NCBI GenBank assembly: GCA_027487515.1
Contig: JAIYDL010000026.1
Location: 62,001 to 126,000 of the forward strand
Source: Pseudomonadota bacterium
GTDB lineage: Bacteria > Bdellovibrionota > Bacteriovoracia > Bacteriovoracales > Bacteriovoracaceae
Direction: 5' to 3'
DNA length: 64,000 nucleotides
Position numbers and translations under genes: made by a program. Each line of letters begins with the position of its first letter. The stretch's first letter is position 1. This document shows positions 1 to 64,000 of the stretch, one piece after another. Below the pieces are notes generated by a model. It was not told where the DNA came from and did no database searches. It was given only the letters and a program-made list of their open reading frames with translations.

Positions 1-272
1 TGCTCTGCTTTCCTTTTCTGGCGATAACCTTGCACTTCTTCCTTGATCTCCTGTCGGTCGCTCTTGAGTTCTTCGTGGCATTTTTTGAGAGCGGCGTGAT
101 CAGCGGCGGCGGAGACGCATGCCTTCTTTTCGTTGAGGGCAGCGATGCGCTTGTCGAGGATCTGGGACATAAATGCTTTCTGCTCCTGCAGGCCCTGCTC
201 TTTATTATGTTCATCCTGAGCGACCACCGCCCAGGAGAGCAAGCAAACCGAGATCGCAATAAGAGACTTCAT
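1..272 (-). CDS. Secreted coiled-coil protein, C-terminus cut by window edge
   Basis: The reading frame opens with an ATG at 272 and runs off the left edge without a stop, giving about 90 residues. A consensus-like ribosome site (AAGGAG) lies about 6 bases before the start. The N-terminus (MKSLIAISVCLLSWAVVAQ) is a typical signal peptide with cleavage likely after VVA. The mature part is almost entirely charged and helical (many K, E, Q) with a Cys pair at about residues 59 and 71, so a periplasmic coiled coil is likely. No family is recognised and no function is assigned. The next gene (queC) ends about 46 bases upstream in the same direction, so co-transcription is possible. Confidence 0.7.
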   Translation of the reverse strand, partial: MKSLIAISVCLLSWAVVAQDEHNKEQGLQEQKAFMSQILDKRIAALNEKKACVSAAADHAALKKCHEELKSDRQEIKEEVQGYRQKRKAE

Positions 273-318
273 ACACACTCCTTGTGTTAGGTAACGGTGG
301 GCTTAGTTTAGACCGAAT

Positions 319-987
319 CTAGCGGTAGTCAATCGGGTCATCGATTCCGGCTTCCCGAAACCCGCGCCGTCGCAGCACGCAGGAATCGCAGATCCCGCAC
401 GCGAGGGCCGAATCCTTGTAGCACGACCAGCTGAGGTGAAACGGAACATGGAGCTGCCGACCACGCTCGACGATCTGCCGCTTCTTGAGACTTATGACGG
501 GGGTGAGGATTTCGATGTCTCCGGCCTTGGTTCCTTCTTTGATCACTTCGTTGAACGCTCGGTAGTAGCTCGGTCGACAGTCGGGATAGCCCGGAGAGTC
601 TTCGTGGTTGGCACCGATGTAGAGTTTCGCCGCACCGATCGCCTCCGCCCATGACACCGCGAGGGAAAGGATGATGGAGTTCCGGAAGGGGACGTAGGAA
701 TCTGGGATCACGGATGAGTCCCCGGAGAAGTCCTTCACGTCGATCCGGTCGTCGGTGAGAGAGCTGCCGCCGATCTGCTTGAGGAAGGCCATGTCGATGA
801 CCTTCCGATCCGCCATCGAGACCGAGTAGAAGTCGGCGATGTCCTCAAAGGAGCGCCGCTCACGACCGGACGTCTTCTGGCCATAGTTAAGGTGGAGCAT
901 GGAGATGCGATGGCCCGCGGCTTTGGCTTCCCCAGCACAGACGAGTGAATCCATTCCGCCGCTAAGTAAAACGATGGCGTGCTCCAT
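319..987 (-). CDS. queC: 7-cyano-7-deazaguanine synthase (QueC)
   Basis: QueC converts 7-carboxy-7-deazaguanine to preQ0 with ATP and ammonia in the cytoplasm, a step in queuosine tRNA modification. The protein has 222 residues, the usual family length. The PP-loop SGGMDS sits at residues 9-14. The zinc-binding cysteines are at 189, 197, 200 and 203 (C-x7-C-G-x-C-x2-C). The ATG shares one base with the TAA of the preceding phosphoglucomutase gene (TAATG), so the two are probably translationally coupled although their pathways are unrelated. A second queuosine gene, queG, is present at 26343. No other queuosine genes are seen in the window. Confidence 0.95.
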   Translation of the reverse strand: MEHAIVLLSGGMDSLVCAGEAKAAGHRISMLHLNYGQKTSGRERRSFEDIADFYSVSMADRKVIDMAFLKQIGGSSLTDDRIDVKDFSGDSSVIPDSYVPFRNSIILSLAVSWAEAIGAAKLYIGANHEDSPGYPDCRPSYYRAFNEVIKEGTKAGDIEILTPVISLKKRQIVERGRQLHVPFHLSWSCYKDSALACGICDSCVLRRRGFREAGIDDPIDYR

Positions 988-2750
988 TAGACCATCTCGC
1001 AGATCTCGCGGATCTTCGCTTCGATGAGCCGGACACGGTCGAGGGCCCGCGCTTTCTTCTGCGCCAGATCGCCGTCGGTCACCCGGACCATGGTGTAGAA
1101 CTTAATCTTCGGCTCAGTCCCGGAGGGCCTGAGGAACAGTCGGTTGCCGGAGGCAAAGGTGAAACTCAGGACATTACTTCTGGGAAGGGCAATGCTCCGC
1201 TGGACTCCAGATTTAAGTTCCGTCATCCTCGAAGCTTCGTAGTCCTCTGTGGCAACGATCTCCTCGCCGGCGAAGCTGTGCTCCGGGTAGTGGCGGAAGT
1301 GCTCCATGATCCTTTGGATCTTCTTCGCTCCCGCGATGCCCTCGAAGTCGAGAGACACCAGAGACTCGTAGAAAAAGCCAAAGCGCGCGTAGATTTCGTC
1401 GAGGGCATCGACGAGGGTCATGCCCTTCTGCTTGAAGAACAGAGCCGCTTCGGACATGAGGGCCATGGAACTCACACCATCCTTGTCTCTCGACTCCTTG
1501 TGAGGCATGTACCCGAACGATTCCTCACTTGCGAAGACGAAGTTCAAAGGCGAGCCCTTCTCTTCGAGCTCCCGCAGAAGCCCGGCCATCCACTTAAATC
1601 CAGTGAGCGTATCAAGGACGGTCCCACCGAAGGATTCGACGATCGCATTCTGAATGGGAGACGTGACGATGGATTTAATCACGAGCGGATTCGGCGGGAG
1701 ACTTCCCTGTGCCGCCTTCATAGAGAAAACGTAGTAGATCATCAGAGCACCGATCTGGTTTCCGTTGAGGATCTCTGGAACTCCCCGGTTGTTCACCACG
1801 ACTCCTAGTCGGTCTCCGTCCGGGTCTGTGCCAAAGACGATGTCGGCCTTGGTCTTCAGCATGGAGTCGATCGCTAAGGCCAGCGCCTTGGGGTCCTCAG
1901 GGTTCGGGGACTTCACCGTGGGAAAATTGCCGTCGGGTTTGGCCTGGGAGGGGACAGAATGGAACGAAGAAAACCCAAGGCGACGCGCGGCCTCAGAGCA
2001 AGGTACCTCGGCCGATCCATGGAGGGCCGTGTAAACGATGGAGAGCTCTTTGCCGTGCTTCCGGCAGAGGTCAAGGTTTTGAATCACTCTATTTTCTATG
2101 ACTTCGTAGAATGCGTTGTCTACATCCTCATCGGTCCACTGGGCAAGTCCACGCTCGAGCGCTTCACTGAACTCCATGTGTTTCACCGAGGCCCAGTCCA
2201 CAAGAGCGTTGTACTCACTGATGATTTCCTGGTCCACGGGTGGGACAACCTGGGCCCCGTCGTTCCAGAAGGCCTTGAAGCCATTGTAGATCGGCGGATT
2301 ATGGGACGCAGTGATCATGACTCCGCAGCGGGCCTGGTAGTACCGGACGCCGAAGGATAGCATCGGAGTTGGGGTGAGCGCACGAAACACGTAAGCCTTG
2401 ATGCCATTAGCGGCGAAGACCCCTGCGGCCTCGAGAGCGAACTCTTTAGAGAAGTTCCGTGAATCATAGGAGATGACTGCGCTGCCGCCGCCGAAGTGCT
2501 TGAGAACGGTGTTGGCCATCGCTTGAGTGGCGCGCCGGACATTGTAGCGGTTCATACGGTTCTGTCCCACGCCCATGGGAGCGCGCAGGCCTCCCGTGCC
2601 GAACTCGAGATCCCGGTAGAAGCGCTCTGTCAGCTCTAGTTCGTTCGACGGAACGTCTGCCAGGAGCCGTTGAATTTCGTTTCGGTCGGTCTCGCTAAAA
2701 TAGGGGTCGCTACTCCAGCGGGTCGCGTTCTGCAGTATCCTCTGATCCAT
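987..2750 (-). CDS. Phosphoglucomutase/phosphomannomutase (alpha-D-phosphohexomutase family)
   Basis: This cytosolic enzyme interconverts hexose 1- and 6-phosphates, linking glycolysis with glycogen and cell-wall precursors. The 587 residues match the long PGM2-like branch of the family. The phosphoserine loop TASHNP is at 147-152 (Ser149), the metal loop DPDGDR at 309-314, the sugar-binding EESFGY at 409-414, and the phosphate-binding RPSGTEPK begins at 541. All four active-site loops are intact. It is the first gene of a leftward pair with queC. The substrate (glucose or mannose, or even pentose as in PGM2) cannot be settled from motifs alone. The 126-base gap upstream separates it from a divergent ferredoxin gene. 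Confidence 0.93.
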   Translation of the reverse strand: MDQRILQNATRWSSDPYFSETDRNEIQRLLADVPSNELELTERFYRDLEFGTGGLRAPMGVGQNRMNRYNVRRATQAMANTVLKHFGGGSAVISYDSRNFSKEFALEAAGVFAANGIKAYVFRALTPTPMLSFGVRYYQARCGVMITASHNPPIYNGFKAFWNDGAQVVPPVDQEIISEYNALVDWASVKHMEFSEALERGLAQWTDEDVDNAFYEVIENRVIQNLDLCRKHGKELSIVYTALHGSAEVPCSEAARRLGFSSFHSVPSQAKPDGNFPTVKSPNPEDPKALALAIDSMLKTKADIVFGTDPDGDRLGVVVNNRGVPEILNGNQIGALMIYYVFSMKAAQGSLPPNPLVIKSIVTSPIQNAIVESFGGTVLDTLTGFKWMAGLLRELEEKGSPLNFVFASEESFGYMPHKESRDKDGVSSMALMSEAALFFKQKGMTLVDALDEIYARFGFFYESLVSLDFEGIAGAKKIQRIMEHFRHYPEHSFAGEEIVATEDYEASRMTELKSGVQRSIALPRSNVLSFTFASGNRLFLRPSGTEPKIKFYTMVRVTDGDLAQKKARALDRVRLIEAKIREICEMV

Positions 2751-2876
2751 ACTTCAGTCCTTCGGTTTAGTGCCTTCACAAAGGTACGAACCGGAAGGGT
2801 GAATGTCAAAAATGATGCAAAGCAAATGTCGTCAACTTGCTTGATACATAAGAGCAGCGGACATAGAATACAGGCT

Positions 2877-3125
2877 ATGGCGAATCCGAAGAACAAACAC
2901 CCAAAGAATGTCCCTGGCCCTTTTTACTGCACCGATCCCGACGATGACGGAGGGGAGGGGTGCATTGCCTGCAACGTTTGCTACTCGGGAGCACCGGCCT
3001 TCTACGCCGAAGACGACAATGGGAATGCCTACATTAAAAAGCAGCCGGTAACACCCGACGAAATCGCTCTGTGTGAAGAACAGATGGATGCGTGTCCCGT
3101 GAACTCGATTGGCAAAAACGGCTAA
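2877..3125 (+). CDS. Small single-cluster ferredoxin
   Basis: An 82-residue soluble protein. C29-x2-C32-x2-C35 plus C73-P form one [4Fe-4S] (or [3Fe-4S]) site of the monocluster ferredoxin type. Two further cysteines (18 and 66) could form a disulfide, as in some monocluster ferredoxins. The frame is open further upstream to 2670, but that part overlaps the divergent phosphoglucomutase gene. The ATG at 2877 gives a normal-sized ferredoxin, so it is preferred. The ribosome site is weak. It acts as a low-potential electron carrier in the cytoplasm; its partner is unknown. It is followed after 66 bases by the antiporter gene. Confidence 0.85.
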   Translation: MANPKNKHPKNVPGPFYCTDPDDDGGEGCIACNVCYSGAPAFYAEDDNGNAYIKKQPVTPDEIALCEEQMDACPVNSIGKNG

Positions 3126-3191
3126 TTTTTTTACCTAAAATTCCAAAACCCCTTAAACTATTAGACGTAATAGCATCTAAAAGGGGAATAC

Positions 3192-4463
3192 ATGAATCCG
3201 ACGGCCATTCAGATAGCGGCGACGGCCATCTTTGCCATCGCCATTATCCACACGTTCTTGGTGAGTAAGTTCGCGCACATCGCGCACAATTATCCGCACG
3301 GCTCGATGGGACAAAACTTCTGGCACTTCATGGCCGAAGTCGAGGCGGTCTTCGGCATGTGGGCCGCCGTCTTTCTGGCCTTCATGATTTCTCAGGGTGG
3401 CTTCGGTGCACCGGTGACTTACCTCGAGTCGCTGAACTTCACGGAACCGGGCTTCGTCTTTGTGATCATGGCGATGGCCGGAACTCGGCCTGTGATCAAG
3501 CTCGCGGAGAAGATCATCGTTTTCATCTCTAAGCTGATCCCGCTTCCGCGGAAAATGGCGTTCTACTTCACCGCACTGGTGATGGGACCGATCCTCGGCT
3601 CGTTCATCACGGAGCCCGCGGCCATGACCGTGACCGCGATCATCCTCCTGAAGAATTTTTACACAAAAGACATGAGTGCCAAGTTCAAGTACGCAACGAT
3701 CGGGCTGTTGTTTGTGAACGTGTCGATCGGGGGAACACTCACGCACTTCGCGGCACCGCCGGTGCTGATGGTGGCGAGCAAGTGGGGCTGGGGCATGGGC
3801 CACATGTTCCTGAACTTCGGTTACAAAGCCGCCATCTCTTGCTTGATCAGCTCCCTCACCATCGCCTTCATGTTTAAGAAGGAGCTTCAGGGTGACTTCC
3901 AGTTGAGCGCCGACACCACGGAGAAAGTCCTTCCTCCTTGGTGGATCACGCTCACGCACGTGATCTTCCTTGGTCTCGTGGTGCTCACGGCCCACCACAT
4001 GGTTGTGTTCCTCGGGATCTTCCTCTTCTTCCTCGGCTTCACGACCATCACGCAACAGTTCCAGGACGAGGTCCAGGTGAAGTCTTCTCTCATGGTCGGC
4101 TTCTTCTTAGCGGGCCTCATCGTGCTCGGTTCCGAGCAGAAGTGGTGGCTCCAGCCGCTCATCTCGAGTCTCTCGGATCAGGTGCTCTATTTCGGTGCGA
4201 CCGCCCTTACCGGGATCACAGACAACGCAGCTTTGACCTACCTCGGCTCTTTGGTTGAGCTCACAGAATCCGCGAAATACTTCCTCGTTGCGGGTGCCGT
4301 CACTGGGGGGGGGCTTACGGTGATCGCCAACGCACCGAATCCGGCCGGCTACGGGATCCTCAAAGACTCCTTCGGCGCCGAAGGAATTTCGCCGCTCGGT
4401 CTCTTAAAGGGTGCACTGTTCCCGACCCTCGTCGCGATCCTTTGCTTCGAACTTCTACCGTAA
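3192..4463 (+). CDS. Putative Na+/H+ antiporter (integral membrane)
   Basis: The 423-residue protein is hydrophobic throughout, with roughly ten to twelve predicted membrane segments starting at residue 6. It resembles the family annotated as putative Na+/H+ antiporter (PF07399-type), related to the NhaD/ArsB ion-transporter superfamily. Features consistent with this are the acidic, glycine-rich stretch GPILGSFITEPAAMT in the middle and the late segment with TGITDNAALTYLGS, which carries a membrane-embedded Asp. A good ribosome site (AAGGGGA) precedes the ATG. Ion specificity is inferred from family only. The gene ends before a strong bidirectional terminator shared with ilvE. Confidence 0.85.
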   Translation: MNPTAIQIAATAIFAIAIIHTFLVSKFAHIAHNYPHGSMGQNFWHFMAEVEAVFGMWAAVFLAFMISQGGFGAPVTYLESLNFTEPGFVFVIMAMAGTRPVIKLAEKIIVFISKLIPLPRKMAFYFTALVMGPILGSFITEPAAMTVTAIILLKNFYTKDMSAKFKYATIGLLFVNVSIGGTLTHFAAPPVLMVASKWGWGMGHMFLNFGYKAAISCLISSLTIAFMFKKELQGDFQLSADTTEKVLPPWWITLTHVIFLGLVVLTAHHMVVFLGIFLFFLGFTTITQQFQDEVQVKSSLMVGFFLAGLIVLGSEQKWWLQPLISSLSDQVLYFGATALTGITDNAALTYLGSLVELTESAKYFLVAGAVTGGGLTVIANAPNPAGYGILKDSFGAEGISPLGLLKGALFPTLVAILCFELLP

Positions 4464-4482
4464 ACTTTAGTTAGAGTTTCAA

Positions 4483-4510
4483 AAGAAAGGCCCCGTTTGG
4501 GGCCTTTCTT
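4483..4510. terminator. Bidirectional intrinsic terminator
   Basis: A perfect 12-base-pair stem (AAGAAAGGCCCC with its complement) around a GTTT loop lies between the ends of the convergent antiporter and ilvE genes. The stem begins with A-rich and ends with T-rich sequence, so it can act on both strands. Confidence 0.9.
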
Positions 4511-4519
4511 ATTTGGACT

Positions 4520-5599
4520 TTAAAAATGGATGTCGCGGATGGGATACAGCCACCCGGCCGGGGCTTCGGAGCGACCGGCCTGAATCCCGATGAGTTTCTC
4601 CCGGAGTTGCATGCACACTTTGCCATTCGTTTCGCGCAGAGCGTGGACCGAAAGGTCTTTGTCCATGAATGAAGCAATCGGCGCGATGACGGCGGCGGTG
4701 CCACAGACGAAGGCTTCCGAACATCTTCCGTCGTCGATCGTCTGAAGAAGTTCATCGACCGAGAGGCGCCGCTCCTCGAGGGGGAGCTGCTCGCTCCGGG
4801 CCATTTCGATCACGGAGCGCCGAGTGACACCATCGAGGATCGTGTCGGTCAGCGCTGGCGTCACAATCTTCCCGTCGATCACGGCGAAGAAGTTCATCCC
4901 CGACATCTCTTCGACGTACTTATGCTCCACCGAGTCTAGCCACATGGTCTGGTCGCACCCGAGCTTGATGGTTTTGGCGTAGGAGTTCAGACTCGCGGCG
5001 TAGTTCCCGCCGGTTTTGGCAAACCCCACTCCACCAGGGGCACAGCGGATATCCTCGCGCTCGATGTAAACCTTGACCGAGTCTCCCGCGAAGTACGCAC
5101 CAGATGGGCTCGCCACAATGATAAACAGAAACTGCTTGGCCGGTTTGATACCCATTCCGACTTCGGACGCGATCATGAACGGTCGAAGGTAGAGTGATTC
5201 TCCGAGTCTTTTAGGTACGAGGTGCTTCGAGTAGGCGCTGATGATTTCACAGGCCTGGAGGAAGAGCTCTTCGGGGATTTCCGGCATCGCCATCCGCCGT
5301 GCGGATTGGTTGAAGCGCCGGGCGTTCATCTCCGGACGGAACATGAAGATCCGGTCATCTGGATGACGGAAGACTTTCATGCCCTCGAAGATTTCTTGAC
5401 CATAATGGAGCACTTTTGTGCAAGGGTCGAGCTGAAGAGGGCCGTAGGGCAGGAGATCAAACCGCTGCCACTCATCGTGATCGAAGATCGCTTGGATCAT
5501 GATCGGGGCCACGTATTTGCCGAATCCCAGCTGCGGATCATTGATGGTGAATCGCTTAACCCGCTCAACTGCGTCCGGGTGGATCTCCACTTTTCTCAT
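4520..5599 (-). CDS. ilvE: Branched-chain amino acid aminotransferase
   Basis: A class IV PLP enzyme that transaminates Val, Leu and Ile with 2-oxoglutarate in the cytoplasm. The 359 residues fit the longer bacterial/eukaryotic BCAT subtype. The PLP lysine is expected at K195 in the motif FAKTGGNYA, and the stretch GCDQTMWLDSVE after it is typical of this subtype. The substrate-side motif LHYGQEIFEGMK is at about 64-75. An AAGGAAG ribosome site precedes the ATG. It stands alone between a terminator downstream and the divergent MotA-like gene upstream. Confidence 0.95.
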   Translation of the reverse strand: MRKVEIHPDAVERVKRFTINDPQLGFGKYVAPIMIQAIFDHDEWQRFDLLPYGPLQLDPCTKVLHYGQEIFEGMKVFRHPDDRIFMFRPEMNARRFNQSARRMAMPEIPEELFLQACEIISAYSKHLVPKRLGESLYLRPFMIASEVGMGIKPAKQFLFIIVASPSGAYFAGDSVKVYIEREDIRCAPGGVGFAKTGGNYAASLNSYAKTIKLGCDQTMWLDSVEHKYVEEMSGMNFFAVIDGKIVTPALTDTILDGVTRRSVIEMARSEQLPLEERRLSVDELLQTIDDGRCSEAFVCGTAAVIAPIASFMDKDLSVHALRETNGKVCMQLREKLIGIQAGRSEAPAGWLYPIRDIHF

Positions 5600-5668
5600 A
5601 ACACTTCCTTAGTTTTTCTCAGGAGTTACCGATAGTCTTTTAAAGCTTAATAACACGGAAATCATCGG

Positions 5669-6415
5669 ATGAAAAATCTTAGGAACTTAACCATTTCCGC
5701 TGGCATCGCACTTTTGATTACAGCTATTTGTCTCCTCTTGTTGCTGGTAACTGGCCGCGACGATTCTCCGACCCTCTACCGGCTCCTGATCCTTCTCGGG
5801 GGCGACGTCAAAAACGGCGGGTACATCCAGACCCTGACGTACCTGGCCTTCCTCTGGGCCTTCTTTGAAGTGACGGAGAAACTCCGGTTCATCGAGCGCG
5901 AGCGCCGCGCGTTCCGGCTTAACCTCATTCCCTCGGGCGAGAAAATTGTTTTCATGCCGGAGGATGTGAATGCGCTGAAGTTTAAGCTCATCGAGTTCGA
6001 CAAAAAAGAGAAGTACATCTTGAGTGACCTCCTGAAGAAGGCCTGCACCAAGTTTCACACCTCGAAGTCCCTCTCCGAGCTCATCGACATTGTGAGCATC
6101 CAAGTCGAGGTTTCCCAGGAGAAGGCCGAGGGGAACCAGTCGATCATCCGCTACCTGACCTGGGTCATTCCCTCCATCGGCTTCGTCGGTACGGTGATCG
6201 GAATCTCCCAGGCCCTCATCATCGCCAACTCCGGGGACATGGATCGGATCACGGCTCTCCTAGGAGTCGCCTTCGACACCACTCTCGTGGCCCTCGTTCT
6301 CTCCATCGTCATCATGTGGTTCGTTCACAAACTACAAGAGGAAACGGACCGCTTTCACTCGGACCTGAAGGAGTTTGTGATCGATAACCTCATCAACAAG
6401 ATCGAGGTTCAGTGA
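5669..6415 (+). CDS. MotA/TolQ/ExbB-type ion channel protein
   Basis: A 248-residue inner-membrane protein with four hydrophobic segments at about 9-28, 53-70, 163-184 and 197-220 and a cytoplasmic stretch between the second and third. Segment three carries the family signature of a proline followed by G-x2-G-T-V-x-G (residues 168-178). Segment four has the polar Thr pair (TT 204-205) expected near the ion path. This is MotA-like topology. Its stop overlaps the GTG of the next gene, which supplies the MotB/ExbD-like helix, so the two should form one proton- or sodium-driven complex. It lacks flagellar or Ton neighbours, so the role is not flagellar rotation by context. No clear ribosome site is seen. 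Confidence 0.85.
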   Translation: MKNLRNLTISAGIALLITAICLLLLLVTGRDDSPTLYRLLILLGGDVKNGGYIQTLTYLAFLWAFFEVTEKLRFIERERRAFRLNLIPSGEKIVFMPEDVNALKFKLIEFDKKEKYILSDLLKKACTKFHTSKSLSELIDIVSIQVEVSQEKAEGNQSIIRYLTWVIPSIGFVGTVIGISQALIIANSGDMDRITALLGVAFDTTLVALVLSIVIMWFVHKLQEETDRFHSDLKEFVIDNLINKIEVQ

Positions 6416-7257
6416 GGAAGCGACGGCAGATCGAACTCTTCTCGATTTCGTTTCTGGACCTCCTCTCCGGGGCGCTGGGCGCCGTCATCATCCTCTACGT
6501 CGCCATCCCAAAAAACACCGCGCGGGATTCTCTGGCGAAAGTCGACGTTGCCATGGAGCTCTTGAAAAAAGATCTGACAACATCTCGAGCGACGATCGCG
6601 GAGCTCCAGCGGAAGCTCACCGAGACCGAAGCGGCGGCGAGTGTTGCCGCCGCTGAACCCAGCGCTCCGGTCACTGATCCGCCGGTGACTCCCGAGGGGG
6701 AGCTGAACGCGGACGTGGGGTTTAAGTTCAAAGGCAAGAACATCGTTTTCATCATCGACACCTCCTACTCCATGACCGAGGAGGATCGGATGACCCAAGT
6801 GAAGGCCGGACTCAAGATGCTTCTCACCTCACTCTCGGCTTCCTTTCGCATCGAGATCGTGCAGTTCCCTCTCGGGGAGCGGGCCCCGTTCCGGAGCATG
6901 TGGGGGACCACGAAAGAGTTCCAAGGGATCAATCGCATGGACGCCTTCGATTTCATCTACTCCCTCAGGCCCTCCGGCGGCACACCCACGCGAGACACCC
7001 TTCTCTTCGTCTTAAAAAACTACGACTCGCTGACGGACATTGTGCTCCTGACCGACGGTGTGCCCACGTACCACAACTCCAATCAGAAGGACGATATCTA
7101 CGAGATTCTCCGGGAGGTGCGGGAACGGAATCCGACGAAGGTTCAGATCAGCACCATCGGCGTGGGATCAAACTTCTTAAAAGACAAGTCTAGCGACCAG
7201 TTCAAATTCCTGAGCCTCCTGTCCCAAGAGCACAACGGCTTCTTCGTTGGCTTCTAG
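6412..7257 (+). CDS. Membrane-anchored VWA-domain protein, partner of the MotA-like channel
   Basis: 281 residues, starting at a GTG that overlaps the previous stop (GTGA). One N-terminal membrane helix (about 12-33) contains an embedded Asp (D16) in the motif SFLDLLSGALGAVI, the arrangement seen in MotB/ExbD-like stator partners. A short helical linker (40-75) and a Pro-rich segment (82-95) follow. A von Willebrand A domain fills residues 105-281 with an intact metal site: DTSYS at 116-120, SGGTPT and LLTDG. Thus the usual peptidoglycan- or Ton-binding module is replaced by a metal-dependent protein-binding domain, predicted to face the periplasm. The ligand is unknown. It converges with the next lipoprotein gene with a 4-base overlap. 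Confidence 0.85.
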   Translation: MRKRRQIELFSISFLDLLSGALGAVIILYVAIPKNTARDSLAKVDVAMELLKKDLTTSRATIAELQRKLTETEAAASVAAAEPSAPVTDPPVTPEGELNADVGFKFKGKNIVFIIDTSYSMTEEDRMTQVKAGLKMLLTSLSASFRIEIVQFPLGERAPFRSMWGTTKEFQGINRMDAFDFIYSLRPSGGTPTRDTLLFVLKNYDSLTDIVLLTDGVPTYHNSNQKDDIYEILREVRERNPTKVQISTIGVGSNFLKDKSSDQFKFLSLLSQEHNGFFVGF

Positions 7258-7853
7258 CGAAGGACCGGGGGAACGAGGCCCGCGCGTTCGGCGATACTCC
7301 CGACGCTCGTGTGCTTCCGGAGAACTTGCGCCGTGGCCCAGCGAGGCGGCTTCGTCTTCTTAGAGAGCTCTACCATGAGGGTCCGGGCTTCGGAGTGACC
7401 GAGGTAATACTCGAGGGCCCTGAGCTTCAGATAATTGAGAAGGAGCTCCCGGTGCGCCCCACGTGCTTGTGCCTTGGGAACATTGGGGAAAACCTTTTGA
7501 AGCTCCTTCAGGGCCCGCGCTGTGGAAGGTAGTTGTGTCCGGAGCCACCAGTCCAGTTCCTGCTCGAGGAAAGTTGCGAGGAGTCGTTTTGGTGCTGCCG
7601 CTTCCTCAGTCCCTAAGACCAGGACAGTTCGGGCGGTTGGTTTCGGTTCAGCGCAGATCACCACCTTTTTCGTGTAGAGGAATGGGGTGAGGTCGTAGAC
7701 CTGTGCCAAATGCAGAAGGTTTTGCTTGGTCAGAGCTGTTTCTTTGTCAGGCCCCTCCTCAGAGACCTCTAGCCCGGAAGGATGGTCAACGTTTTCGAGT
7801 GAGGCGCAGGCGCCAAGAAGAATGAGGAGGTAAAGACTGAAGAGTCGTTTCAT
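7254..7853 (-). CDS. Lipoprotein of unknown function
   Basis: 199 residues with a lipoprotein signal (MKRLFSLYLLILLGAC, lipid Cys at 16). The mature part is basic and helical, with LL-rich stretches that could form a small all-alpha domain. No known family is recognised. There is no convincing ribosome site before the ATG. Its 3' end overlaps the convergent VWA gene by 4 bases. Probably outer-membrane or periplasmic by signal; function unknown. Confidence 0.7.
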   Translation of the reverse strand: MKRLFSLYLLILLGACASLENVDHPSGLEVSEEGPDKETALTKQNLLHLAQVYDLTPFLYTKKVVICAEPKPTARTVLVLGTEEAAAPKRLLATFLEQELDWWLRTQLPSTARALKELQKVFPNVPKAQARGAHRELLLNYLKLRALEYYLGHSEARTLMVELSKKTKPPRWATAQVLRKHTSVGSIAERAGLVPPVLR

Positions 7854-7946
7854 CGTGACAATTATAGCTCAACTCTCTGAGGTGGTGGTGACCAAATTTT
7901 CCTGCTTCCCTCTGGAATTGGCGTTCACTCGAGATGGCAAAACCTC

Positions 7947-8945
7947 TCAGAGCTGACGCCAGCGATCAATTTCCCAGGTCAGTTTTGTGACGTTCGCGTT
8001 CCGACCGCTGGCCGTTCGGATCGTCAGGGTGAGCTCCGGCACGTCATCCCTCCAGGTGAAGTCGATGAGACCGTAATTGTTGGCGAACACCGGAGCTGGG
8101 TAGCGCGACCGGACGTAGGGCCGGAGGGTTTTGTGAGTGTTATGAGTCATGCCACTCGAAAGAAATTCGACCTCATCGTCTCGGCGGTAGATAGAAGCGA
8201 AGTGCTTGTCTCCGGCGAGATAGAGGTAGGGAACTTTCTTTCCCTTGAGGAGCTCGCGCAGGAGGTTCCTTTCCTTCGCATGGTCGGCCCATTCTTGCGC
8301 GCCCGGTGTCTGCGGCGAAAGGATCGAGAGGCCTGAGGCCACCAGAATAAGTTTTGCCTGAGTGGTTTGGATCTCTTCTCGAAGCCATCGCCACTGCTCA
8401 GTGCCAAGGAGCGGGAGGTCGGCGTCGAGGTTTTTAAAAAACCGATTATCCAACAGAATGAGCTTGATCACTTTCCCGGAGCTCTGGAATTCGTAGCTGG
8501 TGTAGATTCCGTCTCGGAGTCTCCGCGGCGAAAGCTTGGGCTCTTCGAGGAAATCGAGCGCGTACTCGCGGCTCTTCTTTTTCAGGGGATAGTACCCGTC
8601 TTCATTGTTGTTCCCGTAGTCGTGGTCATCCCAGGTTCCGATGATGGGAGTGAGGGCCTTGAAGAATTGGTAATCCTCCACTGCGTTCTGCCGCTGGTAC
8701 GCGGCTTGGATTTCGTCGGCCCGGTTCGTGTTGGCGTAGATGTTATCACCGCCCCACAAGAAAAGGTCCGGCGCCTGAGAGATCAAGTCTTTCCAGACCC
8801 GCTGCTCTTTGAACTGTTTGTTACAGGATCCGAAGGCCAACCGGTCCAGGCTCGTGAGCTGGGCCAGTCGTTCCGAATTCGAGTGCTGCGCGAACGTCGC
8901 GGCACTCACCATCCCTAGAGCAAGTGTAATGAAAATCGTTTTCAT
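7947..8945 (-). CDS. PhoD-family metallophosphatase, secreted
   Basis: 332 residues with a signal peptide (first 19 residues, ending TFAQ). The metallophosphoesterase motifs of the PhoD/alkaline phosphatase D family are in order: FGSCNKQ near 40, LWGGDNIYAN near 63, GTWDDHDYGNN near 107, and YLAGDKHFA near 246. These bind the Fe/Ca-type metal centre. Likely substrates are phosphodiesters or phosphomonoesters in the periplasm. It is shorter than classical PhoD and lacks the N-terminal Ig-like domain, so it belongs to the compact branch. It sits in a leftward group with the preceding GT-C protein but with 109 bases between them. Confidence 0.9.
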   Translation of the reverse strand: MKTIFITLALGMVSAATFAQHSNSERLAQLTSLDRLAFGSCNKQFKEQRVWKDLISQAPDLFLWGGDNIYANTNRADEIQAAYQRQNAVEDYQFFKALTPIIGTWDDHDYGNNNEDGYYPLKKKSREYALDFLEEPKLSPRRLRDGIYTSYEFQSSGKVIKLILLDNRFFKNLDADLPLLGTEQWRWLREEIQTTQAKLILVASGLSILSPQTPGAQEWADHAKERNLLRELLKGKKVPYLYLAGDKHFASIYRRDDEVEFLSSGMTHNTHKTLRPYVRSRYPAPVFANNYGLIDFTWRDDVPELTLTIRTASGRNANVTKLTWEIDRWRQL

Positions 8946-9054
8946 ACACCAATGCTAGGGAACTAAACGAGGCAAGTAAATCTGCTTTCTTGCGTCGTTT
9001 ATTAATTTTGTGTCAGGCCCGCTGGGTGTCAACCGTTTGGCGATCCCGCTTGTG

Positions 9055-10629
9055 CTACTCGTGAGATTCTCGGTTTTGCCTCTCACTGAGTTGGCAGGCA
9101 CCACTCAGCGGTGAGCGCTGACAGAGCCGGGCCAGTTCGCGCGCGACGAAAACCCGCTGCTCTTTCTCTAGCCCACCGCGGGGATCATTCAGACCCGCAG
9201 CGAGCATGAGGCGGCCTTCCATCGCGTCTGCACTGGTCCCCGAGAGAAGACTTAACCCCAAGTAGGATCGGTAAAGAGGATGGTCAAAAAAACACTCTCT
9301 GAGAATCCTCGTCCGCTCGTCGGGAGCAACGGGTGCTGCGTACACGGAACTCAGGAAGTACGGCAGAAGATTCATCTGGTGATTGAAGTTAAAGTTCTTT
9401 CCTCCCCACTCCAGGAGCTTAACCGACTCTCGTTTGTCGGCGAGGTACCCACTGAGACCAATGGCATTGTGCGGAGAGGGTTCGTTGCGGTAGGAGTATG
9501 ACCAGAGGCGCTGGGGACTGCGCCACATGAGGGCGGCATCCAGAGTCTTGAGCCCGAGGAGAGCAACCGCGAGACCCGCTCCGACGACGATTCCCCTCCG
9601 AGGGACGACCCAGCTTGCTGCCGTGGAGGTGCTCATGAGGGCGACGATTGAACACACGAGAGGGAGATAGAGGTAGGTATCGTTCACGAAGGCGATGTAC
9701 GTGGGAAGGTGGGCGAAGAAGCCCAGGAGAACCCATAAACTCGAGTCGCTGCGGCCTTTCACGGACGCGTAGGCCAGGACGGTCAGAAGCGGGATCCCCA
9801 GGAGATTCCAGAAGCTTCCTTGGTGGTAGAAAGCCGAGATCGAGGCCGGGAAGAAGATGAGGACTGTCGTGCGTCCCAAGGAAAGAATGTAGCGCGAGAC
9901 GTTGACGAACGAATCCTCCTCGAACCATCGGGCGTCAATGGCGTTGACGTAGAAGTGCTTGTAGCTTGCGAGCGCGACGACGGTCGAGATGAGAACGACC
10001 GTGATGGACAAGTTTCGCATTGAGAGAGGCCAGTTCTTCTTCCGTGCGTAAATAAAAAGCCAAAGGGGAGTGAGGAAAAAAATTTGGTGCGCGAGGGAGG
10101 AGAGAAAAAGAAAGAGTCCACACTTCCAGGTCACATCACGTTTCCGGAAGAATTCAATGAGGGCGAGGAGGACGAAGACTAAGGCGAGAGAGTGCTTCCG
10201 AGCAGAGACCCAGCCGACGGCAGAAACCATCAATGGATGGAAGGCGTAAGCAGCGGTACCCCAGATGACCCGTTTGGGAGAGAGATTCAGGGTCCGCAGA
10301 AGTTTTGAAACGAGGAAGATGCTCACAAAAAAGATCAAGAGGTTCGTCAGATGAAAGCTCGAAAATCCTGTCCACCGTTGGATGAGAACGTTGAAGTAGA
10401 AGGTCAGGTCTCTCAGAGGTTGAGTATCAAGGATCTCATTAGTTCGGACCCAGTCGAAGTACTGAGATAAAGAGGTGAGCCGGGTGATGGGTGGGACGAG
10501 GAGGTTATCGTCTCGCCCGAGCATGGTATCGAAGCGGACGTATTCAAAATACGTGGCCCCGAGAGCGGCGAAAATGAGTGAAAGATAAACCCGAGGGTTT
10601 GAAAACTTCGTAGTGCTGTTGGTCATCAT
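9055..10629 (-). CDS. Polytopic GT-C-type membrane protein (TMTC/PMT-like glycosyltransferase)
   Basis: About 524 residues from the ATG at 10629 (a second ATG follows at 10626). Roughly ten membrane segments follow an N-terminal helix and a loop with an Asp pair (GRDDNLL), the acidic loop motif expected of GT-C glycosyltransferases that use polyprenyl-phosphate sugars. The loop DTQPLRDLTFYFN and the helix HLTNLLIFF are also typical of TMTC-like proteins. No TPR repeats are seen at the C-terminus. The frame is open to 10710, but TATAAT lies just before the chosen start, suggesting a very short or absent leader. Specific substrate unknown. Confidence 0.7.
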   Translation of the reverse strand: MMTNSTTKFSNPRVYLSLIFAALGATYFEYVRFDTMLGRDDNLLVPPITRLTSLSQYFDWVRTNEILDTQPLRDLTFYFNVLIQRWTGFSSFHLTNLLIFFVSIFLVSKLLRTLNLSPKRVIWGTAAYAFHPLMVSAVGWVSARKHSLALVFVLLALIEFFRKRDVTWKCGLFLFLSSLAHQIFFLTPLWLFIYARKKNWPLSMRNLSITVVLISTVVALASYKHFYVNAIDARWFEEDSFVNVSRYILSLGRTTVLIFFPASISAFYHQGSFWNLLGIPLLTVLAYASVKGRSDSSLWVLLGFFAHLPTYIAFVNDTYLYLPLVCSIVALMSTSTAASWVVPRRGIVVGAGLAVALLGLKTLDAALMWRSPQRLWSYSYRNEPSPHNAIGLSGYLADKRESVKLLEWGGKNFNFNHQMNLLPYFLSSVYAAPVAPDERTRILRECFFDHPLYRSYLGLSLLSGTSADAMEGRLMLAAGLNDPRGGLEKEQRVFVARELARLCQRSPLSGACQLSERQNRESHE

Positions 10630-10781
10630 CCTATTATAACCGTTGGTGCGTATTCGGAAACGGAAAGATAGCTGAGAGTTTCTCTCTGCCGGGGGCAGTG
10701 ACGTCAACAAGATGACGGTGGCCAGAGATCGAGCCGAGGGGTACGTTTACTCCCCTCATGACTGGGAATCGAGGAGAGTTT

Positions 10782-11648
10782 ATGCGAGAGATTGAAGTCC
10801 GGCGTGCCTTCGCTTCAAAAGATTTGACTGTCCTCGAGGTGGAGGGACCTTCGAAACCGTTGAGGTGGGTTGTTGTTCCTGGGGACTTGAGAATTGTTCT
10901 TGAGCTCACACCAGAGGCACAAGAAGTCGGTGAGGACAGAGGGAGGATTTTCTTTACGGCAGCAGAACTCACCTGGGATAGGGCAGAGGCCCAGCTTACC
11001 CTTCTGGGCAAAAACTACAATCTCCGGAGCACAACCGCGTCGACGTTGACTCAAGACATGATCGACCGCGTTCACTCTTCTTCGCAACCGCCCTTGCGAG
11101 GAGATGCGACTTTTATGTTCCGGAATCTCCAACCATCCGATGTGCGGTTCTTTCATCGCTGGATCAGAGATCCCGAGGTCATACGGTTTTCGATGACGAA
11201 GTTTCATCGCCTGGCGCGCCCGGAAGAGATTGAGGCCTGGTTCCATGGGACGCTGTTCGATAGAGCGGTCCATCAGTTTGGGATCGTTGATCCCGGGACC
11301 GATGAGCTGATTGGGTATGCGGGCATCAGTGCTCTGAATGAGATCGACGGAAACGGCGAGTACTTCATCTTCATAGGGAACAAGATGTATTGGGGGCGAG
11401 GGATCGCGTCGAAGGTGACGCGACTTTTTGTTCAGGATGCGTTCGAAGTCTTGAAGCTGCATCGACTTTTTCTCACCGCCTCTGGCCTCAATCCGGGAGC
11501 TCTCCGGGCCTATGAAAAGGCGGGGTTTAAGTACGAGGGCCGACTCCGGGAAGCTTTTTTTAGGAACGGTGAATTCTCTGACAAGCTCATCATGGGAATC
11601 TTGGGTTCAGAGTACTTCGCGAACAAGGAAGTCTCCAGGGATGAGTGA
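10782..11648 (+). CDS. GNAT-family acetyltransferase with unusual N-terminal domain
   Basis: 288 residues from the ATG at 10782, chosen because AGGAG stands 6 bases before it (an ATG 24 bases upstream has none). Residues from about 110 to 275 are a RimJ/RimL-type GNAT domain: the start FMFRNLQPSDVRFFHRWIRD, the acetyl-CoA loop around GRGIASKVTRL, and the NPGALRAYEKAGFKYEG ending are all typical. The first 100 residues are a beta-rich segment without a recognised family; they are not part of usual GNAT proteins. The substrate is unknown (an amino group of a protein, peptide or small molecule). It converges on the nucleotidyltransferase gene. Confidence 0.8.
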   Translation: MREIEVRRAFASKDLTVLEVEGPSKPLRWVVVPGDLRIVLELTPEAQEVGEDRGRIFFTAAELTWDRAEAQLTLLGKNYNLRSTTASTLTQDMIDRVHSSSQPPLRGDATFMFRNLQPSDVRFFHRWIRDPEVIRFSMTKFHRLARPEEIEAWFHGTLFDRAVHQFGIVDPGTDELIGYAGISALNEIDGNGEYFIFIGNKMYWGRGIASKVTRLFVQDAFEVLKLHRLFLTASGLNPGALRAYEKAGFKYEGRLREAFFRNGEFSDKLIMGILGSEYFANKEVSRDE

Positions 11649-11652
11649 ATTC

Positions 11653-12402
11653 TTAAAGCGATAAGAGGGACCCGGGGCTGCGCCACTGTGAAGGAGCACT
11701 CAGCCTATGCCCATTAAAATTCCATCCACCATAGGGCCTCAGAATTTTTTCTGAGAACGCGATGATCCGGGACGGGTCTTCCGTCTTCGACGCTGACCCA
11801 AGAGCGTCGAAGAATTCCGCCGCGAGTGCGGGGTTCTCTTCTATCCAACGTCTTGCCATGGTCTTTCCCTTCCCGGACCATTTTTTCTGCGATCGGAAGT
11901 AGAAGTGGGTCAGCTGTTCCTGTAGCACTCCGATGGTCCCGAGCATTTCTTGGTAAGACCTCGGCGCCCTCAAGTCATCGCAGAGGTCGGTGATGGCGTA
12001 GCGGTATCTGTCGAGGTCATCGAGGGTCCAAGTCGGAGGCCCTGCCTCGAGAAACTCTTTCGCGTAACGCTTCAGATCTTCCGTGAACTCGAGATCAGAA
12101 GAGATCTCCAGGCCTTCGAAGACCATGTTGGGAAGCGAGGGGATTCCCGTCGGACCATCGATGGATTCGAAGAAGTACCTTAATGTCTCTGGGTCATGGA
12201 CAAAGACCTCGACCGGCCAGTCTTCGAAGGTAAAAGACTCGCGGTAGGCAGCCTCGACGTGGTCAAAGATGACAACGATATCTAGGTCAGAGAACTGGGT
12301 TGACTCACCCCGGATAACAGAACCTGCGAGGAGGAGAGCTCTGGCGCCGGTGTATCTTTCTTTGTAGATTTGAGAGGCCGCTTCTATAGCGTTTATTTTC
12401 AT
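11653..12402 (-). CDS. Nucleotidyltransferase-domain protein
   Basis: 249 residues from the ATG at 12402, which is preceded by a strong ribosome site (TAGGAG); upstream in-frame codons lack one. The N-terminal part has the pol-beta-type motif GSVIRG (27-32) followed by SDLD (38-41) and a third acidic strand EVFVHD, so the metal-binding carboxylates are present. The C-terminal half is helical, as in aminoglycoside- or kanamycin-type nucleotidyltransferases. The substrate is unknown; an orphan enzyme is more likely than a toxin because there is no HEPN-type partner next to it. Confidence 0.75.
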   Translation of the reverse strand: MKINAIEAASQIYKERYTGARALLLAGSVIRGESTQFSDLDIVVIFDHVEAAYRESFTFEDWPVEVFVHDPETLRYFFESIDGPTGIPSLPNMVFEGLEISSDLEFTEDLKRYAKEFLEAGPPTWTLDDLDRYRYAITDLCDDLRAPRSYQEMLGTIGVLQEQLTHFYFRSQKKWSGKGKTMARRWIEENPALAAEFFDALGSASKTEDPSRIIAFSEKILRPYGGWNFNGHRLSAPSQWRSPGSLLSL

Positions 12403-12485
12403 TCTCCTATTCTCCACGAAGGAAGGTCTTTTGCAAGCGTAGGGGACCTCGAAGCTCACGATGGCAATGTGTCATCGAAGGCCTC

Positions 12486-12743
12486 CTAGAGATCCTCAGG
12501 CCCATCTCGAAGATCTCGTTCTGCGCATTCAGCGGAGGCCTCGTTGCTCGAGCATGATTCTTGATCAGCTTGAAGTCGAGCTGGTGGGTAACACATGACT
12601 CGGTCCAAACGGCCCGTGAACCAACGCTCAGTAAACCCTCTTGCGAGTTCATCAGAAGTGCAGGGTCTTGGGTGTCCCTGACTTGAGTAGGCCGCGGAAG
12701 TAAGGATTGCAGAAAGAATGATGACGATGGTGACCTGTTTCAT
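12486..12743 (-). CDS. Small exported protein with four cysteines
   Basis: 85 residues. The first 20 form a signal peptide (MKQVTIVIILSAILTSAAYS). The mature chain of about 65 residues has four cysteines (28, 51, 64, 73) that could form two disulfides in the periplasm or outside. A ribosome site (AGGAG) precedes the ATG. It follows the next gene upstream by 11 bases and is probably co-transcribed with it. No family recognised. Confidence 0.6.
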   Translation of the reverse strand: MKQVTIVIILSAILTSAAYSSQGHPRPCTSDELARGFTERWFTGRLDRVMCYPPARLQADQESCSSNEASAECAERDLRDGPEDL

Positions 12744-12754
12744 AGACTCTTCTC

Positions 12755-13243
12755 CTATTGGTTGGGTTCTTCGTAGCTGCAGTGAGGATCTTCGTACTGA
12801 TCTCGTCCGAGGACAGAAAAATAGTAGTGCTGGTACCCGTCTGCTTTCAGGGGGGTAAAACTTACGGAGTGTGACTCAACGATGGCACAGTCCGATGCGT
12901 CGCAAACGCACTCTCGCTTCCTCTCGACCCACACTTGACCGGTGATGCTCTTCCGCGAAAGGAGTTCCTCTCGCTGGGACCTGCAGAGCTTCTGAAGTCT
13001 GTCTGGCCGTGCCCAGACCTCGAACCCCAGGTCTGCCACCAGAACGGTCGTTTTGAGTATGGGGCTTGTGACCACGTGACCCGAGAGATCGAGAAGCATG
13101 CGCACTCGACCTGTGCTCCGGTCAAGGTCGCAGGTGATCCGATCTTCCGGCGGCCTGAGGGAAGTCTCGTAGCTCTGACTAGCGAAGGCCAGGAGGGGAC
13201 AAAAGATGAAGCAGGCGACGGCGCTGGGGCGAATGAGTGACAT
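12755..13243 (-). CDS. Exported Cys-rich protein of unknown function
   Basis: 162 residues with an N-terminal signal peptide (about 1-22, ending AFAS). The mature part appears beta-rich and contains a tight cysteine cluster (C-V-C-D-x3-C around residues 112-118) plus single cysteines near both ends, consistent with a disulfide-stabilised secreted domain. AAGGAGAA precedes the ATG at 13243. It is first in a two-gene leftward unit with the 85-residue exported protein and is divergent from the LysR-type regulator, which may control it. No family recognised. Confidence 0.65.
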   Translation of the reverse strand: MSLIRPSAVACFIFCPLLAFASQSYETSLRPPEDRITCDLDRSTGRVRMLLDLSGHVVTSPILKTTVLVADLGFEVWARPDRLQKLCRSQREELLSRKSITGQVWVERKRECVCDASDCAIVESHSVSFTPLKADGYQHYYFSVLGRDQYEDPHCSYEEPNQ

Positions 13244-13287
13244 GAGGTTCTCCTTGATGGAGCTTTTTTAAGGCGAATCTTTGTGAT

Positions 13288-13298
13288 TGAAAAATTCA
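13288..13298. promoter_or_regulatory. Possible LysR-type operator (TGAA-N3-TTCA)
   Basis: A short inverted repeat lies in the 81-base AT-rich gap between the divergent exported-protein operon and the LysR gene. It is near the expected position of a LysR-type autoregulatory site but does not exactly fit the T-N11-A consensus, so this is only a candidate. Confidence 0.3.
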
Positions 13299-13324
13299 TT
13301 ATATTTATGTATTGATAGATTTAA

Positions 13325-14191
13325 ATGAGTTTACTTGACCCCAAGCTTCAGGCCTTTATGGCGATTGTTCGTTGCGGAACTGTCCACGCTGCGGCGAAAC
13401 AGCTCGGCATCACTCAGACCGGAACCACTCAGCGGATCCGTACTCTAGAGCAAAACCTCTCGGTCACGCTCTTCATCCGCTCGCGGACTGGGATGAGGCT
13501 GAGTCACGAAGGGGAGACACTCTTGCGCTACTGTGAGAGGGCGATCGAGCTAGAGGGTCTTATCATGGGGGACGTCTCTGGGCCGGGTCCTCAGGCGGCA
13601 GTTTCGATCACGCTCGCCGGCCCCACGAGCATCATGAGTTCCCGAGTCCTTCCGAATTGCCTTGGGCTCTACCAGGAATTCCCGCAGCTCGTTTTGAATT
13701 ACCGGATGGATGACCAAGAGAACCGAGTCGAAATTCTCAAGAAAGGCACGGTTCAGCTAGCGATCCTCCCGCCGCAAGACGTGACTCTAGAAATGGACAG
13801 CAAGCTCCTGCGACCTGACCGGTACATTTTGGTCGCCGGAGCTCAGTGGAAGAAGCGCCGGACCCTCGACATCATAAAACATGAGCGGATGATTGATTTC
13901 TACGAAAGCGATAACACCACCAAAGCGTATCTGAAGCAATTCGATCTGCTCGAGCACGCTCGCCCGGATCGGATTTTTGCGAATACCAATTTCGCCGTGG
14001 TGAATCTGATCAAAAGCGGCATCGGATACGGCGCCCTAACTCAGGAAGTCGCTGCCACGGACATCGCGGCCGGTGGCCTGGTCGTGCTCAATCAGAAAAA
14101 AGTCTTCGATGATCCGCAGGCCCTCGCCTGGTACCCCCGACGGGAGATGCCACGCTACTTTAAGCGGATCATCGAATGTGTGAGTCGCTGA
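13325..14191 (+). CDS. LysR-family transcriptional regulator
   Basis: 288 residues. The N-terminal winged helix-turn-helix spans about 6-65 (HAAAKQLGITQTGTTQRIRTLE and LFIRSR-G). The rest is the two-lobed effector-binding domain of LysR regulators. No clear ribosome site is present and the gene begins in an AT-rich leader, so a short leader is possible. It is divergent from two secreted-protein genes and converges with an ABM-like gene; those are the natural candidate targets, but this is inferred from position only. Effector unknown. Confidence 0.88.
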   Translation: MSLLDPKLQAFMAIVRCGTVHAAAKQLGITQTGTTQRIRTLEQNLSVTLFIRSRTGMRLSHEGETLLRYCERAIELEGLIMGDVSGPGPQAAVSITLAGPTSIMSSRVLPNCLGLYQEFPQLVLNYRMDDQENRVEILKKGTVQLAILPPQDVTLEMDSKLLRPDRYILVAGAQWKKRRTLDIIKHERMIDFYESDNTTKAYLKQFDLLEHARPDRIFANTNFAVVNLIKSGIGYGALTQEVAATDIAAGGLVVLNQKKVFDDPQALAWYPRREMPRYFKRIIECVSR

Positions 14192-14193
14192 GG

Positions 14194-14505
14194 CTAGAGG
14201 GCAGTGCGATTGATGAGATAGTCATTGGTCGGTTGCAGAGTCACGCTCGGAAGCCCCTCGAGGGTCGCGTCTTTCATGAGCTCGCGGGCCTGAACGATCT
14301 CAGGATGATCCAGCTTACTGTTCGATCTGTGCTCTGCCGTTGGCCACTGAGCGTACCCATACCAGATCCCATCATCCCCGAGGTGAAGTCTTGAGCCCAG
14401 GCTTCCGCTCTTTTCACGTAACTGCTCAGTGACATAGGCCCAGGCCTTTTGAAACTGCTCTTCTTTGCCGGCCTTAAGTTTCCATCGGTATAAATAAATA
14501 ATCAT
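14194..14505 (-). CDS. Small ABM-like (ferredoxin-fold) protein
   Basis: 103 residues from the ATG at 14505, chosen because a perfect AAGGAGGT ribosome site lies 4 bases before it; upstream in-frame codons have none. The chain starts MIIYLYRWKLKAGKEEQF, the usual first strand of dimeric alpha/beta-barrel (antibiotic-biosynthesis-monooxygenase-like) proteins, and contains a central W-YGYAQWP strand. Such proteins are monooxygenases, isomerases or stress proteins; which one cannot be told. It ends 2 bases from the end of the convergent LysR gene. Confidence 0.7.
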   Translation of the reverse strand: MIIYLYRWKLKAGKEEQFQKAWAYVTEQLREKSGSLGSRLHLGDDGIWYGYAQWPTAEHRSNSKLDHPEIVQARELMKDATLEGLPSVTLQPTNDYLINRTAL

Positions 14506-14731
14506 GTGACCTCCTTGAGCTGATTCTAAGTTGGGAGGGGGTAAGTGGGAACTAAAAAAGTTTGGATGAACATTTACCGCACTTCGCCACATGGGCCCAG
14601 GGAGGATGGGAGTAAGCTCATCGTTCTTGATCGTTAAGTCGTCGGAGTCGGACTCATACATTCCCTTACAATGCCTTCCCCTCTCATCGAGAGTTTCTTA
14701 TGATCTGCCTTATAAAAATCTAGGAGATTCT

Positions 14732-15121
14732 ATGAAATTCGTTCTCGCAACCTCTTTTCTCGCTATGTCCTTCTCTCTTCTGGCGAACACCAACCCGCAG
14801 GAGTGTCTCAAGAAGACGAAGGCCCTCGATCGCCGCTACTGCCTTGATACGTACCTCGAGACGGTGAAGGACACCCTTGGGGCCGAGAGGAAGGCGATGG
14901 AAAATGGACTTCCGGAAGCCACGAAGACAGCGAAAGTGAAAGCGACCGAGCAAGACATTAATGCGAAGAGAGATTACATGAACGCCATCAAGAGTGAGAT
15001 CGACCTCCAAGAAAAATACCTCGAGGAAGTCAAACTGGCGAAGGTCGCAACAACGGCCGCACCGGCCCCGAAAAAAGAAAAGAAAAAGAAAAAAGATAAG
15101 GGCTTTCGGATTAAGCTTTAA
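14732..15121 (+). CDS. Exported coiled-coil protein with Lys-rich tail
   Basis: 129 residues from the ATG at 14732 with a TAGGAG ribosome site. A signal peptide (about 1-19, ending SLLA) is followed by a short segment with two cysteines (CLKK and YCLD, about 14 residues apart), a charged coiled coil (35-95), an Ala/Pro linker, and a very basic end (run of lysines before GFRIKL). Soluble periplasmic protein of unknown function. A Rho-independent terminator follows directly, so it is a single-gene unit. Confidence 0.7.
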   Translation: MKFVLATSFLAMSFSLLANTNPQECLKKTKALDRRYCLDTYLETVKDTLGAERKAMENGLPEATKTAKVKATEQDINAKRDYMNAIKSEIDLQEKYLEEVKLAKVATTAAPAPKKEKKKKKDKGFRIKL

Positions 15122-15131
15122 TCAAATCGGA

Positions 15132-15156
15132 GGGGCCTTTGGGCCCCTTTTTTTTT
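15132..15156 (+). terminator. Intrinsic terminator
   Basis: A GGGGCC/GGCCCC stem with a short T-rich loop is followed by nine T residues, 10 bases after the stop of the exported coiled-coil gene. Confidence 0.88.
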
Positions 15157-15159
15157 AAA

Positions 15160-15394
15160 GTTGTGAGTAAGGTTCTGCTTAGATTTTCAACAATTTCTGT
15201 TAGACTTCAGAAATCTGGGAGCCGTAAATCATTTAGGATGAAATCAAATTCTAGAAGACTGTTTGAAGTCATTCTAAGGCCGAAAATAAACTCGGGCACG
15301 ACGCTTGTATACCTCTTGGTTTTTAATAAGATCGATGGGGCTCCTTACCGCTTAGTACTTCACACAAAGATCGAGATCATTCAGTTTTCGAATT
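15160..15394. other. AT-rich non-coding stretch
   Basis: About 235 bases between a terminator and the end of the GIY-YIG gene. A 54-codon frame starting at 15238 crosses it but has weak start signals and no recognisable product, so it is not called as a gene. The base composition is clearly more AT-rich than the flanking left side and resembles the next two genes. Confidence 0.4.
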
Positions 15395-16000
15395 TCAAGT
15401 AGTGTCGCCCGAAATGGGTTTTGTTAACTCGGAACCAGATATCCTACAGACTTCTCCTAATTCCTGAAAGTCAGCATCGATCTGAGGCTTCTCTATTTTT
15501 CCAAGCCAAGTATGTCTTTGATGAGAGTTGTAGTAGGTGATACCACACCTCACAATAAGTGCTTTTTGTAAGGAGGATTCAGCGTCTTTTAGAGACTCCT
15601 TGTCGAACTCTTTGTAATAGATGCAAATCTTGTCTAAATACTTGATCAAGTATTCGGAATCAAATTTCTTGTTAGCAGAAAGATGATGTTTTTTTGCTTG
15701 ACCGCTTGGTACCCAGACTTTCTCTATTAATTCATGCGAATGATAATTCTTAGGGGTAAGAGTCATCAGAGTATAGATGTCGACTTCGGAGTTCCCATCG
15801 CGTACATCAAAAATTGTATGTTTACCGTTCCTAAAATCTCGCAAATGATCGTTTAGCCTTTTATCAAGATTCTTCGCTTCTCCCACGTAGATGATCCTTT
15901 TCATCTTTGTCCCATTGAACACGTAACAATACACTGCTGGGCCAAGGCATTTCCGTCTTTTCATGTGGAGCTTCGAGTAGTTGCAGTATTTCATCCACAT
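15395..16000 (-). CDS. GIY-YIG nuclease-like protein
   Basis: 201 residues. Residues 23-60 resemble the GIY-YIG fold core: VYCYVF, then IIYVGEAKNLDKRLNDH, with YVG at 38-40 and the expected catalytic Arg at 48. The remainder is a basic, Lys/Tyr-rich region without a recognised domain. Stand-alone GIY-YIG proteins act in DNA repair, as homing or restriction nucleases, or have lost activity. No ribosome site is evident, and the start could also be the second ATG (residue 3). Codon choice is AT-rich, unlike the genes to the left and right, which fits recent transfer. Confidence 0.65.
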   Translation of the reverse strand: MWMKYCNYSKLHMKRRKCLGPAVYCYVFNGTKMKRIIYVGEAKNLDKRLNDHLRDFRNGKHTIFDVRDGNSEVDIYTLMTLTPKNYHSHELIEKVWVPSGQAKKHHLSANKKFDSEYLIKYLDKICIYYKEFDKESLKDAESSLQKALIVRCGITYYNSHQRHTWLGKIEKPQIDADFQELGEVCRISGSELTKPISGDTT

Positions 16001-16234
16001 TTTTTAACTTCGGATGTTCGGGGGCGGCGTATCAAACCTTGGAACTTTAACTTCTTTGAGAAAATCTTTGAGTTACTGAATATTCAGTGCGAACAAATCG
16101 TTCGGCATCAGAATCTTATTAAGTGTAATGAGATAAATAGACCGGAGTTTTTCCTAACGTTGCTCTATCTTGGAAGAGTTCAAAACGGCTTTGCATAAAT
16201 ACGTGCAAAATGGCGATGAAATTTATAGAAACCA

Positions 16235-17869
16235 CTATTCCCCCACAGCTTTACTAAAAACGCTAGACGCCCACTCCTCATCGTTCTGGCTCCAGACTCG
16301 GGGAACCCAAACATCAATCGCCTGCGGTATCCCAGATAAGATCTTGCCGTCCTTATCGGTGGAACGAGTCGCGGACACAATTTGGCGAATCCAAGGTTCA
16401 GGCCGATCTGGCCCCTGGGCCTTCTTAAGAGCGCCGATTGAAATTTCTGCTTTCGGACTAACAAAAATCGTAAGGCGAGAATAGGCGGAATCGCCAGAAT
16501 CAGGGATCCCGTAAGTTTTCACTCGCTCCCCTAAGAGATGCTTGATGTTGTAAACGAAACCAACACAGGAGGAAACGCACCATTGGTTCATTAGAATTTT
16601 CACGTGCCCCTTAAATCCATGGCTCCGTGGTTCGAAATGATCTTCTCTACAGTCTTTGTTTCGGTTCGCACAAAATTGAGGGATCTGACCGAAAAAATCG
16701 CCATTCTTAGCTTTGGAAAAGGTCCCGTCCTTTTTAATATTCTCGAACCAGATTTCTTTCCCTTTATCACCCCAGAAAAGGCTTTCTAAAATATCGGGAC
16801 GTTCAAACTCGTCAATTTTTTTGAATTGAACGTATTGTTCTTGGTATGGTTGCGAATAAAAAAGTCCATAATACGGTATTGGACTTTGGCCGCCGTGATT
16901 CTCAATGACGTCCAAAACCAAAGTTTTTACAGTGGCCGCATTCTTCCGCCAATAGTTGTTCCAGAAAATCTGGACTTCGCCATCTAAAACAGCGAACGGC
17001 ACATCTTCATACTGGAAACTTTTAATCCTTAGTGCGACGATTTTAGAATCACGAACTGACTCAAAGGCACAGAGGTTTTCACCCTCGTACGCGAGTTTAA
17101 ATCCTCGGTAGCGGTTCGGTGATACATCGCACGGGAAATCAGTTGGCTCTTCGTCTATGTTAAATGGTTTTACGTCTGGCCGGATAGGTACATTGAGTTC
17201 TTTCTTCCCGCGCCGGACTTTTACCTCGAGCGCTTGGTGGCGATCCCAGCCCAAGAGTTCTTTCCTGAAGTTGTCGTAGAACTCAATCTCGCATTGTTCA
17301 CGATAAGGAAACTTGCAGAAAAGAAAGTTCTTATCCGTCCAGTCTTGGAGAGGGATTGAATTTATAGATACTAACTCATCTCCATTCTGTAGATCCGTTT
17401 TTGCACCTTGAGCAACAACCAAACGAAACTTGGATTTACTGAAAATACGATCAGCGCTTTCCGGAAAAAACTTAATGGGTAGCACTACAGAACCTTCTGT
17501 TCTTCGTTCGTCTAGTTCAGGGCGCATGAAAAGTTTGGCATGCAAGTTAGGGTAGGTAGCGTCTACCTTTTTAAAGACTCTGCCTAAGTCGTAGAGATTT
17601 TTTGCTTCGGCGGCCTCGGTGGCCAATTTGTTTAAGGTCTCCTCCCACGGTTCGGGACGATTTTTTCTTGGAACCAACCCTTCCCCATCAAGACGTTGGA
17701 TCTCGCGCGAGAGATTCAAAACCATTTCTAGTCGTTGCTTTTCACTTGGTAATTTTAGATTGGGTTCACTTGCAATGACGAACGATGAGAGAGAGAGAAT
17801 GAAAATGAAAGAGGCACATTTAGAAAAGAGCATGAACAAAAAGTTCGCACTCTGAGCAAGTTTTGTCAT
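16235..17869 (-). CDS. Exported S41-like (tail-specific protease-related) protein
   Basis: About 544 residues from the ATG at 17869 (another possible start at 17833). The frame is open further, but that part lies within tRNA-Val and cannot be coding. A signal peptide ends at SSFVIAS. A PDZ-like segment follows (GDELVSINSIPLQDW), then the S41 core with the strand TVKTLVLDVIENHGGQ and a putative nucleophile region NQWCVSSCVGF. The downstream GKG-type Lys loop of active Tsp proteases is replaced (GIPDSGDSAYS), so catalysis is doubtful or uses another base. AT-rich codon use like the neighbouring GIY-YIG gene. Function unknown. Confidence 0.7.
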   Translation of the reverse strand: MTKLAQSANFLFMLFSKCASFIFILSLSSFVIASEPNLKLPSEKQRLEMVLNLSREIQRLDGEGLVPRKNRPEPWEETLNKLATEAAEAKNLYDLGRVFKKVDATYPNLHAKLFMRPELDERRTEGSVVLPIKFFPESADRIFSKSKFRLVVAQGAKTDLQNGDELVSINSIPLQDWTDKNFLFCKFPYREQCEIEFYDNFRKELLGWDRHQALEVKVRRGKKELNVPIRPDVKPFNIDEEPTDFPCDVSPNRYRGFKLAYEGENLCAFESVRDSKIVALRIKSFQYEDVPFAVLDGEVQIFWNNYWRKNAATVKTLVLDVIENHGGQSPIPYYGLFYSQPYQEQYVQFKKIDEFERPDILESLFWGDKGKEIWFENIKKDGTFSKAKNGDFFGQIPQFCANRNKDCREDHFEPRSHGFKGHVKILMNQWCVSSCVGFVYNIKHLLGERVKTYGIPDSGDSAYSRLTIFVSPKAEISIGALKKAQGPDRPEPWIRQIVSATRSTDKDGKILSGIPQAIDVWVPRVWSQNDEEWASSVFSKAVGE

Positions 17870-17910
17870 TAACAGTCTAAATGAAAATGGCTGGTGATTT
17901 GGAAGATAAA

Positions 17911-17987
17911 TGGTGCGCCCGACAAGATTCGAACTTGTGACCCCTACCATGTCAAGGTAATACTCTAACCAACTGAGCTACGGGCGC
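17911..17987 (-). tRNA. tRNA-Val (anticodon GAC)
   Basis: Reads leftward as a 77-base cloverleaf. The 7-base acceptor stem GCGCCCG pairs with CGGGCGC, the D-arm is GCTC..GAGT, the anticodon stem TTACC/GGTAG encloses TTGACAT with GAC at 34-36, the T-arm contains TTCGAAT, and CCA is encoded. It marks the right edge of the AT-rich patch. Confidence 0.97.
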
Positions 17988-17996
17988 ATGGGTGGA

Positions 17997-18025
17997 ATGT
18001 TAGGTAAAATTCTACGCTCTGTCAC
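17997..18025 (-). promoter_or_regulatory. Probable sigma70 promoter of tRNA-Val
   Basis: On the reverse strand GTGACA (-35, 5/6 match) is followed after 17 bases by TAACAT (-10), placing transcription start a few bases before the tRNA. Confidence 0.5.
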
Positions 18026-18083
18026 TATTCTTTCTCGGGTCTTTTCATGACTTTGAGCAGAATTTAAGTTAGTTTAGACCCTC

Positions 18084-19751
18084 ATGACTCAAAGAATCCA
18101 CCGTCGCTTCGGTCCCTGGATCATTCACCATGCCTTCGAGTTCAAATGGTTTTATTTGGGGGCTTTCCTTTGTCTTTATTTGTTACAGGTTCTTCAGAGC
18201 GAGATTCCACAAAAGATTCGGACTCTGACCGAAGAATTGAGCGGGCAGGGGATCAACCAGGCCTCGGTTTTTATCTTTCTGGGCCTGGCGGTGGGGATTC
18301 TCATCTTCCGAACATTCTCTCGGCTCTTATTCTTCTACCCGGCCCGGGTTCAACAAAAACTCATCCGGATGGAGCTCTTGGAACTCTTAGAGGCCGCTCC
18401 TCCTTCCCGCTACTCGGATCGGCCCCAGGGCCAAATCTTTCAGATTCTCTTCGACGACATCAATAACCTCCGGGCCTTCGTCGGGTTCGGTCTCTTGCAG
18501 ATCGGGAACCTCCTGATCGCTGCCTGGGTCCTCATTCCTAAACTCAATCAAACCGATGCCTACCTCTGGCCCGCGTTCTCACCGCTCTTTGCGAGTGTCT
18601 TCCTCTTCACGGCCGTGACCTTCATCAATCAGAAGTACTTTAAGAAGATGATGGACAAAAAAGGTGAGGTCCAGCAGTACATCATCGAGTCGTACGAGGC
18701 GAAGCAGACCATTAAGAACTTCCACCGGGAAGAGAATTTCATCCATGGGTTTGTCCGGGTTTCCGCCGAGGAACTCAAGCTTTTCTTCAAGTCCTCCGTG
18801 GGGTTTGCGTTCACCGGTCCCTACGTTAAACTAGGCCTCGGCGCGAGCCTCATGTGGGCGGCCCTCCTCATACGTCGTTCCGGGGGAACAACCTCCGATC
18901 TGGTCTTTTTCTCAGGATTTCTTTACCTCTTCCTTGAGCCCGTCATGTTCCTGTCCTGGGTTGCGGTCGTCGTCTCCCAAGGCTTCGCGGCCTGGCGCCG
19001 GGTGAAGGACCTCCATCACTTGCTCGTGAAGCCCTCGGCGCCAGAAGAGCAGCTGGCCCACGCAGAACCTGAAGTGAGTCCTGCGAGCGTTGCCGTCACT
19101 CTCGATTTTTGGGGCCGTCCGCTGCGGCTCATCGCTCCCCGGGGGAGCTGGACCGTGCTTGTGGGGGAGACCGGCTGTGGCAAGAGCCATCTTCTCTCGA
19201 ACTTTGCTTCGTGTCTTATTCTAGCCGGAGAAAAGGTGTCGATGGTTCAGCAGGAGCCCTACCTCTTCAATGACACCCTTGCGGAGAACCTGTTCTTAGG
19301 GGTAACTCCGGACAAGGTTGGCCTCGAGCGTGCCCATGAACTTCTTCGGATCTTTCAATTGGATGGCCTTGCTCCTTCGCTCGACGAAGTGCTGGCCCTC
19401 GAGGTCGGTGAAAACGGGAAGCGCCTCTCCGGTGGGCAGATGAAGCGAGTGGCCCTGGCCCGCTCCCTCCTCTCTGGGGCACGGGTCCTCATCTGGGATG
19501 ATCCCTTTTCGTCCGTTGACATCATCCTTGAGAAGAAGATCATGACTCGATTGCAAGAGACACCGGAGTGGCGCGATTTGACGTTTTTGATTTCGAGCCA
19601 CCGTCTCACCACGGTGCGCCTCTCCGATCAACTCATTTACCTTGACCAGACCGTGGGGATCCGTGCCACGGGACCCGTTGAAACCACATTGAAGGAAGCA
19701 GATGTCTCAAAGTTCTTTAAAGAGCAGATGGTGGGAGTACCTCTGGCTTAG
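18084..19751 (+). CDS. ABC exporter half-transporter A (degenerate catalytic site)
   Basis: 555 residues: an N-terminal permease domain of about six helices (22-40, 62-85, 133-152, 165-182, 243-263, 272-300) and an ATPase domain from about 335. Walker A GETGCGKSH is at 361-369, the signature LSGGQ at 449-453, and Walker B ends in DD (472-473), so Asp takes the place of the catalytic Glu. The H-loop (SSHRLTT) is present. Paired with the overlapping next gene, this fits a heterodimeric exporter with one weak ATP site. The cargo is unknown (peptide, lipid or drug). No clear ribosome site. Confidence 0.9.
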   Translation: MTQRIHRRFGPWIIHHAFEFKWFYLGAFLCLYLLQVLQSEIPQKIRTLTEELSGQGINQASVFIFLGLAVGILIFRTFSRLLFFYPARVQQKLIRMELLELLEAAPPSRYSDRPQGQIFQILFDDINNLRAFVGFGLLQIGNLLIAAWVLIPKLNQTDAYLWPAFSPLFASVFLFTAVTFINQKYFKKMMDKKGEVQQYIIESYEAKQTIKNFHREENFIHGFVRVSAEELKLFFKSSVGFAFTGPYVKLGLGASLMWAALLIRRSGGTTSDLVFFSGFLYLFLEPVMFLSWVAVVVSQGFAAWRRVKDLHHLLVKPSAPEEQLAHAEPEVSPASVAVTLDFWGRPLRLIAPRGSWTVLVGETGCGKSHLLSNFASCLILAGEKVSMVQQEPYLFNDTLAENLFLGVTPDKVGLERAHELLRIFQLDGLAPSLDEVLALEVGENGKRLSGGQMKRVALARSLLSGARVLIWDDPFSSVDIILEKKIMTRLQETPEWRDLTFLISSHRLTTVRLSDQLIYLDQTVGIRATGPVETTLKEADVSKFFKEQMVGVPLA

Positions 19752-21411
19752 GTCCGAGGCTTTTCTCGCGGTCTTCATCCTCATTAACATCCTCATCTCC
19801 GCGGTCACCGGGTACCTCACGCCACGCTTCATCAGTGCCTTTTATGCTTCCCTCGGAGACAGTGCCGCCTTTGACCGAGAGCTCGTCTCCCTGGCACTCC
19901 TCTATGGAGCCGAGTACCTGAACCGCTTCCTTTTCACTCTCAGTACCTCCCGGTATGTTGAGGTTCTCCTGGTTGATGTCCGAAGACGGAGTTTTGGCCT
20001 CTGGCTCAAAGCACCCTTCAAGCGAAAGTCCGGTGCTCACGAAGAGTACCCGCTGGGTGAGGTCCTGGCCCGGCTCATGAATGATACGGACGCGGTCCGG
20101 GAAGTTGTGGGCTCTGGAAGCTTTGCGATCTTCATCGACATCATCTTCATTCTCTCCTGCCTCCTGAGCTTCCTTCAACTCAACTCCACCACGGGATTGG
20201 GCCTCTTCATCGCCGAGGTGGTTGCGTGCCTTCTGTTGATCAAGGGCAGCCGGGTGATGGCAACGATCTTCATGGACGTGCGCAGACTTACGGGCCTCAT
20301 GGCCCGGGTCGTGACAGACCTTACTTCGGGATTGAGAGAGCTCTTCTTCAGCCCCAACGACCGCTACGCCAGCCGACGCGGGCAGAAGATCTTTGAGGAG
20401 TTCCTAGACAAGCAGCTGCGGGCCAACATCTGGGACGCTGGGTACTACTCCGCAGCCGAGTCGTTGTACCCAATCCTCGTCGCACTCGTCATGATCATCG
20501 TTCCCTATTCTCAGATCACCGAGATCGCCATCCTAGCGGCCCTCATCGACCTGATTCAGAAGTCCATCACTCCGATCAAAGATGTGGCGTCGAAGATCTC
20601 CGTGCTTTCGCGCGCGAAAACCGGCATCGACCGGATCCACCAGTTTAACGAGAGCTTCGACCGAGACCTCGCACCCCGGCTCGATTACACTGACCTCGAG
20701 GCCCAGGCGATCGCCCTCGAACTTCGCTCCTTTCGTTACGGCGAAGGCTTTGAACTCAGGGACATCAACTTCACTCTTCGACGAGGAGAAATTCTGGGGA
20801 TCATCGGCGAGTCCGGCTGTGGAAAATCAACGCTCCTGAAGCTCCTCTCCGGCCAGTACTACTCCTTCGACGGGACCGTAACAGTTGACGGTGCGGAGAT
20901 CGCCGCAGACCGGGACTCGGAACTGCGTCGGTTTTCCTCCTACGTGAGCCTCATCTCTCAAGACTCCCATGTCTTCTCCGAGACTCTGAGATTCAACATC
21001 TCCCTGGGGACCGACGGCGGATTCGACGAGTTCTGGGCGCTGGCGCAAGGATCTATTCCCTACCTCTCGAGATGGCAACTCGCTCCCGATGACGTCCTCC
21101 GTCCCAAGTCACTCTCTCTCGGGCAGAAGCAGCTCATTTCGGGGCTCCGAGCACTCTTCCTCAAAAAACCAATCATCCTGATGGATGAAATTTCCTCGGG
21201 CCTTGATTCAGAACTCGAGGCGGCGCTCCGAGATCTGATCCGTTTCTTCCAATCCCGGTCCATGACGATCATCGTGACCCACCGGCTGGAGACGATCCTC
21301 GGGGCGAATAGCCTTCTGTTACTCGAGGGGGGACGGATCCGAGCTCGCGGCACGAACCAGGAGCTCTCCCACGAGCCGGCGTACCAGGAATTCCTCCAGC
21401 ACCTTCATTAG
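19702..21411 (+). CDS. ABC exporter half-transporter B (active catalytic site)
   Basis: 569 residues, starting 50 bases inside the preceding gene (GAAGGA ribosome site). About six permease helices (22-40, 61-80, 140-160, 165-182, 252-272, 274-292) precede the ATPase domain. Walker A GESGCGKST is at 369-377, Walker B ends in DE (E496 catalytic), and H527 is the switch His. The signature motif is LSLGQ (471-475) rather than LSGGQ. The weakened signature here and the Asp in the partner would sit in the same composite ATP site, as in known asymmetric exporters. Inner-membrane protein; cargo unknown. Confidence 0.9.
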   Translation: MSQSSLKSRWWEYLWLRSEAFLAVFILINILISAVTGYLTPRFISAFYASLGDSAAFDRELVSLALLYGAEYLNRFLFTLSTSRYVEVLLVDVRRRSFGLWLKAPFKRKSGAHEEYPLGEVLARLMNDTDAVREVVGSGSFAIFIDIIFILSCLLSFLQLNSTTGLGLFIAEVVACLLLIKGSRVMATIFMDVRRLTGLMARVVTDLTSGLRELFFSPNDRYASRRGQKIFEEFLDKQLRANIWDAGYYSAAESLYPILVALVMIIVPYSQITEIAILAALIDLIQKSITPIKDVASKISVLSRAKTGIDRIHQFNESFDRDLAPRLDYTDLEAQAIALELRSFRYGEGFELRDINFTLRRGEILGIIGESGCGKSTLLKLLSGQYYSFDGTVTVDGAEIAADRDSELRRFSSYVSLISQDSHVFSETLRFNISLGTDGGFDEFWALAQGSIPYLSRWQLAPDDVLRPKSLSLGQKQLISGLRALFLKKPIILMDEISSGLDSELEAALRDLIRFFQSRSMTIIVTHRLETILGANSLLLLEGGRIRARGTNQELSHEPAYQEFLQHLH

Positions 21412-21488
21412 CCGACAAAACCGCTTTGTTTTTATTCCGGTCCCTTTGCGTTAGAATGGCTTACTTTTAACCCTAGGAGATCTCCGCT

Positions 21489-22526
21489 ATGAAACCTATT
21501 TTAGGCATCATGTCTTTTGTTCTGCTCCTGACGTTCTCTGCCTGCTCGGACTCGACCAGTAAGCCAAGTTACCTCTTTAAACCCGCTGCGAAGGAAGGCC
21601 TTTCTGCGAAGGTTGGTGAAGTCGAGGTGAGTAACGCCGAACTCGAAGATGGTATCGAATCTGAGCTTTTCGAAGCCGAATCCAAGGTCTTTGAGATCAA
21701 GTTCAATCGCCTCAAAGGTCTTCTTCTTCAGAAGTTCATGGATAAGGATCCTCGCAAGAAAGGCATCTCAAACGATGAATTCCTTGAAAAGTACATCGCC
21801 AAGGAAATCGTGATCTCCGAGAAAGAGATCGACGCCTTCATCAAGGACCAGAACATCCCGGCCGAGCACATCAATCCGCAGGTCCGCGAGAAGATCAAGA
21901 GCTACCTGAGCATGGAAAGGAAAAAAGAAGCCGTCGATAAGTGGATCGCCGAGCAAACGAAGAAGTCTCCGGTGGAAGTCTACATCCAGCGGCCACGCAG
22001 ACCAACCTTCCCGGTGGAAGTTGGAACCTCGCCCTCGACCGGTGCCCAGGACGCAAAAGTCACGATCGTTGAGTTCTCAGACTTTCAGTGCCCGTTCTGC
22101 GCCAAAGGTGCGGACCTCTTAAAGGAGATCAAAAAGAAGTACGGAAACAAGGTAAAAGTTGCCTTCAAGAACTTCCCGCTCCCCTTCCATAACCACGCCG
22201 AGAAAGCCGCGGTTGCCGGTCTGTGTGCCAACGAGCAGGGGACGGAGTACTTCTGGAAAATGCACGATGCGATGTTTGCGAACCAGGACGCCCTCGACCC
22301 GGAAGGGCTCAAGAAGACTGCGGGCAAGGTCGGGGTGAAGCTCGACGCTTTCGAGAAGTGTCTAGCTGAAAACAAATACCTGGCCCAGGTCCAGGCCGAC
22401 ATGGAAGAGGGGAAGAAGGTTAAGGTCAAGTCCACGCCAACATTCTTCATCAATGGCCAGCTCATCAACGGCGCTCAACCGATGGAAGTCTTCGCCGAGA
22501 TCATCGACGAAGAACTCGCTAAGTAA
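21489..22526 (+). CDS. DsbA-like thioredoxin-fold lipoprotein
   Basis: 345 residues with a lipoprotein signal (lipid Cys at 19 after TFSA). Residues about 35-165 form a charged helical domain resembling the N-terminal part of SurA/PrsA-type chaperones. From about 175 a DsbA/BDBD fold follows with active-site C201-P-F-C204 (motif FSDFQCPFC) and the cis-Pro loop STPTFFING. This composition suggests an envelope thiol oxidase or isomerase with a chaperone-like arm. TAGGAGA precedes the ATG. It follows the ABC pair by 77 bases; whether it serves that exporter's cargo is speculation. Confidence 0.88.
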   Translation: MKPILGIMSFVLLLTFSACSDSTSKPSYLFKPAAKEGLSAKVGEVEVSNAELEDGIESELFEAESKVFEIKFNRLKGLLLQKFMDKDPRKKGISNDEFLEKYIAKEIVISEKEIDAFIKDQNIPAEHINPQVREKIKSYLSMERKKEAVDKWIAEQTKKSPVEVYIQRPRRPTFPVEVGTSPSTGAQDAKVTIVEFSDFQCPFCAKGADLLKEIKKKYGNKVKVAFKNFPLPFHNHAEKAAVAGLCANEQGTEYFWKMHDAMFANQDALDPEGLKKTAGKVGVKLDAFEKCLAENKYLAQVQADMEEGKKVKVKSTPTFFINGQLINGAQPMEVFAEIIDEELAK

Positions 22527-22557
22527 TCCGATAGAATCACTCTTCTTTTCTCTTAGT

Positions 22558-22590
22558 GCCTTGGGTAGGTCAGCAAGATTTACCCAAGGC
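22558..22590. repeat. Perfect 10-bp inverted repeat hairpin
   Basis: GCCTTGGGTA and its exact complement flank a 13-base loop, 31 bases after the stop of the DsbA-like gene. No T-run follows on either strand, so it is not a standard terminator. It lies about 70 bases before the coiled-coil gene and could be an operator, RNA stabiliser or weak attenuator. Confidence 0.6.
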
Positions 22591-22657
22591 GCTCCTCTCC
22601 CATCCCCCTGCTATACTAGTTTGTGACGCCACCTCTCTGTGGCCAAGGGGAACGACC

Positions 22658-24607
22658 ATGAGCATGAACGGAATAGACTACTCCAAGCGGCTTGCTTCCG
22701 AGCGTAAGCTCTTTCAGGATGCGGCGAAGACCTTGAAGGAATCGACCGAACGTCGGGTCGACGAAACTGAAAAGCGCACTGAACACGTGATGGCCAAGCA
22801 AAAAGAAAATCACATTAAAGATCGGGCAGAGCTCGAAACTCACTACCAAAAAAATATGGATAAGATGCAGGAGAAAACTCAAGCTGCAGTGGACGGACAA
22901 ACCGGGAAGATGGCCGAAAAAATTGAGGAAGAACGCCGGTTATTCACAGAAGAAGCGACGAAGAAGCGTAAAGACTTCGACCAGCGCTTGAATGACATCC
23001 GCACGAGCTACGGCAAGGCCTTCGACACCGAGAAGCGACGAAATGGAGAAGTCGAAACGAACCAGAAACAAAAGTACGTCGGGAACGTCGAAAATCTTCA
23101 GGAAAATCTCAATGAAAAGCTGGCCGACTACCAGAGTCGAGTTGAAGGCACAGGGAATGAACTGAAGGATCAGTACAGCCGCGAACGGCAACAATTGGTA
23201 CGCGCGCAGGAGGATCGACTTCGCACCGCCTACGAAGACGGAGCCGAGAAGCGTGCCGAGCTCAAAGACCGGATTAATTTCGAACTCAAGCAGGCCAAAG
23301 AAGTAAAAGACGCCGAGCTAGGACAGTTGCGAAAATACAGTCAGGATCGGCTCGGGGCGATGCAGGATCAGTACCAAACGAACAACGATAAAACCTCCCG
23401 TGAATACTCCGAACGCAACAGTGCGATGGTCCAGGCCCAGAAGCTAAATGGGCGAGAGGTGAATCGGGAGCACCAGGAGGACGTGAGTAAGCTCCGGCGT
23501 GGATTCAACGATAGCTTGCGCAAGATCGAACTCGAGCGCCGCCGCCGGGACAATGGCTCCGGCGAATTCGCGGAGTTCCGGGCCAAGCAAGAGGGAATCT
23601 CCGAGGTCGCAAAGCAGCAAACTCGGGTGAAGACCATGAAGGAAAACTTCGCCGAACTCCAGAAAAACTACACCGAAAAGACGGAAGCCGACCACACGAA
23701 GTTCCAGGAAGCTTTTAAGGCCCAGAGTGTGGAGGCCATCGCTCGAGAGGAACGGAAACTCAACGCGGCCAACGCGGACAAGCTTCGGACCTTTTCTTCG
23801 GAGCGCGAGCGCACGGAGAGGCAGATTGGCATGCGCGAGAGCCAGAACAAGCTCGAGCACCAGGAGTTTGATTCGAAGCTAATGATGGAGCAGAAGAATT
23901 CGAACACTCGCCTCACGAAGCTCAAAGAGAGCTTCAACCAGTCCATGAAGTTCGTAGAAGAGAAGCACCTCACGACGCTCGACGAGGTCAATAAGAATTC
24001 GACGAAAGACAAGGCCCAGTTCATGAAGATTCTTCACGAGCGGAAGGCCGAAGACATTGCCGAGATGAAGCGCACCTTCGGAAACCTCATGGATACGATG
24101 GTGCAAGATTACGAGCAGCGGCTCTCGAACTACGAGCGAGAAAACGAAAACCTCAAGCTCACGATGAACCAGAAGCTCCACACGGTCATGGATCAGACGG
24201 AGCGTCAGCTCGAATCGCAGCGGAACATGTTCAACGAGCGCCGGGCCTCGGAGCAGAAGGCGCAGCAGACGCTCAACGATGACAAGGAACTTCAGTTCAA
24301 GCGAAACGTGGCCGACCTCAACAATAGCTACCAGAAAAAGATCGATCGGATGCAGGCCCAAAACGACACGAAATTTAAGTTGATGATCAACGATTATGAG
24401 TCTAAATTAAAAGAACTGAAGGCGCTTCAGAGTAAGCAAATCGTCGAGAAAGACACGACCCATCAGATCGAACTAGACCGAGTCAAGAAAGCGTATGACG
24501 ATGAGAAGACGAGAGTCGTGAACGCTTACGAAAGTCAAATCGAGTCGATCAAGAAAGGGCACGAGGAATCGATGAGGGCCATGGCCGACTACAAGCGCCT
24601 CAGCTAA
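22658..24607 (+). CDS. Long coiled-coil protein without signal peptide
   Basis: 649 residues from the ATG at 22658 (AAGGGGAACGACC upstream; ATG at 22664 is an alternative). There is no signal peptide or membrane segment. After about 10 residues the whole chain is charged helix, rich in E, K, Q, R and N, with few Pro or Gly, predicted to be a continuous coiled coil to the end. It lacks the globular heads of SMC or kinesin-like proteins. A cytoplasmic filament or scaffold is the natural guess, similar in style to bacterial coiled-coil cytoskeletal proteins, but no homologue is recognised. It lies between the DsbA-like and pyruvate-kinase genes, same direction, 41 bases before the latter. Confidence 0.8.
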   Translation: MSMNGIDYSKRLASERKLFQDAAKTLKESTERRVDETEKRTEHVMAKQKENHIKDRAELETHYQKNMDKMQEKTQAAVDGQTGKMAEKIEEERRLFTEEATKKRKDFDQRLNDIRTSYGKAFDTEKRRNGEVETNQKQKYVGNVENLQENLNEKLADYQSRVEGTGNELKDQYSRERQQLVRAQEDRLRTAYEDGAEKRAELKDRINFELKQAKEVKDAELGQLRKYSQDRLGAMQDQYQTNNDKTSREYSERNSAMVQAQKLNGREVNREHQEDVSKLRRGFNDSLRKIELERRRRDNGSGEFAEFRAKQEGISEVAKQQTRVKTMKENFAELQKNYTEKTEADHTKFQEAFKAQSVEAIAREERKLNAANADKLRTFSSERERTERQIGMRESQNKLEHQEFDSKLMMEQKNSNTRLTKLKESFNQSMKFVEEKHLTTLDEVNKNSTKDKAQFMKILHERKAEDIAEMKRTFGNLMDTMVQDYEQRLSNYERENENLKLTMNQKLHTVMDQTERQLESQRNMFNERRASEQKAQQTLNDDKELQFKRNVADLNNSYQKKIDRMQAQNDTKFKLMINDYESKLKELKALQSKQIVEKDTTHQIELDRVKKAYDDEKTRVVNAYESQIESIKKGHEESMRAMADYKRLS

Positions 24608-24648
24608 CTTTAGAAAAAGTTTAGCAACCCTCACCAAAGAACTCACCT

Positions 24649-26346
24649 ATGTCTATCCGTCGCGCGAAGATCATTGCGACCATCGGGCCGAGCTCCAATA
24701 CGATCGAGCTTTTGGAAAAAATGATTCTGGCCGGAATGAACGCGGCCCGGATCAACATGTCGCACGGGACCTACGAGGCCCATGAGCAATCCATCAAGAA
24801 CATCCGGCAGGCGTCCCTGAACGTCGGGAAAGAGATTGCGATTCTCCTCGACCTCCAGGGCCCGAAGATCCGAGTTGATAAGGTTCCAGAGCCTCTGGTG
24901 CTGAAGGACGGCGATGTCTGGGTGATTGGCCCCTCCCAACTCAAAGATCAGTACCCGGAGTATGCGAACTGTTTTATACCCACGATTTATAAGAACCTCG
25001 TAAAAGACGCTCACGTCGGTGCGCGGATCCTTTTCGATGACGGTCTCCTCGAAGCCGAAGCCATTGAGAAAGATCGAGAGATCCTGAAGATCAGAGTCAT
25101 CGTCGGGGGAACTCTAAAATCGAACAAAGGGATTAATCTTCCGTACGTAAAAGTTTCCGCGCCGAGTTTCACCGACAAAGACCGCGAGGACTTGATCTTC
25201 GGATTGAAGCAAGGTGTGGACTACGTCGCCCTGAGTTTCGTTCGCACCGCCGAAGATGTCTTGCAAGTGAAGGCGCTCCTTCATCAGATGAAAGTTCGCA
25301 TCCCCATCGTCTCGAAGGTCGAGAAGCCGGAGGCCCTGGACAACATGGAAGCGATCGTCGGCGCTTCCGACGCCATCATGATCGCCCGGGGCGACATGGG
25401 TGTCGAGGTCGGAAACCATCTCGTCCCCAGTATCCAAAAGCGCATGATCAAAGTTTGCAACGAACTCGGGAAGCCGATCATCACAGCGACCCAGATGCTC
25501 GAGTCCATGATCACGAATTCTCGCCCGACCCGCGCCGAGGCTTCGGATGTTGCCAACGCGATCTGGGATGGTACGGACTGCGTGATGCTCTCCGGAGAGA
25601 CGGCATCCGGGAAGTACCCCATCGAGGCGATCCAGATCATGGGACAGATTGTCGAAGAGGCAGAGAAAGAGCCTACGGAGAGACCCCTTCTCCGGCACAT
25701 GGACATTTCGAGTGTCACAGCGTCGGTTCAGGTGGCCGCCTCCATCATCGCAGAGAAACTCCGGGCCCGCTGGATCATCTCGGTCACCGAAGGCGGGAAC
25801 TCTTGCTTGAAGATGACTCGCTTCAGGTCCAAAGCCCAGGTGCTGGGAGTGACGAACTCCATCGACGTGATTCGGAAGATGAGCCTCTATTGGGGTGTCT
25901 CGCCGTACTATTTTAACATCCACTCGGATCCGGATCCAGCGAAGCTGGAAGGGCTCATGCTCGATAAGCTTAAGCAAGAGGGTCATCTCCAGCTTGGGGA
26001 TAAGGTTGTCGTCACCGTGGGTGACGGGAAGTTTTTCCGCCAGGGGACGACGAATTCAATCCGTGTGGAGACGATCAAAGACGTACCCATTGCCATACTG
26101 AACCGGGATCAAGACTCGATCCAGGAGGCGTCATTTGACCGGGGAAAGATCTTACTTGATACATCGATCTGTGCTTCGTGCCAGGCGTGTATCAATGTTT
26201 GTCCATTCGACATTTGGATGACATCTCCCCAGAACAACTTCGAAACTCGGATCAACACGACGCTTGCCTCCAAGTGTACTCTAGACATGCAATGCGTGGA
26301 GGCGTGCCCTACAGGAGCGATCGAGATCATTCCGCTGAATTCATGA
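24649..26346 (+). CDS. pyk: Pyruvate kinase with C-terminal ferredoxin domain
   Basis: 565 residues. Residues 1-476 are a full pyruvate kinase: start KIIATIGPSS, MSHGTYEAH, the catalytic-Lys region SKVEKPEALDN, ARGDMGVE, TATQMLES and a complete C-terminal domain ending NSIRVETI. It makes pyruvate and ATP from phosphoenolpyruvate and ADP. After a linker, residues about 500-565 form a bacterial-type two-cluster ferredoxin: C508, C511, C514, C518-P, then C543, D546, C549, C553-P. Asp546 replaces the second Cys of the second motif. The fusion is one uninterrupted frame with no stop at the junction. Ordinary pyruvate kinases end near residue 475. The gene overlaps queG by ATGA. The role of the ferredoxin part is unknown (redox sensing of pyruvate kinase, or electron supply to a partner). 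Confidence 0.93.
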   Translation: MSIRRAKIIATIGPSSNTIELLEKMILAGMNAARINMSHGTYEAHEQSIKNIRQASLNVGKEIAILLDLQGPKIRVDKVPEPLVLKDGDVWVIGPSQLKDQYPEYANCFIPTIYKNLVKDAHVGARILFDDGLLEAEAIEKDREILKIRVIVGGTLKSNKGINLPYVKVSAPSFTDKDREDLIFGLKQGVDYVALSFVRTAEDVLQVKALLHQMKVRIPIVSKVEKPEALDNMEAIVGASDAIMIARGDMGVEVGNHLVPSIQKRMIKVCNELGKPIITATQMLESMITNSRPTRAEASDVANAIWDGTDCVMLSGETASGKYPIEAIQIMGQIVEEAEKEPTERPLLRHMDISSVTASVQVAASIIAEKLRARWIISVTEGGNSCLKMTRFRSKAQVLGVTNSIDVIRKMSLYWGVSPYYFNIHSDPDPAKLEGLMLDKLKQEGHLQLGDKVVVTVGDGKFFRQGTTNSIRVETIKDVPIAILNRDQDSIQEASFDRGKILLDTSICASCQACINVCPFDIWMTSPQNNFETRINTTLASKCTLDMQCVEACPTGAIEIIPLNS

Positions 26347-27293
26347 ACTCCACTTTTCTTCCCGAAGCCCTGCTTCGAGAGCTCGGCGTCCTCGAGTGGA
26401 GTTACACCGAAGAGGCGGTCCCAAGATCTCTGGAGCACTTCCAGGCCTGGACGGCAGCAGGACTCCATGGTCCGCTCGGGTACCTCGGAGATTACCGACG
26501 GAGCCTCCGCCAAGACATCCGGAAAGTGTTCCCGGAGTTTCGATCCGCCCTCGTTTTTCTCTTTTCCTACCAGGAGACGAAGAAGTACCTCCTCGATCAT
26601 GGCCAGCACGAGGTCGCCGCCTACACCCTCGGCTTCGGCGGCGCGGATTATCATCCGGAACTGCGGGCGCGCCTCAGGGCCATCGTTAAGGTCATTCCTC
26701 ACGACAAGGTCTTCCTCTCCGTTGACGTTCCACCGATTCTCGAGCGGGACCTCGCCTACCGAGCAGGCCTGGGCTGGTTTGGGAAGAATTCCATGCTCAT
26801 TAACCGGCAGCACGGGAGCTATTTTCTCATCGGGAGCATTCTTCTAGATCGAGTACTTCCCTTGAGCACAAAGGAGCTGGACGTAGACCATTGCGGCCAA
26901 TGCACGGCCTGCGCCGATGCCTGCCCCACGAGTGCGATCGACGTGGAGAAGCGAACTCTTATCGCGCAACGATGCATCTCGACCTACACGATCGAGATCA
27001 CGAAGGAAACCACTCCTCCCAGCGGAATCGAGAATTCGCGGGGCGAGATCTTCGGGTGCGACATCTGCCAGGACGTTTGTCCCTGGAACCGGAAACCGCT
27101 GGACAGAGTGACGGCGGAGCTGAAGCTTTATCCTCGATACGCTTTCCTCCGCGAGTGGTTCTACGAATGGCCCCGCGAGAAGCTTCGCGACTACATCCAA
27201 TCCCAGACCAACCGTGGATTTCTAAAACTCATCTCGGGGTCAGTCTTCGAAAGACCCGGGCGCTTGGGTTGGCTGAAGAATCTGCGGCGCTAG
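26343..27293 (+). CDS. queG: Epoxyqueuosine reductase
   Basis: QueG reduces epoxyqueuosine to queuosine in tRNA, using cobalamin and two [4Fe-4S] clusters, in the cytoplasm. The 316 residues start at the ATG that overlaps the pyruvate kinase stop (ATGA); the longer open frame lies inside that gene. Cluster ligands are C184-x2-C187-x2-C190-x3-C194-P and C239-x2-C242-x3-C246-P, plus C211. The conserved stretch LERDLAYRAGLGWFGKN at 133-149 is present and includes the Asp-Leu active-site region. Length is slightly short of the E. coli enzyme. Its partner in coupling is a pyruvate kinase with a ferredoxin tail, an unexpected neighbour. Confidence 0.94.
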   Translation: MNSTFLPEALLRELGVLEWSYTEEAVPRSLEHFQAWTAAGLHGPLGYLGDYRRSLRQDIRKVFPEFRSALVFLFSYQETKKYLLDHGQHEVAAYTLGFGGADYHPELRARLRAIVKVIPHDKVFLSVDVPPILERDLAYRAGLGWFGKNSMLINRQHGSYFLIGSILLDRVLPLSTKELDVDHCGQCTACADACPTSAIDVEKRTLIAQRCISTYTIEITKETTPPSGIENSRGEIFGCDICQDVCPWNRKPLDRVTAELKLYPRYAFLREWFYEWPREKLRDYIQSQTNRGFLKLISGSVFERPGRLGWLKNLRR

Positions 27294-28097
27294 TCATTTC
27301 CAGCCAAACTGGTCTCGGAGAAACGAGAAAAGGTGGGGAGTGGCCATGCCTGGTTCATGGTGCGGAAGCTTCCGCGGCCTGTCCCAGGTGACCATGTTCC
27401 CGTTGCGCTGGAGCACCTCGATGAAGGCTTCCAACCCTCCGGCCCCGACGACGATGTCATCTTCTCCGGTGATCAGGTGAATGCGCTGACTCGAGACGGT
27501 CATGTTCTCTTTCTCGGTCTTGAGCCAAGAAAAAACAACCTTCGAGTCGAGGCACGGAGACACCAGCTGGCGCCTGAGTGAGAGGGTTTTCTCATAGAAG
27601 GCGGTCTCAAAAAGGTGCGTCGCCTGCCGTTGACCGATGCCGATGCCGACACCGATGGCCACCCGTTTTAAGTTCTGGAACTGGGCGAGCTCGAGAGCGA
27701 GGATTGAGGTGAAGGCCCCGAGGGAGTGACCGCCGAGGATCACGGAAGTTGGTGCGGGGTACTGCCCGGGAAGATGGAGATCCATGAGGCCCTGCAGGCG
27801 GAGAAAGGCTTCGCTGAAGAGCTCGTGAGCATGGAGCCGAAAATCCTCCCAGGAGCTGACCTCATGGAAACTTCCGAGGTAGTGCCCCGGCTGATCGAAG
27901 ATGATGCAAGGGGCACCGGCCTCCACCAAACGAGTCGCCCAGTTCAAGCAGTCGCCCTTGTGCGAAGTGTATCCGTGGCTAAAAACGGCCCATTCGGTTT
28001 TTACTTTCTTCCCTTCACTCACCGAGGGGATGAAGGCGAGCGCGTTCACTTGAAAATAGGGGAGGGTCAACTCGAGAGTGATTACCTTAGACGTCAT
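27294..28097 (-). CDS. Alpha/beta-hydrolase
   Basis: 267 residues from the ATG at 28097 (a GTG at 28106 in the same frame is possible). Typical alpha/beta-hydrolase order is visible: oxyanion strand VFSHGYTSHKGD, GGHSLGAF with the nucleophile Ser, an acidic residue near ITGEDD, and the late His in the stretch PHHEPGM. The chain lacks a signal peptide, so it is cytoplasmic. Substrate unknown (ester, lipid or thioester). It converges back to back with queG (adjacent stop codons). Confidence 0.82.
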   Translation of the reverse strand: MTSKVITLELTLPYFQVNALAFIPSVSEGKKVKTEWAVFSHGYTSHKGDCLNWATRLVEAGAPCIIFDQPGHYLGSFHEVSSWEDFRLHAHELFSEAFLRLQGLMDLHLPGQYPAPTSVILGGHSLGAFTSILALELAQFQNLKRVAIGVGIGIGQRQATHLFETAFYEKTLSLRRQLVSPCLDSKVVFSWLKTEKENMTVSSQRIHLITGEDDIVVGAGGLEAFIEVLQRNGNMVTWDRPRKLPHHEPGMATPHLFSFLRDQFGWK

Positions 28098-28146
28098 CTG
28101 TGGCACCTTGACTCAATTCGTTACGCAATCTTTCTGACAATATCCG

Positions 28147-28175
28147 TTGACGGATTTCCTTCGAAACATTAACTT
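28147..28175 (+). promoter_or_regulatory. Probable promoter of tRNA-Phe
   Basis: TTGACG (-35, 5/6 match) is followed after 17 bases by TAACTT (weak -10). The start would fall about 35-40 bases before the tRNA. Confidence 0.4.
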
Positions 28176-28219
28176 AGAGTTCTCTTTTTTAGAAGTTGTA
28201 ACTTACAAGAATACGCTAC

Positions 28220-28295
28220 GCCCGGTTAGCTCAGTCGGTAGAGCAAAGGATTGAAAATCCTTGTGTCCGTGGTTCGATTCCGCGACCGGGCACCA
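28220..28295 (+). tRNA. tRNA-Phe (anticodon GAA)
   Basis: 76 bases. The acceptor stem GCCCGGT pairs with ACCGGGC, the D-loop contains AGTCGGTAGA, the anticodon loop TTGAAAA contains GAA, the T-loop contains TTCGATT, and CCA is encoded. A strong terminator follows immediately. Confidence 0.97.
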
Positions 28296-28300
28296 TAAAA

Positions 28301-28340
28301 AGCCTCGATAAATTTAACCCATTTATCGAGGCTTTTTTTT
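28301..28340 (+). terminator. Intrinsic terminator after tRNA-Phe
   Basis: A perfect 12-base-pair stem (AGCCTCGATAAA with its complement), a 9-base loop and a run of eight T residues. It isolates the tRNA from the next operon. Confidence 0.93.
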
Positions 28341-28359
28341 TAGCGAGATCCATGACGAT

Positions 28360-30447
28360 ATGCTTACGTTTTTTGTAAAGGACTCTTCTCCAGCACGACC
28401 AACACCTTGGTTGCAGTTTTTCCTCAACCATATCATTTGGTACCTTGCGGCGGTTTCCCTCGTCGCATGGATCTTTAAGAGCTACTTCTTCTCCGATTCC
28501 GTCCTCGGTGGAGTTGCACCTTTTCATTTCGATCTAGCGGAGAAAACTTGGTTCTTCCAAAACATTCGCGATGGTCACCTCTATTGGCTCTATCCCCATA
28601 ATGAACTCGGCCATTTCGTTGCGACCAATCCTGCCAGCGGTCTACTGTTCCTCCCGAATTTCATCTTCGCCATCCTTCCGCCTCCGGTGGCACAGAAGCT
28701 GCTATTCTTATTTCACTACCTCATCTTGTTCTCAGGACTCGCGAGTTTGCTCGGCTGTTTCGGGAGCAAGCAAAGCTCGTACATCCTGGCCCTTCTCGGG
28801 CTCTCGATGGGGATCTCGATTTCGCTGCCGTTTCACGTTGCTCTTCCCTATGTGTCTTTTTTTCCATGGTCGATTGTCATGACCCGCAACCTCTGGATCA
28901 ATGGGCGAGGAGTTCTGAAGGCGGGAACGTCGGTTGCCTTCGTTTTCCTCCTCGGCGATCCCGTCATGGCCGCCGCCGGTGGGCTCATTGGAAGCTTCCT
29001 TGGATGGAGCTCGGCTCCGAAGCCCTCAAGGCTCAGAAGTCTCCTCTGGGCAGGCCTCGCTGTGATCGCTCTTTGTTTCCCGCATCTTCTGGCCATGACG
29101 ATGGATGCGGAACATAACTCTCGTGCGCTTGGAATTCCCACTTTTGAGGCACTCACTTATTCAACGGCGCCGATCCGATTCCTCGATTGGCTTTTTCCGT
29201 ACTTGGATCTCTATGATCCGAAGGCACATCTCGGAATCGGCTTCCAGACCCAGTGGTGGTTTCCGGCGATCGGTGGTGGCGTCACTGTCTCTTCACTCAT
29301 CTTGCGAGGAACTCTTAAACTGTCCCCGAGGCAGCGCTGGTGCGTCCTCGGTACGGCCGTGTTTTTTATCCATCTCTCCCTTGGACAATTCTCCCCCTTG
29401 TCTGTTCTGATTTTTGACCATCTTCCTCCGTTCTCTTGGACTCGGTATCCGGAGCGCTACCTCACCTACGCCTGGCCCTTCCTCATGATAGCTGCACTGA
29501 AGGGATTTGATTCTCTTCCGGGGAAGGCTCGGCTCGTGTTCGCCCTCCTGGCCCTCCTCGAAAACACCTACGACCCCAAGGTGCCAAGGCTCCTAGGTGA
29601 GGCCGAGCGCCTCAGTTCACTGCCAAGTGAACACTGGAGAGGAAACGTCTCACACCCCTCGAGGTTTCTGCTTTGTGAGAGAGGAGTAGAGGGGAAGGGG
29701 CCTCTCCGGTACTATGATGTTCGCGGTCACGGCCTCAGCATGGTGAACGGAACTTCAAACACGAGGTCCGTGGGGCTTAAGTACCAGGCCTGTCCTGGAG
29801 CTCTTAGCCGCTGGAGTCAGAAGTGGCTTGGCTGGACTCATGTGATCATACCGGATGGTCGTCGTAGAACGTTGCCGTCGACGTCTTTCGGTCTTTCTCT
29901 AAGTCAACTTTTCGACGAGGGACAAATCTGGGAAAGTCACGTCGGGTCGCCGCTGCAGGCCTACTGGGTAGATCGACCGGTCAGAGGCGAGCTGGTCGAG
30001 AGCATCGATGCACACGATAAGAATCGTGAGAATCTTCAGCGCGCTTCTGAGGGGGAGCTTTTCGTCGAGGCCCGGAGCGGAGTTCACCGAGGAAGCTGTG
30101 AGACGGATCATTTAGTGCTAAAGCCTAACCGCGGGACTCAATCTTTTAGCGTCGAGATCCCAGAGAAGTGTCACGGGCTCCTCGCCGTTCCTTGGGCCAT
30201 GCACTGGGGCTGGAAGACAGAACCACGGGTGCCGATTCTTAAAGGAAATAGCGCCATCGTTCTCCTCGATATTCCTCCGGAACTAGGTCACGTTGAACTT
30301 TCATTCTCTCCCCCGTACCTCGACCTGGCGGCAATATTTTCGATCTTCTCCCAGGCCCTTTTTGGTCTGATAATTTTACTCAGCGAACGAAGGGAAGTCC
30401 TGAGGTCATCTAATGTTTTTTTCGAAAGTTCTAGTCCTCGCTCTTAG
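28360..30447 (+). CDS. Large polytopic membrane protein (YfhO/GT-C-like)
   Basis: 695 residues. About eleven membrane segments fill residues 20-400, a soluble domain spans 420-650 and a last helix lies near 665-685. The N-terminal helix is followed by a loop with Asp (FHFDLAEKTWFF) and PHNELG-type loops, the style of YfhO/GT-C glycosyltransferases that use lipid-linked sugars. Those families add glucose or similar residues to wall or lipoprotein glycans. The identity is family-level only. It is the first gene of a five-gene operon; the next gene overlaps its end by 35 bases. Confidence 0.65.
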   Translation: MLTFFVKDSSPARPTPWLQFFLNHIIWYLAAVSLVAWIFKSYFFSDSVLGGVAPFHFDLAEKTWFFQNIRDGHLYWLYPHNELGHFVATNPASGLLFLPNFIFAILPPPVAQKLLFLFHYLILFSGLASLLGCFGSKQSSYILALLGLSMGISISLPFHVALPYVSFFPWSIVMTRNLWINGRGVLKAGTSVAFVFLLGDPVMAAAGGLIGSFLGWSSAPKPSRLRSLLWAGLAVIALCFPHLLAMTMDAEHNSRALGIPTFEALTYSTAPIRFLDWLFPYLDLYDPKAHLGIGFQTQWWFPAIGGGVTVSSLILRGTLKLSPRQRWCVLGTAVFFIHLSLGQFSPLSVLIFDHLPPFSWTRYPERYLTYAWPFLMIAALKGFDSLPGKARLVFALLALLENTYDPKVPRLLGEAERLSSLPSEHWRGNVSHPSRFLLCERGVEGKGPLRYYDVRGHGLSMVNGTSNTRSVGLKYQACPGALSRWSQKWLGWTHVIIPDGRRRTLPSTSFGLSLSQLFDEGQIWESHVGSPLQAYWVDRPVRGELVESIDAHDKNRENLQRASEGELFVEARSGVHRGSCETDHLVLKPNRGTQSFSVEIPEKCHGLLAVPWAMHWGWKTEPRVPILKGNSAIVLLDIPPELGHVELSFSPPYLDLAAIFSIFSQALFGLIILLSERREVLRSSNVFFESSSPRS

Positions 30448-32725
30448 CGTGATGGGAGCCGCTTCCTGTTCCAGATCTGGGACGTCGACAGCGGAGCTTA
30501 CCATTGTCCGTGCCGCCATCACTTCGTACACCCATCCGGCAATTTTTTTAGGGAGAAATCTCTCCACTGGTAAACGGACCGTGAGAAAATTTGAGAGCGG
30601 CTCAGATACGACCCAGTTGAGCCTAACCAATGGGGACTGGAGATTCTCCGTGATTGCTTGGGACGGAAGCGAAGTCTTCGAGGGGGTCGCTCGGTGTTTC
30701 TCAGGGACATTTAAGCTCACGGGTGCCCCGGTGGTTGTTAACGCTGACCTAAGTCGAGACGGCTGCGCCGATCCTGTGTTTGGAGGTGCGGCTTCATTCG
30801 ATCCCAATTTTGGATTCCGCTCTGTGGAATTCAACGCGTGCTCGACGGTGGCGCACGTCTCAGGGGCAAGTAGCACTTGTGAAGGTGCCTTCAGGAGTTT
30901 TAATCGCTCCTTTAAGTTTGGTTTGGTACAGATGAACGAGGACTCTGGCCCCGGAAAGTCCGTGGCCATCGAAACCGCATGTGTGAACGCCGAGAATCTC
31001 ACTGCCGCAATTTCGACGCAGCTCCGACTCCCTGTGGGAGACGTCGGGGGAGCGATCGAACTGGCGGTCAAGGGCTACCCGGATGCAAATTGTGGAGGTA
31101 CCCCTCGGACTCAATCCTTACCCAATGGCCTGTCGGGTCCCCTGTCGAAGGCCTACGGCGGAACGGAGACGACTTGGTTCGCCACCTCACTCGGGGCATT
31201 GAATCCTGTGCAACTCTACGTCGAGAGTGGTGGGATCTGTGACTTCGGAGCGCAGATCCCGCCGCAGAAAATCGGGAACTCGGGTTACGTCTTCAGGAAA
31301 GTCGGCTCCGAGCCATCTTCATTCTCGTTGATGAAAAGTCCTGACCTAAGTTTGAACTCTGCGGCGGTGGTCCAAAGTAACACCGGTCCACTTCTTTCGA
31401 TCCAGTCCGGTCTGCGGATCGGAGCGAAGTACTACTTCGTTGCCGCACAAGGAAACGACTATACGACGCGATTGTTTTCCTTCGGCGGAACCGTCGCGAC
31501 AGATCTCGTCGGGACGAACCTCACTGAAACTGGGGACTCAGGCAATAAGCTGGGAGTAGCTAAGCGTCTGGTACAGTTCGACCAGAAGCTCTTCTTCAGT
31601 TTTCGCTCAGGGGTCTCCTCGGCGAGAGAACTCTGTTCGGTCTCTCTCCTCAACAACGCCTGGGATTGTTATCCCGACGCAACCTACTTAGACGTGATCG
31701 TCATTGGCAGCAATGCCACGGGAGTTTTCTACGTCGCGAAAGATAGCTCCGACTCCGATAAACTCACACTCTTGCATTTTAACGGATCTTCTCATGCAAC
31801 GAAGTTTGATCTGAGTACGCTGACCGCTGTCCCCTCGCTCTACGAGGTGGGGCGCAATGACCTTTTGACACTAGGGATAAACCAGTACTTATACCTGTCT
31901 CTGGACTATAACCAGGGAGCTATTTTCAGTATCATCGGTGCAACCGTGAGCCCCCTCCAGAGTAATGCTCCGGAGTTCCCTGTGATTTCGGCGGCAAAGT
32001 TTCTAACCTCCAGCTCCTCGTATCCGATGATCATCGAGGGCGTCGGCGAAACATTAACTGATAGCGCCGACTTCCCCGCGACGCCCACCATGGTGAAGCC
32101 AATCGGAACGATCGGGGACTTTGCCTACTACGTCCTCCAGATTAGTTCCCAAACGAACATCTGGGCCGTGAATTCGACGGATGCGACGGCCGTTCAGATT
32201 ACGAGCTTTTCGGGAGTGAGTGATTTCGCCACAGGATTCATGGATGGCAAGCTCTACTTTGTCCCGTTGTATAACTTGCCAGCGTCTCTTCATGTTGTGG
32301 ATAACAACGTCTCATCCGTAGTGAAGACGATAAGCTCTGAGAACGCACCCTACACGACGCTTTCTATCTACGACGGGAAGATCTTCTTCATTTCGAAAGA
32401 TCCCACCCATGGGCAGGAACCGTGGGTTAGCGATGGGACGCTGGCCGGAACGAGGATTCTTAAAGATCTCACCCCGGGAACCGGAGATTCCTATGGGCAG
32501 TTCATCGGAAAGTTTGGCCCCTACGTCTTGTATAAGGCCTATGATAAGGTTTACCGATCGGAAGGAACTCCAGAAACCACGTCTGTGTTCTACAGTCACC
32601 CCTTTGGGAACGAGATTAGTAACCCGCTGCCCTTGGACGAGGGTGTGCTTCTGCCATTCAGTATTTACGAAAACATGATTTCGTCTCGGGGGATGATTTT
32701 TTTTAGGCCCCCTCCTCAGAGGTAG
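30413..32725 (+). CDS. Large lipoprotein with ELWxxDGT-type repeat segment
   Basis: 770 residues with a lipoprotein signal (lipid Cys at 19 after GAAS). The first 300 residues have several cysteines. The rest looks like repeated beta structure. Near residues 658-690 is the motif GQEPWVSDGTLAGTRILKDL, recognisable from the ELW-x-TDGT-x2-GT-x2-VKDI repeats of predicted beta-propeller or hyalin-like surface proteins. No enzyme motif is seen. It starts within the previous membrane-protein gene (GAGG ribosome site), so the two are likely translated together. Surface or outer-membrane location inferred. Confidence 0.72.
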   Translation: MFFSKVLVLALSVMGAASCSRSGTSTAELTIVRAAITSYTHPAIFLGRNLSTGKRTVRKFESGSDTTQLSLTNGDWRFSVIAWDGSEVFEGVARCFSGTFKLTGAPVVVNADLSRDGCADPVFGGAASFDPNFGFRSVEFNACSTVAHVSGASSTCEGAFRSFNRSFKFGLVQMNEDSGPGKSVAIETACVNAENLTAAISTQLRLPVGDVGGAIELAVKGYPDANCGGTPRTQSLPNGLSGPLSKAYGGTETTWFATSLGALNPVQLYVESGGICDFGAQIPPQKIGNSGYVFRKVGSEPSSFSLMKSPDLSLNSAAVVQSNTGPLLSIQSGLRIGAKYYFVAAQGNDYTTRLFSFGGTVATDLVGTNLTETGDSGNKLGVAKRLVQFDQKLFFSFRSGVSSARELCSVSLLNNAWDCYPDATYLDVIVIGSNATGVFYVAKDSSDSDKLTLLHFNGSSHATKFDLSTLTAVPSLYEVGRNDLLTLGINQYLYLSLDYNQGAIFSIIGATVSPLQSNAPEFPVISAAKFLTSSSSYPMIIEGVGETLTDSADFPATPTMVKPIGTIGDFAYYVLQISSQTNIWAVNSTDATAVQITSFSGVSDFATGFMDGKLYFVPLYNLPASLHVVDNNVSSVVKTISSENAPYTTLSIYDGKIFFISKDPTHGQEPWVSDGTLAGTRILKDLTPGTGDSYGQFIGKFGPYVLYKAYDKVYRSEGTPETTSVFYSHPFGNEISNPLPLDEGVLLPFSIYENMISSRGMIFFRPPPQR

Positions 32726-32731
32726 CCTCCG

Positions 32732-33466
32732 GTGGCCAATGCAATCCTAGATCCGGAGCTCGAATCCGTTGAGCTCTCGATCATTTTTCCCTGCCTTAAC
32801 GAAGCCGAAACCATCGGTGACTGTATCCTTCTTGCCCAGGCCTTCCTTGCTGAGAATGAAGTCCACGGAGAAATCATCGTCGGTGATTCCGGTTCTTCGG
32901 ATACGTCGAGGAAAGTTGCTGCGGACCTCGGGGCCCGCGTGTTCGTCGCCCCCGACCGCGGGTATGGCCTCGCGCTCACGACGGCGATGAAGCAGGCACG
33001 AGGAAGATTCTTTATCATGGCGGACTCCGACGGAAGTTACGATCTCGGCGCTCTTAAGGAATTTCTGGAGAATCTCCGGCGGGGGTACGATCTCGTCATG
33101 GGGAATCGGTTCTCTGGGACGATCCATCCGCGAGCGATGCCTTGGATGAACCGGTACGTCGGAAACCCTCTTCTAACTTCGATCGGTAGGCTCTTCTTCC
33201 GAACTCCCGTTCGGGATTTCCACTGCGGTATCCGTGGCCTAAGCCGAGAGGCGTTTGAGCGCTTCGACCTCCGGAGCACGGGGATGGAGTTCGCGAGCGA
33301 AATGGTGATCAAAGCTTCGCTCGTCGGGGCCCGGGTTACGGAGATTCCGACGGTGCTGAAGCCGGCAGGACGGACGAAACCCTCGCACCTAAGACCGGTC
33401 AGAGATGGGTTCCGGCACATCTTCCTCATGCTCATGATTTTTATGAGAGTGGGCCATGGGAAGTAG
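32732..33466 (+). CDS. Family 2 glycosyltransferase
   Basis: 244 residues from a GTG at 32732, six bases after the preceding stop. Typical GT2 (GT-A fold) features: SIIFPCLNEAETIGD start, the nucleotide-sugar Asp in GDSGSSDTSRK, the metal motif MADSDGS and an acceptor-side DFHCGIRG. The closest style is polyprenyl-phosphate mannosyl- or glucosyltransferase (DPM1-like), but no C-terminal membrane helices follow. It would make lipid-linked sugar for the GT-C protein of the same operon. The following gene overlaps by 11 bases. Confidence 0.87.
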   Translation: MANAILDPELESVELSIIFPCLNEAETIGDCILLAQAFLAENEVHGEIIVGDSGSSDTSRKVAADLGARVFVAPDRGYGLALTTAMKQARGRFFIMADSDGSYDLGALKEFLENLRRGYDLVMGNRFSGTIHPRAMPWMNRYVGNPLLTSIGRLFFRTPVRDFHCGIRGLSREAFERFDLRSTGMEFASEMVIKASLVGARVTEIPTVLKPAGRTKPSHLRPVRDGFRHIFLMLMIFMRVGHGK

Positions 33467-34172
33467 CATCGACTACTTCAGACGGGGCCATTGGCTCTCG
33501 CATGTCCAAGAACGAGTGAGTCTACGTGTACGTCGTAAGATCTTTGAGGGGTGCCCCTGGGGTGCTTCCCAAACGAAAGTGCTCCGCGTCCTCGACGTCG
33601 GCGCAACCCCCGACCAAGAGCGGAAAGATAGTAACTGCATGATTGGCTGGCTTCTGGATCGGGGCCATGAGGTTACTGCGGCGTCGATCGAAGAGATTCG
33701 GCCCCTCAAGGTTCGGTATCCTCGGCTTCAGATTTTGGAGAAGCTCCGCCCCATGCCCACGTCCTGGCCGATTGAGAAGAGGTCCTTCGACTGGTGCCTG
33801 GCCTCTGCGGTCGTCGAGCACGTGGGGGCACGCAACTCCCAAGTACGTTTCCTGGCCGAGTGTGGACGCACGAGTCATCGAATGCTTCTGACGACTCCCA
33901 ACCGGTACCATTGGTTGGAGTTTCACACGAAACTACCCTTCATCCATTGGTTGCCGAAAAACCTCCACCGGAGAATCCTCAGGGCCCTGGGGTTGAGATT
34001 CTGGGGGGACGAAGCAAACTTGAACTTAGTTACGAAGTCGGAGCTTGAAGCGATGGCGACTGAAGCACTCGGTGATGAGTTTGTGTTTTCTGTGAAGTCC
34101 GTCTGGGCCCTCGGTATGCCGAGTAACCTTGTGCTCATCGCAGAGAGAAGAGATGCCCATGAGATTTCTTGA
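33456..34172 (+). CDS. Class I SAM-dependent methyltransferase
   Basis: 238 residues beginning at an ATG inside the glycosyltransferase gene. VLDVGATPDQE is the likely SAM motif I, followed by an acidic strand end and the later motif SAVVEHVGARNSQV, typical of methyltransferase type 11 folds. The stretch LLTTPNRYHWLEFH resembles sugar- or lipid-modifying methyltransferases. There is no signal or membrane segment. Context suggests methylation of a glycan or lipid precursor; acceptor unknown. Confidence 0.78.
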   Translation: MGSSIDYFRRGHWLSHVQERVSLRVRRKIFEGCPWGASQTKVLRVLDVGATPDQERKDSNCMIGWLLDRGHEVTAASIEEIRPLKVRYPRLQILEKLRPMPTSWPIEKRSFDWCLASAVVEHVGARNSQVRFLAECGRTSHRMLLTTPNRYHWLEFHTKLPFIHWLPKNLHRRILRALGLRFWGDEANLNLVTKSELEAMATEALGDEFVFSVKSVWALGMPSNLVLIAERRDAHEIS

Positions 34173-34641
34173 GGCAGATGAGTATGGGCCGCGGATTGAG
34201 ACAATCTACTCCGAGCTCCGGCTCGACCTAGAGTCTTGCCTCCCCGGCGCCCGCATCGAGCACATCGGCTCCTCGGCCATCGCCGGGGCGATCTCGAAGG
34301 GAGATTTGGACGTCTTCGTCGGCGTTAGAGCAGCGGACTTTCAGCGGAGCCTCCGCGCCATCAAAGGCCTTCAGTTCTCTGAGAAAGAAGGCACCTTAAG
34401 AACGGACTCTCTGTGCATGCTCGTGACGGAGAAGTATGATTACGACGTCGCCGTTCAACTCGTGGTGAACGGGTCGGAGTTTGAGAATTTCTTACGCTTC
34501 CGGGACCTTCTGAATTCGAACCCTGCGCTCGTCCTTGAGTACAACCGCTTGAAGCGCTCCTGCGAGGGCCTGGGTCCGGATGCGTACCGGCGTGAAAAGG
34601 CCAGCTTCATCCAGAGGCTCCTTGGACTCCCGGGAGTCTAA
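34153..34641 (+). CDS. GrpB/UPF0157-family nucleotidyltransferase-like protein
   Basis: 162 residues from the ATG at 34153 (ATG at 34159 also possible). The motif IEHIGSSAIAG (around 38-48) followed by KGDLDV is diagnostic of the GrpB/UPF0157 family, whose fold is nucleotidyltransferase-like and whose substrate is not established. It overlaps the methyltransferase gene by 20 bases and ends the operon, 7 bases before the convergent histidine kinase gene. Confidence 0.85.
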   Translation: MPMRFLEADEYGPRIETIYSELRLDLESCLPGARIEHIGSSAIAGAISKGDLDVFVGVRAADFQRSLRAIKGLQFSEKEGTLRTDSLCMLVTEKYDYDVAVQLVVNGSEFENFLRFRDLLNSNPALVLEYNRLKRSCEGLGPDAYRREKASFIQRLLGLPGV

Positions 34642-34648
34642 CATTCTT

Positions 34649-36577
34649 TCACTGCTCTAGCGGAATCGAGACGTAGAACGTTGTCTCTTGGCCCGGAAGA
34701 CTCTCGGGCCAAATCCTTCCGTGGTGGAGCTCGATGATCTGCTTGGTGATGAAGAGACCGAGTCCAAGTCCTGAAACTTCGCTGGCGGAAACCAAGCGCT
34801 CGTAGCGATTAAATATGCGCTCGTAGTTTTCCGGCGCGATCCCTTTCCCTTGGTCTTTGATGCTGATGAGGGCCGTTCCGTTTTCCTGCGTCGCCTTCAT
34901 GATGACGGGCTTTCCCTCACCGTACTTGGCCGCATTCGTGAGGAGGTTCGTGATGACCTGTTCGATGCGAAACGGATCTCCGTAGCAAATGGCGGGCCCG
35001 GTGATTTCGATGTCAAGCTTCGATCCTCGATCCTCGAACAGCGCAGTCATCCGTTCCCCGACTTCTTTGGCGAGCTGAGAGAAATCAAACTTCTTCCGCT
35101 CAAGGGAGAGCCGCCCAGAACTGATCCGCGAGATGTCCACCATGTCCTCGACGAGTCTGGTGAGCCGGTTGACTTGTTCATCGTACTGCCGCAAGAGCGG
35201 AATGATCCGCTGTGGAGAAAGCGCATCGAGATCCCCGCGCTGGATGTTTCGGGAGGCAAGCTGGGAGGCGAGCTTTAGGGATGTGAGCGGGGTTTTAAGC
35301 TCATGGGAGCAAATGGACAGAAACTCATCTCTACTTCTGATGGCCTTTTTGAGTTCCGTGACATCCTGGCAAATGACCACGCCCGCGACGATCTCACCTT
35401 TGTGATTGTAGATCGGAGTCGAGGAAAGGCTCAGAACTGCCGGTGTTCCGTTAGGGCGCATGATGTCCACGTGCTCATCGTTGATGACCTCTCCGTGGGC
35501 GATGGATCGTGCCAGAGGCCACTCGTGGCCCAGGTAGCGCCGACCGTCGGGATGAAATCCAACCCAGTCCCCGTAGTCGGTGATTTTCTCAGAGGGGATC
35601 AGTTCGTGCCCCCAGACCTGGGCCAACTTGTTATTGGAGAACACGAGTTTGCCCGAAGGAGCTTCTCCGATGATGACCGCTGCGGGCATGTTCTTCATCA
35701 CGGCCTCGAAGCGATTCTTCTCAAACTCGACTTCTCGCAGGAGTTCGTCGAGCTGCTGCGCGACTTTCTTTTGTTCATCAATATCCGTGTTCGTTCCTAC
35801 CCATCGGACAACGATCCCATCTGTGGTTTTGACCGGGAGCGCTCGCGCCAGGTGCCAGCGGAAGGAGCCGTCGTAGCGCCGTAACCGGTACTCCATTTCG
35901 TAGGGCTGTCCGCTCCGAACTGCCTGTGTCCACCGATCAATGGTTGGCGCCAGATCGTCCGGGTGGAGCATGTTCGTTGCCTGGTGCTTCCAGTCCCTGT
36001 TATCGTCTTTTTCTAGCCCAAAATAATCGTAGTGCCGTTGATTGAAGTAGGTCGTGTTCCCTTGGCTGTCAGCGACGAAGGCCATCTGTGGCATCGCCTC
36101 TGCGAAGATCCGCAGCTCTGACGGGATGGCCCCGAAAAGACCACTGAAGTTAGCATCCGCATCTCCGAGCTCTTGGATGACGAGCCGGTTCTGTGTCACG
36201 TCTTGGATGAGTTGGAAGGTCCCCAAGATTTCTTCGTCTTCTCCCCGGATAGGGTAAAATCTTAATTCGTAGAGTCTGCGAACCTTGTCTCCCAACTCTT
36301 GTGTGATCGTAAATTCTTCTCCCGCGATCCCCCGGGCCCAAAGACCCATGATCAGGAGCTGCTCCTGCGGAAGATGACCCAAAATTTCTTTCAGGCTTTC
36401 CCCAACACTGATGTCTTTTCCGTAGACCTTTTGGAACTCTGACTGGAAGAGTCTGTTGAATGCGAGCAGCCTGTAGTCCCTATCCACGGCCACGAAAAGG
36501 TTCTGTGTTGTTTCGAGGACAGCGCGGAGAACTGTTGCGGCCGTCTGGGCCTGGATAGAATACGAAGTAGGTTTCAT
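34649..36577 (-). CDS. PAS-domain sensor histidine kinase (orphan)
   Basis: 642 residues, with no membrane segment, so cytoplasmic. Three PAS/PAC units follow one another at about 16-130, 155-270 and 285-410. The second has the PAC-type ending with RYDGSFRWH. A HisKA dimerisation helix carries the phosphorylated His425 (SHELKTPLTSLK), and the ATPase domain has the N-box TNLLTNAAKYG, DQGKGI and GLGLGLFI motifs. No receiver domain is fused and no response-regulator gene is adjacent. The signal is unknown; PAS domains often sense redox, oxygen or light. The 3' end faces the GrpB gene. Confidence 0.93.
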   Translation of the reverse strand: MKPTSYSIQAQTAATVLRAVLETTQNLFVAVDRDYRLLAFNRLFQSEFQKVYGKDISVGESLKEILGHLPQEQLLIMGLWARGIAGEEFTITQELGDKVRRLYELRFYPIRGEDEEILGTFQLIQDVTQNRLVIQELGDADANFSGLFGAIPSELRIFAEAMPQMAFVADSQGNTTYFNQRHYDYFGLEKDDNRDWKHQATNMLHPDDLAPTIDRWTQAVRSGQPYEMEYRLRRYDGSFRWHLARALPVKTTDGIVVRWVGTNTDIDEQKKVAQQLDELLREVEFEKNRFEAVMKNMPAAVIIGEAPSGKLVFSNNKLAQVWGHELIPSEKITDYGDWVGFHPDGRRYLGHEWPLARSIAHGEVINDEHVDIMRPNGTPAVLSLSSTPIYNHKGEIVAGVVICQDVTELKKAIRSRDEFLSICSHELKTPLTSLKLASQLASRNIQRGDLDALSPQRIIPLLRQYDEQVNRLTRLVEDMVDISRISSGRLSLERKKFDFSQLAKEVGERMTALFEDRGSKLDIEITGPAICYGDPFRIEQVITNLLTNAAKYGEGKPVIMKATQENGTALISIKDQGKGIAPENYERIFNRYERLVSASEVSGLGLGLFITKQIIELHHGRIWPESLPGQETTFYVSIPLEQ

Positions 36578-36965
36578 AGGGTCGTCCTAGAGATAACTCT
36601 TTCACAGACGATCTAAAATCCCCAGCACTTTTCGACCGCAGGTCCAGAAAAATTGGTCCTCTTTAGGGCCACTGTGCAGCATCACATGAGGTCAAAGTTT
36701 TCTTCTTTCTTCCGCGCTCACCCGGGATGACCTTAGATTCTAGGCAGAGGAAAAGAAATGGACTTTGAAACTGGAGAGTTCAGATTCTCCGTAGGTGGAA
36801 GTTCCGCGGTCCTTGTGATTCAGAAAGAAGAGATCAACTAACGATCAAGTGTCAGGTCCTTCATACACTCGTCAGGTCGAGCATACGGCGTCTTTCAGAT
36901 TTTTAATGTTTTTTATGGTGCTGAGATTCGGGTGGTTATTGCATAATCTCCTGAAAGGAGCCCAC
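36578..36965. other. Intergenic region upstream of b561-like operon
   Basis: About 390 bases between divergent genes. It contains one possible 27-codon frame (see next entry). It also has a TGTCAGGTCC string near 36849, which occurs once more in similar form (TGTCAGGCCC) near 9012, and a CATAAT -10-like hexamer about 20 bases before the operon start. No strong hairpin or RNA gene is recognised. Confidence 0.5.
36758..36841 (+). CDS. Possible 27-residue peptide
   Basis: An ATG at 36758 follows AGAGGA at suitable distance and the frame closes with TAA after 27 codons. The peptide (starts MDFETGEFRFS, ends QKEEIN) has no recognised family. It could be a leader peptide or the remnant of a larger gene. 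Coding status is uncertain. Confidence 0.25.
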   Translation: MDFETGEFRFSVGGSSAVLVIQKEEIN

Positions 36966-37508
36966 ATGTCTCGTTTTCTTTTTTTGCTTTTGACCACCCT
37001 CCTCGTGATCCCACCTGCGTTCGCAGAGCTCGAGCTCAAAGACCTTGGACTGGGTGCGGAAGTTGTGACGGCATCGAAGTCCGAACGACGTGCCCAGGAA
37101 ACGCTTGAGCAGCGGCATTCCATGCTGAAGCGTCACGAAGTTCTGGGACTGGCGACGTTAGGTCTCATGACCGCGACCATGCTCACCGGGGGAAGCGCCG
37201 TCGATAGTAATGTACACATGTACCTCGGGATGGCGACGGGGGCCTTGTATTTTACCACCGCCTACTACTCGCTCACTGCTCCAAAGCCCGCCGGGATCCG
37301 CGACCGTGGGAATATCGTCTGGCATAAGCGGCTTGCTTGGATCCACTTTCCCGCGATGGTTTTAGCACCCATCCTCGGATACATGTACAAGCGGAACGAA
37401 GAGAACGATCGGAAGAGTTCTGCTCTTGTGAAACAGCACCCAACAATCGCGGGTATTGGCTTCGGGGCTTTCGCTCTGTCGGCGGCACTCATGACCGTAG
37501 AATTTTAA
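36966..37508 (+). CDS. Four-helix membrane protein, cytochrome b561-like
   Basis: 180 residues from the ATG at 36966, chosen for its AAAGGAG ribosome site. A signal peptide or first helix (1-20) precedes four hydrophobic helices (about 57-75, 84-101, 120-140, 158-178). Histidines stand at or near helix ends (57, 84, 120, 127, 158), the pattern of b-type heme ligation. The next gene is YceI-like; in enteric bacteria a b561 gene (yceJ) sits beside yceI, which strengthens the idea but does not prove heme binding. Inner-membrane electron transfer is inferred. Confidence 0.6.
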   Translation: MSRFLFLLLTTLLVIPPAFAELELKDLGLGAEVVTASKSERRAQETLEQRHSMLKRHEVLGLATLGLMTATMLTGGSAVDSNVHMYLGMATGALYFTTAYYSLTAPKPAGIRDRGNIVWHKRLAWIHFPAMVLAPILGYMYKRNEENDRKSSALVKQHPTIAGIGFGAFALSAALMTVEF

Positions 37509-37517
37509 GGAGGTCAG

Positions 37518-38036
37518 ATGAAACGATTGAGCTTAGCATGTGCCTTTTTGGCCTTTTCTTTTGGGGCTCTCGCTGCGGACTATCAACTGACGGATGCCCA
37601 AGCCACTTACACCGTAAAGCATCTCATCAAGACTGTCTTGGGGACTTCCCAGGAACTTCGTGGAAAGATGAGTTGCACCAATGGCGCCTGTGAGTTTTTG
37701 GTTGCCGCTCCGGTTAAAAGTTTTGTCTCAAGTGACTCGAACCGTGATCTTAACATGCAGACCGTTCTTGAATCCGCGCGCTATCCGTTGATCACTGTCA
37801 GAGGGAAGCTCCCCGAGGCCCAGCTTGGTCAGGAGAGCTACTCCTTCCCGGCCCGCGTGACTTTTCATAACGTTGAAAAAGAGTACCCAGTGACTGTTCG
37901 ACGTAAGGGAGCTGGGGGGAGTGGTTCGCTTACCCTTAAGCTTGAGGCCCACGGAGTTGAGCGACCAAGTCTACTGACGGTCGCGATCGACGATGAGGTT
38001 CCAGTGACTTTTTCCTTTGCCTGGAAAGTTCAGTAG
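37518..38036 (+). CDS. YceI-family periplasmic protein
   Basis: 172 residues with a signal peptide (about 1-20, ending ALAA). The mature chain is an all-beta lipocalin-like barrel as in the YceI family: DYQLTDAQATYTVKH at the start, SSDSNRDLNMQTVLESARYP in the centre and a closing SFAWKV. The family binds polyisoprenoid-type lipids; a role in quinone or lipid transport is inferred from family. AGGAGG precedes the ATG. It lies between the b561-like and beta-barrel genes in one operon. Confidence 0.88.
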   Translation: MKRLSLACAFLAFSFGALAADYQLTDAQATYTVKHLIKTVLGTSQELRGKMSCTNGACEFLVAAPVKSFVSSDSNRDLNMQTVLESARYPLITVRGKLPEAQLGQESYSFPARVTFHNVEKEYPVTVRRKGAGGSGSLTLKLEAHGVERPSLLTVAIDDEVPVTFSFAWKVQ

Positions 38037-38927
38037 GTGATCGTTCTTTTCCTCACCCTGTGGGGGATCCTTTCGGCCTCTGCTCAGGATATGATTGGCC
38101 TGACCGGTGATTCACCGTTTTCTACCACGTTTGATGGCGAGACAATTACAGCAGGGACAGTGGAGTCGAGGAGCATCGGAGCATCGCACCTTTTTGAGCG
38201 GAAGGGAGATCATCGCTTTGGTGTTTCTGGTCGGTACCTTAGAAATCAGAATTCGGGGACACCGGTTCCGGATTTCAAGGGCATCACCGGCGGTGTGACC
38301 TACCAAAGATTCCTCCAAAACGACCAAAGCCTTTCGATCATCTCCTCTTACGGAAGCGCAAGTGACCGACCCTTCCGCGATGGCCGCGATTCGACCCTCA
38401 TGGTCAATGCACTTTTTCGCTCCTCTCCTCGCTGGATCTGGCTCGGGAACTATTCTAACAACCGGCCTTTCCTCAATAATGTTCCGCTTCCCGGATTCCT
38501 GTACATCGGAGAGCAGTCTCGGGAGCGCTCAGTGATGCTCGGCTTTCCATTTATCAATTACCTCGCGCCGATCGCAGGGGGCCCAGTCTCTATCAGGTAC
38601 CTTGCCGTTCTCCCGTTTAATCACCGAGTAAAACTCAGCTACACGGGGTGGACTCTCTTCCGGCCATTCCTTTCCCTGGAGCAGTTGACCCAGATTTTTT
38701 TTGACTCCGATCGGGGAAGCGACGGACTCCGGACCTTCTGGTTTGAACGGCGTGGAGCCTTCGGGGTAGAGAAGTCGTTTGGCCCCGTCTTTCGCATCGA
38801 AGTTCAGGCGGGAGCAGCGTTTGACAGAGAGTACTTCGTCGCTCGCTCCTTCCGCGGAAGCGCTCGAGATCGCTGGAAAATTCCTGACGCTGGGTTCGGC
38901 GGGGTGACGCTTCGGACACTTTTCTAA
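38037..38927 (+). CDS. Outer-membrane beta-barrel protein of unknown function
   Basis: 296 residues starting at a GTG immediately after the yceI-like stop (no gap). A short signal peptide ends near SASAQ. The mature chain has alternating hydrophobic beta strands with aromatic ends and a final strand GFGGVTLRTLF ending in Phe, the C-terminal signature of outer-membrane barrels. No pore family is recognised. Its linkage with the YceI-like lipid-binding protein suggests a lipid or small-molecule route across the envelope. Confidence 0.7.
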   Translation: MIVLFLTLWGILSASAQDMIGLTGDSPFSTTFDGETITAGTVESRSIGASHLFERKGDHRFGVSGRYLRNQNSGTPVPDFKGITGGVTYQRFLQNDQSLSIISSYGSASDRPFRDGRDSTLMVNALFRSSPRWIWLGNYSNNRPFLNNVPLPGFLYIGEQSRERSVMLGFPFINYLAPIAGGPVSIRYLAVLPFNHRVKLSYTGWTLFRPFLSLEQLTQIFFDSDRGSDGLRTFWFERRGAFGVEKSFGPVFRIEVQAGAAFDREYFVARSFRGSARDRWKIPDAGFGGVTLRTLF

Positions 38928-38954
38928 GTCCCCCGGACTTGCTAGCCTTGACCC

Positions 38955-39062
38955 ATGAAAGATCCGAATCGATTTCTAATCCTCGAGCTTCGGCGTCTTG
39001 CGCTCGAGGCACGGCTTCAGTCCCGTGGTCGCAACCCTCATCTCTCTCACCGGCGGAGCTGA
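38955..39062 (+). CDS. Possible 35-residue basic peptide
   Basis: An ATG at 38955 opens a frame of 35 codons rich in Arg and Leu (for example ELRRLALEARLQS). The 3' end overlaps the end of the convergent repeat-lipoprotein gene by 16 bases. Start signals are weak and no family is known. Could be chance. Confidence 0.2.
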   Translation: MKDPNRFLILELRRLALEARLQSRGRNPHLSHRRS

Positions 39063-41203
39063 AGATAATGCTCCTTACTGTAGTAGTTGGCCGCACTCGC
39101 CAACTGCTCAAGGTCATTCCTCGACATCCTCGGATTCGCACTGATGTATTCCGTGATCACCGCATGGTTGTTTTCACGAGTCAGCTGCCGGGCGAGGGTG
39201 ATGGTCGTCGCCAGGTCCCTCTCCGCGATCTTCTGACGGTAGTTAAACACGTAGTGCTCCTTACTGTAGTAGTTCGCGGCTGCTGCGAACGCGTTGAGGT
39301 CAGCGAAGCTTATCTGCGTTTGTCGACGGAGGAACTCATCGATGAACGCATGGTTGTTCTCGCGGGTCAATTGCCGCGCTAGCGTCGCCGCTGTTGGGAT
39401 GTCCCGTTCTGACATTTTTAGTCGGAACGTAAAGAGGTAGTGCTCCTTACTGTAGTAGTTCGCAGCACTCGCGACGGCATTTAAATCCGCGTAACTCAGT
39501 TGAGTCTGGCGGCTAAGATACTCTGTGATCGCTGCGTGGTTGTTCTCGCGAGTAAGAAGCCCGGCGAAGGCCACGAAAGTCCGGGCGTCAGTTTCAATCA
39601 GCTTTTGCCGGAAGGTGAAGAGGTAGTGTTCTTTCCCGTAGTAATTGGCCGCTCCCGCAAGGGCCTGGAGCTCTTGAAACGATATCCGGGATTGGGCGGT
39701 GAGATACTCTTCGAGGACTCGATGGTTCTCTTCACGCGTGAGGAGCCGCGCGAGTTTAATCCTCGTTCCGGAGTCTCGCTCCGCAATCTTTCCTCGGAAG
39801 GTCATGAGGTAGTATTCTTTGCTGTAGTACGTAGCGCCGCCACAGATCGCAACAAATTCATCGAACGGCAGACTCTGCTTCCCATCCAACAGTCTGTTGA
39901 GGAAGGTGTGGTTCCCCTCCCTTTGGAGGATTCTTGCCAGAGGAATCAGGTCTACGGTCGCAGTGCTTGGAATTGAGTTTTGGTAGAGCAAGAATATTCC
40001 TCGACCGGCATCCGGAGCGGCCCGAGCGATGAGCTTGAGATCGTCCAGGTTCGGAGTGGTGGTCTCAGCGATTCCAGAGAGAAATTGATCCTGCTGTTCA
40101 CCTGCGACGAGGTTCCGGAGGTAGCGCACGACGGAAGCGGTGCTTCGGTCACTCGTCTCCTTGAAATGAAAGGTCGCGAGAGTCACGGCGAGGGCGGCCG
40201 CGTTCCTGCGAGATAACTCGGGGTAAAGCTTTTCCTGGTCAGCCGCATCGAGCTTCGTCGGGTCCGCAAAGAAGCGAGTTGCGATCTCTCCGGCTTTCCG
40301 AACGTCCAGGGGAAACGTCGTCTGTTTATAAATTTGAAGTTTTCGGGCGAAGGGTTCCCCGGCGATCAGGCGGCCGATTTGGAGCGCGATCTTTCCGAAG
40401 ATATCGAACTGAGAGCGGTAGAACTGGACCTTCCGCGCTACCTCCGAGTCGCTGCGGGACTGGGCCAGCGCCGCTTCGAATTGCTCAAAGTTCCAGAGGA
40501 GCTGGGTTTGGATGAATTCCTCGAGCTGTGAGACAGTCACTTCTTCTTTCTCGAGCTTCTTCAGAAGATTCTCGTAGTGCGCAGACGTCAGGAGCTGCTG
40601 CTCCGAGGGCCTGACGAAGTCCCCGGCTCCGGTGATCGGTGGAGTGGTTTCACCGTCTCCATTCCCTGGGCCGCCGTTGTCGCGGATGCCACGGTAATAT
40701 TTCCTAAAAGGTCCGTTCTCGAATGGATACGAAAAGCTCTCGAATGTCCCGCCCTCGGTTTTAAGAACCACGAGTTCGAAGCCTCCTGGGGAATTGGCAA
40801 GAAGCTTCTCCACGTCTGATTGAGAGTACTCAATCTTATGCGCGCTGACCGGCTCCATCCCAAGTGAATTCCCCGTCAGGATTTCGAGTGAGATGTTCTT
40901 CACTTTGAATCCCCGCTGAGGCAGATCAAAGCGCTCTATTCCCTGCATTGTTTTCGTGAAGCTGCTCCGGCTCCTGACGATCCGAAAGCCATCTTGAACA
41001 TACTCGACTCGACTCCGTCCTAGCGCCTCTCTGAGTTCACCATTCTGAAGCTCGTACACCGCCACGTAAATGCCGGTAGGTCTCGTCTGCGCCGCGGGAA
41101 CCCGTACGCCCTCGTTCAATAGCCGAGGGGTAGAGCTCACGTGGTGTACCGTGGAGCACGAGACAGCGAGAAGGCCCGCTAGGACGAGAGGGATAGATTT
41201 CAT
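39047..41203 (-). CDS. Lipoprotein with five C-terminal 62-residue repeats
   Basis: 718 residues from the ATG at 41203, which has a TAGGAG site; the upstream codons do not. A lipoprotein signal ends at Cys17 (LLAVSC). Residues 20-420 have no recognised family and are mostly helical after about 190. The last 292 residues are five tandem copies (the last cut to 44) of a 62-residue unit with the core TREN-NHA-x-I-x-EYL, DLNA-x-A, ANYYSKEHYLFTFR and ERD. They start at protein residues about 427, 489, 551, 613 and 675. The strong conservation suggests a helical solenoid or repeated binding surface on the outer membrane. Function unknown. Confidence 0.85.
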   Translation of the reverse strand: MKSIPLVLAGLLAVSCSTVHHVSSTPRLLNEGVRVPAAQTRPTGIYVAVYELQNGELREALGRSRVEYVQDGFRIVRSRSSFTKTMQGIERFDLPQRGFKVKNISLEILTGNSLGMEPVSAHKIEYSQSDVEKLLANSPGGFELVVLKTEGGTFESFSYPFENGPFRKYYRGIRDNGGPGNGDGETTPPITGAGDFVRPSEQQLLTSAHYENLLKKLEKEEVTVSQLEEFIQTQLLWNFEQFEAALAQSRSDSEVARKVQFYRSQFDIFGKIALQIGRLIAGEPFARKLQIYKQTTFPLDVRKAGEIATRFFADPTKLDAADQEKLYPELSRRNAAALAVTLATFHFKETSDRSTASVVRYLRNLVAGEQQDQFLSGIAETTTPNLDDLKLIARAAPDAGRGIFLLYQNSIPSTATVDLIPLARILQREGNHTFLNRLLDGKQSLPFDEFVAICGGATYYSKEYYLMTFRGKIAERDSGTRIKLARLLTREENHRVLEEYLTAQSRISFQELQALAGAANYYGKEHYLFTFRQKLIETDARTFVAFAGLLTRENNHAAITEYLSRQTQLSYADLNAVASAANYYSKEHYLFTFRLKMSERDIPTAATLARQLTRENNHAFIDEFLRRQTQISFADLNAFAAAANYYSKEHYVFNYRQKIAERDLATTITLARQLTRENNHAVITEYISANPRMSRNDLEQLASAANYYSKEHYLQLRR
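39050..39925 (-). repeat. Tandem 186-bp coding repeats (4 full plus 1 partial)
   Basis: The DNA encoding ANYYSKEHYLF repeats with a 186-base period; for example TGCTCCTTACTGTAGTAGTT occurs near 39068, 39254 and 39440. Unit edges on the reverse strand are about 39740-39925, 39554-39739, 39368-39553, 39182-39367 and 39050-39181. The three copies nearest the C-terminus are most alike, which suggests recent duplication there. Confidence 0.9.
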
Positions 41204-41303
41204 TTTTTCTCCTAAACTCAATTGGACTGCTTCTCTTCGGCTGGTTCCGGTCAGTAGTTTAGAAGAATCATAAGGTTTGGGGATTCTAAGTGGTTGTTTT
41301 TGG

Positions 41304-42038
41304 CTACTTGAGTTCTTGATGAATCCCGTCGCAGCTTTTGACTCTCACGACGTCCTCACCCTGGACCACGACGGACATCGGAATCCGCATGAACGGGGAG
41401 AGGATCATCTTCTTACTCGAGTTAAACGCGGCGATCTCGACGAAGTATTCCCCGGTCAGTCGGTTGCCTCCGTTGAAAGAGCTCGGGGTCAGCTCCACCA
41501 ACTGGGTTTTCTCGGGGTACGGCACCGCTGCTCCAATGGTGAGGGCGAAGTCCTTGTCTTCACCGAGAATCCCGAGGCCGGTGACCTTGCGGTCGTGACC
41601 GAAGGCCGGGCATTTGAAGCCCCGGAATCTCTCCGACGCGAAGGCCGCTGCGTAGTAAACCTTGAAGGTGACACTTTTCGGAACGCCGGCCATCATCCCG
41701 CGGGAGATGCGTCTTGGGCGGAAGAGCGCATAGAGGCTGCCGAGGTCCTGAGTCTCCGACCCGCGGCCTGCGATGATCCGAAGGATCCAGGCGTCGACTC
41801 CGCGCTCGCTGGTGAGGAAGTCGAGATCCTCTGTTCGGACCTGTGGAAGATCCACGATGAAGGTAAAGCTCTGAGTGACTTCGCTCTCTCTGCGCTGACC
41901 TACCTCCCAGCTGACCTCGGTTAAATAGGAGATCGGCATCCGGATCGGACGCAGAGAGATCCCCATCGCACTCCGCTCGAAGCTTGCGTACTTCGTGCAG
42001 GAAAAGGCGAGCAGGAGCGTCAGGAACAATGGTTTCAT
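41304..42038 (-). CDS. Lipoprotein of unknown function
   Basis: 244 residues from the ATG at 42038 (AAGGA about 10 bases before it); the much longer open frame upstream crosses another gene. A lipoprotein signal has lipid Cys14 (LLLAFSC). The mature chain appears beta-rich, with regular strands such as TQSFTFIVDLP and VTFKVYYAAAF, and three domains are not distinguishable. No family recognised. It is divergent from a second small lipoprotein gene with about 57 bases between starts. Confidence 0.7.
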   Translation of the reverse strand: MKPLFLTLLLAFSCTKYASFERSAMGISLRPIRMPISYLTEVSWEVGQRRESEVTQSFTFIVDLPQVRTEDLDFLTSERGVDAWILRIIAGRGSETQDLGSLYALFRPRRISRGMMAGVPKSVTFKVYYAAAFASERFRGFKCPAFGHDRKVTGLGILGEDKDFALTIGAAVPYPEKTQLVELTPSSFNGGNRLTGEYFVEIAAFNSSKKMILSPFMRIPMSVVVQGEDVVRVKSCDGIHQELK

Positions 42039-42095
42039 GTGCGCGATCCTTTCTGTTTCTGTTACCATTATAAGACAAATTTTAAAGGAGTGTTG

Positions 42096-42380
42096 ATGAA
42101 GTATGTAGTGCTTTGCCTGGTGATGATCTCTTGTGCATCTAAGCCTCAGGGCCAGCTCACGGATCTGGCCCGGGAGCTCGAAGTGTTTGCGACGAAGCCC
42201 ACCAACTGCACTGTTCAAGGTCGCGTGGTAGGAATCGATGAGACCGGAAGCCGGGAGCTTGCGCTGAACCGGGCCATCAACCAGGCAGCGGACCTTAAGG
42301 CAACGGGCCTGTTTGTGAACCAGGAAGTTCAGAATGGGAAAGTGATGAATGTGCACGCGACCGCGTACAAATGTGACTAG
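42096..42380 (+). CDS. Small DUF4156-like lipoprotein
   Basis: 94 residues from the ATG at 42096 with an AAAGGAG site. A lipoprotein signal ends at Cys13 (CLVMISC). The mature part carries CTVQGRVVG, ALNRAINQAADLKATG and the closing ATAYKC, a layout like DUF4156 outer-membrane lipoproteins (two Cys likely bonded). Its stop overlaps the stop of the convergent MerR-type gene by 4 bases. Function of the family is unknown. Confidence 0.75.
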   Translation: MKYVVLCLVMISCASKPQGQLTDLARELEVFATKPTNCTVQGRVVGIDETGSRELALNRAINQAADLKATGLFVNQEVQNGKVMNVHATAYKCD

Positions 42381-43333
42381 GCCCGGGCCAGGAATTCGTC
42401 GAACGCCTCGAGGGATGGGAAGAACGGAATCTTTCGCCCTTCGAGTTCGGCCCGCACGTAGGGTTTGAGGTTCCCTCCGACCCAGATATCGGTTTTGACC
42501 TTGAGCTGGTGTGACAGCTCAGAGAGGTACTCCTCTAGAGTCTTGTGATCACTAATCTCGTGACCTTTGATCACGCCGAGAAGAAGGGCCCGAGGTCTTA
42601 GCGCGTTTGCTGCCTCCGCTAGAGACCGCGCGGGGAGATTGGCCCCGAGGAAAATAAACTTCACACCGTAGTGGAGGCAGAGAAGGGCGGAGGCGAGGAT
42701 TCCAATCTCATGGATCTCACCCTCGGGGGTGGTGATCAAGACCAGCTCATTCTTTGCATTCTGCTGTTGGTAGTGAAGGCCAATCATCTGCCCGATGTGG
42801 AACGAAAAAATGGCACTGAGGGTGTGCTCCTGAGCGATGGAAAGTTCATTCCGTCCCACCTTGATGCCAATCTCTCGGAACAGCGGAACGAGGAGTTTCA
42901 AGCACAGGTCTCGGGGACTCAAAAGAGTCCGGGCCTTGTCGAGTTCGTGGGAGATGATGTCGAGCTTGTACGCGGATAAAGCGATGAAAAAGCTATTGAG
43001 GATAGTGTCGAAGTCGATCCGTTCGTGGTGCGAAGTCACCACCGACAGTTCCTCATAGGGTCGATGCATGAGCTGCGAGTAAATTGTCTTCAACTCCTCC
43101 AACTCGAGGTGAGCGATCTTTCCTATGGTCTGGCCAAATTCTGTCAGCTTGAAGAGGATGGCGAGTTTCTCGATGTCTTTTTCTGAGTAAAGTCTGTGCT
43201 TGTTTTCCCCGCGCTCAGGGACAACGGCTTTGTAGCGTTTCTCCCATGCCCGGATGGTGGCACTGGCGACGCCGGAGAGCTGGGAAGCAACCTGGATGTT
43301 GAAGTACTGCATCTGGACGTCATGGTAGCACAT
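42377..43333 (-). CDS. MerR-family regulator with B12-binding domain (CarH/LitR-like)
   Basis: 318 residues. A MerR winged-helix domain spans about 9-80 (motif SGVASATIRAWEKRY), a helical bundle 105-190 and a Rossmann-type cobalamin domain 195-318. The E169-H170 pair and the lower-ligand motif E206-x-H208-x2-G211 match CarH-type adenosylcobalamin photoreceptors. The Trp found 10 residues before the E-H pair in CarH is Val159 here, so the light response may be altered. CarH/LitR proteins repress carotenoid or stress genes in the dark. It is divergent from acs, a possible target by position. Start at 43333 or 43312 is undecided. Confidence 0.88.
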   Translation of the reverse strand: MCYHDVQMQYFNIQVASQLSGVASATIRAWEKRYKAVVPERGENKHRLYSEKDIEKLAILFKLTEFGQTIGKIAHLELEELKTIYSQLMHRPYEELSVVTSHHERIDFDTILNSFFIALSAYKLDIISHELDKARTLLSPRDLCLKLLVPLFREIGIKVGRNELSIAQEHTLSAIFSFHIGQMIGLHYQQQNAKNELVLITTPEGEIHEIGILASALLCLHYGVKFIFLGANLPARSLAEAANALRPRALLLGVIKGHEISDHKTLEEYLSELSHQLKVKTDIWVGGNLKPYVRAELEGRKIPFFPSLEAFDEFLARA

Positions 43334-43387
43334 TAGTCTAGAAAAGAAACGATTCGAATGTCATGATTATGTCGACTGGAGGAATTT

Positions 43388-45334
43388 ATGGCGAACTCGA
43401 TAACCTATCCTGTGAAGAGCGCGGTCCGAGATGTGTCTTACCTAAAGAGCATGGACGAGTACGTCGCGATGTACGAAAAATCAGTCAAGGATCCGGCGCA
43501 GTTTTGGCTCGACGCTGCGAGGAATCTCTCGTGGTTTACTTTCCCCGAGCGGGCAGGAGAGGGTGACTTCTGGGGCATCAACCATGCCTGGTTTCTGGGA
43601 GGAAAATTAAACGCCTCCTACAACTGCCTGGACCGGCACCTCGAAGCTCGCGGAGCGAAGACGGCGATCGTTTGGGCAAAAGATTCGCCCGGCGAATACC
43701 AAAACATCACTTACAACGAAGTCTACGATCACGTCTGCCGTCTCGCGAACTTGATGAAGTTCAATGGAGTCAAAAAAGGTGATCGAGTTTGCATCTACCT
43801 GCCGATGATCCCAGAGCTCGTCTATTCGGTCTTGGCCTGTGCGAGGATCGGCGCGATCCACTCAGTCGTTTTCGGCGGCTTTAGTTCCGAATCCTTGAAG
43901 GGGCGGATCATGGACGCTGAATGCAAGTTTGTGATCACCGCCAACGAAGGTCTCCGAGGCGGCAAGACCATTCCCCTCAAGGCGATCACCGACGAAGCCG
44001 TGAAAGAAATCCCGTACGTCGAAAAAGTTCTGGTCGTTCACCGGACGACCCAGAAAGTCCCCATGGTGCCTGGGCGGGACTTAAACTACGAAGAAGAAAT
44101 TCTGCGCTACCGCCCCGTGGCCCCCTGCGAAGTCATGGACGCGGAAGACGCGCTCTTCATCCTCTATACGTCCGGATCCACCGGCAAGCCGAAGGGGGTC
44201 ATGCATACCACCGGAGGCTACCTGACTTACGCGGCCTTCACCCACAAGTACGTCTTTGACTACCACGAGCATGATGTCTTTTTTTGTACCGCCGATGTGG
44301 GCTGGGTCACCGGGCACTCCTATGTGGTTTACGGGCCCTTGGCCAACGGTGCCACCACTGTGCTCTTCGAGTCCACACCGACGTACCCCGACCCGGGTCG
44401 CTACTGGGAGGTGATCCAAGACGTGAAGGCAACGATCTTTTACACCGCACCCACGGCACTCCGAACCCTTGCGACCTACGGTGACGAGTTTGTTCAGAAG
44501 TACGACCGCTCGTCCGTTCGCATCCTCGGCTCCGTCGGTGAGCCGATCAATCCCGAGATCTGGGAGTGGTACCACAATGTCGTGGGTGACTCCCGCTGTG
44601 ACATCGTGGATACGTGGTGGCAGACCGAGACCGGTGGCATTCTAATCACACCCATTCCCGGTGTCACCCCGACGAAGCCCGGATCTGCCACGCTGCCGTT
44701 CTTCGGAGTCCGGCCCGTGATCGTGAAACCTGAAACCGGCGAGGTCCTCGAAGGGAACTCCGTCGAGGGAGCCCTCTGCCTCCGGGCCTCCTGGCCTGGC
44801 CAGGCGCGAACTCTTTACAAGGATCACGCGCGCTTCGTTGACACCTACTTCACACAGTACAAGGGTCTCTACTTCACCGGTGACGGCTGCCGTCGAGACG
44901 AGGATGGGTACTACTGGATCACGGGCCGGATTGACGACGTCCTAAACGTCTCTGGTCACCGGCTCGGGACAGCGGAGATCGAGAGTGCCCTCATGCTCCA
45001 TCCGGACGTTGCGGAAGCGGCCGTGGTAGGAGTGCCCCATGACATCAAAGGCATTGGCATCTACGCCTACGTGATCCTCTATCACGAGAGGTCTCCGGAT
45101 CCCGCTTTCCTGGAGAGCATCAAAGAAGTCGTCCGTAAGGACATCGGGCGCTTTGCTTCACCGGACTTCATCCACCTTACGGGCTCACTGCCGAAAACGC
45201 GATCGGGGAAGGTCATGCGTCGGATCCTGCGGAAAATTGCCGCCCACGAATTCGAAGGACTCGGCGACACCTCCACCCTCTCAGATCCGGCCGTCGTCGA
45301 GCGGCTCATCAGCGAACGCAAAAGCCTCAGCTAG
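43388..45334 (+). CDS. acs: Acetyl-CoA synthetase
   Basis: 648 residues, the usual length. It activates acetate to acetyl-CoA through acetyl-AMP in the cytoplasm. The adenylate motif [11 protein letters not shown] is intact, as are WWQTETGG and the C-terminal domain. The conserved Lys608 in the [11 protein letters not shown] loop is the usual acetylation target for control of activity. TGGAGG lies before the ATG. It stands alone between a divergent CarH-like regulator and a convergent transglutaminase-like gene. Confidence 0.96.
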
Positions 45335-45348
45335 TGCCCGGTCCTCTC

Positions 45349-46527
45349 TCAGCGCCGGAGGGGCCGGTAAATGTGGCGCAGGTGGGCCAATGGCATCGGC
45401 GAATTCTTGAACGTCTGTGAACGCGCGTAGTGCCACATGAAATCCGGGCGAGTTTGAGAAATCCATTCTCCCCCGATGATCGCACCTGCCGCGTTGAGTT
45501 CGATCACGTACTCGTAGCTGCGAGTTAAGAATTTCTGATGGGGAGTATTGGTCACGGGCAGCTTCGAGACAAAATTTTGGTGCCCTTGTGCCGCGAGCTC
45601 CGGAGTGTAAAACTTGAGCTCCTCTCCGTAGGTCATCGCTAGCGTGACTCGTAGGCGCCGCTCAACTTTCTGGGCCCTCTGGACGTCATCCACCGGTTCT
45701 TCACTCATCACTGTCGTTTCGTACCCCACGATCGGCTGATTCCAGACATCGTTGAACCGGTCGATGTCGGCGACGAAGCCTTTACCGTGAAGACCGATGA
45801 TGTTCGAAATGATAACGTGGAAGGCCCCGGCGTTCACGTCTCTGCAGTCGGGAGATTCGGCCAGGTCTATGTCTGGGTAGTTCCGATCCGACGGATTGTC
45901 CCGGTCGTCGGCCTCGCCCACGACCTTGCCTCTGACCTTGCAGCGCCGGCCAGCGAACGAGAACTTCTCGCCTTTGTAATTGTAAGCTTCGTGCATCGCG
46001 AGCAGGGCCTTGATGTCCGAAGCACCGATGGGCACACGCATGCCGGATTTATTAGTGTAGACGATGGGCTGCGGCTCCGGGAAGTTGATCGCCGCCTGCG
46101 CCCAGCCGTGGCAAATCCCTTCCCACCAGAGGTCTTGTGGCGAATACAGGGAGAGCGCCCGGCGAGTCAGAGTATAGTTAAAGTCATCGTTGGAGATGTC
46201 ATAGAGCTCGGCCGGCGAAAGTTGGCCCAGCTCCTCTTGATTCATCTTCTGAAGTTCTTCTTTCGTATGGAGCCGGTACCGAAAGGGCTTCGGGTCCGGA
46301 TGATTCCAGCGGTAGGCGACCCCCCCCTTATTGGAAGGCCAGTAGGTTTCCGACCAGCCTAACCGATCGTCCGCAATCCGACCTCGCTTAGGCAGCGACT
46401 TAAAGGTTGTGATCACACTCATGCCTGCGATGCTGCTGAAGTTCGACGGATGGCTTCCGTTGTCGTAGCTCTCAGCAAAGCTCGGGTCACAAGTGATCAG
46501 CAAAGAAACAAAGAAGAGAGACTTCAT
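45349..46527 (-). CDS. Secreted transglutaminase-elicitor-like protein
   Basis: 391 residues from the ATG at 46527, which has an AAAGGAG site. A signal peptide covers about 1-18. The motif WEGICHGWA with Cys139 and a later His237 (GAFHVIISN) followed by an Asp region match the catalytic triad layout of the transglutaminase-elicitor family known from oomycetes and some bacteria. This would cross-link or cleave protein amides outside the cytoplasm. Family assignment rests on these motifs only. It converges on acs with 14 bases between. Confidence 0.72.
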   Translation of the reverse strand: MKSLFFVSLLITCDPSFAESYDNGSHPSNFSSIAGMSVITTFKSLPKRGRIADDRLGWSETYWPSNKGGVAYRWNHPDPKPFRYRLHTKEELQKMNQEELGQLSPAELYDISNDDFNYTLTRRALSLYSPQDLWWEGICHGWAQAAINFPEPQPIVYTNKSGMRVPIGASDIKALLAMHEAYNYKGEKFSFAGRRCKVRGKVVGEADDRDNPSDRNYPDIDLAESPDCRDVNAGAFHVIISNIIGLHGKGFVADIDRFNDVWNQPIVGYETTVMSEEPVDDVQRAQKVERRLRVTLAMTYGEELKFYTPELAAQGHQNFVSKLPVTNTPHQKFLTRSYEYVIELNAAGAIIGGEWISQTRPDFMWHYARSQTFKNSPMPLAHLRHIYRPLRR

Positions 46528-46657
46528 GGGCGCTCCTTTTAAGTCAGACAGAGAAGGTATAACCAAGGGGATTGGTTTACTCAATGTGCTGCTAAGGAAT
46601 TTATCAATGAAGTGGTAACCCGGGGGAATGAGTCTCTCTAGCTTAAGAGGGTCAGCA

Positions 46658-47137
46658 TTAGGTCAGATTCTTAGTCTTCTCCCGTGACTCGCGCATCATG
46701 GTCTCTCTGTGACGCGTGAGCTTTTCTGTCAAACCGGCGTCGCTGGTCGCAAGAATTCTCAACGCGAGCAGAGCAGCGTTCAAGGCACCGTCGATGGCAA
46801 CGGTCGCGACCGGAATGCCCTTGGGCATCTGAACGATCGAGAGCAAACTATCCAGACCGTTGAGCGAAGTGACGTTCACAGGTACACCGATCACGGGAAG
46901 CGTGGTGTAAGCGGCGAGCATCCCCGGCAGGTGCGCGGCCCCACCAGCGGCCGCCACGATGACCTTGATTCCGTTCGCCTCGGCCCAGGTCACAAAGGTC
47001 CCAAGATCCATGGGCGTCCGATGGGCCGAGACGACCTGGTTGTGGGACTCTTCTTCGAACTCTTTGAGAAGTTCAGCCGCGGGCTTCATGACTTTCCAGT
47101 CCGAGTCACTTCCCATGACGATAGCGATGCGTTTCAT
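46658..47137 (-). CDS. purE: N5-carboxyaminoimidazole ribonucleotide mutase
   Basis: 159 residues, normal for class I PurE. It converts N5-CAIR to CAIR in purine synthesis. GSDSDWKVMKPA at 9-20, SAHRTP and AAGGAAHLPGM are all intact. The ATG overlaps the purK stop by 4 bases, so PurK and PurE are coupled as in many bacteria. Confidence 0.97.
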   Translation of the reverse strand: MKRIAIVMGSDSDWKVMKPAAELLKEFEEESHNQVVSAHRTPMDLGTFVTWAEANGIKVIVAAAGGAAHLPGMLAAYTTLPVIGVPVNVTSLNGLDSLLSIVQMPKGIPVATVAIDGALNAALLALRILATSDAGLTEKLTRHRETMMRESREKTKNLT

Positions 47138-48261
47138 AGCTGGTATTCCTTCAAAATTTTCTTACCGATGGACTTGAGGTCATGGGTTCCGTCTGCGTCG
47201 ACGACGGTTACGTGACCCATCTTGCGACCCGGTGAACTCAGCTCTTTTCCGTAGAGCTTAGGATAGGCCTTCAGCGGCAGAGACGGAAGCTTAAGTTCCT
47301 GGGTCTTCCCGGTGCTTTGTCCAAGGATGTTCACCATCACAGACGGAAGGGCCCTGACTGCCGCTGGGGCACTCGCAGGATCAGTCAGGTAGAGGGCGAG
47401 GAGATCAAACTGAGAATAGTCACTGGCCTCGAGGGTGAGGTGCTGGGAGTTGTGCGTCCGAGGCGCTCCCTCGTTGATCAGCACGCGCTGATCTGCCGTG
47501 AGGAAGAATTCGAAGTTAAAGATTCCCACGAGACCACTCTGGGCCAGGGCCCTCAGGTCCCGCTCGATCTGGGTGAAGACTTTCTCCCCCACTTCAGGAG
47601 GGTAATGAACTAAGTTACAGACACCGTTCTCTTGGACCGTCTCCACGAGGGGAAGAAGGGAGATTTGTCCGGATGGTCCTCGGAGGAATCCCTGGGCCAC
47701 TTCACGGACGATCTCGACTTTTTCTTCCGCCAGGAGGTGTGCGCCTTGGAAGTAGCGGAAGTCATTCAGGACTCGCGCCAGCTCCGCATCGCTGCCCACG
47801 ACCCGGACTCCCTTGCCGTCGTAGCCTCCCTGGCTCGCTTTGATGACGTAGGGGAACGACCATCCTTTGAGTTCCAGGAGATCCTGATCGTTCCGGATCG
47901 CCATCCAGCGCGGTGAGGGGATCCCGAGGTTTTCGTACAGCGTCCTCTGAGAGATCTTATCAGCGAAATGAGAATAGCTTTTTAAATCAGGAAAGAGGAA
48001 CCTTGCTTTGGGACCGAGGAGATCTTCGAGCTGTGCTGTCGTGTGGAATTCGTTTTCCAACGTGAACACGGAACACTCACTGCGAAAGCGCTCCTGATCT
48101 GTGGTGACGGCGAGAGGAAAAAAGGTCCGAACAGGGGACTGAGTTCCCGAACCCAGGCAGAGGAATTCCTTCCCCATGTGGTGAAGAGACTCTGCCAGCA
48201 TGAGGGCCAGTTGTCCGTCACCAATGATACCAATCTTACCTGTTGTCACGCCACTGGTCAT
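47134..48261 (-). CDS. purK: N5-carboxyaminoimidazole ribonucleotide synthase
   Basis: 375 residues with the ATP-grasp fold. It makes N5-CAIR from AIR, ATP and bicarbonate. The N-terminal IGIIGDGQLALMLA, the ATP-grasp core with KASQGGYDGKGVR and the late NEGAPRTHNSQH are typical. No clear ribosome site precedes the ATG. It opens the leftward purKE unit, divergent from purF across 119 bases with a candidate operator. Confidence 0.95.
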   Translation of the reverse strand: MTSGVTTGKIGIIGDGQLALMLAESLHHMGKEFLCLGSGTQSPVRTFFPLAVTTDQERFRSECSVFTLENEFHTTAQLEDLLGPKARFLFPDLKSYSHFADKISQRTLYENLGIPSPRWMAIRNDQDLLELKGWSFPYVIKASQGGYDGKGVRVVGSDAELARVLNDFRYFQGAHLLAEEKVEIVREVAQGFLRGPSGQISLLPLVETVQENGVCNLVHYPPEVGEKVFTQIERDLRALAQSGLVGIFNFEFFLTADQRVLINEGAPRTHNSQHLTLEASDYSQFDLLALYLTDPASAPAAVRALPSVMVNILGQSTGKTQELKLPSLPLKAYPKLYGKELSSPGRKMGHVTVVDADGTHDLKSIGKKILKEYQL

Positions 48262-48284
48262 AGTCTTTTTGTTAGGGCACGTCT

Positions 48285-48312
48285 CATTAGTGCGGCTAAT
48301 GGGTAATATTAG
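48285..48312. promoter_or_regulatory. Candidate purine operator (three ATTAG/CTAAT half-sites)
   Basis: In the purK/purF divergent gap, CATTAG-N5-CTAATG forms a 6-bp inverted repeat (48285-48301), and a third half-site ATTAG lies at 48308-48312 in inverted order to the middle one. Alternating half-sites about 10-12 bases apart are typical of a dimeric regulator that controls both directions. It differs from the enteric PurR box, so another regulator would be needed. Confidence 0.45.
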
Positions 48313-48380
48313 TAGTTCTTATTTATCTGATTGGCAAATAATTTCGTTTTTTCTATGCTGTCACCATCGAGGAGAAATGT

Positions 48381-49793
48381 ATGTGTGGGATCGTTGGCAT
48401 TACTGGTTCTAAAGATGCCAGTTCTAAAGTTCATCAGGCGCTTTTGATCCTTCAGCACCGGGGACAGGACTCAGCGGGCATCACCTCTCACGACCCACGC
48501 ACGGCCCGGTTCATGACCCACAAGGACCTGGGTCAGGTCTCGGAAGTCTTCGGTATCAAGGAGCTGGCCAAGCTCACCGGAGACATTGCCATCGGACACA
48601 CCCGGTATTCCACCATCGGGGAGATCCGGGAGTCCGATCTCCAGCCCATGATGGTGAGCTATCCCTACACGGTCGCCATGGCCCACAATGGAAACCTCTC
48701 CAACTACCATGAGCTCAAGCGCGACCTCACGACCCAGGGCCACTTTTTTACGAGCGACAATGACCTCGAGGTCCTGCTCCACCTCCTCACTCGGGAACTC
48801 TCGCAGGCCTCGGAGGGGGCTTTCTTCGACAAGCTCACCTCGGCCGTGAAGGAGATCCTTCGCACCGCTGAAGGCGGGTTTTCTGTCGTCGCGACGATCG
48901 GTGGAGAAGGCCTGATGGCCTTCCGGGATCGGTTCGGCATCAGGCCCCTGGTCTACGGAGTCAAGCGCAACGAAGACCGCACACTCAGCCACTGCTTTGC
49001 ATCCGAGACCTCCGTGCTCAACTTCCTCGGGTACCAGACCATCGGTGAGGTCGCGGCGGGGGAACTCATCCTCGTCCGTCCCGACGGGACCCTCTTGAAG
49101 AAGAATCTGACGAAGGAAGAAAAACTCCCCTGCATGTTCGAGTGGATCTACTTCGCCGGCGCTGAGAGCACCATCGAAGGCCGCAGCGTCTACGAGACGC
49201 GCCTGAACCTTGGCCGAGAACTTGCCACGAAGGTCCGGCTCGATCCCGAGGCGAAGGACATCGACATCGTCGTTCCGGTCCCGGACACTTCCCGTGCCAG
49301 CGCCATTGCTCTGAGCGAAGCGATCGGCTTACCGTACCGGGAAGTTCTCATCAAGAATCGCTACGTTCAGCGAAGCTTCATCCAAAACGGGCAGGACCGC
49401 CGGAAGATGACGGTGAACCTTAAGTTCAATGTCATCCGCGAGCAGGTCGAAGGGAAGACCGTCCTTCTCGTGGACGATTCGATCGTCCGAGGCACCACTT
49501 CTCAGAAGATCGTAAACCTTCTCAAAGAACACGGTGCCAAGAAAGTTTACCTCGCCAGCACCTGTCCCCCCATCGTCTCGCCTTGCTACTACGGCATCGA
49601 CTTCCCGACGAGCGGCGAACTCGTGGCCTCCTCGCGGTCCCGCACCGAGCTTGAGGCTTACCTCGGGGTCGCCCGAGTTTACTACAATGACATTTCCAAT
49701 CTCCACGACGCCCTCGGAGAAGTTGGGTTCTGCCGGTCTTGCCTTAACTCTGAATACCCGTATCCCGTAAGAGAGGTTCATCATGTCTCTTGA
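48381..49793 (+). CDS. purF: Amidophosphoribosyltransferase
   Basis: 470 residues, B. subtilis-type length. It makes phosphoribosylamine from PRPP and glutamine, the first step of the pathway. Cys2 directly after Met is the glutaminase nucleophile with no propeptide (MCGIVG). The PRPP loop VLLVDDSIVRGTTS is intact. The C-terminal cluster-type cysteines (for example in CRSCLNSEYPYP and CPPIVSP) suggest a [4Fe-4S] enzyme like the Bacillus one. GAGGAG precedes the ATG. purC starts 11 bases inside its end. Confidence 0.96.
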   Translation: MCGIVGITGSKDASSKVHQALLILQHRGQDSAGITSHDPRTARFMTHKDLGQVSEVFGIKELAKLTGDIAIGHTRYSTIGEIRESDLQPMMVSYPYTVAMAHNGNLSNYHELKRDLTTQGHFFTSDNDLEVLLHLLTRELSQASEGAFFDKLTSAVKEILRTAEGGFSVVATIGGEGLMAFRDRFGIRPLVYGVKRNEDRTLSHCFASETSVLNFLGYQTIGEVAAGELILVRPDGTLLKKNLTKEEKLPCMFEWIYFAGAESTIEGRSVYETRLNLGRELATKVRLDPEAKDIDIVVPVPDTSRASAIALSEAIGLPYREVLIKNRYVQRSFIQNGQDRRKMTVNLKFNVIREQVEGKTVLLVDDSIVRGTTSQKIVNLLKEHGAKKVYLASTCPPIVSPCYYGIDFPTSGELVASSRSRTELEAYLGVARVYYNDISNLHDALGEVGFCRSCLNSEYPYPVREVHHVS

Positions 49794-50727
49794 GCTCGTT
49801 CACCGCGGCTCCACGAAAGACGTCTACCGCGACGCTGACCGGTACCGTTTTCGCTTCTCGGATCGCTTCTCCGTGTTCGACTGGGGAGAGATGCCGGATC
49901 ACCTAGAGCGGAAGGGCGAAGCCCTGGCGACGTTCACGAAGGCCATCTACCGCAAGCTCGCCGCCGCCGGAGTCCGGCACCACCTGATCGAGGACCACGC
50001 TGCACCCAATGAGATCCTGGTGCGACCGTTCTCGGTCGTCCGCGATGGCTCTTCTCTTGCGGAGCGGACCAACGTCTTCCTTCCCCTAGAGGTGATTTTT
50101 CGGTTGGGCTACGCCCGAGGCTCTTCGCTCGCCAAGCGGATGAAAAATTTAGCCGACTGGCAGGCCGCCGGCCTGGACCGGGAGTATCAAGAGCTCGAGT
50201 TCTTTTCCTCACCCGTGATCGAGTTTACGACGAAGCTCGAGCGCTTCGACCGGCCCCTCACCCATCCCGAGGCCCGGGAACTCTCTGGACTCAGTGACCG
50301 GGAGTGGTCGTCGCTCCTTTCCCTCACGACGACCATCGCTTTGACACTCCAGGAGATTTTCCGAGGCCAGGACATCGAACTCTGGGATGGGAAAATTGAG
50401 CTGGCCTTAGACGAGCGGCGTGAGATCGTCCTCGTGGATTCGATTGGCCCGGATGAACTCCGTCTCACCCGTGGAGGCGCGCAGCTCTCGAAAGAGCTCA
50501 TCCGTCAGTACTACCGCCGTACGGAGTGGTACCAGTTACTAGATGCGGTGAAGGAGCAGCACGGGGTAGGGTTCAAAGATCACATCGCCCCCCCGCCGCC
50601 GCTTCCCAGTGAATTTAAAAAAACAGTCGAAGAGATGTATGTGACCCTCGCGAATCTCGTCGCGGGCGAAGCCGGGGCTGATGAAGCACTCTCTCGTGTC
50701 GTCACTCGTCTCGGGAGCTTCCTATGA
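49783..50727 (+). CDS. purC: Phosphoribosylaminoimidazole-succinocarboxamide synthase
   Basis: 314 residues, the longer form of SAICAR synthetase. It joins CAIR and aspartate with ATP. GSTKDVYRDADRYRFRFSDRFSVFD at the start is the family pattern with the phosphate loop, and ELWDGKIELALD carries later active-site residues; the DxEFG-type motif is relaxed (LVDSIGPDELRL). It overlaps purF (11 bases) and purD (ATGA). Confidence 0.9.
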   Translation: MSLELVHRGSTKDVYRDADRYRFRFSDRFSVFDWGEMPDHLERKGEALATFTKAIYRKLAAAGVRHHLIEDHAAPNEILVRPFSVVRDGSSLAERTNVFLPLEVIFRLGYARGSSLAKRMKNLADWQAAGLDREYQELEFFSSPVIEFTTKLERFDRPLTHPEARELSGLSDREWSSLLSLTTTIALTLQEIFRGQDIELWDGKIELALDERREIVLVDSIGPDELRLTRGGAQLSKELIRQYYRRTEWYQLLDAVKEQHGVGFKDHIAPPPPLPSEFKKTVEEMYVTLANLVAGEAGADEALSRVVTRLGSFL

Positions 50728-51998
50728 AGATCCTGATCCTGGGATCTGGGGGCCGCGAGCATGCCATCGCCTGGCGGCTCTCGCGGGACAGCTCAAGTTC
50801 CAAGGTCCTCGTCTGGCCCGGAAACGACGGGATGAGTGGTCCGAAGCTTGGCCTCGTCGACCGGCCCTTCGATCGCGCGACCTTCTCCTCGCTCATCGCG
50901 GAGGAGGGGATTGACCTCGTGGTTCCCGGGGCCGAGAAATTCCTCTACCAGGGTGTGGCCGACTGGTGCCAGGGGCTCGGCGTGCCGTGCTTTGGCCCTG
51001 GGGCCAGGGCCGCTTCTCTTGAGCGCTCGAAGCTCTTCGCCAAAACGCTGATGCAAGAGGCCGGCGTTCCCACGTCTCCGTTCCGCGATCTTTCGGATGC
51101 CATGGCCCGAGGTCTGGATGCAGTGAACGGGGTACTTAAAGAATTTCGGAAACCCGTGATCAAGATCTCGGGACCATCCCTCGGGAAAGGGGTCTTTGTC
51201 TGTGAATCGGCCGCTGAGGCGAGTGAAGTTCTCCTGAAGCTCGGGCAAAGCCCTCAACCAGGAATGGAAGACGGCGTGCTGGTAGAGGAGGGCGTCTCGG
51301 GTAAAGAAGTTTCAATGTTTTTCGCCTGCTCCCACGGTGCTTTCACCTACCTCGGTTCTGCGCAAGATCACAAGCGAGTGTTCGACGCCGACCAAGGCCC
51401 GAACACTGGAGGGATGGGGGCCATCGCACCCGTTCCTTGGGCGACCGGGGAATTCATCCGAGACATCGGTGACCGGTTCGTGAGGCCGACGCTCGACCTC
51501 ATGCTCAAGCGAGGCACACCATTTAAAGGTGTGCTCTTCCTCGGGCTGATGGTGGGGCCAGAGGGGACGAATCTCCTCGAGTACAACGTGCGCTTCGGGG
51601 ATCCAGAAACCCAGGTCATCCTGCCTCTTTTGGAGGGGGATCTTTCAGATTTTCTCCGCCGCTTCTCAACGCAAGACGTGACACCGGAACTCACCATCCG
51701 CTCCGCCGCTGCCGTTCACGTCGTCAAGGCCGCCCGGGGCTACCCCGGCGTCTTCGGTGCGCCGATCGAGGCCGGGCAGTTAATCACTCTTCGTCAGTCG
51801 GAGTCTGCCTCCGGGAAGCTCTTCTTTGCGGGCGTGAAGCGGACGCCGCAGGGCCTCGTGACCAACGGGGGAAGAGTCCTCGGCTTCACCGCCTGGGCAC
51901 CCACCGCTGCCGAGGCGATCCGAGACTGCTACGCGCTCCTCCCGAGCGGGGAATTCGAGGGAGAACACTTCCGTCGTGACATCGGGCGGAGCCTATGA
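50724..51998 (+). CDS. purD: Phosphoribosylamine-glycine ligase
   Basis: 424 residues, ATP-grasp. It makes GAR from phosphoribosylamine, glycine and ATP. GSGGREHAIAWRL at the start, GPSLGKGVFV in the ATP loop and LLEYNVRFGDPETQ near the metal site are intact. Start overlaps purC and end overlaps the purN-purL gene, both by ATGA. Confidence 0.96.
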   Translation: MKILILGSGGREHAIAWRLSRDSSSSKVLVWPGNDGMSGPKLGLVDRPFDRATFSSLIAEEGIDLVVPGAEKFLYQGVADWCQGLGVPCFGPGARAASLERSKLFAKTLMQEAGVPTSPFRDLSDAMARGLDAVNGVLKEFRKPVIKISGPSLGKGVFVCESAAEASEVLLKLGQSPQPGMEDGVLVEEGVSGKEVSMFFACSHGAFTYLGSAQDHKRVFDADQGPNTGGMGAIAPVPWATGEFIRDIGDRFVRPTLDLMLKRGTPFKGVLFLGLMVGPEGTNLLEYNVRFGDPETQVILPLLEGDLSDFLRRFSTQDVTPELTIRSAAAVHVVKAARGYPGVFGAPIEAGQLITLRQSESASGKLFFAGVKRTPQGLVTNGGRVLGFTAWAPTAAEAIRDCYALLPSGEFEGEHFRRDIGRSL

Positions 51999-54900
51999 AA
52001 AACATCGCCATCTTCGCCTCTGGTGCTGGGACCAATGCCATCAATCTGATCGAGGCCTCTCGACGCCGGAGCGACATCGTCGTGGCCGCCGTCATCGTCG
52101 ATAACCCTGCCTCCCCACTGCCGGGTCTCCTTCAGGACCGCTTCCCCTTCATTCCCGTCCATCAGGTGAGCGCGAAGGGACGAACGAAGGCAGAGTTCGA
52201 GCAGGAGATCGTCGCGCACCTCGCAGACGCCGGGGTCGAGTGGATCCTTCTCGCGGGCTACATGCGACTCATCGGGCCTGTGCTCCTCAGGGCCTTTCCC
52301 AACCGGATCATCAACATCCATCCTTCACTTCTTCCGGCCTATCCTGGGCTTCATGCCTATGAGCGGGCCTTCGCGGACGGCGTCGCGGAATCAGGCGTGA
52401 CGATCCATCTTGTGGACTCCGGCATGGATACGGGCGCCGTCCTTCTGCGGGCCCCGTTCCCTCGACTCCCCGGGGATTCGCTCCACGATTTTATCACCCG
52501 AGGCAAGGCCCTCGAATGGACTCTCTATCCTCAGATTTTCAACAAACTGGATCATCTCATGAACAGGTACCAATTCACCATCTGCACTCCCGACCAACTC
52601 GAGTCCCAGGTCTACTGGCTCGACTCCTCACTCGAGCTCTCGGTCGCTCAGCTCGATGAGGTCCGCGCGAAGATCGGCGACAGCATCGATCAGCAAGTGT
52701 TCATCAACGATTCTCATTTTTTCTTTAAATCTTATGCTGCTCGGCTCCCGCTGCATGCCATTCACTTTCGGCCCGGCGTCACCGATAACCCGGCCAGCAG
52801 TTTCCGCGAACTCGTGAGCTCCCTGCCGTTCATGCAAAACGTCTCCCTCGAAGCTCACTCAGGGATCCTCACGCCCCACGCCGAGCATAACCCCCTGATC
52901 CAGAACCTCGTCGTGCTCAAAGGCCCGGAAGACTTTGAGAAACTCCCGCGGCTCGATTTCTCTCTTGTCCTCGGCGGGAAACCGACGGTGGCCGCCTATG
53001 AGTTTCTCAAGGCCGATCCGGAGACGCTCGTGGGCCTCTCTCTCGACAACTGCTGGGCACTCTCGAAAGAAGAACTCCTGACCATCCAGGAATACTTCCA
53101 GACCCTCGGCCGGAATCCCACCGACGTGGAGCTCGAGATGCTCGCACAGACTTGGTCCGAGCACTGTAAGCACAAAATTTTCAACGCCGAGATCGACTAC
53201 CAGGATGAGGGGCAGCGCCTGAAGATCGGAAGCCTCTTCAAAGAATTCATCAAGGCGCCGACGTACAAGCTGAACAAGCCCTGGGCGATCTCTCTTTTCG
53301 ACGACAACGCCGGAGTCGTTCGGTTCCGGGAAGGAATGGATCTCTGTGTGAAGGTCGAGACGCATAACTCACCCTCCGCACTCGATCCCTATGGTGGAGC
53401 GTTGACGGGAATCCTCGGCGTCAATCGAGACATCATGGGCACGGGCCTCGGTGCCAGGCCCGTCGCAAACACCGATGTCTTCTGTGTCGGGATGCCGGAC
53501 GAAGCAGAGCTTCCGTCGGCCCTCCTGCATCCAACTAAAATCCTCGCGGGGATCCACCACGGAGTTCAGGACGGTGGCAACAAAAGCGGAATTCCAACGG
53601 TCAACGGTGCCATTTATTTTCACGAGTCCTACTCCGGAAAGCCCCTCGTTTACTGTGGTACCGTGGGCATCATTCCGCCCCAGATCAAAGGCCGCAGTGC
53701 CACCGTGAAAGGCCAGCGCGCTGGAGACCTCATCGTCATGGTCGGCGGGGCCGTGGGCATCGACGGCATCCACGGCGCCACCGCAAGCTCTCTGGTGATG
53801 GATAAATCGACGACCATCGGGATGGTGCAGATTGGAGACCCGTTCTCTCAGAAGCGGATGCTCGACTTCCTCCTTGAGGCACGGGATCGCCTGCTTTACA
53901 ATTCGTTAACAGATAATGGTGCCGGCGGCCTCTCCTCCTCAGTTGGAGAGATGGCATCCCTGACCAACGGTGCGGTGGTAAACCTAGAGACCGTTCCGCT
54001 GAAGTACCCGGGGCTTCACCCGTGGCAGATCCTCGTGTCTGAATCTCAGGAGCGGATGACGCTCTCGGTTCCGCGGGAGAACTGGGAGGCCCTAAGAGAC
54101 CTCGCTCGGACCTACACGGTCGCAGTCACCGCCGTCGGAGAGTTCACCGGCGACGGAAAGTTCGTGTGCAACTTCCATGGCCGTCAGGTGTGTGACCTTG
54201 ACCTAGATTTCCTCCATGGGGGTCTTCCGAAGCTTAAGCTCAAGGCCAGTTTCCAGGGCTCTTACGCCTCCTGGAAGAAGACCCCTTCGAAAAATATCGC
54301 TCTCGATGATCACGCAAAACTGATGCTGGAACTCATGCGGCACCCGACGCTTTCTTCCAAAGAAAAGTGGATCCGCCAGTACGACCACGAAGTGCAAGGC
54401 GCGACCGTGGTGAAGCCTCTCGAGGGTCTCCGCAACTCCGCCCCGAACGATGCCGGCGTCCTTTGGTACGGGGCCTACGGGCTTGACGGCACAGATGGCT
54501 TCTCGGTGGCGAGCGGGCTTGCGCCGCATTTCTCCATCGACGACACCTACCTCATGGCCAAGATGGCCGTCGACGAAGCCGTGCGAAATCTTCTGTGTCA
54601 CGGAACTGACCCGGACAAGATTGCTCTGGTGGATAACTTCTGCTGGCCAGATCCGACGCCGTCTCCCAAGAACTCAGACGCCGAGTTCAAGCTCGCCCAG
54701 CTCGTCCGCACCTGCCTTGGCCTTCGGGAAATGATCGAGTGCTACTCGATGCCGCTCGTGAGCGGGAAAGATAGCATGAAGAATGACTACCACGGAGACC
54801 GCGTGAAGATCAGTGTCCTTCCGACGCTCCTCGTGACTGCTCTCGGGCACGTCCCCGATGTCCGAAGCGTGCCGCGCTCTCAGGTTCACGCCGGGGAGCT

Positions 54901-55360
54901 TGTCTACCGGATCGGGGCCCAGACCTATGACCGGTACTTCGGACACTTCCTCCATGGCCTCACGAACCTCGAGCGGAACAACCGCCGGGACTTTGACTGG
55001 AGCGGAATCCGTCGCCGGTATGACAAGGTTCATCAAGCGGTGTGTGCCAACCTCGTTTCATGCTTGCACGATGTTTCTGAGGGTGGCTTTCTCCCGGCCC
55101 TCACCGAAACCTTGATGCTCGAAGACCTGGGGCTCACGCTTAAACTCAAGAGCGGTGTGGATCGGACAGCGTTTCTTTACTCGGAGCTCCCGGGCCATTT
55201 CGTCGCGGCCGTGAGGCCCGAGCATCGGGCCGCCTTCGAGGCACTGTTCTCGGCCGATGAACTCGAACTCATGGGGACGGCCGATCGGTCGGCGATCATT
55301 GGAGTCGATGCTGCGAAACTAGACGTGCGGGAGCTCTCCCGTGCTTGGAGGCATGTATGA
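51995..55360 (+). CDS. purNL: GAR transformylase fused to FGAM synthase (PurN-PurL)
   Basis: 1121 residues in one frame. Residues 1-188 are a complete PurN: INIHPSLLPAYPG has Asn107 and His109, and Asp145 follows in SGMDTGAVL. From about 190 the chain is FGAM synthase: an N-terminal PurS-like part with PGVTDNPAS (260-268), TWSEHCKHK at 386-394, two halves of the AIRS-like core with DNGAGGL and CLHDVSEGGFLPAL, and an end without glutaminase. The glutaminase is separate (purQ). The two steps are consecutive in the pathway (GAR to FGAR to FGAM), so the fusion could channel FGAR. An internal ATG at 52559 lies at the junction but has no strong ribosome site. No stop or frameshift is seen. Confidence 0.93.
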   Translation: MKNIAIFASGAGTNAINLIEASRRRSDIVVAAVIVDNPASPLPGLLQDRFPFIPVHQVSAKGRTKAEFEQEIVAHLADAGVEWILLAGYMRLIGPVLLRAFPNRIINIHPSLLPAYPGLHAYERAFADGVAESGVTIHLVDSGMDTGAVLLRAPFPRLPGDSLHDFITRGKALEWTLYPQIFNKLDHLMNRYQFTICTPDQLESQVYWLDSSLELSVAQLDEVRAKIGDSIDQQVFINDSHFFFKSYAARLPLHAIHFRPGVTDNPASSFRELVSSLPFMQNVSLEAHSGILTPHAEHNPLIQNLVVLKGPEDFEKLPRLDFSLVLGGKPTVAAYEFLKADPETLVGLSLDNCWALSKEELLTIQEYFQTLGRNPTDVELEMLAQTWSEHCKHKIFNAEIDYQDEGQRLKIGSLFKEFIKAPTYKLNKPWAISLFDDNAGVVRFREGMDLCVKVETHNSPSALDPYGGALTGILGVNRDIMGTGLGARPVANTDVFCVGMPDEAELPSALLHPTKILAGIHHGVQDGGNKSGIPTVNGAIYFHESYSGKPLVYCGTVGIIPPQIKGRSATVKGQRAGDLIVMVGGAVGIDGIHGATASSLVMDKSTTIGMVQIGDPFSQKRMLDFLLEARDRLLYNSLTDNGAGGLSSSVGEMASLTNGAVVNLETVPLKYPGLHPWQILVSESQERMTLSVPRENWEALRDLARTYTVAVTAVGEFTGDGKFVCNFHGRQVCDLDLDFLHGGLPKLKLKASFQGSYASWKKTPSKNIALDDHAKLMLELMRHPTLSSKEKWIRQYDHEVQGATVVKPLEGLRNSAPNDAGVLWYGAYGLDGTDGFSVASGLAPHFSIDDTYLMAKMAVDEAVRNLLCHGTDPDKIALVDNFCWPDPTPSPKNSDAEFKLAQLVRTCLGLREMIECYSMPLVSGKDSMKNDYHGDRVKISVLPTLLVTALGHVPDVRSVPRSQVHAGELVYRIGAQTYDRYFGHFLHGLTNLERNNRRDFDWSGIRRRYDKVHQAVCANLVSCLHDVSEGGFLPALTETLMLEDLGLTLKLKSGVDRTAFLYSELPGHFVAAVRPEHRAAFEALFSADELELMGTADRSAIIGVDAAKLDVRELSRAWRHV

Positions 55361-56046
55361 GAAAAGTCCTTGTCCTCACGGGGGACGGTATCAACAGTGA
55401 GAACGAACTCGCTCTTGCGTTTTCTCGGCAGGGGGCCAGCGTGACCAAGGTCCACGTCAACCTCCTTTTGTCTCAACCCTCGATGCTTCGCAGTTACGAC
55501 CTCCTCGCTCTTCCGGGTGGCTTTAGCTTCGGCGACGAGATCCGGTCTGGGAAAATTCTGGCGGAGAAAATGCGCGAAGTCCTTTCGAGTGCTCTCGCCG
55601 ATTTTCGTGCCCGGGATGGCCGCATCATCGGGATCTGCAACGGCTTCCAGGTCCTCGCTCAGCTCGGCGTCTTCGACGACGGAGAGCGCAGCTTCACGCT
55701 GGCCGAAAACGATCACCGGACCTTCATCGATAAATGGACCAAGCTTTCGGTCACAGACAACCGATCCCCATGGTTCCAGAACCTCACCGGGGACCTCTTC
55801 TTACCGATCCGCCACCGCGAGGGCCGGATCGTCGCTCGGGGCGAGCTCAATCCAGTGCTCTCTTACGAGGAGAACGTCAACGGATCGAAGGACCGTATGG
55901 CCGGTGTGACAGACCGGTCTGGGAATGTGCTAGGCCTCATGCCGCACCCGGAGGTCGCCTGTTTCAGTTTCCTCCATCCGTTTAAAGACGGAGCCGAGGA
56001 GAATGCCGCGAAAGTCACTCGTCTCTTCATTAACGGTTTAGCCTAA
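55357..56046 (+). CDS. purQ: FGAM synthase glutaminase subunit
   Basis: 229 residues from the ATG at 55357, chosen because it forms ATGA with the purL stop, has GGAGG before it and gives the usual PurQ start (MRKVLVLTGDG); an ATG 12 bases upstream is less likely. It supplies ammonia from glutamine to PurL. FSFGDEIRSGKI, the nucleophile Cys in GICNGFQVL and the His/Glu pair in LMPHPEVA are present. Confidence 0.95.
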   Translation: MRKVLVLTGDGINSENELALAFSRQGASVTKVHVNLLLSQPSMLRSYDLLALPGGFSFGDEIRSGKILAEKMREVLSSALADFRARDGRIIGICNGFQVLAQLGVFDDGERSFTLAENDHRTFIDKWTKLSVTDNRSPWFQNLTGDLFLPIRHREGRIVARGELNPVLSYEENVNGSKDRMAGVTDRSGNVLGLMPHPEVACFSFLHPFKDGAEENAAKVTRLFINGLA

Positions 56047-56054
56047 AGGATAAA

Positions 56055-57629
56055 ATGATGAACACCCTGAAACCCAAACGGGCCCTCGTCAGTGTTTCGG
56101 ACAAGGCCATGCTCGATGGCCTGGTGCCGGTGCTCTTACGAAACAACATTGAAGTCATCTCCACCGGAGGCACGGCGGACTACCTCCGGACCCTGGGCGT
56201 CGCAGTCACTCCGATCCAGGCCGTGACGGGAAACCCTGAAGCTTTCGGAGGCCGGATGAAGAGCATCTCTTTTCAGGTGAGCTCGGCCCTTTTGTTCCGC
56301 CGAAATCACGCTCAGGATCTGCGCGAGGCCCGAGAACTTCAGATCCACCCGATTGATCTGGTCATCTGTAACCTTTACCCGTTCAAGAAAGTGGCGGCGC
56401 AGGCCAACGCTGCGGTGGAAGATCTCATCGAGAACATCGACGTCGGAGGCCCGGGCATGATCCGTGCTGCCGCGAAGAACATGGCCTGGGTCACGGTCGT
56501 CACGGACCCGTCAGACTACGGTCGCCTCGGGGAGGCGCTCGATGGAACCGGAGTCTCCCTCGAGCTTCGCCGCGAGCTCGCCCTCAAGGCGTTCGCACTC
56601 ACCGCTCAGTACGACCTCGCCATCGCGACTCGACTCGGGCAGGAGTTCGGAGCTCCCTTCCCGGACGTGTTTTCTTCGGAGACCAAGCCCCTCCGCTACG
56701 GGGAAAATCCCCACCAAGAGGCCAAGCTCTTCATCCTTCCGAATCAGCGAGGAACCGCATCCCTCGCGGAGGCGCCGGTCCTCCAGGGGAAAGAGATTTC
56801 CTACAACAATTACCTCGACGCAGATCAAGCTTTTAAATGTGCGTCTGAGCTCGCGGCAGAGTTTCCGGCCCATCAGCACTGTGTGATCGTGAAGCACGGG
56901 ATTCCCTGTGGCGTTGCGAGCGCGAAAGATCAGCTCACCGCTTTAACCACCGCCTGGGCGTGTGACGCAACCAGCGCCTTCGGGGGAATCATCGCCTTCT
57001 CCAGAGAAGTCAGTGCCGAAGCCGCGGAATGGCTTTCGAAGAACTTCATCGAGGTGGTGCTCGCACCCGCGTACAGCGACGCCGCTCGCGCCGCGTTTGC
57101 GACGAAGAAGAACGTTCGGTTGGTACAAGTTCCGCTGAAACCGAGAGGTGCGTCTGAGTGGATCGTTCGCTCCATCAACGGGGGCGTCCTCTGGCAGACG
57201 GAAGACGAGAACCTCAGCACAGCGCTCACGGTGCCCACGCAGAGAAAATTCACCGAGGAGAAGACGGCGGTGGTTCGCTTCGGCCTGGCCGTCGGAAAGT
57301 ACCTAAAGTCCAATTGTCTCCTCTTGGTCGACGCGCGCGACGGCGCCTTCTCCATCCTCGCCGCTGGAGTTGGGCAGCCCAACCGGCTCGAGTGCCTGTC
57401 GCTTCTTCTGGGGCCGCGCCTGCGCGCACGCAACATCGACCCGACCGGCGCCGTGCTTGTCTCCGACGCCTTCTTCCCCTTCAGAGACTCGATCGAAGCA
57501 GCGAAGGCGTGGGGGATCGACCACGTCGTACAACCGGGGGGCTCGATCAAGGATGCGGAAGTCATCGCCGCTTGCAATGAACACAACATCGCGATGGCCC
57601 TCACGGGCGAGCGCCACTTCCGGCACTAG
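56055..57629 (+). CDS. purH: AICAR transformylase/IMP cyclohydrolase
   Basis: 524 residues. The bifunctional enzyme carries out the last two steps to IMP. The N-terminal cyclohydrolase has ISTGGTADYLR and NIDVGGPGMIRAAAKN. The transformylase has the VKHGIPCGVA catalytic Lys-His and SDAFFPF-DSI motifs. AAAGGA precedes the ATG (a second ATG follows directly). The gene is 8 bases after purQ. Confidence 0.96.
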   Translation: MMNTLKPKRALVSVSDKAMLDGLVPVLLRNNIEVISTGGTADYLRTLGVAVTPIQAVTGNPEAFGGRMKSISFQVSSALLFRRNHAQDLREARELQIHPIDLVICNLYPFKKVAAQANAAVEDLIENIDVGGPGMIRAAAKNMAWVTVVTDPSDYGRLGEALDGTGVSLELRRELALKAFALTAQYDLAIATRLGQEFGAPFPDVFSSETKPLRYGENPHQEAKLFILPNQRGTASLAEAPVLQGKEISYNNYLDADQAFKCASELAAEFPAHQHCVIVKHGIPCGVASAKDQLTALTTAWACDATSAFGGIIAFSREVSAEAAEWLSKNFIEVVLAPAYSDAARAAFATKKNVRLVQVPLKPRGASEWIVRSINGGVLWQTEDENLSTALTVPTQRKFTEEKTAVVRFGLAVGKYLKSNCLLLVDARDGAFSILAAGVGQPNRLECLSLLLGPRLRARNIDPTGAVLVSDAFFPFRDSIEAAKAWGIDHVVQPGGSIKDAEVIAACNEHNIAMALTGERHFRH

Positions 57630-57638
57630 GAAAATTCT

Positions 57639-58610
57639 ATGGATTATAAAGCAGCAGGTGTGGACGTCGAGAAGGGTGATCTCTTCGTCGAAAAGATCAA
57701 GGCCTTCATCAAAGACACCTACACGGAGAGTGTGAAGAGTGGAGTGGGCGGCTTCGCGGCCCTCTACGAGATCGACGAAGACCGCTACTTAGCGGCCGGG
57801 ACCGACGGCGTCGGGACGAAAGTCAAACTGGCCCAGGAGCTTGGGATCCACGATACGATTGGCCAGGATCTGGTGGGGATGTGCGTGAACGACGTCGTCT
57901 GCACCGGAGCAAGACCCTTGTTCTTTCTGGATTACCTCGCCACGGGGAAGCTCGACTTAGAGGTCCACGCAGGGCTCGTCGAGGGGATCGCCCGCGCGTG
58001 CAAAGAGGTGAAGTGCGCTCTCATCGGCGGTGAGACGGCGGAGATGCCAGGAGTCTACGAGGATGGTGTCTATGACCTCGCAGGGTTCTGCGTGGGGGAA
58101 GTGTCCCGGGAGGCCTGGCTTGGCCCGGACAAAGTCCAAGTCGGAGACACCTTGGTCGGACTCCGGTCTTCAGGGTTCCACTCGAACGGGTACTCACTAG
58201 TGCGCAAGCTCGTTTCGGACCATGAAACTGAGCTCAAGCGGGAGCTCCTCGTTCCGACGCGCCTCTACGTCAACCAAGTGCAGCGGCTCCTTCGGACTCA
58301 GCGGCAGAACGTACATGGGATCGCTCACATCACGGGGGGCGGGTTCCACAATATTCCCCGCATGAACGAGGCCCTGAGGTATGAACTCACGACCCTTCCG
58401 GGCCCGGAACATCGCACGCGAGCGATGAACACCATCGTCGAGCGCTCAAAGCTTTCTCTCGAGAGCTTGTTCGAAACCTTTAACATGGGAATCGGCCTGG
58501 TCATTGCCTGCGGAGCACCGGATCTTCTCCTCCGGGAGCTGGAACTCATGGGCGAAGAGCCTCTCGTCCTTGGCCGCGTGACCGCCGGGACTGGTCTTAA
58601 ACTCGGCTGA
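57639..58610 (+). CDS. purM: Phosphoribosylformylglycinamidine cyclo-ligase
   Basis: 323 residues. It closes FGAM to AIR with ATP. GVDVEKGD at the start, GTDGVGTKVKLA, LIGGETAEMPGVY and THITGGG-type (AHITGGGFHNIP) motifs are intact. It is the last rightward gene of the cluster, 9 bases after purH, and its end overlaps convergent purB by 14 bases. Confidence 0.96.
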   Translation: MDYKAAGVDVEKGDLFVEKIKAFIKDTYTESVKSGVGGFAALYEIDEDRYLAAGTDGVGTKVKLAQELGIHDTIGQDLVGMCVNDVVCTGARPLFFLDYLATGKLDLEVHAGLVEGIARACKEVKCALIGGETAEMPGVYEDGVYDLAGFCVGEVSREAWLGPDKVQVGDTLVGLRSSGFHSNGYSLVRKLVSDHETELKRELLVPTRLYVNQVQRLLRTQRQNVHGIAHITGGGFHNIPRMNEALRYELTTLPGPEHRTRAMNTIVERSKLSLESLFETFNMGIGLVIACGAPDLLLRELELMGEEPLVLGRVTAGTGLKLG

Positions 58611-59886
58611 GGATTTTTTTGAACTGAGACTGGTAGTGAGCACGGAGGTTTTCGAAGTTCACCCAGTCTCTCGCTTCGTGGCGAAGACCCCGAGCACTGA
58701 GTTCCGCTCCCAGGTTCTCCCGCAGCTCTTCCTTCGTCTTCGACCTGAAGAACGCCGCTTGGACCGCTTCGTAGAGATCCTCGCGCTTCGTCGAAGGATT
58801 TCCTTCGATCAACTTGTGAAGCACGTAGCTCGAATAGATTTTCTCATTGGCCTCGACCTTCGCTTCGATCCGCGCTCGGTCGACGACTAAGTTATCCACG
58901 ACCGTTTTCATCCGTCGCAGGGAGTACACGAGGAGTCCGAAATGATCCGGGAGCAGCAAGCGTTCCACGCTCGAGTGCGAGATGTCCCGTTCGTGCCAGA
59001 GCGCGCAGTTTTCCAGCGCAGGGATCACGTGTGAGCGCAGGAGGCGCGCCATCCCTGTGATGTTCTCGGAGGAGATGGGGTTCTTCTTGTGCGGCATCGT
59101 GGAAGAACCTTTCTGGCCCCTGGAGAACCCTTCTCGCACTTCATCGATATCGGAGTGCTGCAGGAGGCGCAGTTCGACCGCCAGGCGTTCGAGGGCCGAG
59201 CCGATGAGGGCACCGATGGAGATGATCTTCGCGTAGTGGTCCCGCGGCACGACTTGGGAGGAGACGGCTTCGACACTTAAGCCTAACCGGCGCAGCGTGC
59301 GCTCCTCTTGTTCTGGAGTGACGACGGTGTAGTTTCCGACTGCCCCGGACAGCTGGCCCGTGATCGCTTCGCCGGCGGCTTGCCAGTCGCTGAGGCGACG
59401 CGCGAGCTCAGCGCTGGCGGACAAAAACTTTTGCCCGAAGACCATCGCCTCGGCGCTGATTCCGTGACTGCGACCGATGCAGAGAAGATTTGACGTCTCT
59501 TCGGCCCGGACCCGGAGGGCCGCTGCGAGGGCCCTGAGATCGGCCTCCACGAGCTTCATGCTGTCTTTGATCAAGAGCGCGTGAGCGGTGTCGATCACAT
59601 CGGAGGAGGTGATTCCGAAATGAAAAAAGCGCCCATCTTCGGGCGGGAATTGCTCGGTGACACTCGTGCAAAAGGCGATGACGTCGTGGTTGGTGACGCG
59701 CTCGATTTCTTCGATCCGAGTCGGGTTGATCGTCGCCCGCGAGAGTTTCTTCGCCGTTCCGCGAGGGACGAGGCCATCCTCCTCGAGCGTTTCAAGGTGC
59801 GCGAGCTCGACGGTGAGGTAGTATTTGAACTTGCCTTCCTCGGTCCAGAGGCGGCTCACGTCTTGGATGTCGTAACGGCTAATCAT
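58597..59886 (-). CDS. purB: Adenylosuccinate lyase
   Basis: 429 residues. It acts on SAICAR (to AICAR) and on adenylosuccinate (to AMP). The signature GSSTMPHKKNP is intact, and the N-terminal MISRYDIQDVSRLWTEE and ITSSDVIDTAHA are typical. It belongs to the superfamily with fumarase and aspartase but the motif pattern is PurB. It faces the rightward operon rather than joining it, so regulation may differ. Confidence 0.96.
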   Translation of the reverse strand: MISRYDIQDVSRLWTEEGKFKYYLTVELAHLETLEEDGLVPRGTAKKLSRATINPTRIEEIERVTNHDVIAFCTSVTEQFPPEDGRFFHFGITSSDVIDTAHALLIKDSMKLVEADLRALAAALRVRAEETSNLLCIGRSHGISAEAMVFGQKFLSASAELARRLSDWQAAGEAITGQLSGAVGNYTVVTPEQEERTLRRLGLSVEAVSSQVVPRDHYAKIISIGALIGSALERLAVELRLLQHSDIDEVREGFSRGQKGSSTMPHKKNPISSENITGMARLLRSHVIPALENCALWHERDISHSSVERLLLPDHFGLLVYSLRRMKTVVDNLVVDRARIEAKVEANEKIYSSYVLHKLIEGNPSTKREDLYEAVQAAFFRSKTKEELRENLGAELSARGLRHEARDWVNFENLRAHYQSQFKKILSRV

Positions 59887-59895
59887 GGTTCTCTC

Positions 59896-60522
59896 TCACA
59901 GGAAGTGGATCTTATCACTCAGCTCACCCGGGGTCACTCCACTCACGCGGCCTTCGAAGTCCTTTAAGATTTTCGCTTCGAGGCTCTCGATGCTTTTCGT
60001 GAATCCGAGGTCCATTCGGCCGGCCCGGAAATGGCCCCGCATGATGTCGATGAGCTCGTTGAGCTCTCCTTGGGTGATTTTTAGTTTAAGTTTTTCATCG
60101 ACGAGGACTGTGATCTTCCGTTCGAGCACAGAGACCATGATCATCGCCGTTAGCTTGTGGCTCACCCGCGAAGTCCCGAGTGTGTGGAAGCATTCGATGG
60201 CCTTCTCGGCCGTCTCACGTTCGGTCTCTAGTTCGCTCAGCGCGAGCCTCTTCGGGCCCTCGAAGTGACCAACCCACACCATCGCCAGGCTGAGGACTAG
60301 GGTCACCAAGGGCCAGAGATGGCCCAGGTGAAGGTCAAAGAAGAGGCCCAGGATGAAGGTGAGGGCGGTGCCTGCGAGAACTCCGAAGCGCCAGCTCGCG
60401 GCTGGGTAAAGATCAGAAGACCGAGCGAGCACGAGGAGAAGCTCGCAACCGGTGTTGGCCTCGAATGCCTTCAAGCGATCTTCGATGAGTTTCGTATCTT
60501 CTTGAGTGATGAAGGTCTTCAT
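59896..60522 (-). CDS. TPM-domain membrane protein
   Basis: 208 residues with no signal. Two hydrophobic helices lie at about 45-64 and 67-86, flanked by a helical N-terminus and a C-terminal TPM-like fold (VSVLERKITVLVDEKLK). TPM-domain proteins of this split type accompany YgcG-like proteins. The ATG overlaps the previous stop by one base, and the role is unknown. It is third in the lemA operon. Confidence 0.72.
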   Translation of the reverse strand: MKTFITQEDTKLIEDRLKAFEANTGCELLLVLARSSDLYPAASWRFGVLAGTALTFILGLFFDLHLGHLWPLVTLVLSLAMVWVGHFEGPKRLALSELETERETAEKAIECFHTLGTSRVSHKLTAMIMVSVLERKITVLVDEKLKLKITQGELNELIDIMRGHFRAGRMDLGFTKSIESLEAKILKDFEGRVSGVTPGELSDKIHFL

Positions 60523-61385
60523 TACCAGCTCCCTGATGAGCCGCCGCCCGAAAAGCCGCCGCCGCCGCCACTCCAGCCACCGCCCCCGCCGCCGCCGTAA
60601 CCTCCGCCGCGACCCCCGCCACTCATGGCGATGGCCGTGAGGAAGTTTCCGATGCCCATGAGTCCGAGGGCCAGGCCCACGACGAAGACCGCCAGCAAGA
60701 GGATGATGGGAAGGCCGAGAAGGAGTGACACTCCCGTGAATCCGGCACCCGTGAAGAGCCCGCGAACGAGTGGTCTTCGGCGGAACACGGTTCCGCCGAA
60801 CGCCAGGATCCCAAGGATCGCCATGATGATGAACTCACCGCCAGCGATCCGAGTCCTCGGGGCCGCTCGGCGGACGTAGCCCGCCGGCGCTTCCGTCGCA
60901 GTGATGTTAAATTTCTTCGCCACCTCTTCGAGGAAGGTTCGGAAGGCCTCATGGAATCGGCCCTGTCGGAAGAGGCGCGGGAAGATGTCTCGAGTGTAGA
61001 GGGTTGCATCGTAGTCGGTGATCTCACCTTCGATGCCGTTTCCAACTTCGATCCGAACCTTCCGCTCGGCCCGTGAGAGGATGACCAAAAGGCCGTTATC
61101 TTTTTCCTTGGTGCCGAGCTGCCACTTCTCGGCCACTCGGATAGAGAAGTCCTCGATCTCTAAGCCCTGGAGGTCCGGAACGGTGAGGATCGTCACCTGG
61201 GGCCCGTTGTGGGTGTTAAGCTCGTAGGCCATTTTAGAAAGGTCAGCTTCTTCCGCATCGGAAAGGAAGTTTCCGAGATCCATCACCGGGGAGGTGAGCG
61301 CAGGAAGCTTGAGTTCCTCGGCACGAAGCCATGAGGAACTCAGAGCGAGCGCTAGGAAAAGCAGGGGACCCGCGAGGAAGCGCAC
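60522..61385 (-). CDS. TPM-domain (YgcG-like) protein with Gly-rich tail
   Basis: 287 residues with a signal peptide (about 1-22, ending LRA). The TPM domain spans 30-160 with LTSPVMDLGNFLSDAE, VTILTVPDLQG and LLVILSRAERKVRIEVGNGIEG. A membrane part of about three helices (187-252) is followed by a Gly/Ser-rich end (GGGG runs, last residues SSGSW) of the type seen in YgcG proteins. The domain is a phosphatase-like or chaperone-like fold of uncertain activity. It overlaps lemA by one base. Confidence 0.85.
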   Translation of the reverse strand: MRFLAGPLLFLALALSSSWLRAEELKLPALTSPVMDLGNFLSDAEEADLSKMAYELNTHNGPQVTILTVPDLQGLEIEDFSIRVAEKWQLGTKEKDNGLLVILSRAERKVRIEVGNGIEGEITDYDATLYTRDIFPRLFRQGRFHEAFRTFLEEVAKKFNITATEAPAGYVRRAAPRTRIAGGEFIIMAILGILAFGGTVFRRRPLVRGLFTGAGFTGVSLLLGLPIILLLAVFVVGLALGLMGIGNFLTAIAMSGGGRGGGYGGGGGGGWSGGGGGFSGGGSSGSW

Positions 61386-61957
61386 TAGAATTTAACTTCC
61401 GGTGTCTTCTGCTCGGCTTCGGTCGCCGTGAACTGCGGTTTCTTCTCGAAGTGATGGATCAGAGAGTTCGTGAGGCTCGTCGGGAAAACGGTCACGAGAT
61501 TGTTGAACTCTTGAACGGTTTCGATGAATCTCCGGCGCGCGATGGCGATTCTATTTTCTGTGCCCTCGAGCTGGGCTTGGAGCCCCTGGAAGTTCGTGTT
61601 GGCCTTCAGGTCGGGGTAGCGCTCAGAGACGACCATGAGTCGACCCAAGGCCTGGGAAACCCCAGACTGGGCCGATTGGAACTCCTGGAGTTTCTCCGGA
61701 GTGAGCTTCGTCGGATCGATGGTGATCGCCGTAGCCTTGGCCCGGGCCGAGACCACGGCCTCGAGGGTATCTTTTTCGTGGCTCGCGTAACCTTTAACGG
61801 TCTGGACAAGATTCGGGATGAGGTCGGAGCGCCGCTTGTATTGGTTCTGAACTTCTGCCCACGCCCCTTCCACAGCGTTGTTCGCTTGAGGGATGGACTG
61901 AAGGCCGCAAGAGACGAGAAAAAAACATGAGAATAAGAGAACTGTGACTGACTTCAT
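61385..61957 (-). CDS. lemA: LemA-family lipoprotein
   Basis: 190 residues from the ATG at 61957 (CAGGAGT before it). A lipoprotein-type signal ends at Cys (LVSC). The mature part is the LemA helical bundle: NAVEGAWAEVQNQYKRRSDLIPNLVQTV, QGLQAQLEGTENRI and the REFIETV-like helix are characteristic. LemA and TPM/YgcG genes are commonly neighbours; the function remains unclear, perhaps envelope remodelling. First gene of a three-gene leftward operon. Confidence 0.92.
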   Translation of the reverse strand: MKSVTVLLFSCFFLVSCGLQSIPQANNAVEGAWAEVQNQYKRRSDLIPNLVQTVKGYASHEKDTLEAVVSARAKATAITIDPTKLTPEKLQEFQSAQSGVSQALGRLMVVSERYPDLKANTNFQGLQAQLEGTENRIAIARRRFIETVQEFNNLVTVFPTSLTNSLIHHFEKKPQFTATEAEQKTPEVKF

Positions 61958-61975
61958 GGAAGACTCCTGATGGTC

Positions 61976-62009
61976 AAAAAAAAACCCAAAGTACATTACT
62001 ACTTTGGGT
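61976..62009 (-). terminator. Intrinsic terminator after rpsT
   Basis: On the reverse strand a perfect 10-base-pair stem (ACCCAAAGTA and complement) with a 6-base loop is followed by a run of T residues. It sits between the rpsT stop and lemA. Confidence 0.88.
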
Positions 62010-62042
62010 CCAATTTTGATGAAATCAAGTGCCTATGGCAAA

Positions 62043-62309
62043 CTATTTGTTGATGCTGGCAACGAGCTTCGTGAGGCGGGAAGTCTTACGAGCTGCAGTT
62101 TGCTTTTTCATGGCCGGAGACTTCGCGAGTTTCGCGATCAGAGACTGGGCTTTGACGAGGAGAGTTCTGGCAGTAGAAACGTCACCTTTAGCGGCGGCTT
62201 CGCGCAGGGCCTTCACGGCTGTTCTGCTAGCGGCCGTCTTCATTTTATTCGCCATCCGGCGCTTCTTTTCTTGTTTAGCTCTTTTTTCAGATGATTTGTG
62301 ATTCGCCAC
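62043..62309 (-). CDS. rpsT: 30S ribosomal protein S20
   Basis: 88 residues, the usual length, basic and helical. MANHKSSEKRAKQEKKRR at the start is the S20 pattern. It binds 16S rRNA near the bottom of the 30S body. The start is GTG at 62309 after a TAGGAG site; a non-ATG start is common for S20 and contributes to its autogenous control in enteric bacteria. Single-gene unit with own promoter and terminator. Confidence 0.96.
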   Translation of the reverse strand: MANHKSSEKRAKQEKKRRMANKMKTAASRTAVKALREAAAKGDVSTARTLLVKAQSLIAKLAKSPAMKKQTAARKTSRLTKLVASINK

Positions 62310-62355
62310 GATGGTTCTCCTAAGTGTGAACAGGTCCTTTCAGAAATATTGCGAT

Positions 62356-62385
62356 GTTATAATCTAAACATTACCTCCATGGCAA
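62356..62385 (-). promoter_or_regulatory. Promoter of rpsT
   Basis: On the reverse strand TTGCCA (5/6 match to -35) and TATAAC (5/6 match to -10) are separated by 18 bases, about 45 bases before the rpsT start. The same AT-rich stretch contains TATAAT on the forward strand, which could serve hbd. Confidence 0.6.
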
Positions 62386-62472
62386 TAGTGAAACAATAAA
62401 GGTCTTTGGCAAAGCCATCGCGCTTTGGTAATTTTTCACGGCTAAACCTTCATTTTATAAGGAATACTCCCG

Positions 62473-63330
62473 ATGAAAAACATTCAAGCTATTGGAATCG
62501 TTGGTGCAGGTCAAATGGGTCGCGGCATTGCTCAAGTCGCTGCGCAGAGCGGTTTTGATGTGGTTCTTTATGACGCATTTAATAACTCTCTCGAATTCGG
62601 ATTTAATTTTATTAAGACGCAGTTAGATAAAGGTGCGGAGAAAGGAAAGTGGACCTCGGTGGATGCTGCGACGGCGTTGGGTCGCATTAAGACCACTCTC
62701 GATCTTGGCCAGCTCAAGGCCTGTGATCTAGTCATCGAGGCGGCCACCGAAAGAAAAGAGCTCAAGTTCGAGATCTTCCGGAAGCTCGACGAGGTCGTGA
62801 AGCCCGGGGCGATTCTCGCGTCCAACACATCCTCCATCTCTATCACCGAAATCGCTGCCGTCACCAAGCGGCCCGAGCTCGTGGCCGGGATGCACTTCAT
62901 GAACCCAGTGCCCGTGATGAAACTCGTCGAGGGAATTCGGGGTCTCGAGACTTCAGACGAGACCTTTAACACCGTCGCTGCTACCGCTGAAAGGATGGGA
63001 AAAGTTTTCGTCCGCGCCAAGGATTATCCGGGCTTCGCCGTGAACCGAATCCTCATGCCCATGATCAATGAAGCCGTGTACGCCCTCTTCGAGGGCGTCG
63101 CCGAGGTGAAAGACATCGACTCTGCCATGAAGCTTGGGACCAATCAGCCCATGGGGCCTCTGGAACTTGCCGACTTCATCGGCCTTGATACCTGCCTCGC
63201 CATCATGAACGTGCTTCACGAGGGCCTCGGCGATACCAAATACCGGCCCTGCCCGCTGCTCAAGCAATACGTCGCCGCCGGCCGGTTTGGGCGCAAGAAC
63301 GGAAGAGGGTTCTACACCTATGAAAAGTAA
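62473..63330 (+). CDS. hbd: 3-hydroxyacyl-CoA dehydrogenase (3-hydroxybutyryl type)
   Basis: 285 residues, the usual short monofunctional length. It oxidises 3-hydroxyacyl-CoA with NAD (or the reverse) in fatty-acid or butanoate metabolism. The Rossmann motif GAGQMGRGIA is at 11-20. SNTSSISIT, HFMNPVPVMKLVE (catalytic His in HFMNP) and DYPGFAVNRILMP are intact. AAGGAA lies before the ATG. It overlaps the following enoyl-CoA hydratase gene by 11 bases. Confidence 0.95.
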   Translation: MKNIQAIGIVGAGQMGRGIAQVAAQSGFDVVLYDAFNNSLEFGFNFIKTQLDKGAEKGKWTSVDAATALGRIKTTLDLGQLKACDLVIEAATERKELKFEIFRKLDEVVKPGAILASNTSSISITEIAAVTKRPELVAGMHFMNPVPVMKLVEGIRGLETSDETFNTVAATAERMGKVFVRAKDYPGFAVNRILMPMINEAVYALFEGVAEVKDIDSAMKLGTNQPMGPLELADFIGLDTCLAIMNVLHEGLGDTKYRPCPLLKQYVAAGRFGRKNGRGFYTYEK

Positions 63331-64000
63331 CTTCGAAACGCTCTCGTTTGAGAACGAAGACGGCATCGGAGTTCTGAAGGTCAACCGACCGACCAAGCTC
63401 AATGCCCTGAACATCCAGGTGCTCAGAGAATTAAAGCAGTGCCTCACGGACATTGGGATGTACGATTACCAAGGTCTCATCGTCACCGGCGAAGGCGATA
63501 AGGCCTTCATCGCGGGGGCGGACATCGCGCAAATGCGGCCCATGACCGTTGGAGAGGCGAGTGCCTTTTCTGAACTGGGTCAGCAGGTGACCCTGCTCTT
63601 TGAAGCCCTTCCGTTTCCGACCATCGCGGCCGTGAACGGATTTGCCCTCGGAGGGGGATTCGAAATCGCGCTCAGCTGCGACTTCATCTTCGCCTCGGCC
63701 AATGCTGTCTTTGGCCTCCCGGAGGTCAAGCTCGGGCTCATTCCAGGCTTCGGTGGGACCGTGAGACTGGAGCGGGCCGTAGGCCTTCACCGGGCCCGGG
63801 AGTTGCTCTTCTCCGGACGGAGCGTGAGCTGCGACGAAGCCCAGAGGTTGGGGATCGTGCTCGAGAGCTATCCCACTAAGACGGGTTTGATGGAAGGGTG
63901 CCGCAAGTGGCTGGGCCTCGCCTCGCAGAACTCGCCGTCGGCGATCGCTCGCGCCAAGCACGCTCTTCGAACCTCGCGCGAGGAGCTCGTCGACCTCGGG
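63320..64000 (+). CDS. Enoyl-CoA hydratase/isomerase, C-terminus cut by window edge
   Basis: The ATG at 63320 lies inside hbd, and the frame stays open for 227 codons to the right edge. The crotonase fold is clear: the oxyanion loop GDKAFIAGADIAQM, the second loop FALGGGFEIALSCD, and LPEVKLGLIPGFGG. The two catalytic acidic residues are present (Glu in GGGFE and Glu in LPEV), so hydratase activity is likely. It acts in the same beta-oxidation or butanoate steps as hbd. About 30 C-terminal residues are missing. Confidence 0.93.
   Translation, partial: MKSNFETLSFENEDGIGVLKVNRPTKLNALNIQVLRELKQCLTDIGMYDYQGLIVTGEGDKAFIAGADIAQMRPMTVGEASAFSELGQQVTLLFEALPFPTIAAVNGFALGGGFEIALSCDFIFASANAVFGLPEVKLGLIPGFGGTVRLERAVGLHRARELLFSGRSVSCDEAQRLGIVLESYPTKTGLMEGCRKWLGLASQNSPSAIARAKHALRTSREELVDLG

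Follow-up and report, generated by a model that had tools for sequence, protein, structure and literature searches.

A pyruvate kinase joined in frame to an aspartate-variant ferredoxin domain, with a putative regulatory role, in Bacteriovorax-related bacteria

Pyruvate kinase is one of the main points at which metabolism is controlled, and its known controls are, to our knowledge, metabolites and protein modification. In the window that we analyzed, the whole of a 64,000-nucleotide stretch of DNA from a member of the Bacteriovoracaceae, the reading frame of a pyruvate kinase runs on into a ferredoxin, which raises the question of what an iron-sulfur domain might do on such an enzyme. If regulatory, a built-in Fe-S domain would link redox or iron state directly to glycolytic flux. 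A preliminary description of this DNA had suggested that the tail could either make the kinase respond to redox state or oxygen or bring an electron carrier to a partner, and a regulatory or electron-carrying role is plausible.

The fusion, referred to here as PK-Fd, is a single open frame of 565 amino acids (positions 24649..26346; this and all other features of the window given below lie on the + strand), with no internal stop and with matches to Pfam models and to the pyruvate kinase equivalog model TIGR01064 (pyruv_kin). The latter scores 520.6 bits against a cut-off of 306.4 and aligns from end to end (profile positions 1 to 476 of 476) with residues 4 to 476, while Fer4 models cover residues of about 501 to 558, so that the initial account of a complete kinase continuing in frame into a ferredoxin holds. 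The barrel, with domains A and B, spans residues 3 to 328 (24655..25632; PF00224, 390.1 bits, cut-off 30), and the C domain spans residues 362 to 473 (25732..26067; PF02887 [PK_C], 79.2 bits, cut-off 28). The best 60 of 108 PDB matches are pyruvate kinases, all of which end at query residue 472 to 479. Residues R34, N36, S38, D68, K223, E225, D249, and T281, which we take to be catalytic-site residues, are among the invariant columns of an alignment of 38 sequences (A1). PK-Fd is also the sole PF00224 match in its genome, which is 93.85% complete. The best explanation of these features is that PK-Fd is a putatively active pyruvate kinase, which would convert PEP and ADP to pyruvate and ATP. 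Its C domain contains the pattern T380-x-x-G383-x-S385, presumably the effector phosphate loop (TxxGxS), which is invariant in 30/30 rows of a second alignment (A2); metabolite control is therefore probably retained. Members of the class also have a GDGxFF stretch in this domain that is absent from the four compared rows of other families.

Beyond the kinase, a linker that is variable in alignment A2 (residues 478 to 500; 26080..26148) leads into a two-cluster ferredoxin domain (residues 501 to 560; 26149..26328). Fer4 (PF00037) scores 39.2 bits on the tail (cut-off 21.1), the dicluster models Fer4_7, Fer4_9, and Fer4_10 exceed their cut-offs in the Pfam scan, and all four models match each of the 30 members of alignment A2. 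The domain has two cysteine motifs. Motif I (residues 508 to 518; 26170..26202) reads C508-A-S-C511-Q-A-C514-I-N-V-C518-P and conforms to CxxCxxCxxxCP. Motif II (residues 543 to 553; 26275..26307) reads C543-T-L-D546-M-Q-C549-V-E-A-C553-P and conforms to CxxDxxCxxxCP, with Asp546 (26284-26286) in place of the second cysteine. The preliminary description had thus located both motifs correctly but had taken the second for a full cysteine motif, when it consists of three cysteines and an aspartate.

This substitution is not an isolated event. Our residue-level reading covered 109 loci (duplicate L177 dropped; 10 other-family loci and four loci with another type of pyruvate kinase included) and yielded 79 tails, 78 of them strict and one with an insertion in motif I, corresponding to 79 of the 100 fused genomes of the class. 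The four cysteines of motif I, the three of motif II, Asp546, Asp504, Pro554, and Ala557 were each found in 79/79 tails, and Pro519 in 76/79. The insertion belongs to L136 of genome G078 (CxxCGNxC), and the Pro519 exceptions are the tails of L157 to L159 (g53), which have Ala. With seven motif cysteines and Asp546, the tail departs from the eight-cysteine pattern of a 2[4Fe-4S] ferredoxin and has that of the Asp-variant or 7Fe type, in which one motif is CxxDxxC. Fer4 matches eight frames in this genome, and the other seven lack Asp at that place; a CxxDxxC stretch can also be seen by eye in an indolepyruvate oxidoreductase-like protein outside these eight frames. The corresponding site of Desulfovibrio africanus ferredoxin III is likewise CxxDxxC, and an Asp14 to Cys mutant of that protein has reportedly been studied (as a title has it), which fits such a site. 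In excerpts of the literature, ferredoxins with Asp for Cys are described as holding a [3Fe-4S] cluster in the Sulfolobus Zn-ferredoxin and an oxygen-labile [4Fe-4S] cluster in Pyrococcus and Thermococcus (PMC2946596), and the [3Fe-4S] cluster of D. africanus ferredoxin III is described as reactive and able to take up metal (PMC13111528).

To characterize the distribution of the fusion, we searched 129 genomes of the class, all of one family (f1). The frame runs unbroken from PK_C to ferredoxin in 100 of them. In two genomes the tail is cut by a contig edge (G004 and G082), and in two a frameshift separates the domains (G060 and G097). Eleven have a class-type pyruvate kinase without a tail (G033, G076, G079, G112, G113, G115, G116, G125, G127, G135, and G145), four have a tail-less pyruvate kinase of another type (G109, G114, G117, and G149), and the remaining 10 yielded no match to the enzyme or none to its C terminus (G020, G063, G095, G120, G128, G133, G140, G144, G148, and G150). 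A survey of 368 genomes of the phylum, with matches listed down to about 73 bits, added fusions beyond the class, among the matches listed, in only two genomes of family f29 (G363, 582-aa frame; G360, 603-aa frame), both with the CxxDxxC motif; two further f29 genomes (G361 and G362) had no pyruvate kinase match. The preliminary description had asked how far the architecture is conserved and had named a stop or frameshift between the parts as its disproof; these counts answer the first point, and a shift occurs in G060 and G097 and not in the gene studied here. A short-peptide scan of contigs, which detects close relatives only, returned 76 loci, and outside 25 close relatives (L032 to L056) none matched beyond residue 496. 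The close relatives, all metagenome-assembled genomes, carry the names Bacteriovoracaceae, Bacteriovorax stolpii, Bdellovibrionales, or Proteobacteria in their records. The pyruvate kinase and the ferredoxin type are each known, and we could not find their combination described: an open-access full-text search, whose coverage excludes most subscription journals, returned no account of a pyruvate kinase-ferredoxin fusion, in agreement with the initial remark that no described family of this sort was known to its author.

Distant PK-barrel matches also occur in a separate kind of protein. Genome G032 encodes a 728-aa frame (contig C4, 1035-3221, - strand; L207) with a distant PK barrel and no PK C domain, and a domain scan of this copy found the barrel fused to PUA_2 and ATP-sulfurylase domains. 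Similar matches lie in frames of 666 to 734 aa in G100, G109, G110, and G111.

The two frameshifts fall at runs of 11 A (L108 in G060) and 10 A (L109 in G097), and in both cases an intact ferredoxin follows in a frame other than that of the kinase. These shifts may be sequencing errors or real. Runs of 9 to 10 A occur in the linkers of 14/78 intact fused genes, and outside the linker a run of 9 is attained in 2/79. Among 15 genes whose linker has KKK followed by I or L, the lysines were all encoded by AAA in seven, compared with 5.9 predicted from codon usage. Programmed transcriptional slippage between the two domains thus has no support from this comparison, which puts all-AAA lysines near the codon-usage expectation and covers 7 of the 14 long A-runs.

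Tail dN/dS ranged from 0.00 to 0.07 in eight within-genus pairs, with synonymous sites near saturation in some pairs. We used the tail values only, since several core values were saturated and the core value for L015/L020 probably reflects misalignment. Judged by these ratios, the tail is under purifying selection. Its history was examined with two trees of the PK domain, one of which omitted L127 and 14 closely related members of the genus. The class-type enzymes make up a starred group in which tail-less rows are nested; one of these, G079, sits beside the window's own genome (support 100/97), and the four kinases of the other type fall outside the group in both trees. Such nesting means that the tail was lost repeatedly while the kinase was retained, so that catalysis presumably does not need it. 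A topology in which all fused rows, f29 included, form one clade without tail-less ones was rejected (p-AU = 3.4e-51). In the free tree the f29 kinases pair with the tail-less ones of family f12 (97/90), and grouping f29 with the whole class type was not rejected (p-AU = 0.352), so that a single fusion is possible. The fusion may have arisen once, may have arisen twice with related tails, or may have been transferred.

If the tail acts on the kinase, the kinase might be expected to show where. We compared conserved positions between fused and tail-less enzymes and found a candidate in residues 201 to 213 (25249..25287), presumably a helix in the pyruvate kinase structure, which precede the strand with K223 and E225 and include K208 and His212. 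His212 is kept in 82/82 fused rows of the class (two contig-edge and two frameshifted rows among them; L127 does not cover the site) and in 2/2 fused f29 rows. Among tail-less rows it is found in 3/12 from the class, 1/31 from the phylum, 0/4 of the other type in the class, and 5/49 from other phyla, and two tail-less lineages (G033/G145 and G127) retain it. Of the kinase columns, 146 are conserved in 38 representatives of the fused type, and K208, H212, and D459 are the three among them that were changed in at least five of eight tail-less lineages. When eight fused lineages were drawn at random instead, the mean number of such columns was 0.01, with a maximum of 1 in 500 draws; when they were drawn from the 16 most divergent fused lineages, the mean was 0.22 and the maximum 3. 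At lower thresholds, eight columns were changed in at least three tail-less lineages (divergent control, mean 1.9, maximum 9) and four in at least four (mean 0.6, maximum 4). Neither K208 nor D459 is conserved in the fusions of f29.

Part of this signal may have a simpler source. Conserved columns are changed more often in tail-less than in fused rows in domain A (76/1200 versus 40/3824), domain B (13/288 versus 17/926), and domain C (39/264 versus 16/844), and because tail-less rows are more diverged overall, the column signal may partly reflect relaxed constraint. The same counts give no clear signal specific to the C domain, and we rejected docking at that domain alone. When only the four least diverged tail-less lineages were considered, the signal was weak: one column (K208) was changed in at least three (control mean 0.14, maximum 4) and six in at least two (control mean 2.0, maximum 16). 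Across phylogenetically independent pairs, His212 and the tail agreed in 4.3 of 5 pairs and disagreed in none (sign test, median P = 0.125), although the test is underpowered and five pairs cannot reach significance. That His212 tracks the tail favors a domain that touches the kinase over a free passenger, and the case for docking of the ferredoxin on the barrel via His212 is fair, not strong.

We tentatively favor a reading of PK-Fd as a catalytically active pyruvate kinase on which a putative regulatory Fe-S module is docked; it leads the explanations considered while falling somewhat short of an even chance. It is favored by the invariance of Asp546 and the seven cysteines, by the published cluster chemistry of the Asp variant, by the co-variation at His212, by the invariant TxxGxS pattern, by the failure of the redox partners discussed below to track the tail, and by the precedent of an autoinhibitory extra C-terminal domain in Bacillota pyruvate kinases. 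It is weakened by the CxxDxxC stretch of the indolepyruvate oxidoreductase-like protein, which is an electron-transfer protein, and the existence of tail-less genomes implies that any regulation is dispensable.

A specific form of this docked-module reading, about which we are more hesitant, is that in most of the class PK-Fd, at the exit of glycolysis, directly senses oxygen, iron, or redox state through an interconvertible, Asp-ligated cluster and through docking at His212, in addition to ordinary control by sugar phosphates or nucleotides. In the docked-module reading itself, the ferredoxin would contact the barrel close to the residues that precede the catalytic Lys/Glu strand, at a place that includes His212, as the co-variation suggests. 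When complete, the Asp-variant cluster would be a [4Fe-4S] cluster with Asp or solvent as the ligand, and in the depleted or oxidized form it would be reduced to [3Fe-4S] or be missing altogether; oxygen, the supply of iron, or redox state would drive the switch. Such a change may alter how the ferredoxin domain is seated on the barrel, and altered seating may in turn change how tightly the enzyme binds PEP or its usual C-domain effector. For the direction of control we offer a guess, drawn from analogy: the complete cluster would permit activity, and oxidation or loss of iron would lower it. Lowered activity would hold back PEP during oxidative stress or iron starvation.

The main rival is that the ferredoxin is a tethered electron carrier, donating electrons to, or accepting them from, a redox enzyme bound to PK-Fd, with the activity of the kinase itself uncontrolled. 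By its profile matches the tail has the fold of a two-cluster ferredoxin, as this account predicts, and two candidate partners suggest themselves. The first is a 2-oxoacid:ferredoxin oxidoreductase that consumes the pyruvate made. Excerpts of PMC2946596 describe such an enzyme as reducing the 7Fe ferredoxin of Sulfolobus, which is likewise of the Asp type, and Bacteriovorax sp. HI3 is reported, in the portion of PMC12827227 consulted, to be without a gene for pyruvate oxidation. The genome studied here has a single-chain, 1122-aa indolepyruvate:ferredoxin oxidoreductase-like frame (G000:C24 from about 519127; L202), which is both its only PF01855 (POR_N) match and its sole TPP_enzyme_C match; the NCBIfam scores of this frame are under cut-off on the 790 aa read, and the genome has no NifJ-like match. 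An enzyme of the indolepyruvate type was matched in 97/129 class genomes, some weakly. Its presence does not follow the tail, which led us to reject an indolepyruvate-type or NifJ-like enzyme as an obligate partner: no match was found in fused genomes including G035, G080, G083, G084, G119, and G121, two fused genomes that are 98 and 99% complete (G119 and G122, respectively) have no PF01855 match, and the enzyme is present in tail-less G079, G076, G116, and G033. Moreover, PF00676, the 2-oxoacid dehydrogenase E1 family, occurs in 127/129 class genomes, and pyruvate oxidation is thus perhaps possible without ferredoxin, although the family also covers the 2-oxoglutarate enzyme.

The second candidate lies immediately downstream. 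A QueG-like epoxyqueuosine reductase (26343..27293) begins with an ATG that overlaps the stop codon of PK-Fd (ATGA, 26343-26346). It is over cut-off for QueG_DUF1730 and Fer4_16 and under it for TIGR00276 (184.4 bits, cut-off 200). QueA is present in the genome, which makes queuosine synthesis plausible. This neighbor adjoins the pyruvate kinase in 88/100 class loci (one genome counted twice, as L025/L177; several of the 12 loci without QueG end at a contig edge). It also does so in 9/12 tail-less class-type loci (L110, L112 to L116, L118, L120, and L121), and we rejected QueG as an obligate partner because it adjoins the kinase with or without the tail. A mere carrier, moreover, would not need His212. 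We regard a tethered electron carrier as unlikely, even though it is the strongest of the alternatives.

Alternatively, the ferredoxin could be a structural module that packs on the kinase and stabilizes its tetramer, with static clusters that sense nothing. Co-variation at His212 indicates at most a contact between domains, which this account supplies, and deletion of the extra C-terminal domain of other pyruvate kinases is reported, in excerpts of PMC7925390, to have lowered thermostability, affinity for effector or PEP, or efficiency. A cluster with only a structural task, however, should tolerate Cys at position 546, and the presence of the Asp variant in 79/79 tails points to particular cluster chemistry. 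We consider a purely structural role rather improbable.

Less probable still, the tail could be a scaffold or moonlighting element that recruits the kinase to another protein, with neither control nor electron transfer. The arrangement of the locus lends this some appeal: in addition to QueG, a coiled-coil-like gene with a highly charged product (22556..24607; a listed ORF with an approximate start and no Pfam match) lies upstream of PK-Fd, and a counterpart precedes the kinase in 62/100 class loci (tblastn; some flanks short). Both neighbors also stand beside tail-less kinases, however, and we give recruitment little credence. Charged ORFs of similar size, equated by length and composition rather than homology, lie upstream in 17/31 tail-less loci of the phylum and in both f29 loci, from which we infer that the PK locus itself is probably old. 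An artefact, whether a missed stop, a frameshift as in G060 and G097, or a chimeric assembly, can be dismissed given the unbroken frame in most of the class and in f29 and the purifying selection on the tail.

Occurrence of the fusion in many Bacteriovorax-related bacteria raises the possibility that oxygen, iron, or redox state tunes how they break down sugar; such tuning would bear on the energy metabolism of predatory bacteria. The system has tail-less relatives in the same class as natural controls, and it offers a single invariant Asp open to mutation and a predicted docking residue, His212.

PK-Fd has counterparts among known systems for each of its parts. Compared with the classical pyruvate kinase described by TIGR01064, it is a full-length enzyme above the curated cut-off, with invariant residues at the presumed catalytic site, to which the ferredoxin domain and the GDGxFF stretch of the C domain are added. 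The closest parallel in architecture is the pyruvate kinase of Bacillota and cyanobacteria with an extra C-terminal domain (ECTD, extra-C, or PEPut), in which a further domain likewise follows PK_C and is conserved across a large clade. The ECTD is of the PEP-utilizing-enzyme type and has no Fe-S motifs, whereas the tail of PK-Fd is a ferredoxin; no Pfam family of the ECTD type was found in PK-Fd at an E value of 0.001, and NF004978 matched it only over positions 7 to 481 of 590. Excerpts of PMC11834443 describe the ECTD as autoinhibitory in several Bacillota pyruvate kinases, with exceptions in Staphylococcus aureus and Geobacillus (PMC11834443 and PMC7925390, the latter also in part). For the tail itself, the nearest likeness is to the Sulfolobus Zn-ferredoxin, D. 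africanus ferredoxin III, and the Pyrococcus furiosus ferredoxin, in which one motif has Asp where the second Cys would stand. Among the distant matches of the tail in the PDB are the S. tokodaii structure 1xer (E = 2e-5) and 2z8q (E = 0.006), the latter presumably the P. furiosus ferredoxin. The position of the aspartate differs, in that the Sulfolobus protein has it in motif I (Asp48, according to excerpts of PMC2946596), whereas motif I of PK-Fd is all-Cys and the Asp lies in motif II. Finally, these Asp-variant ferredoxins are free electron carriers, whereas that of PK-Fd is covalently joined to a glycolytic kinase.
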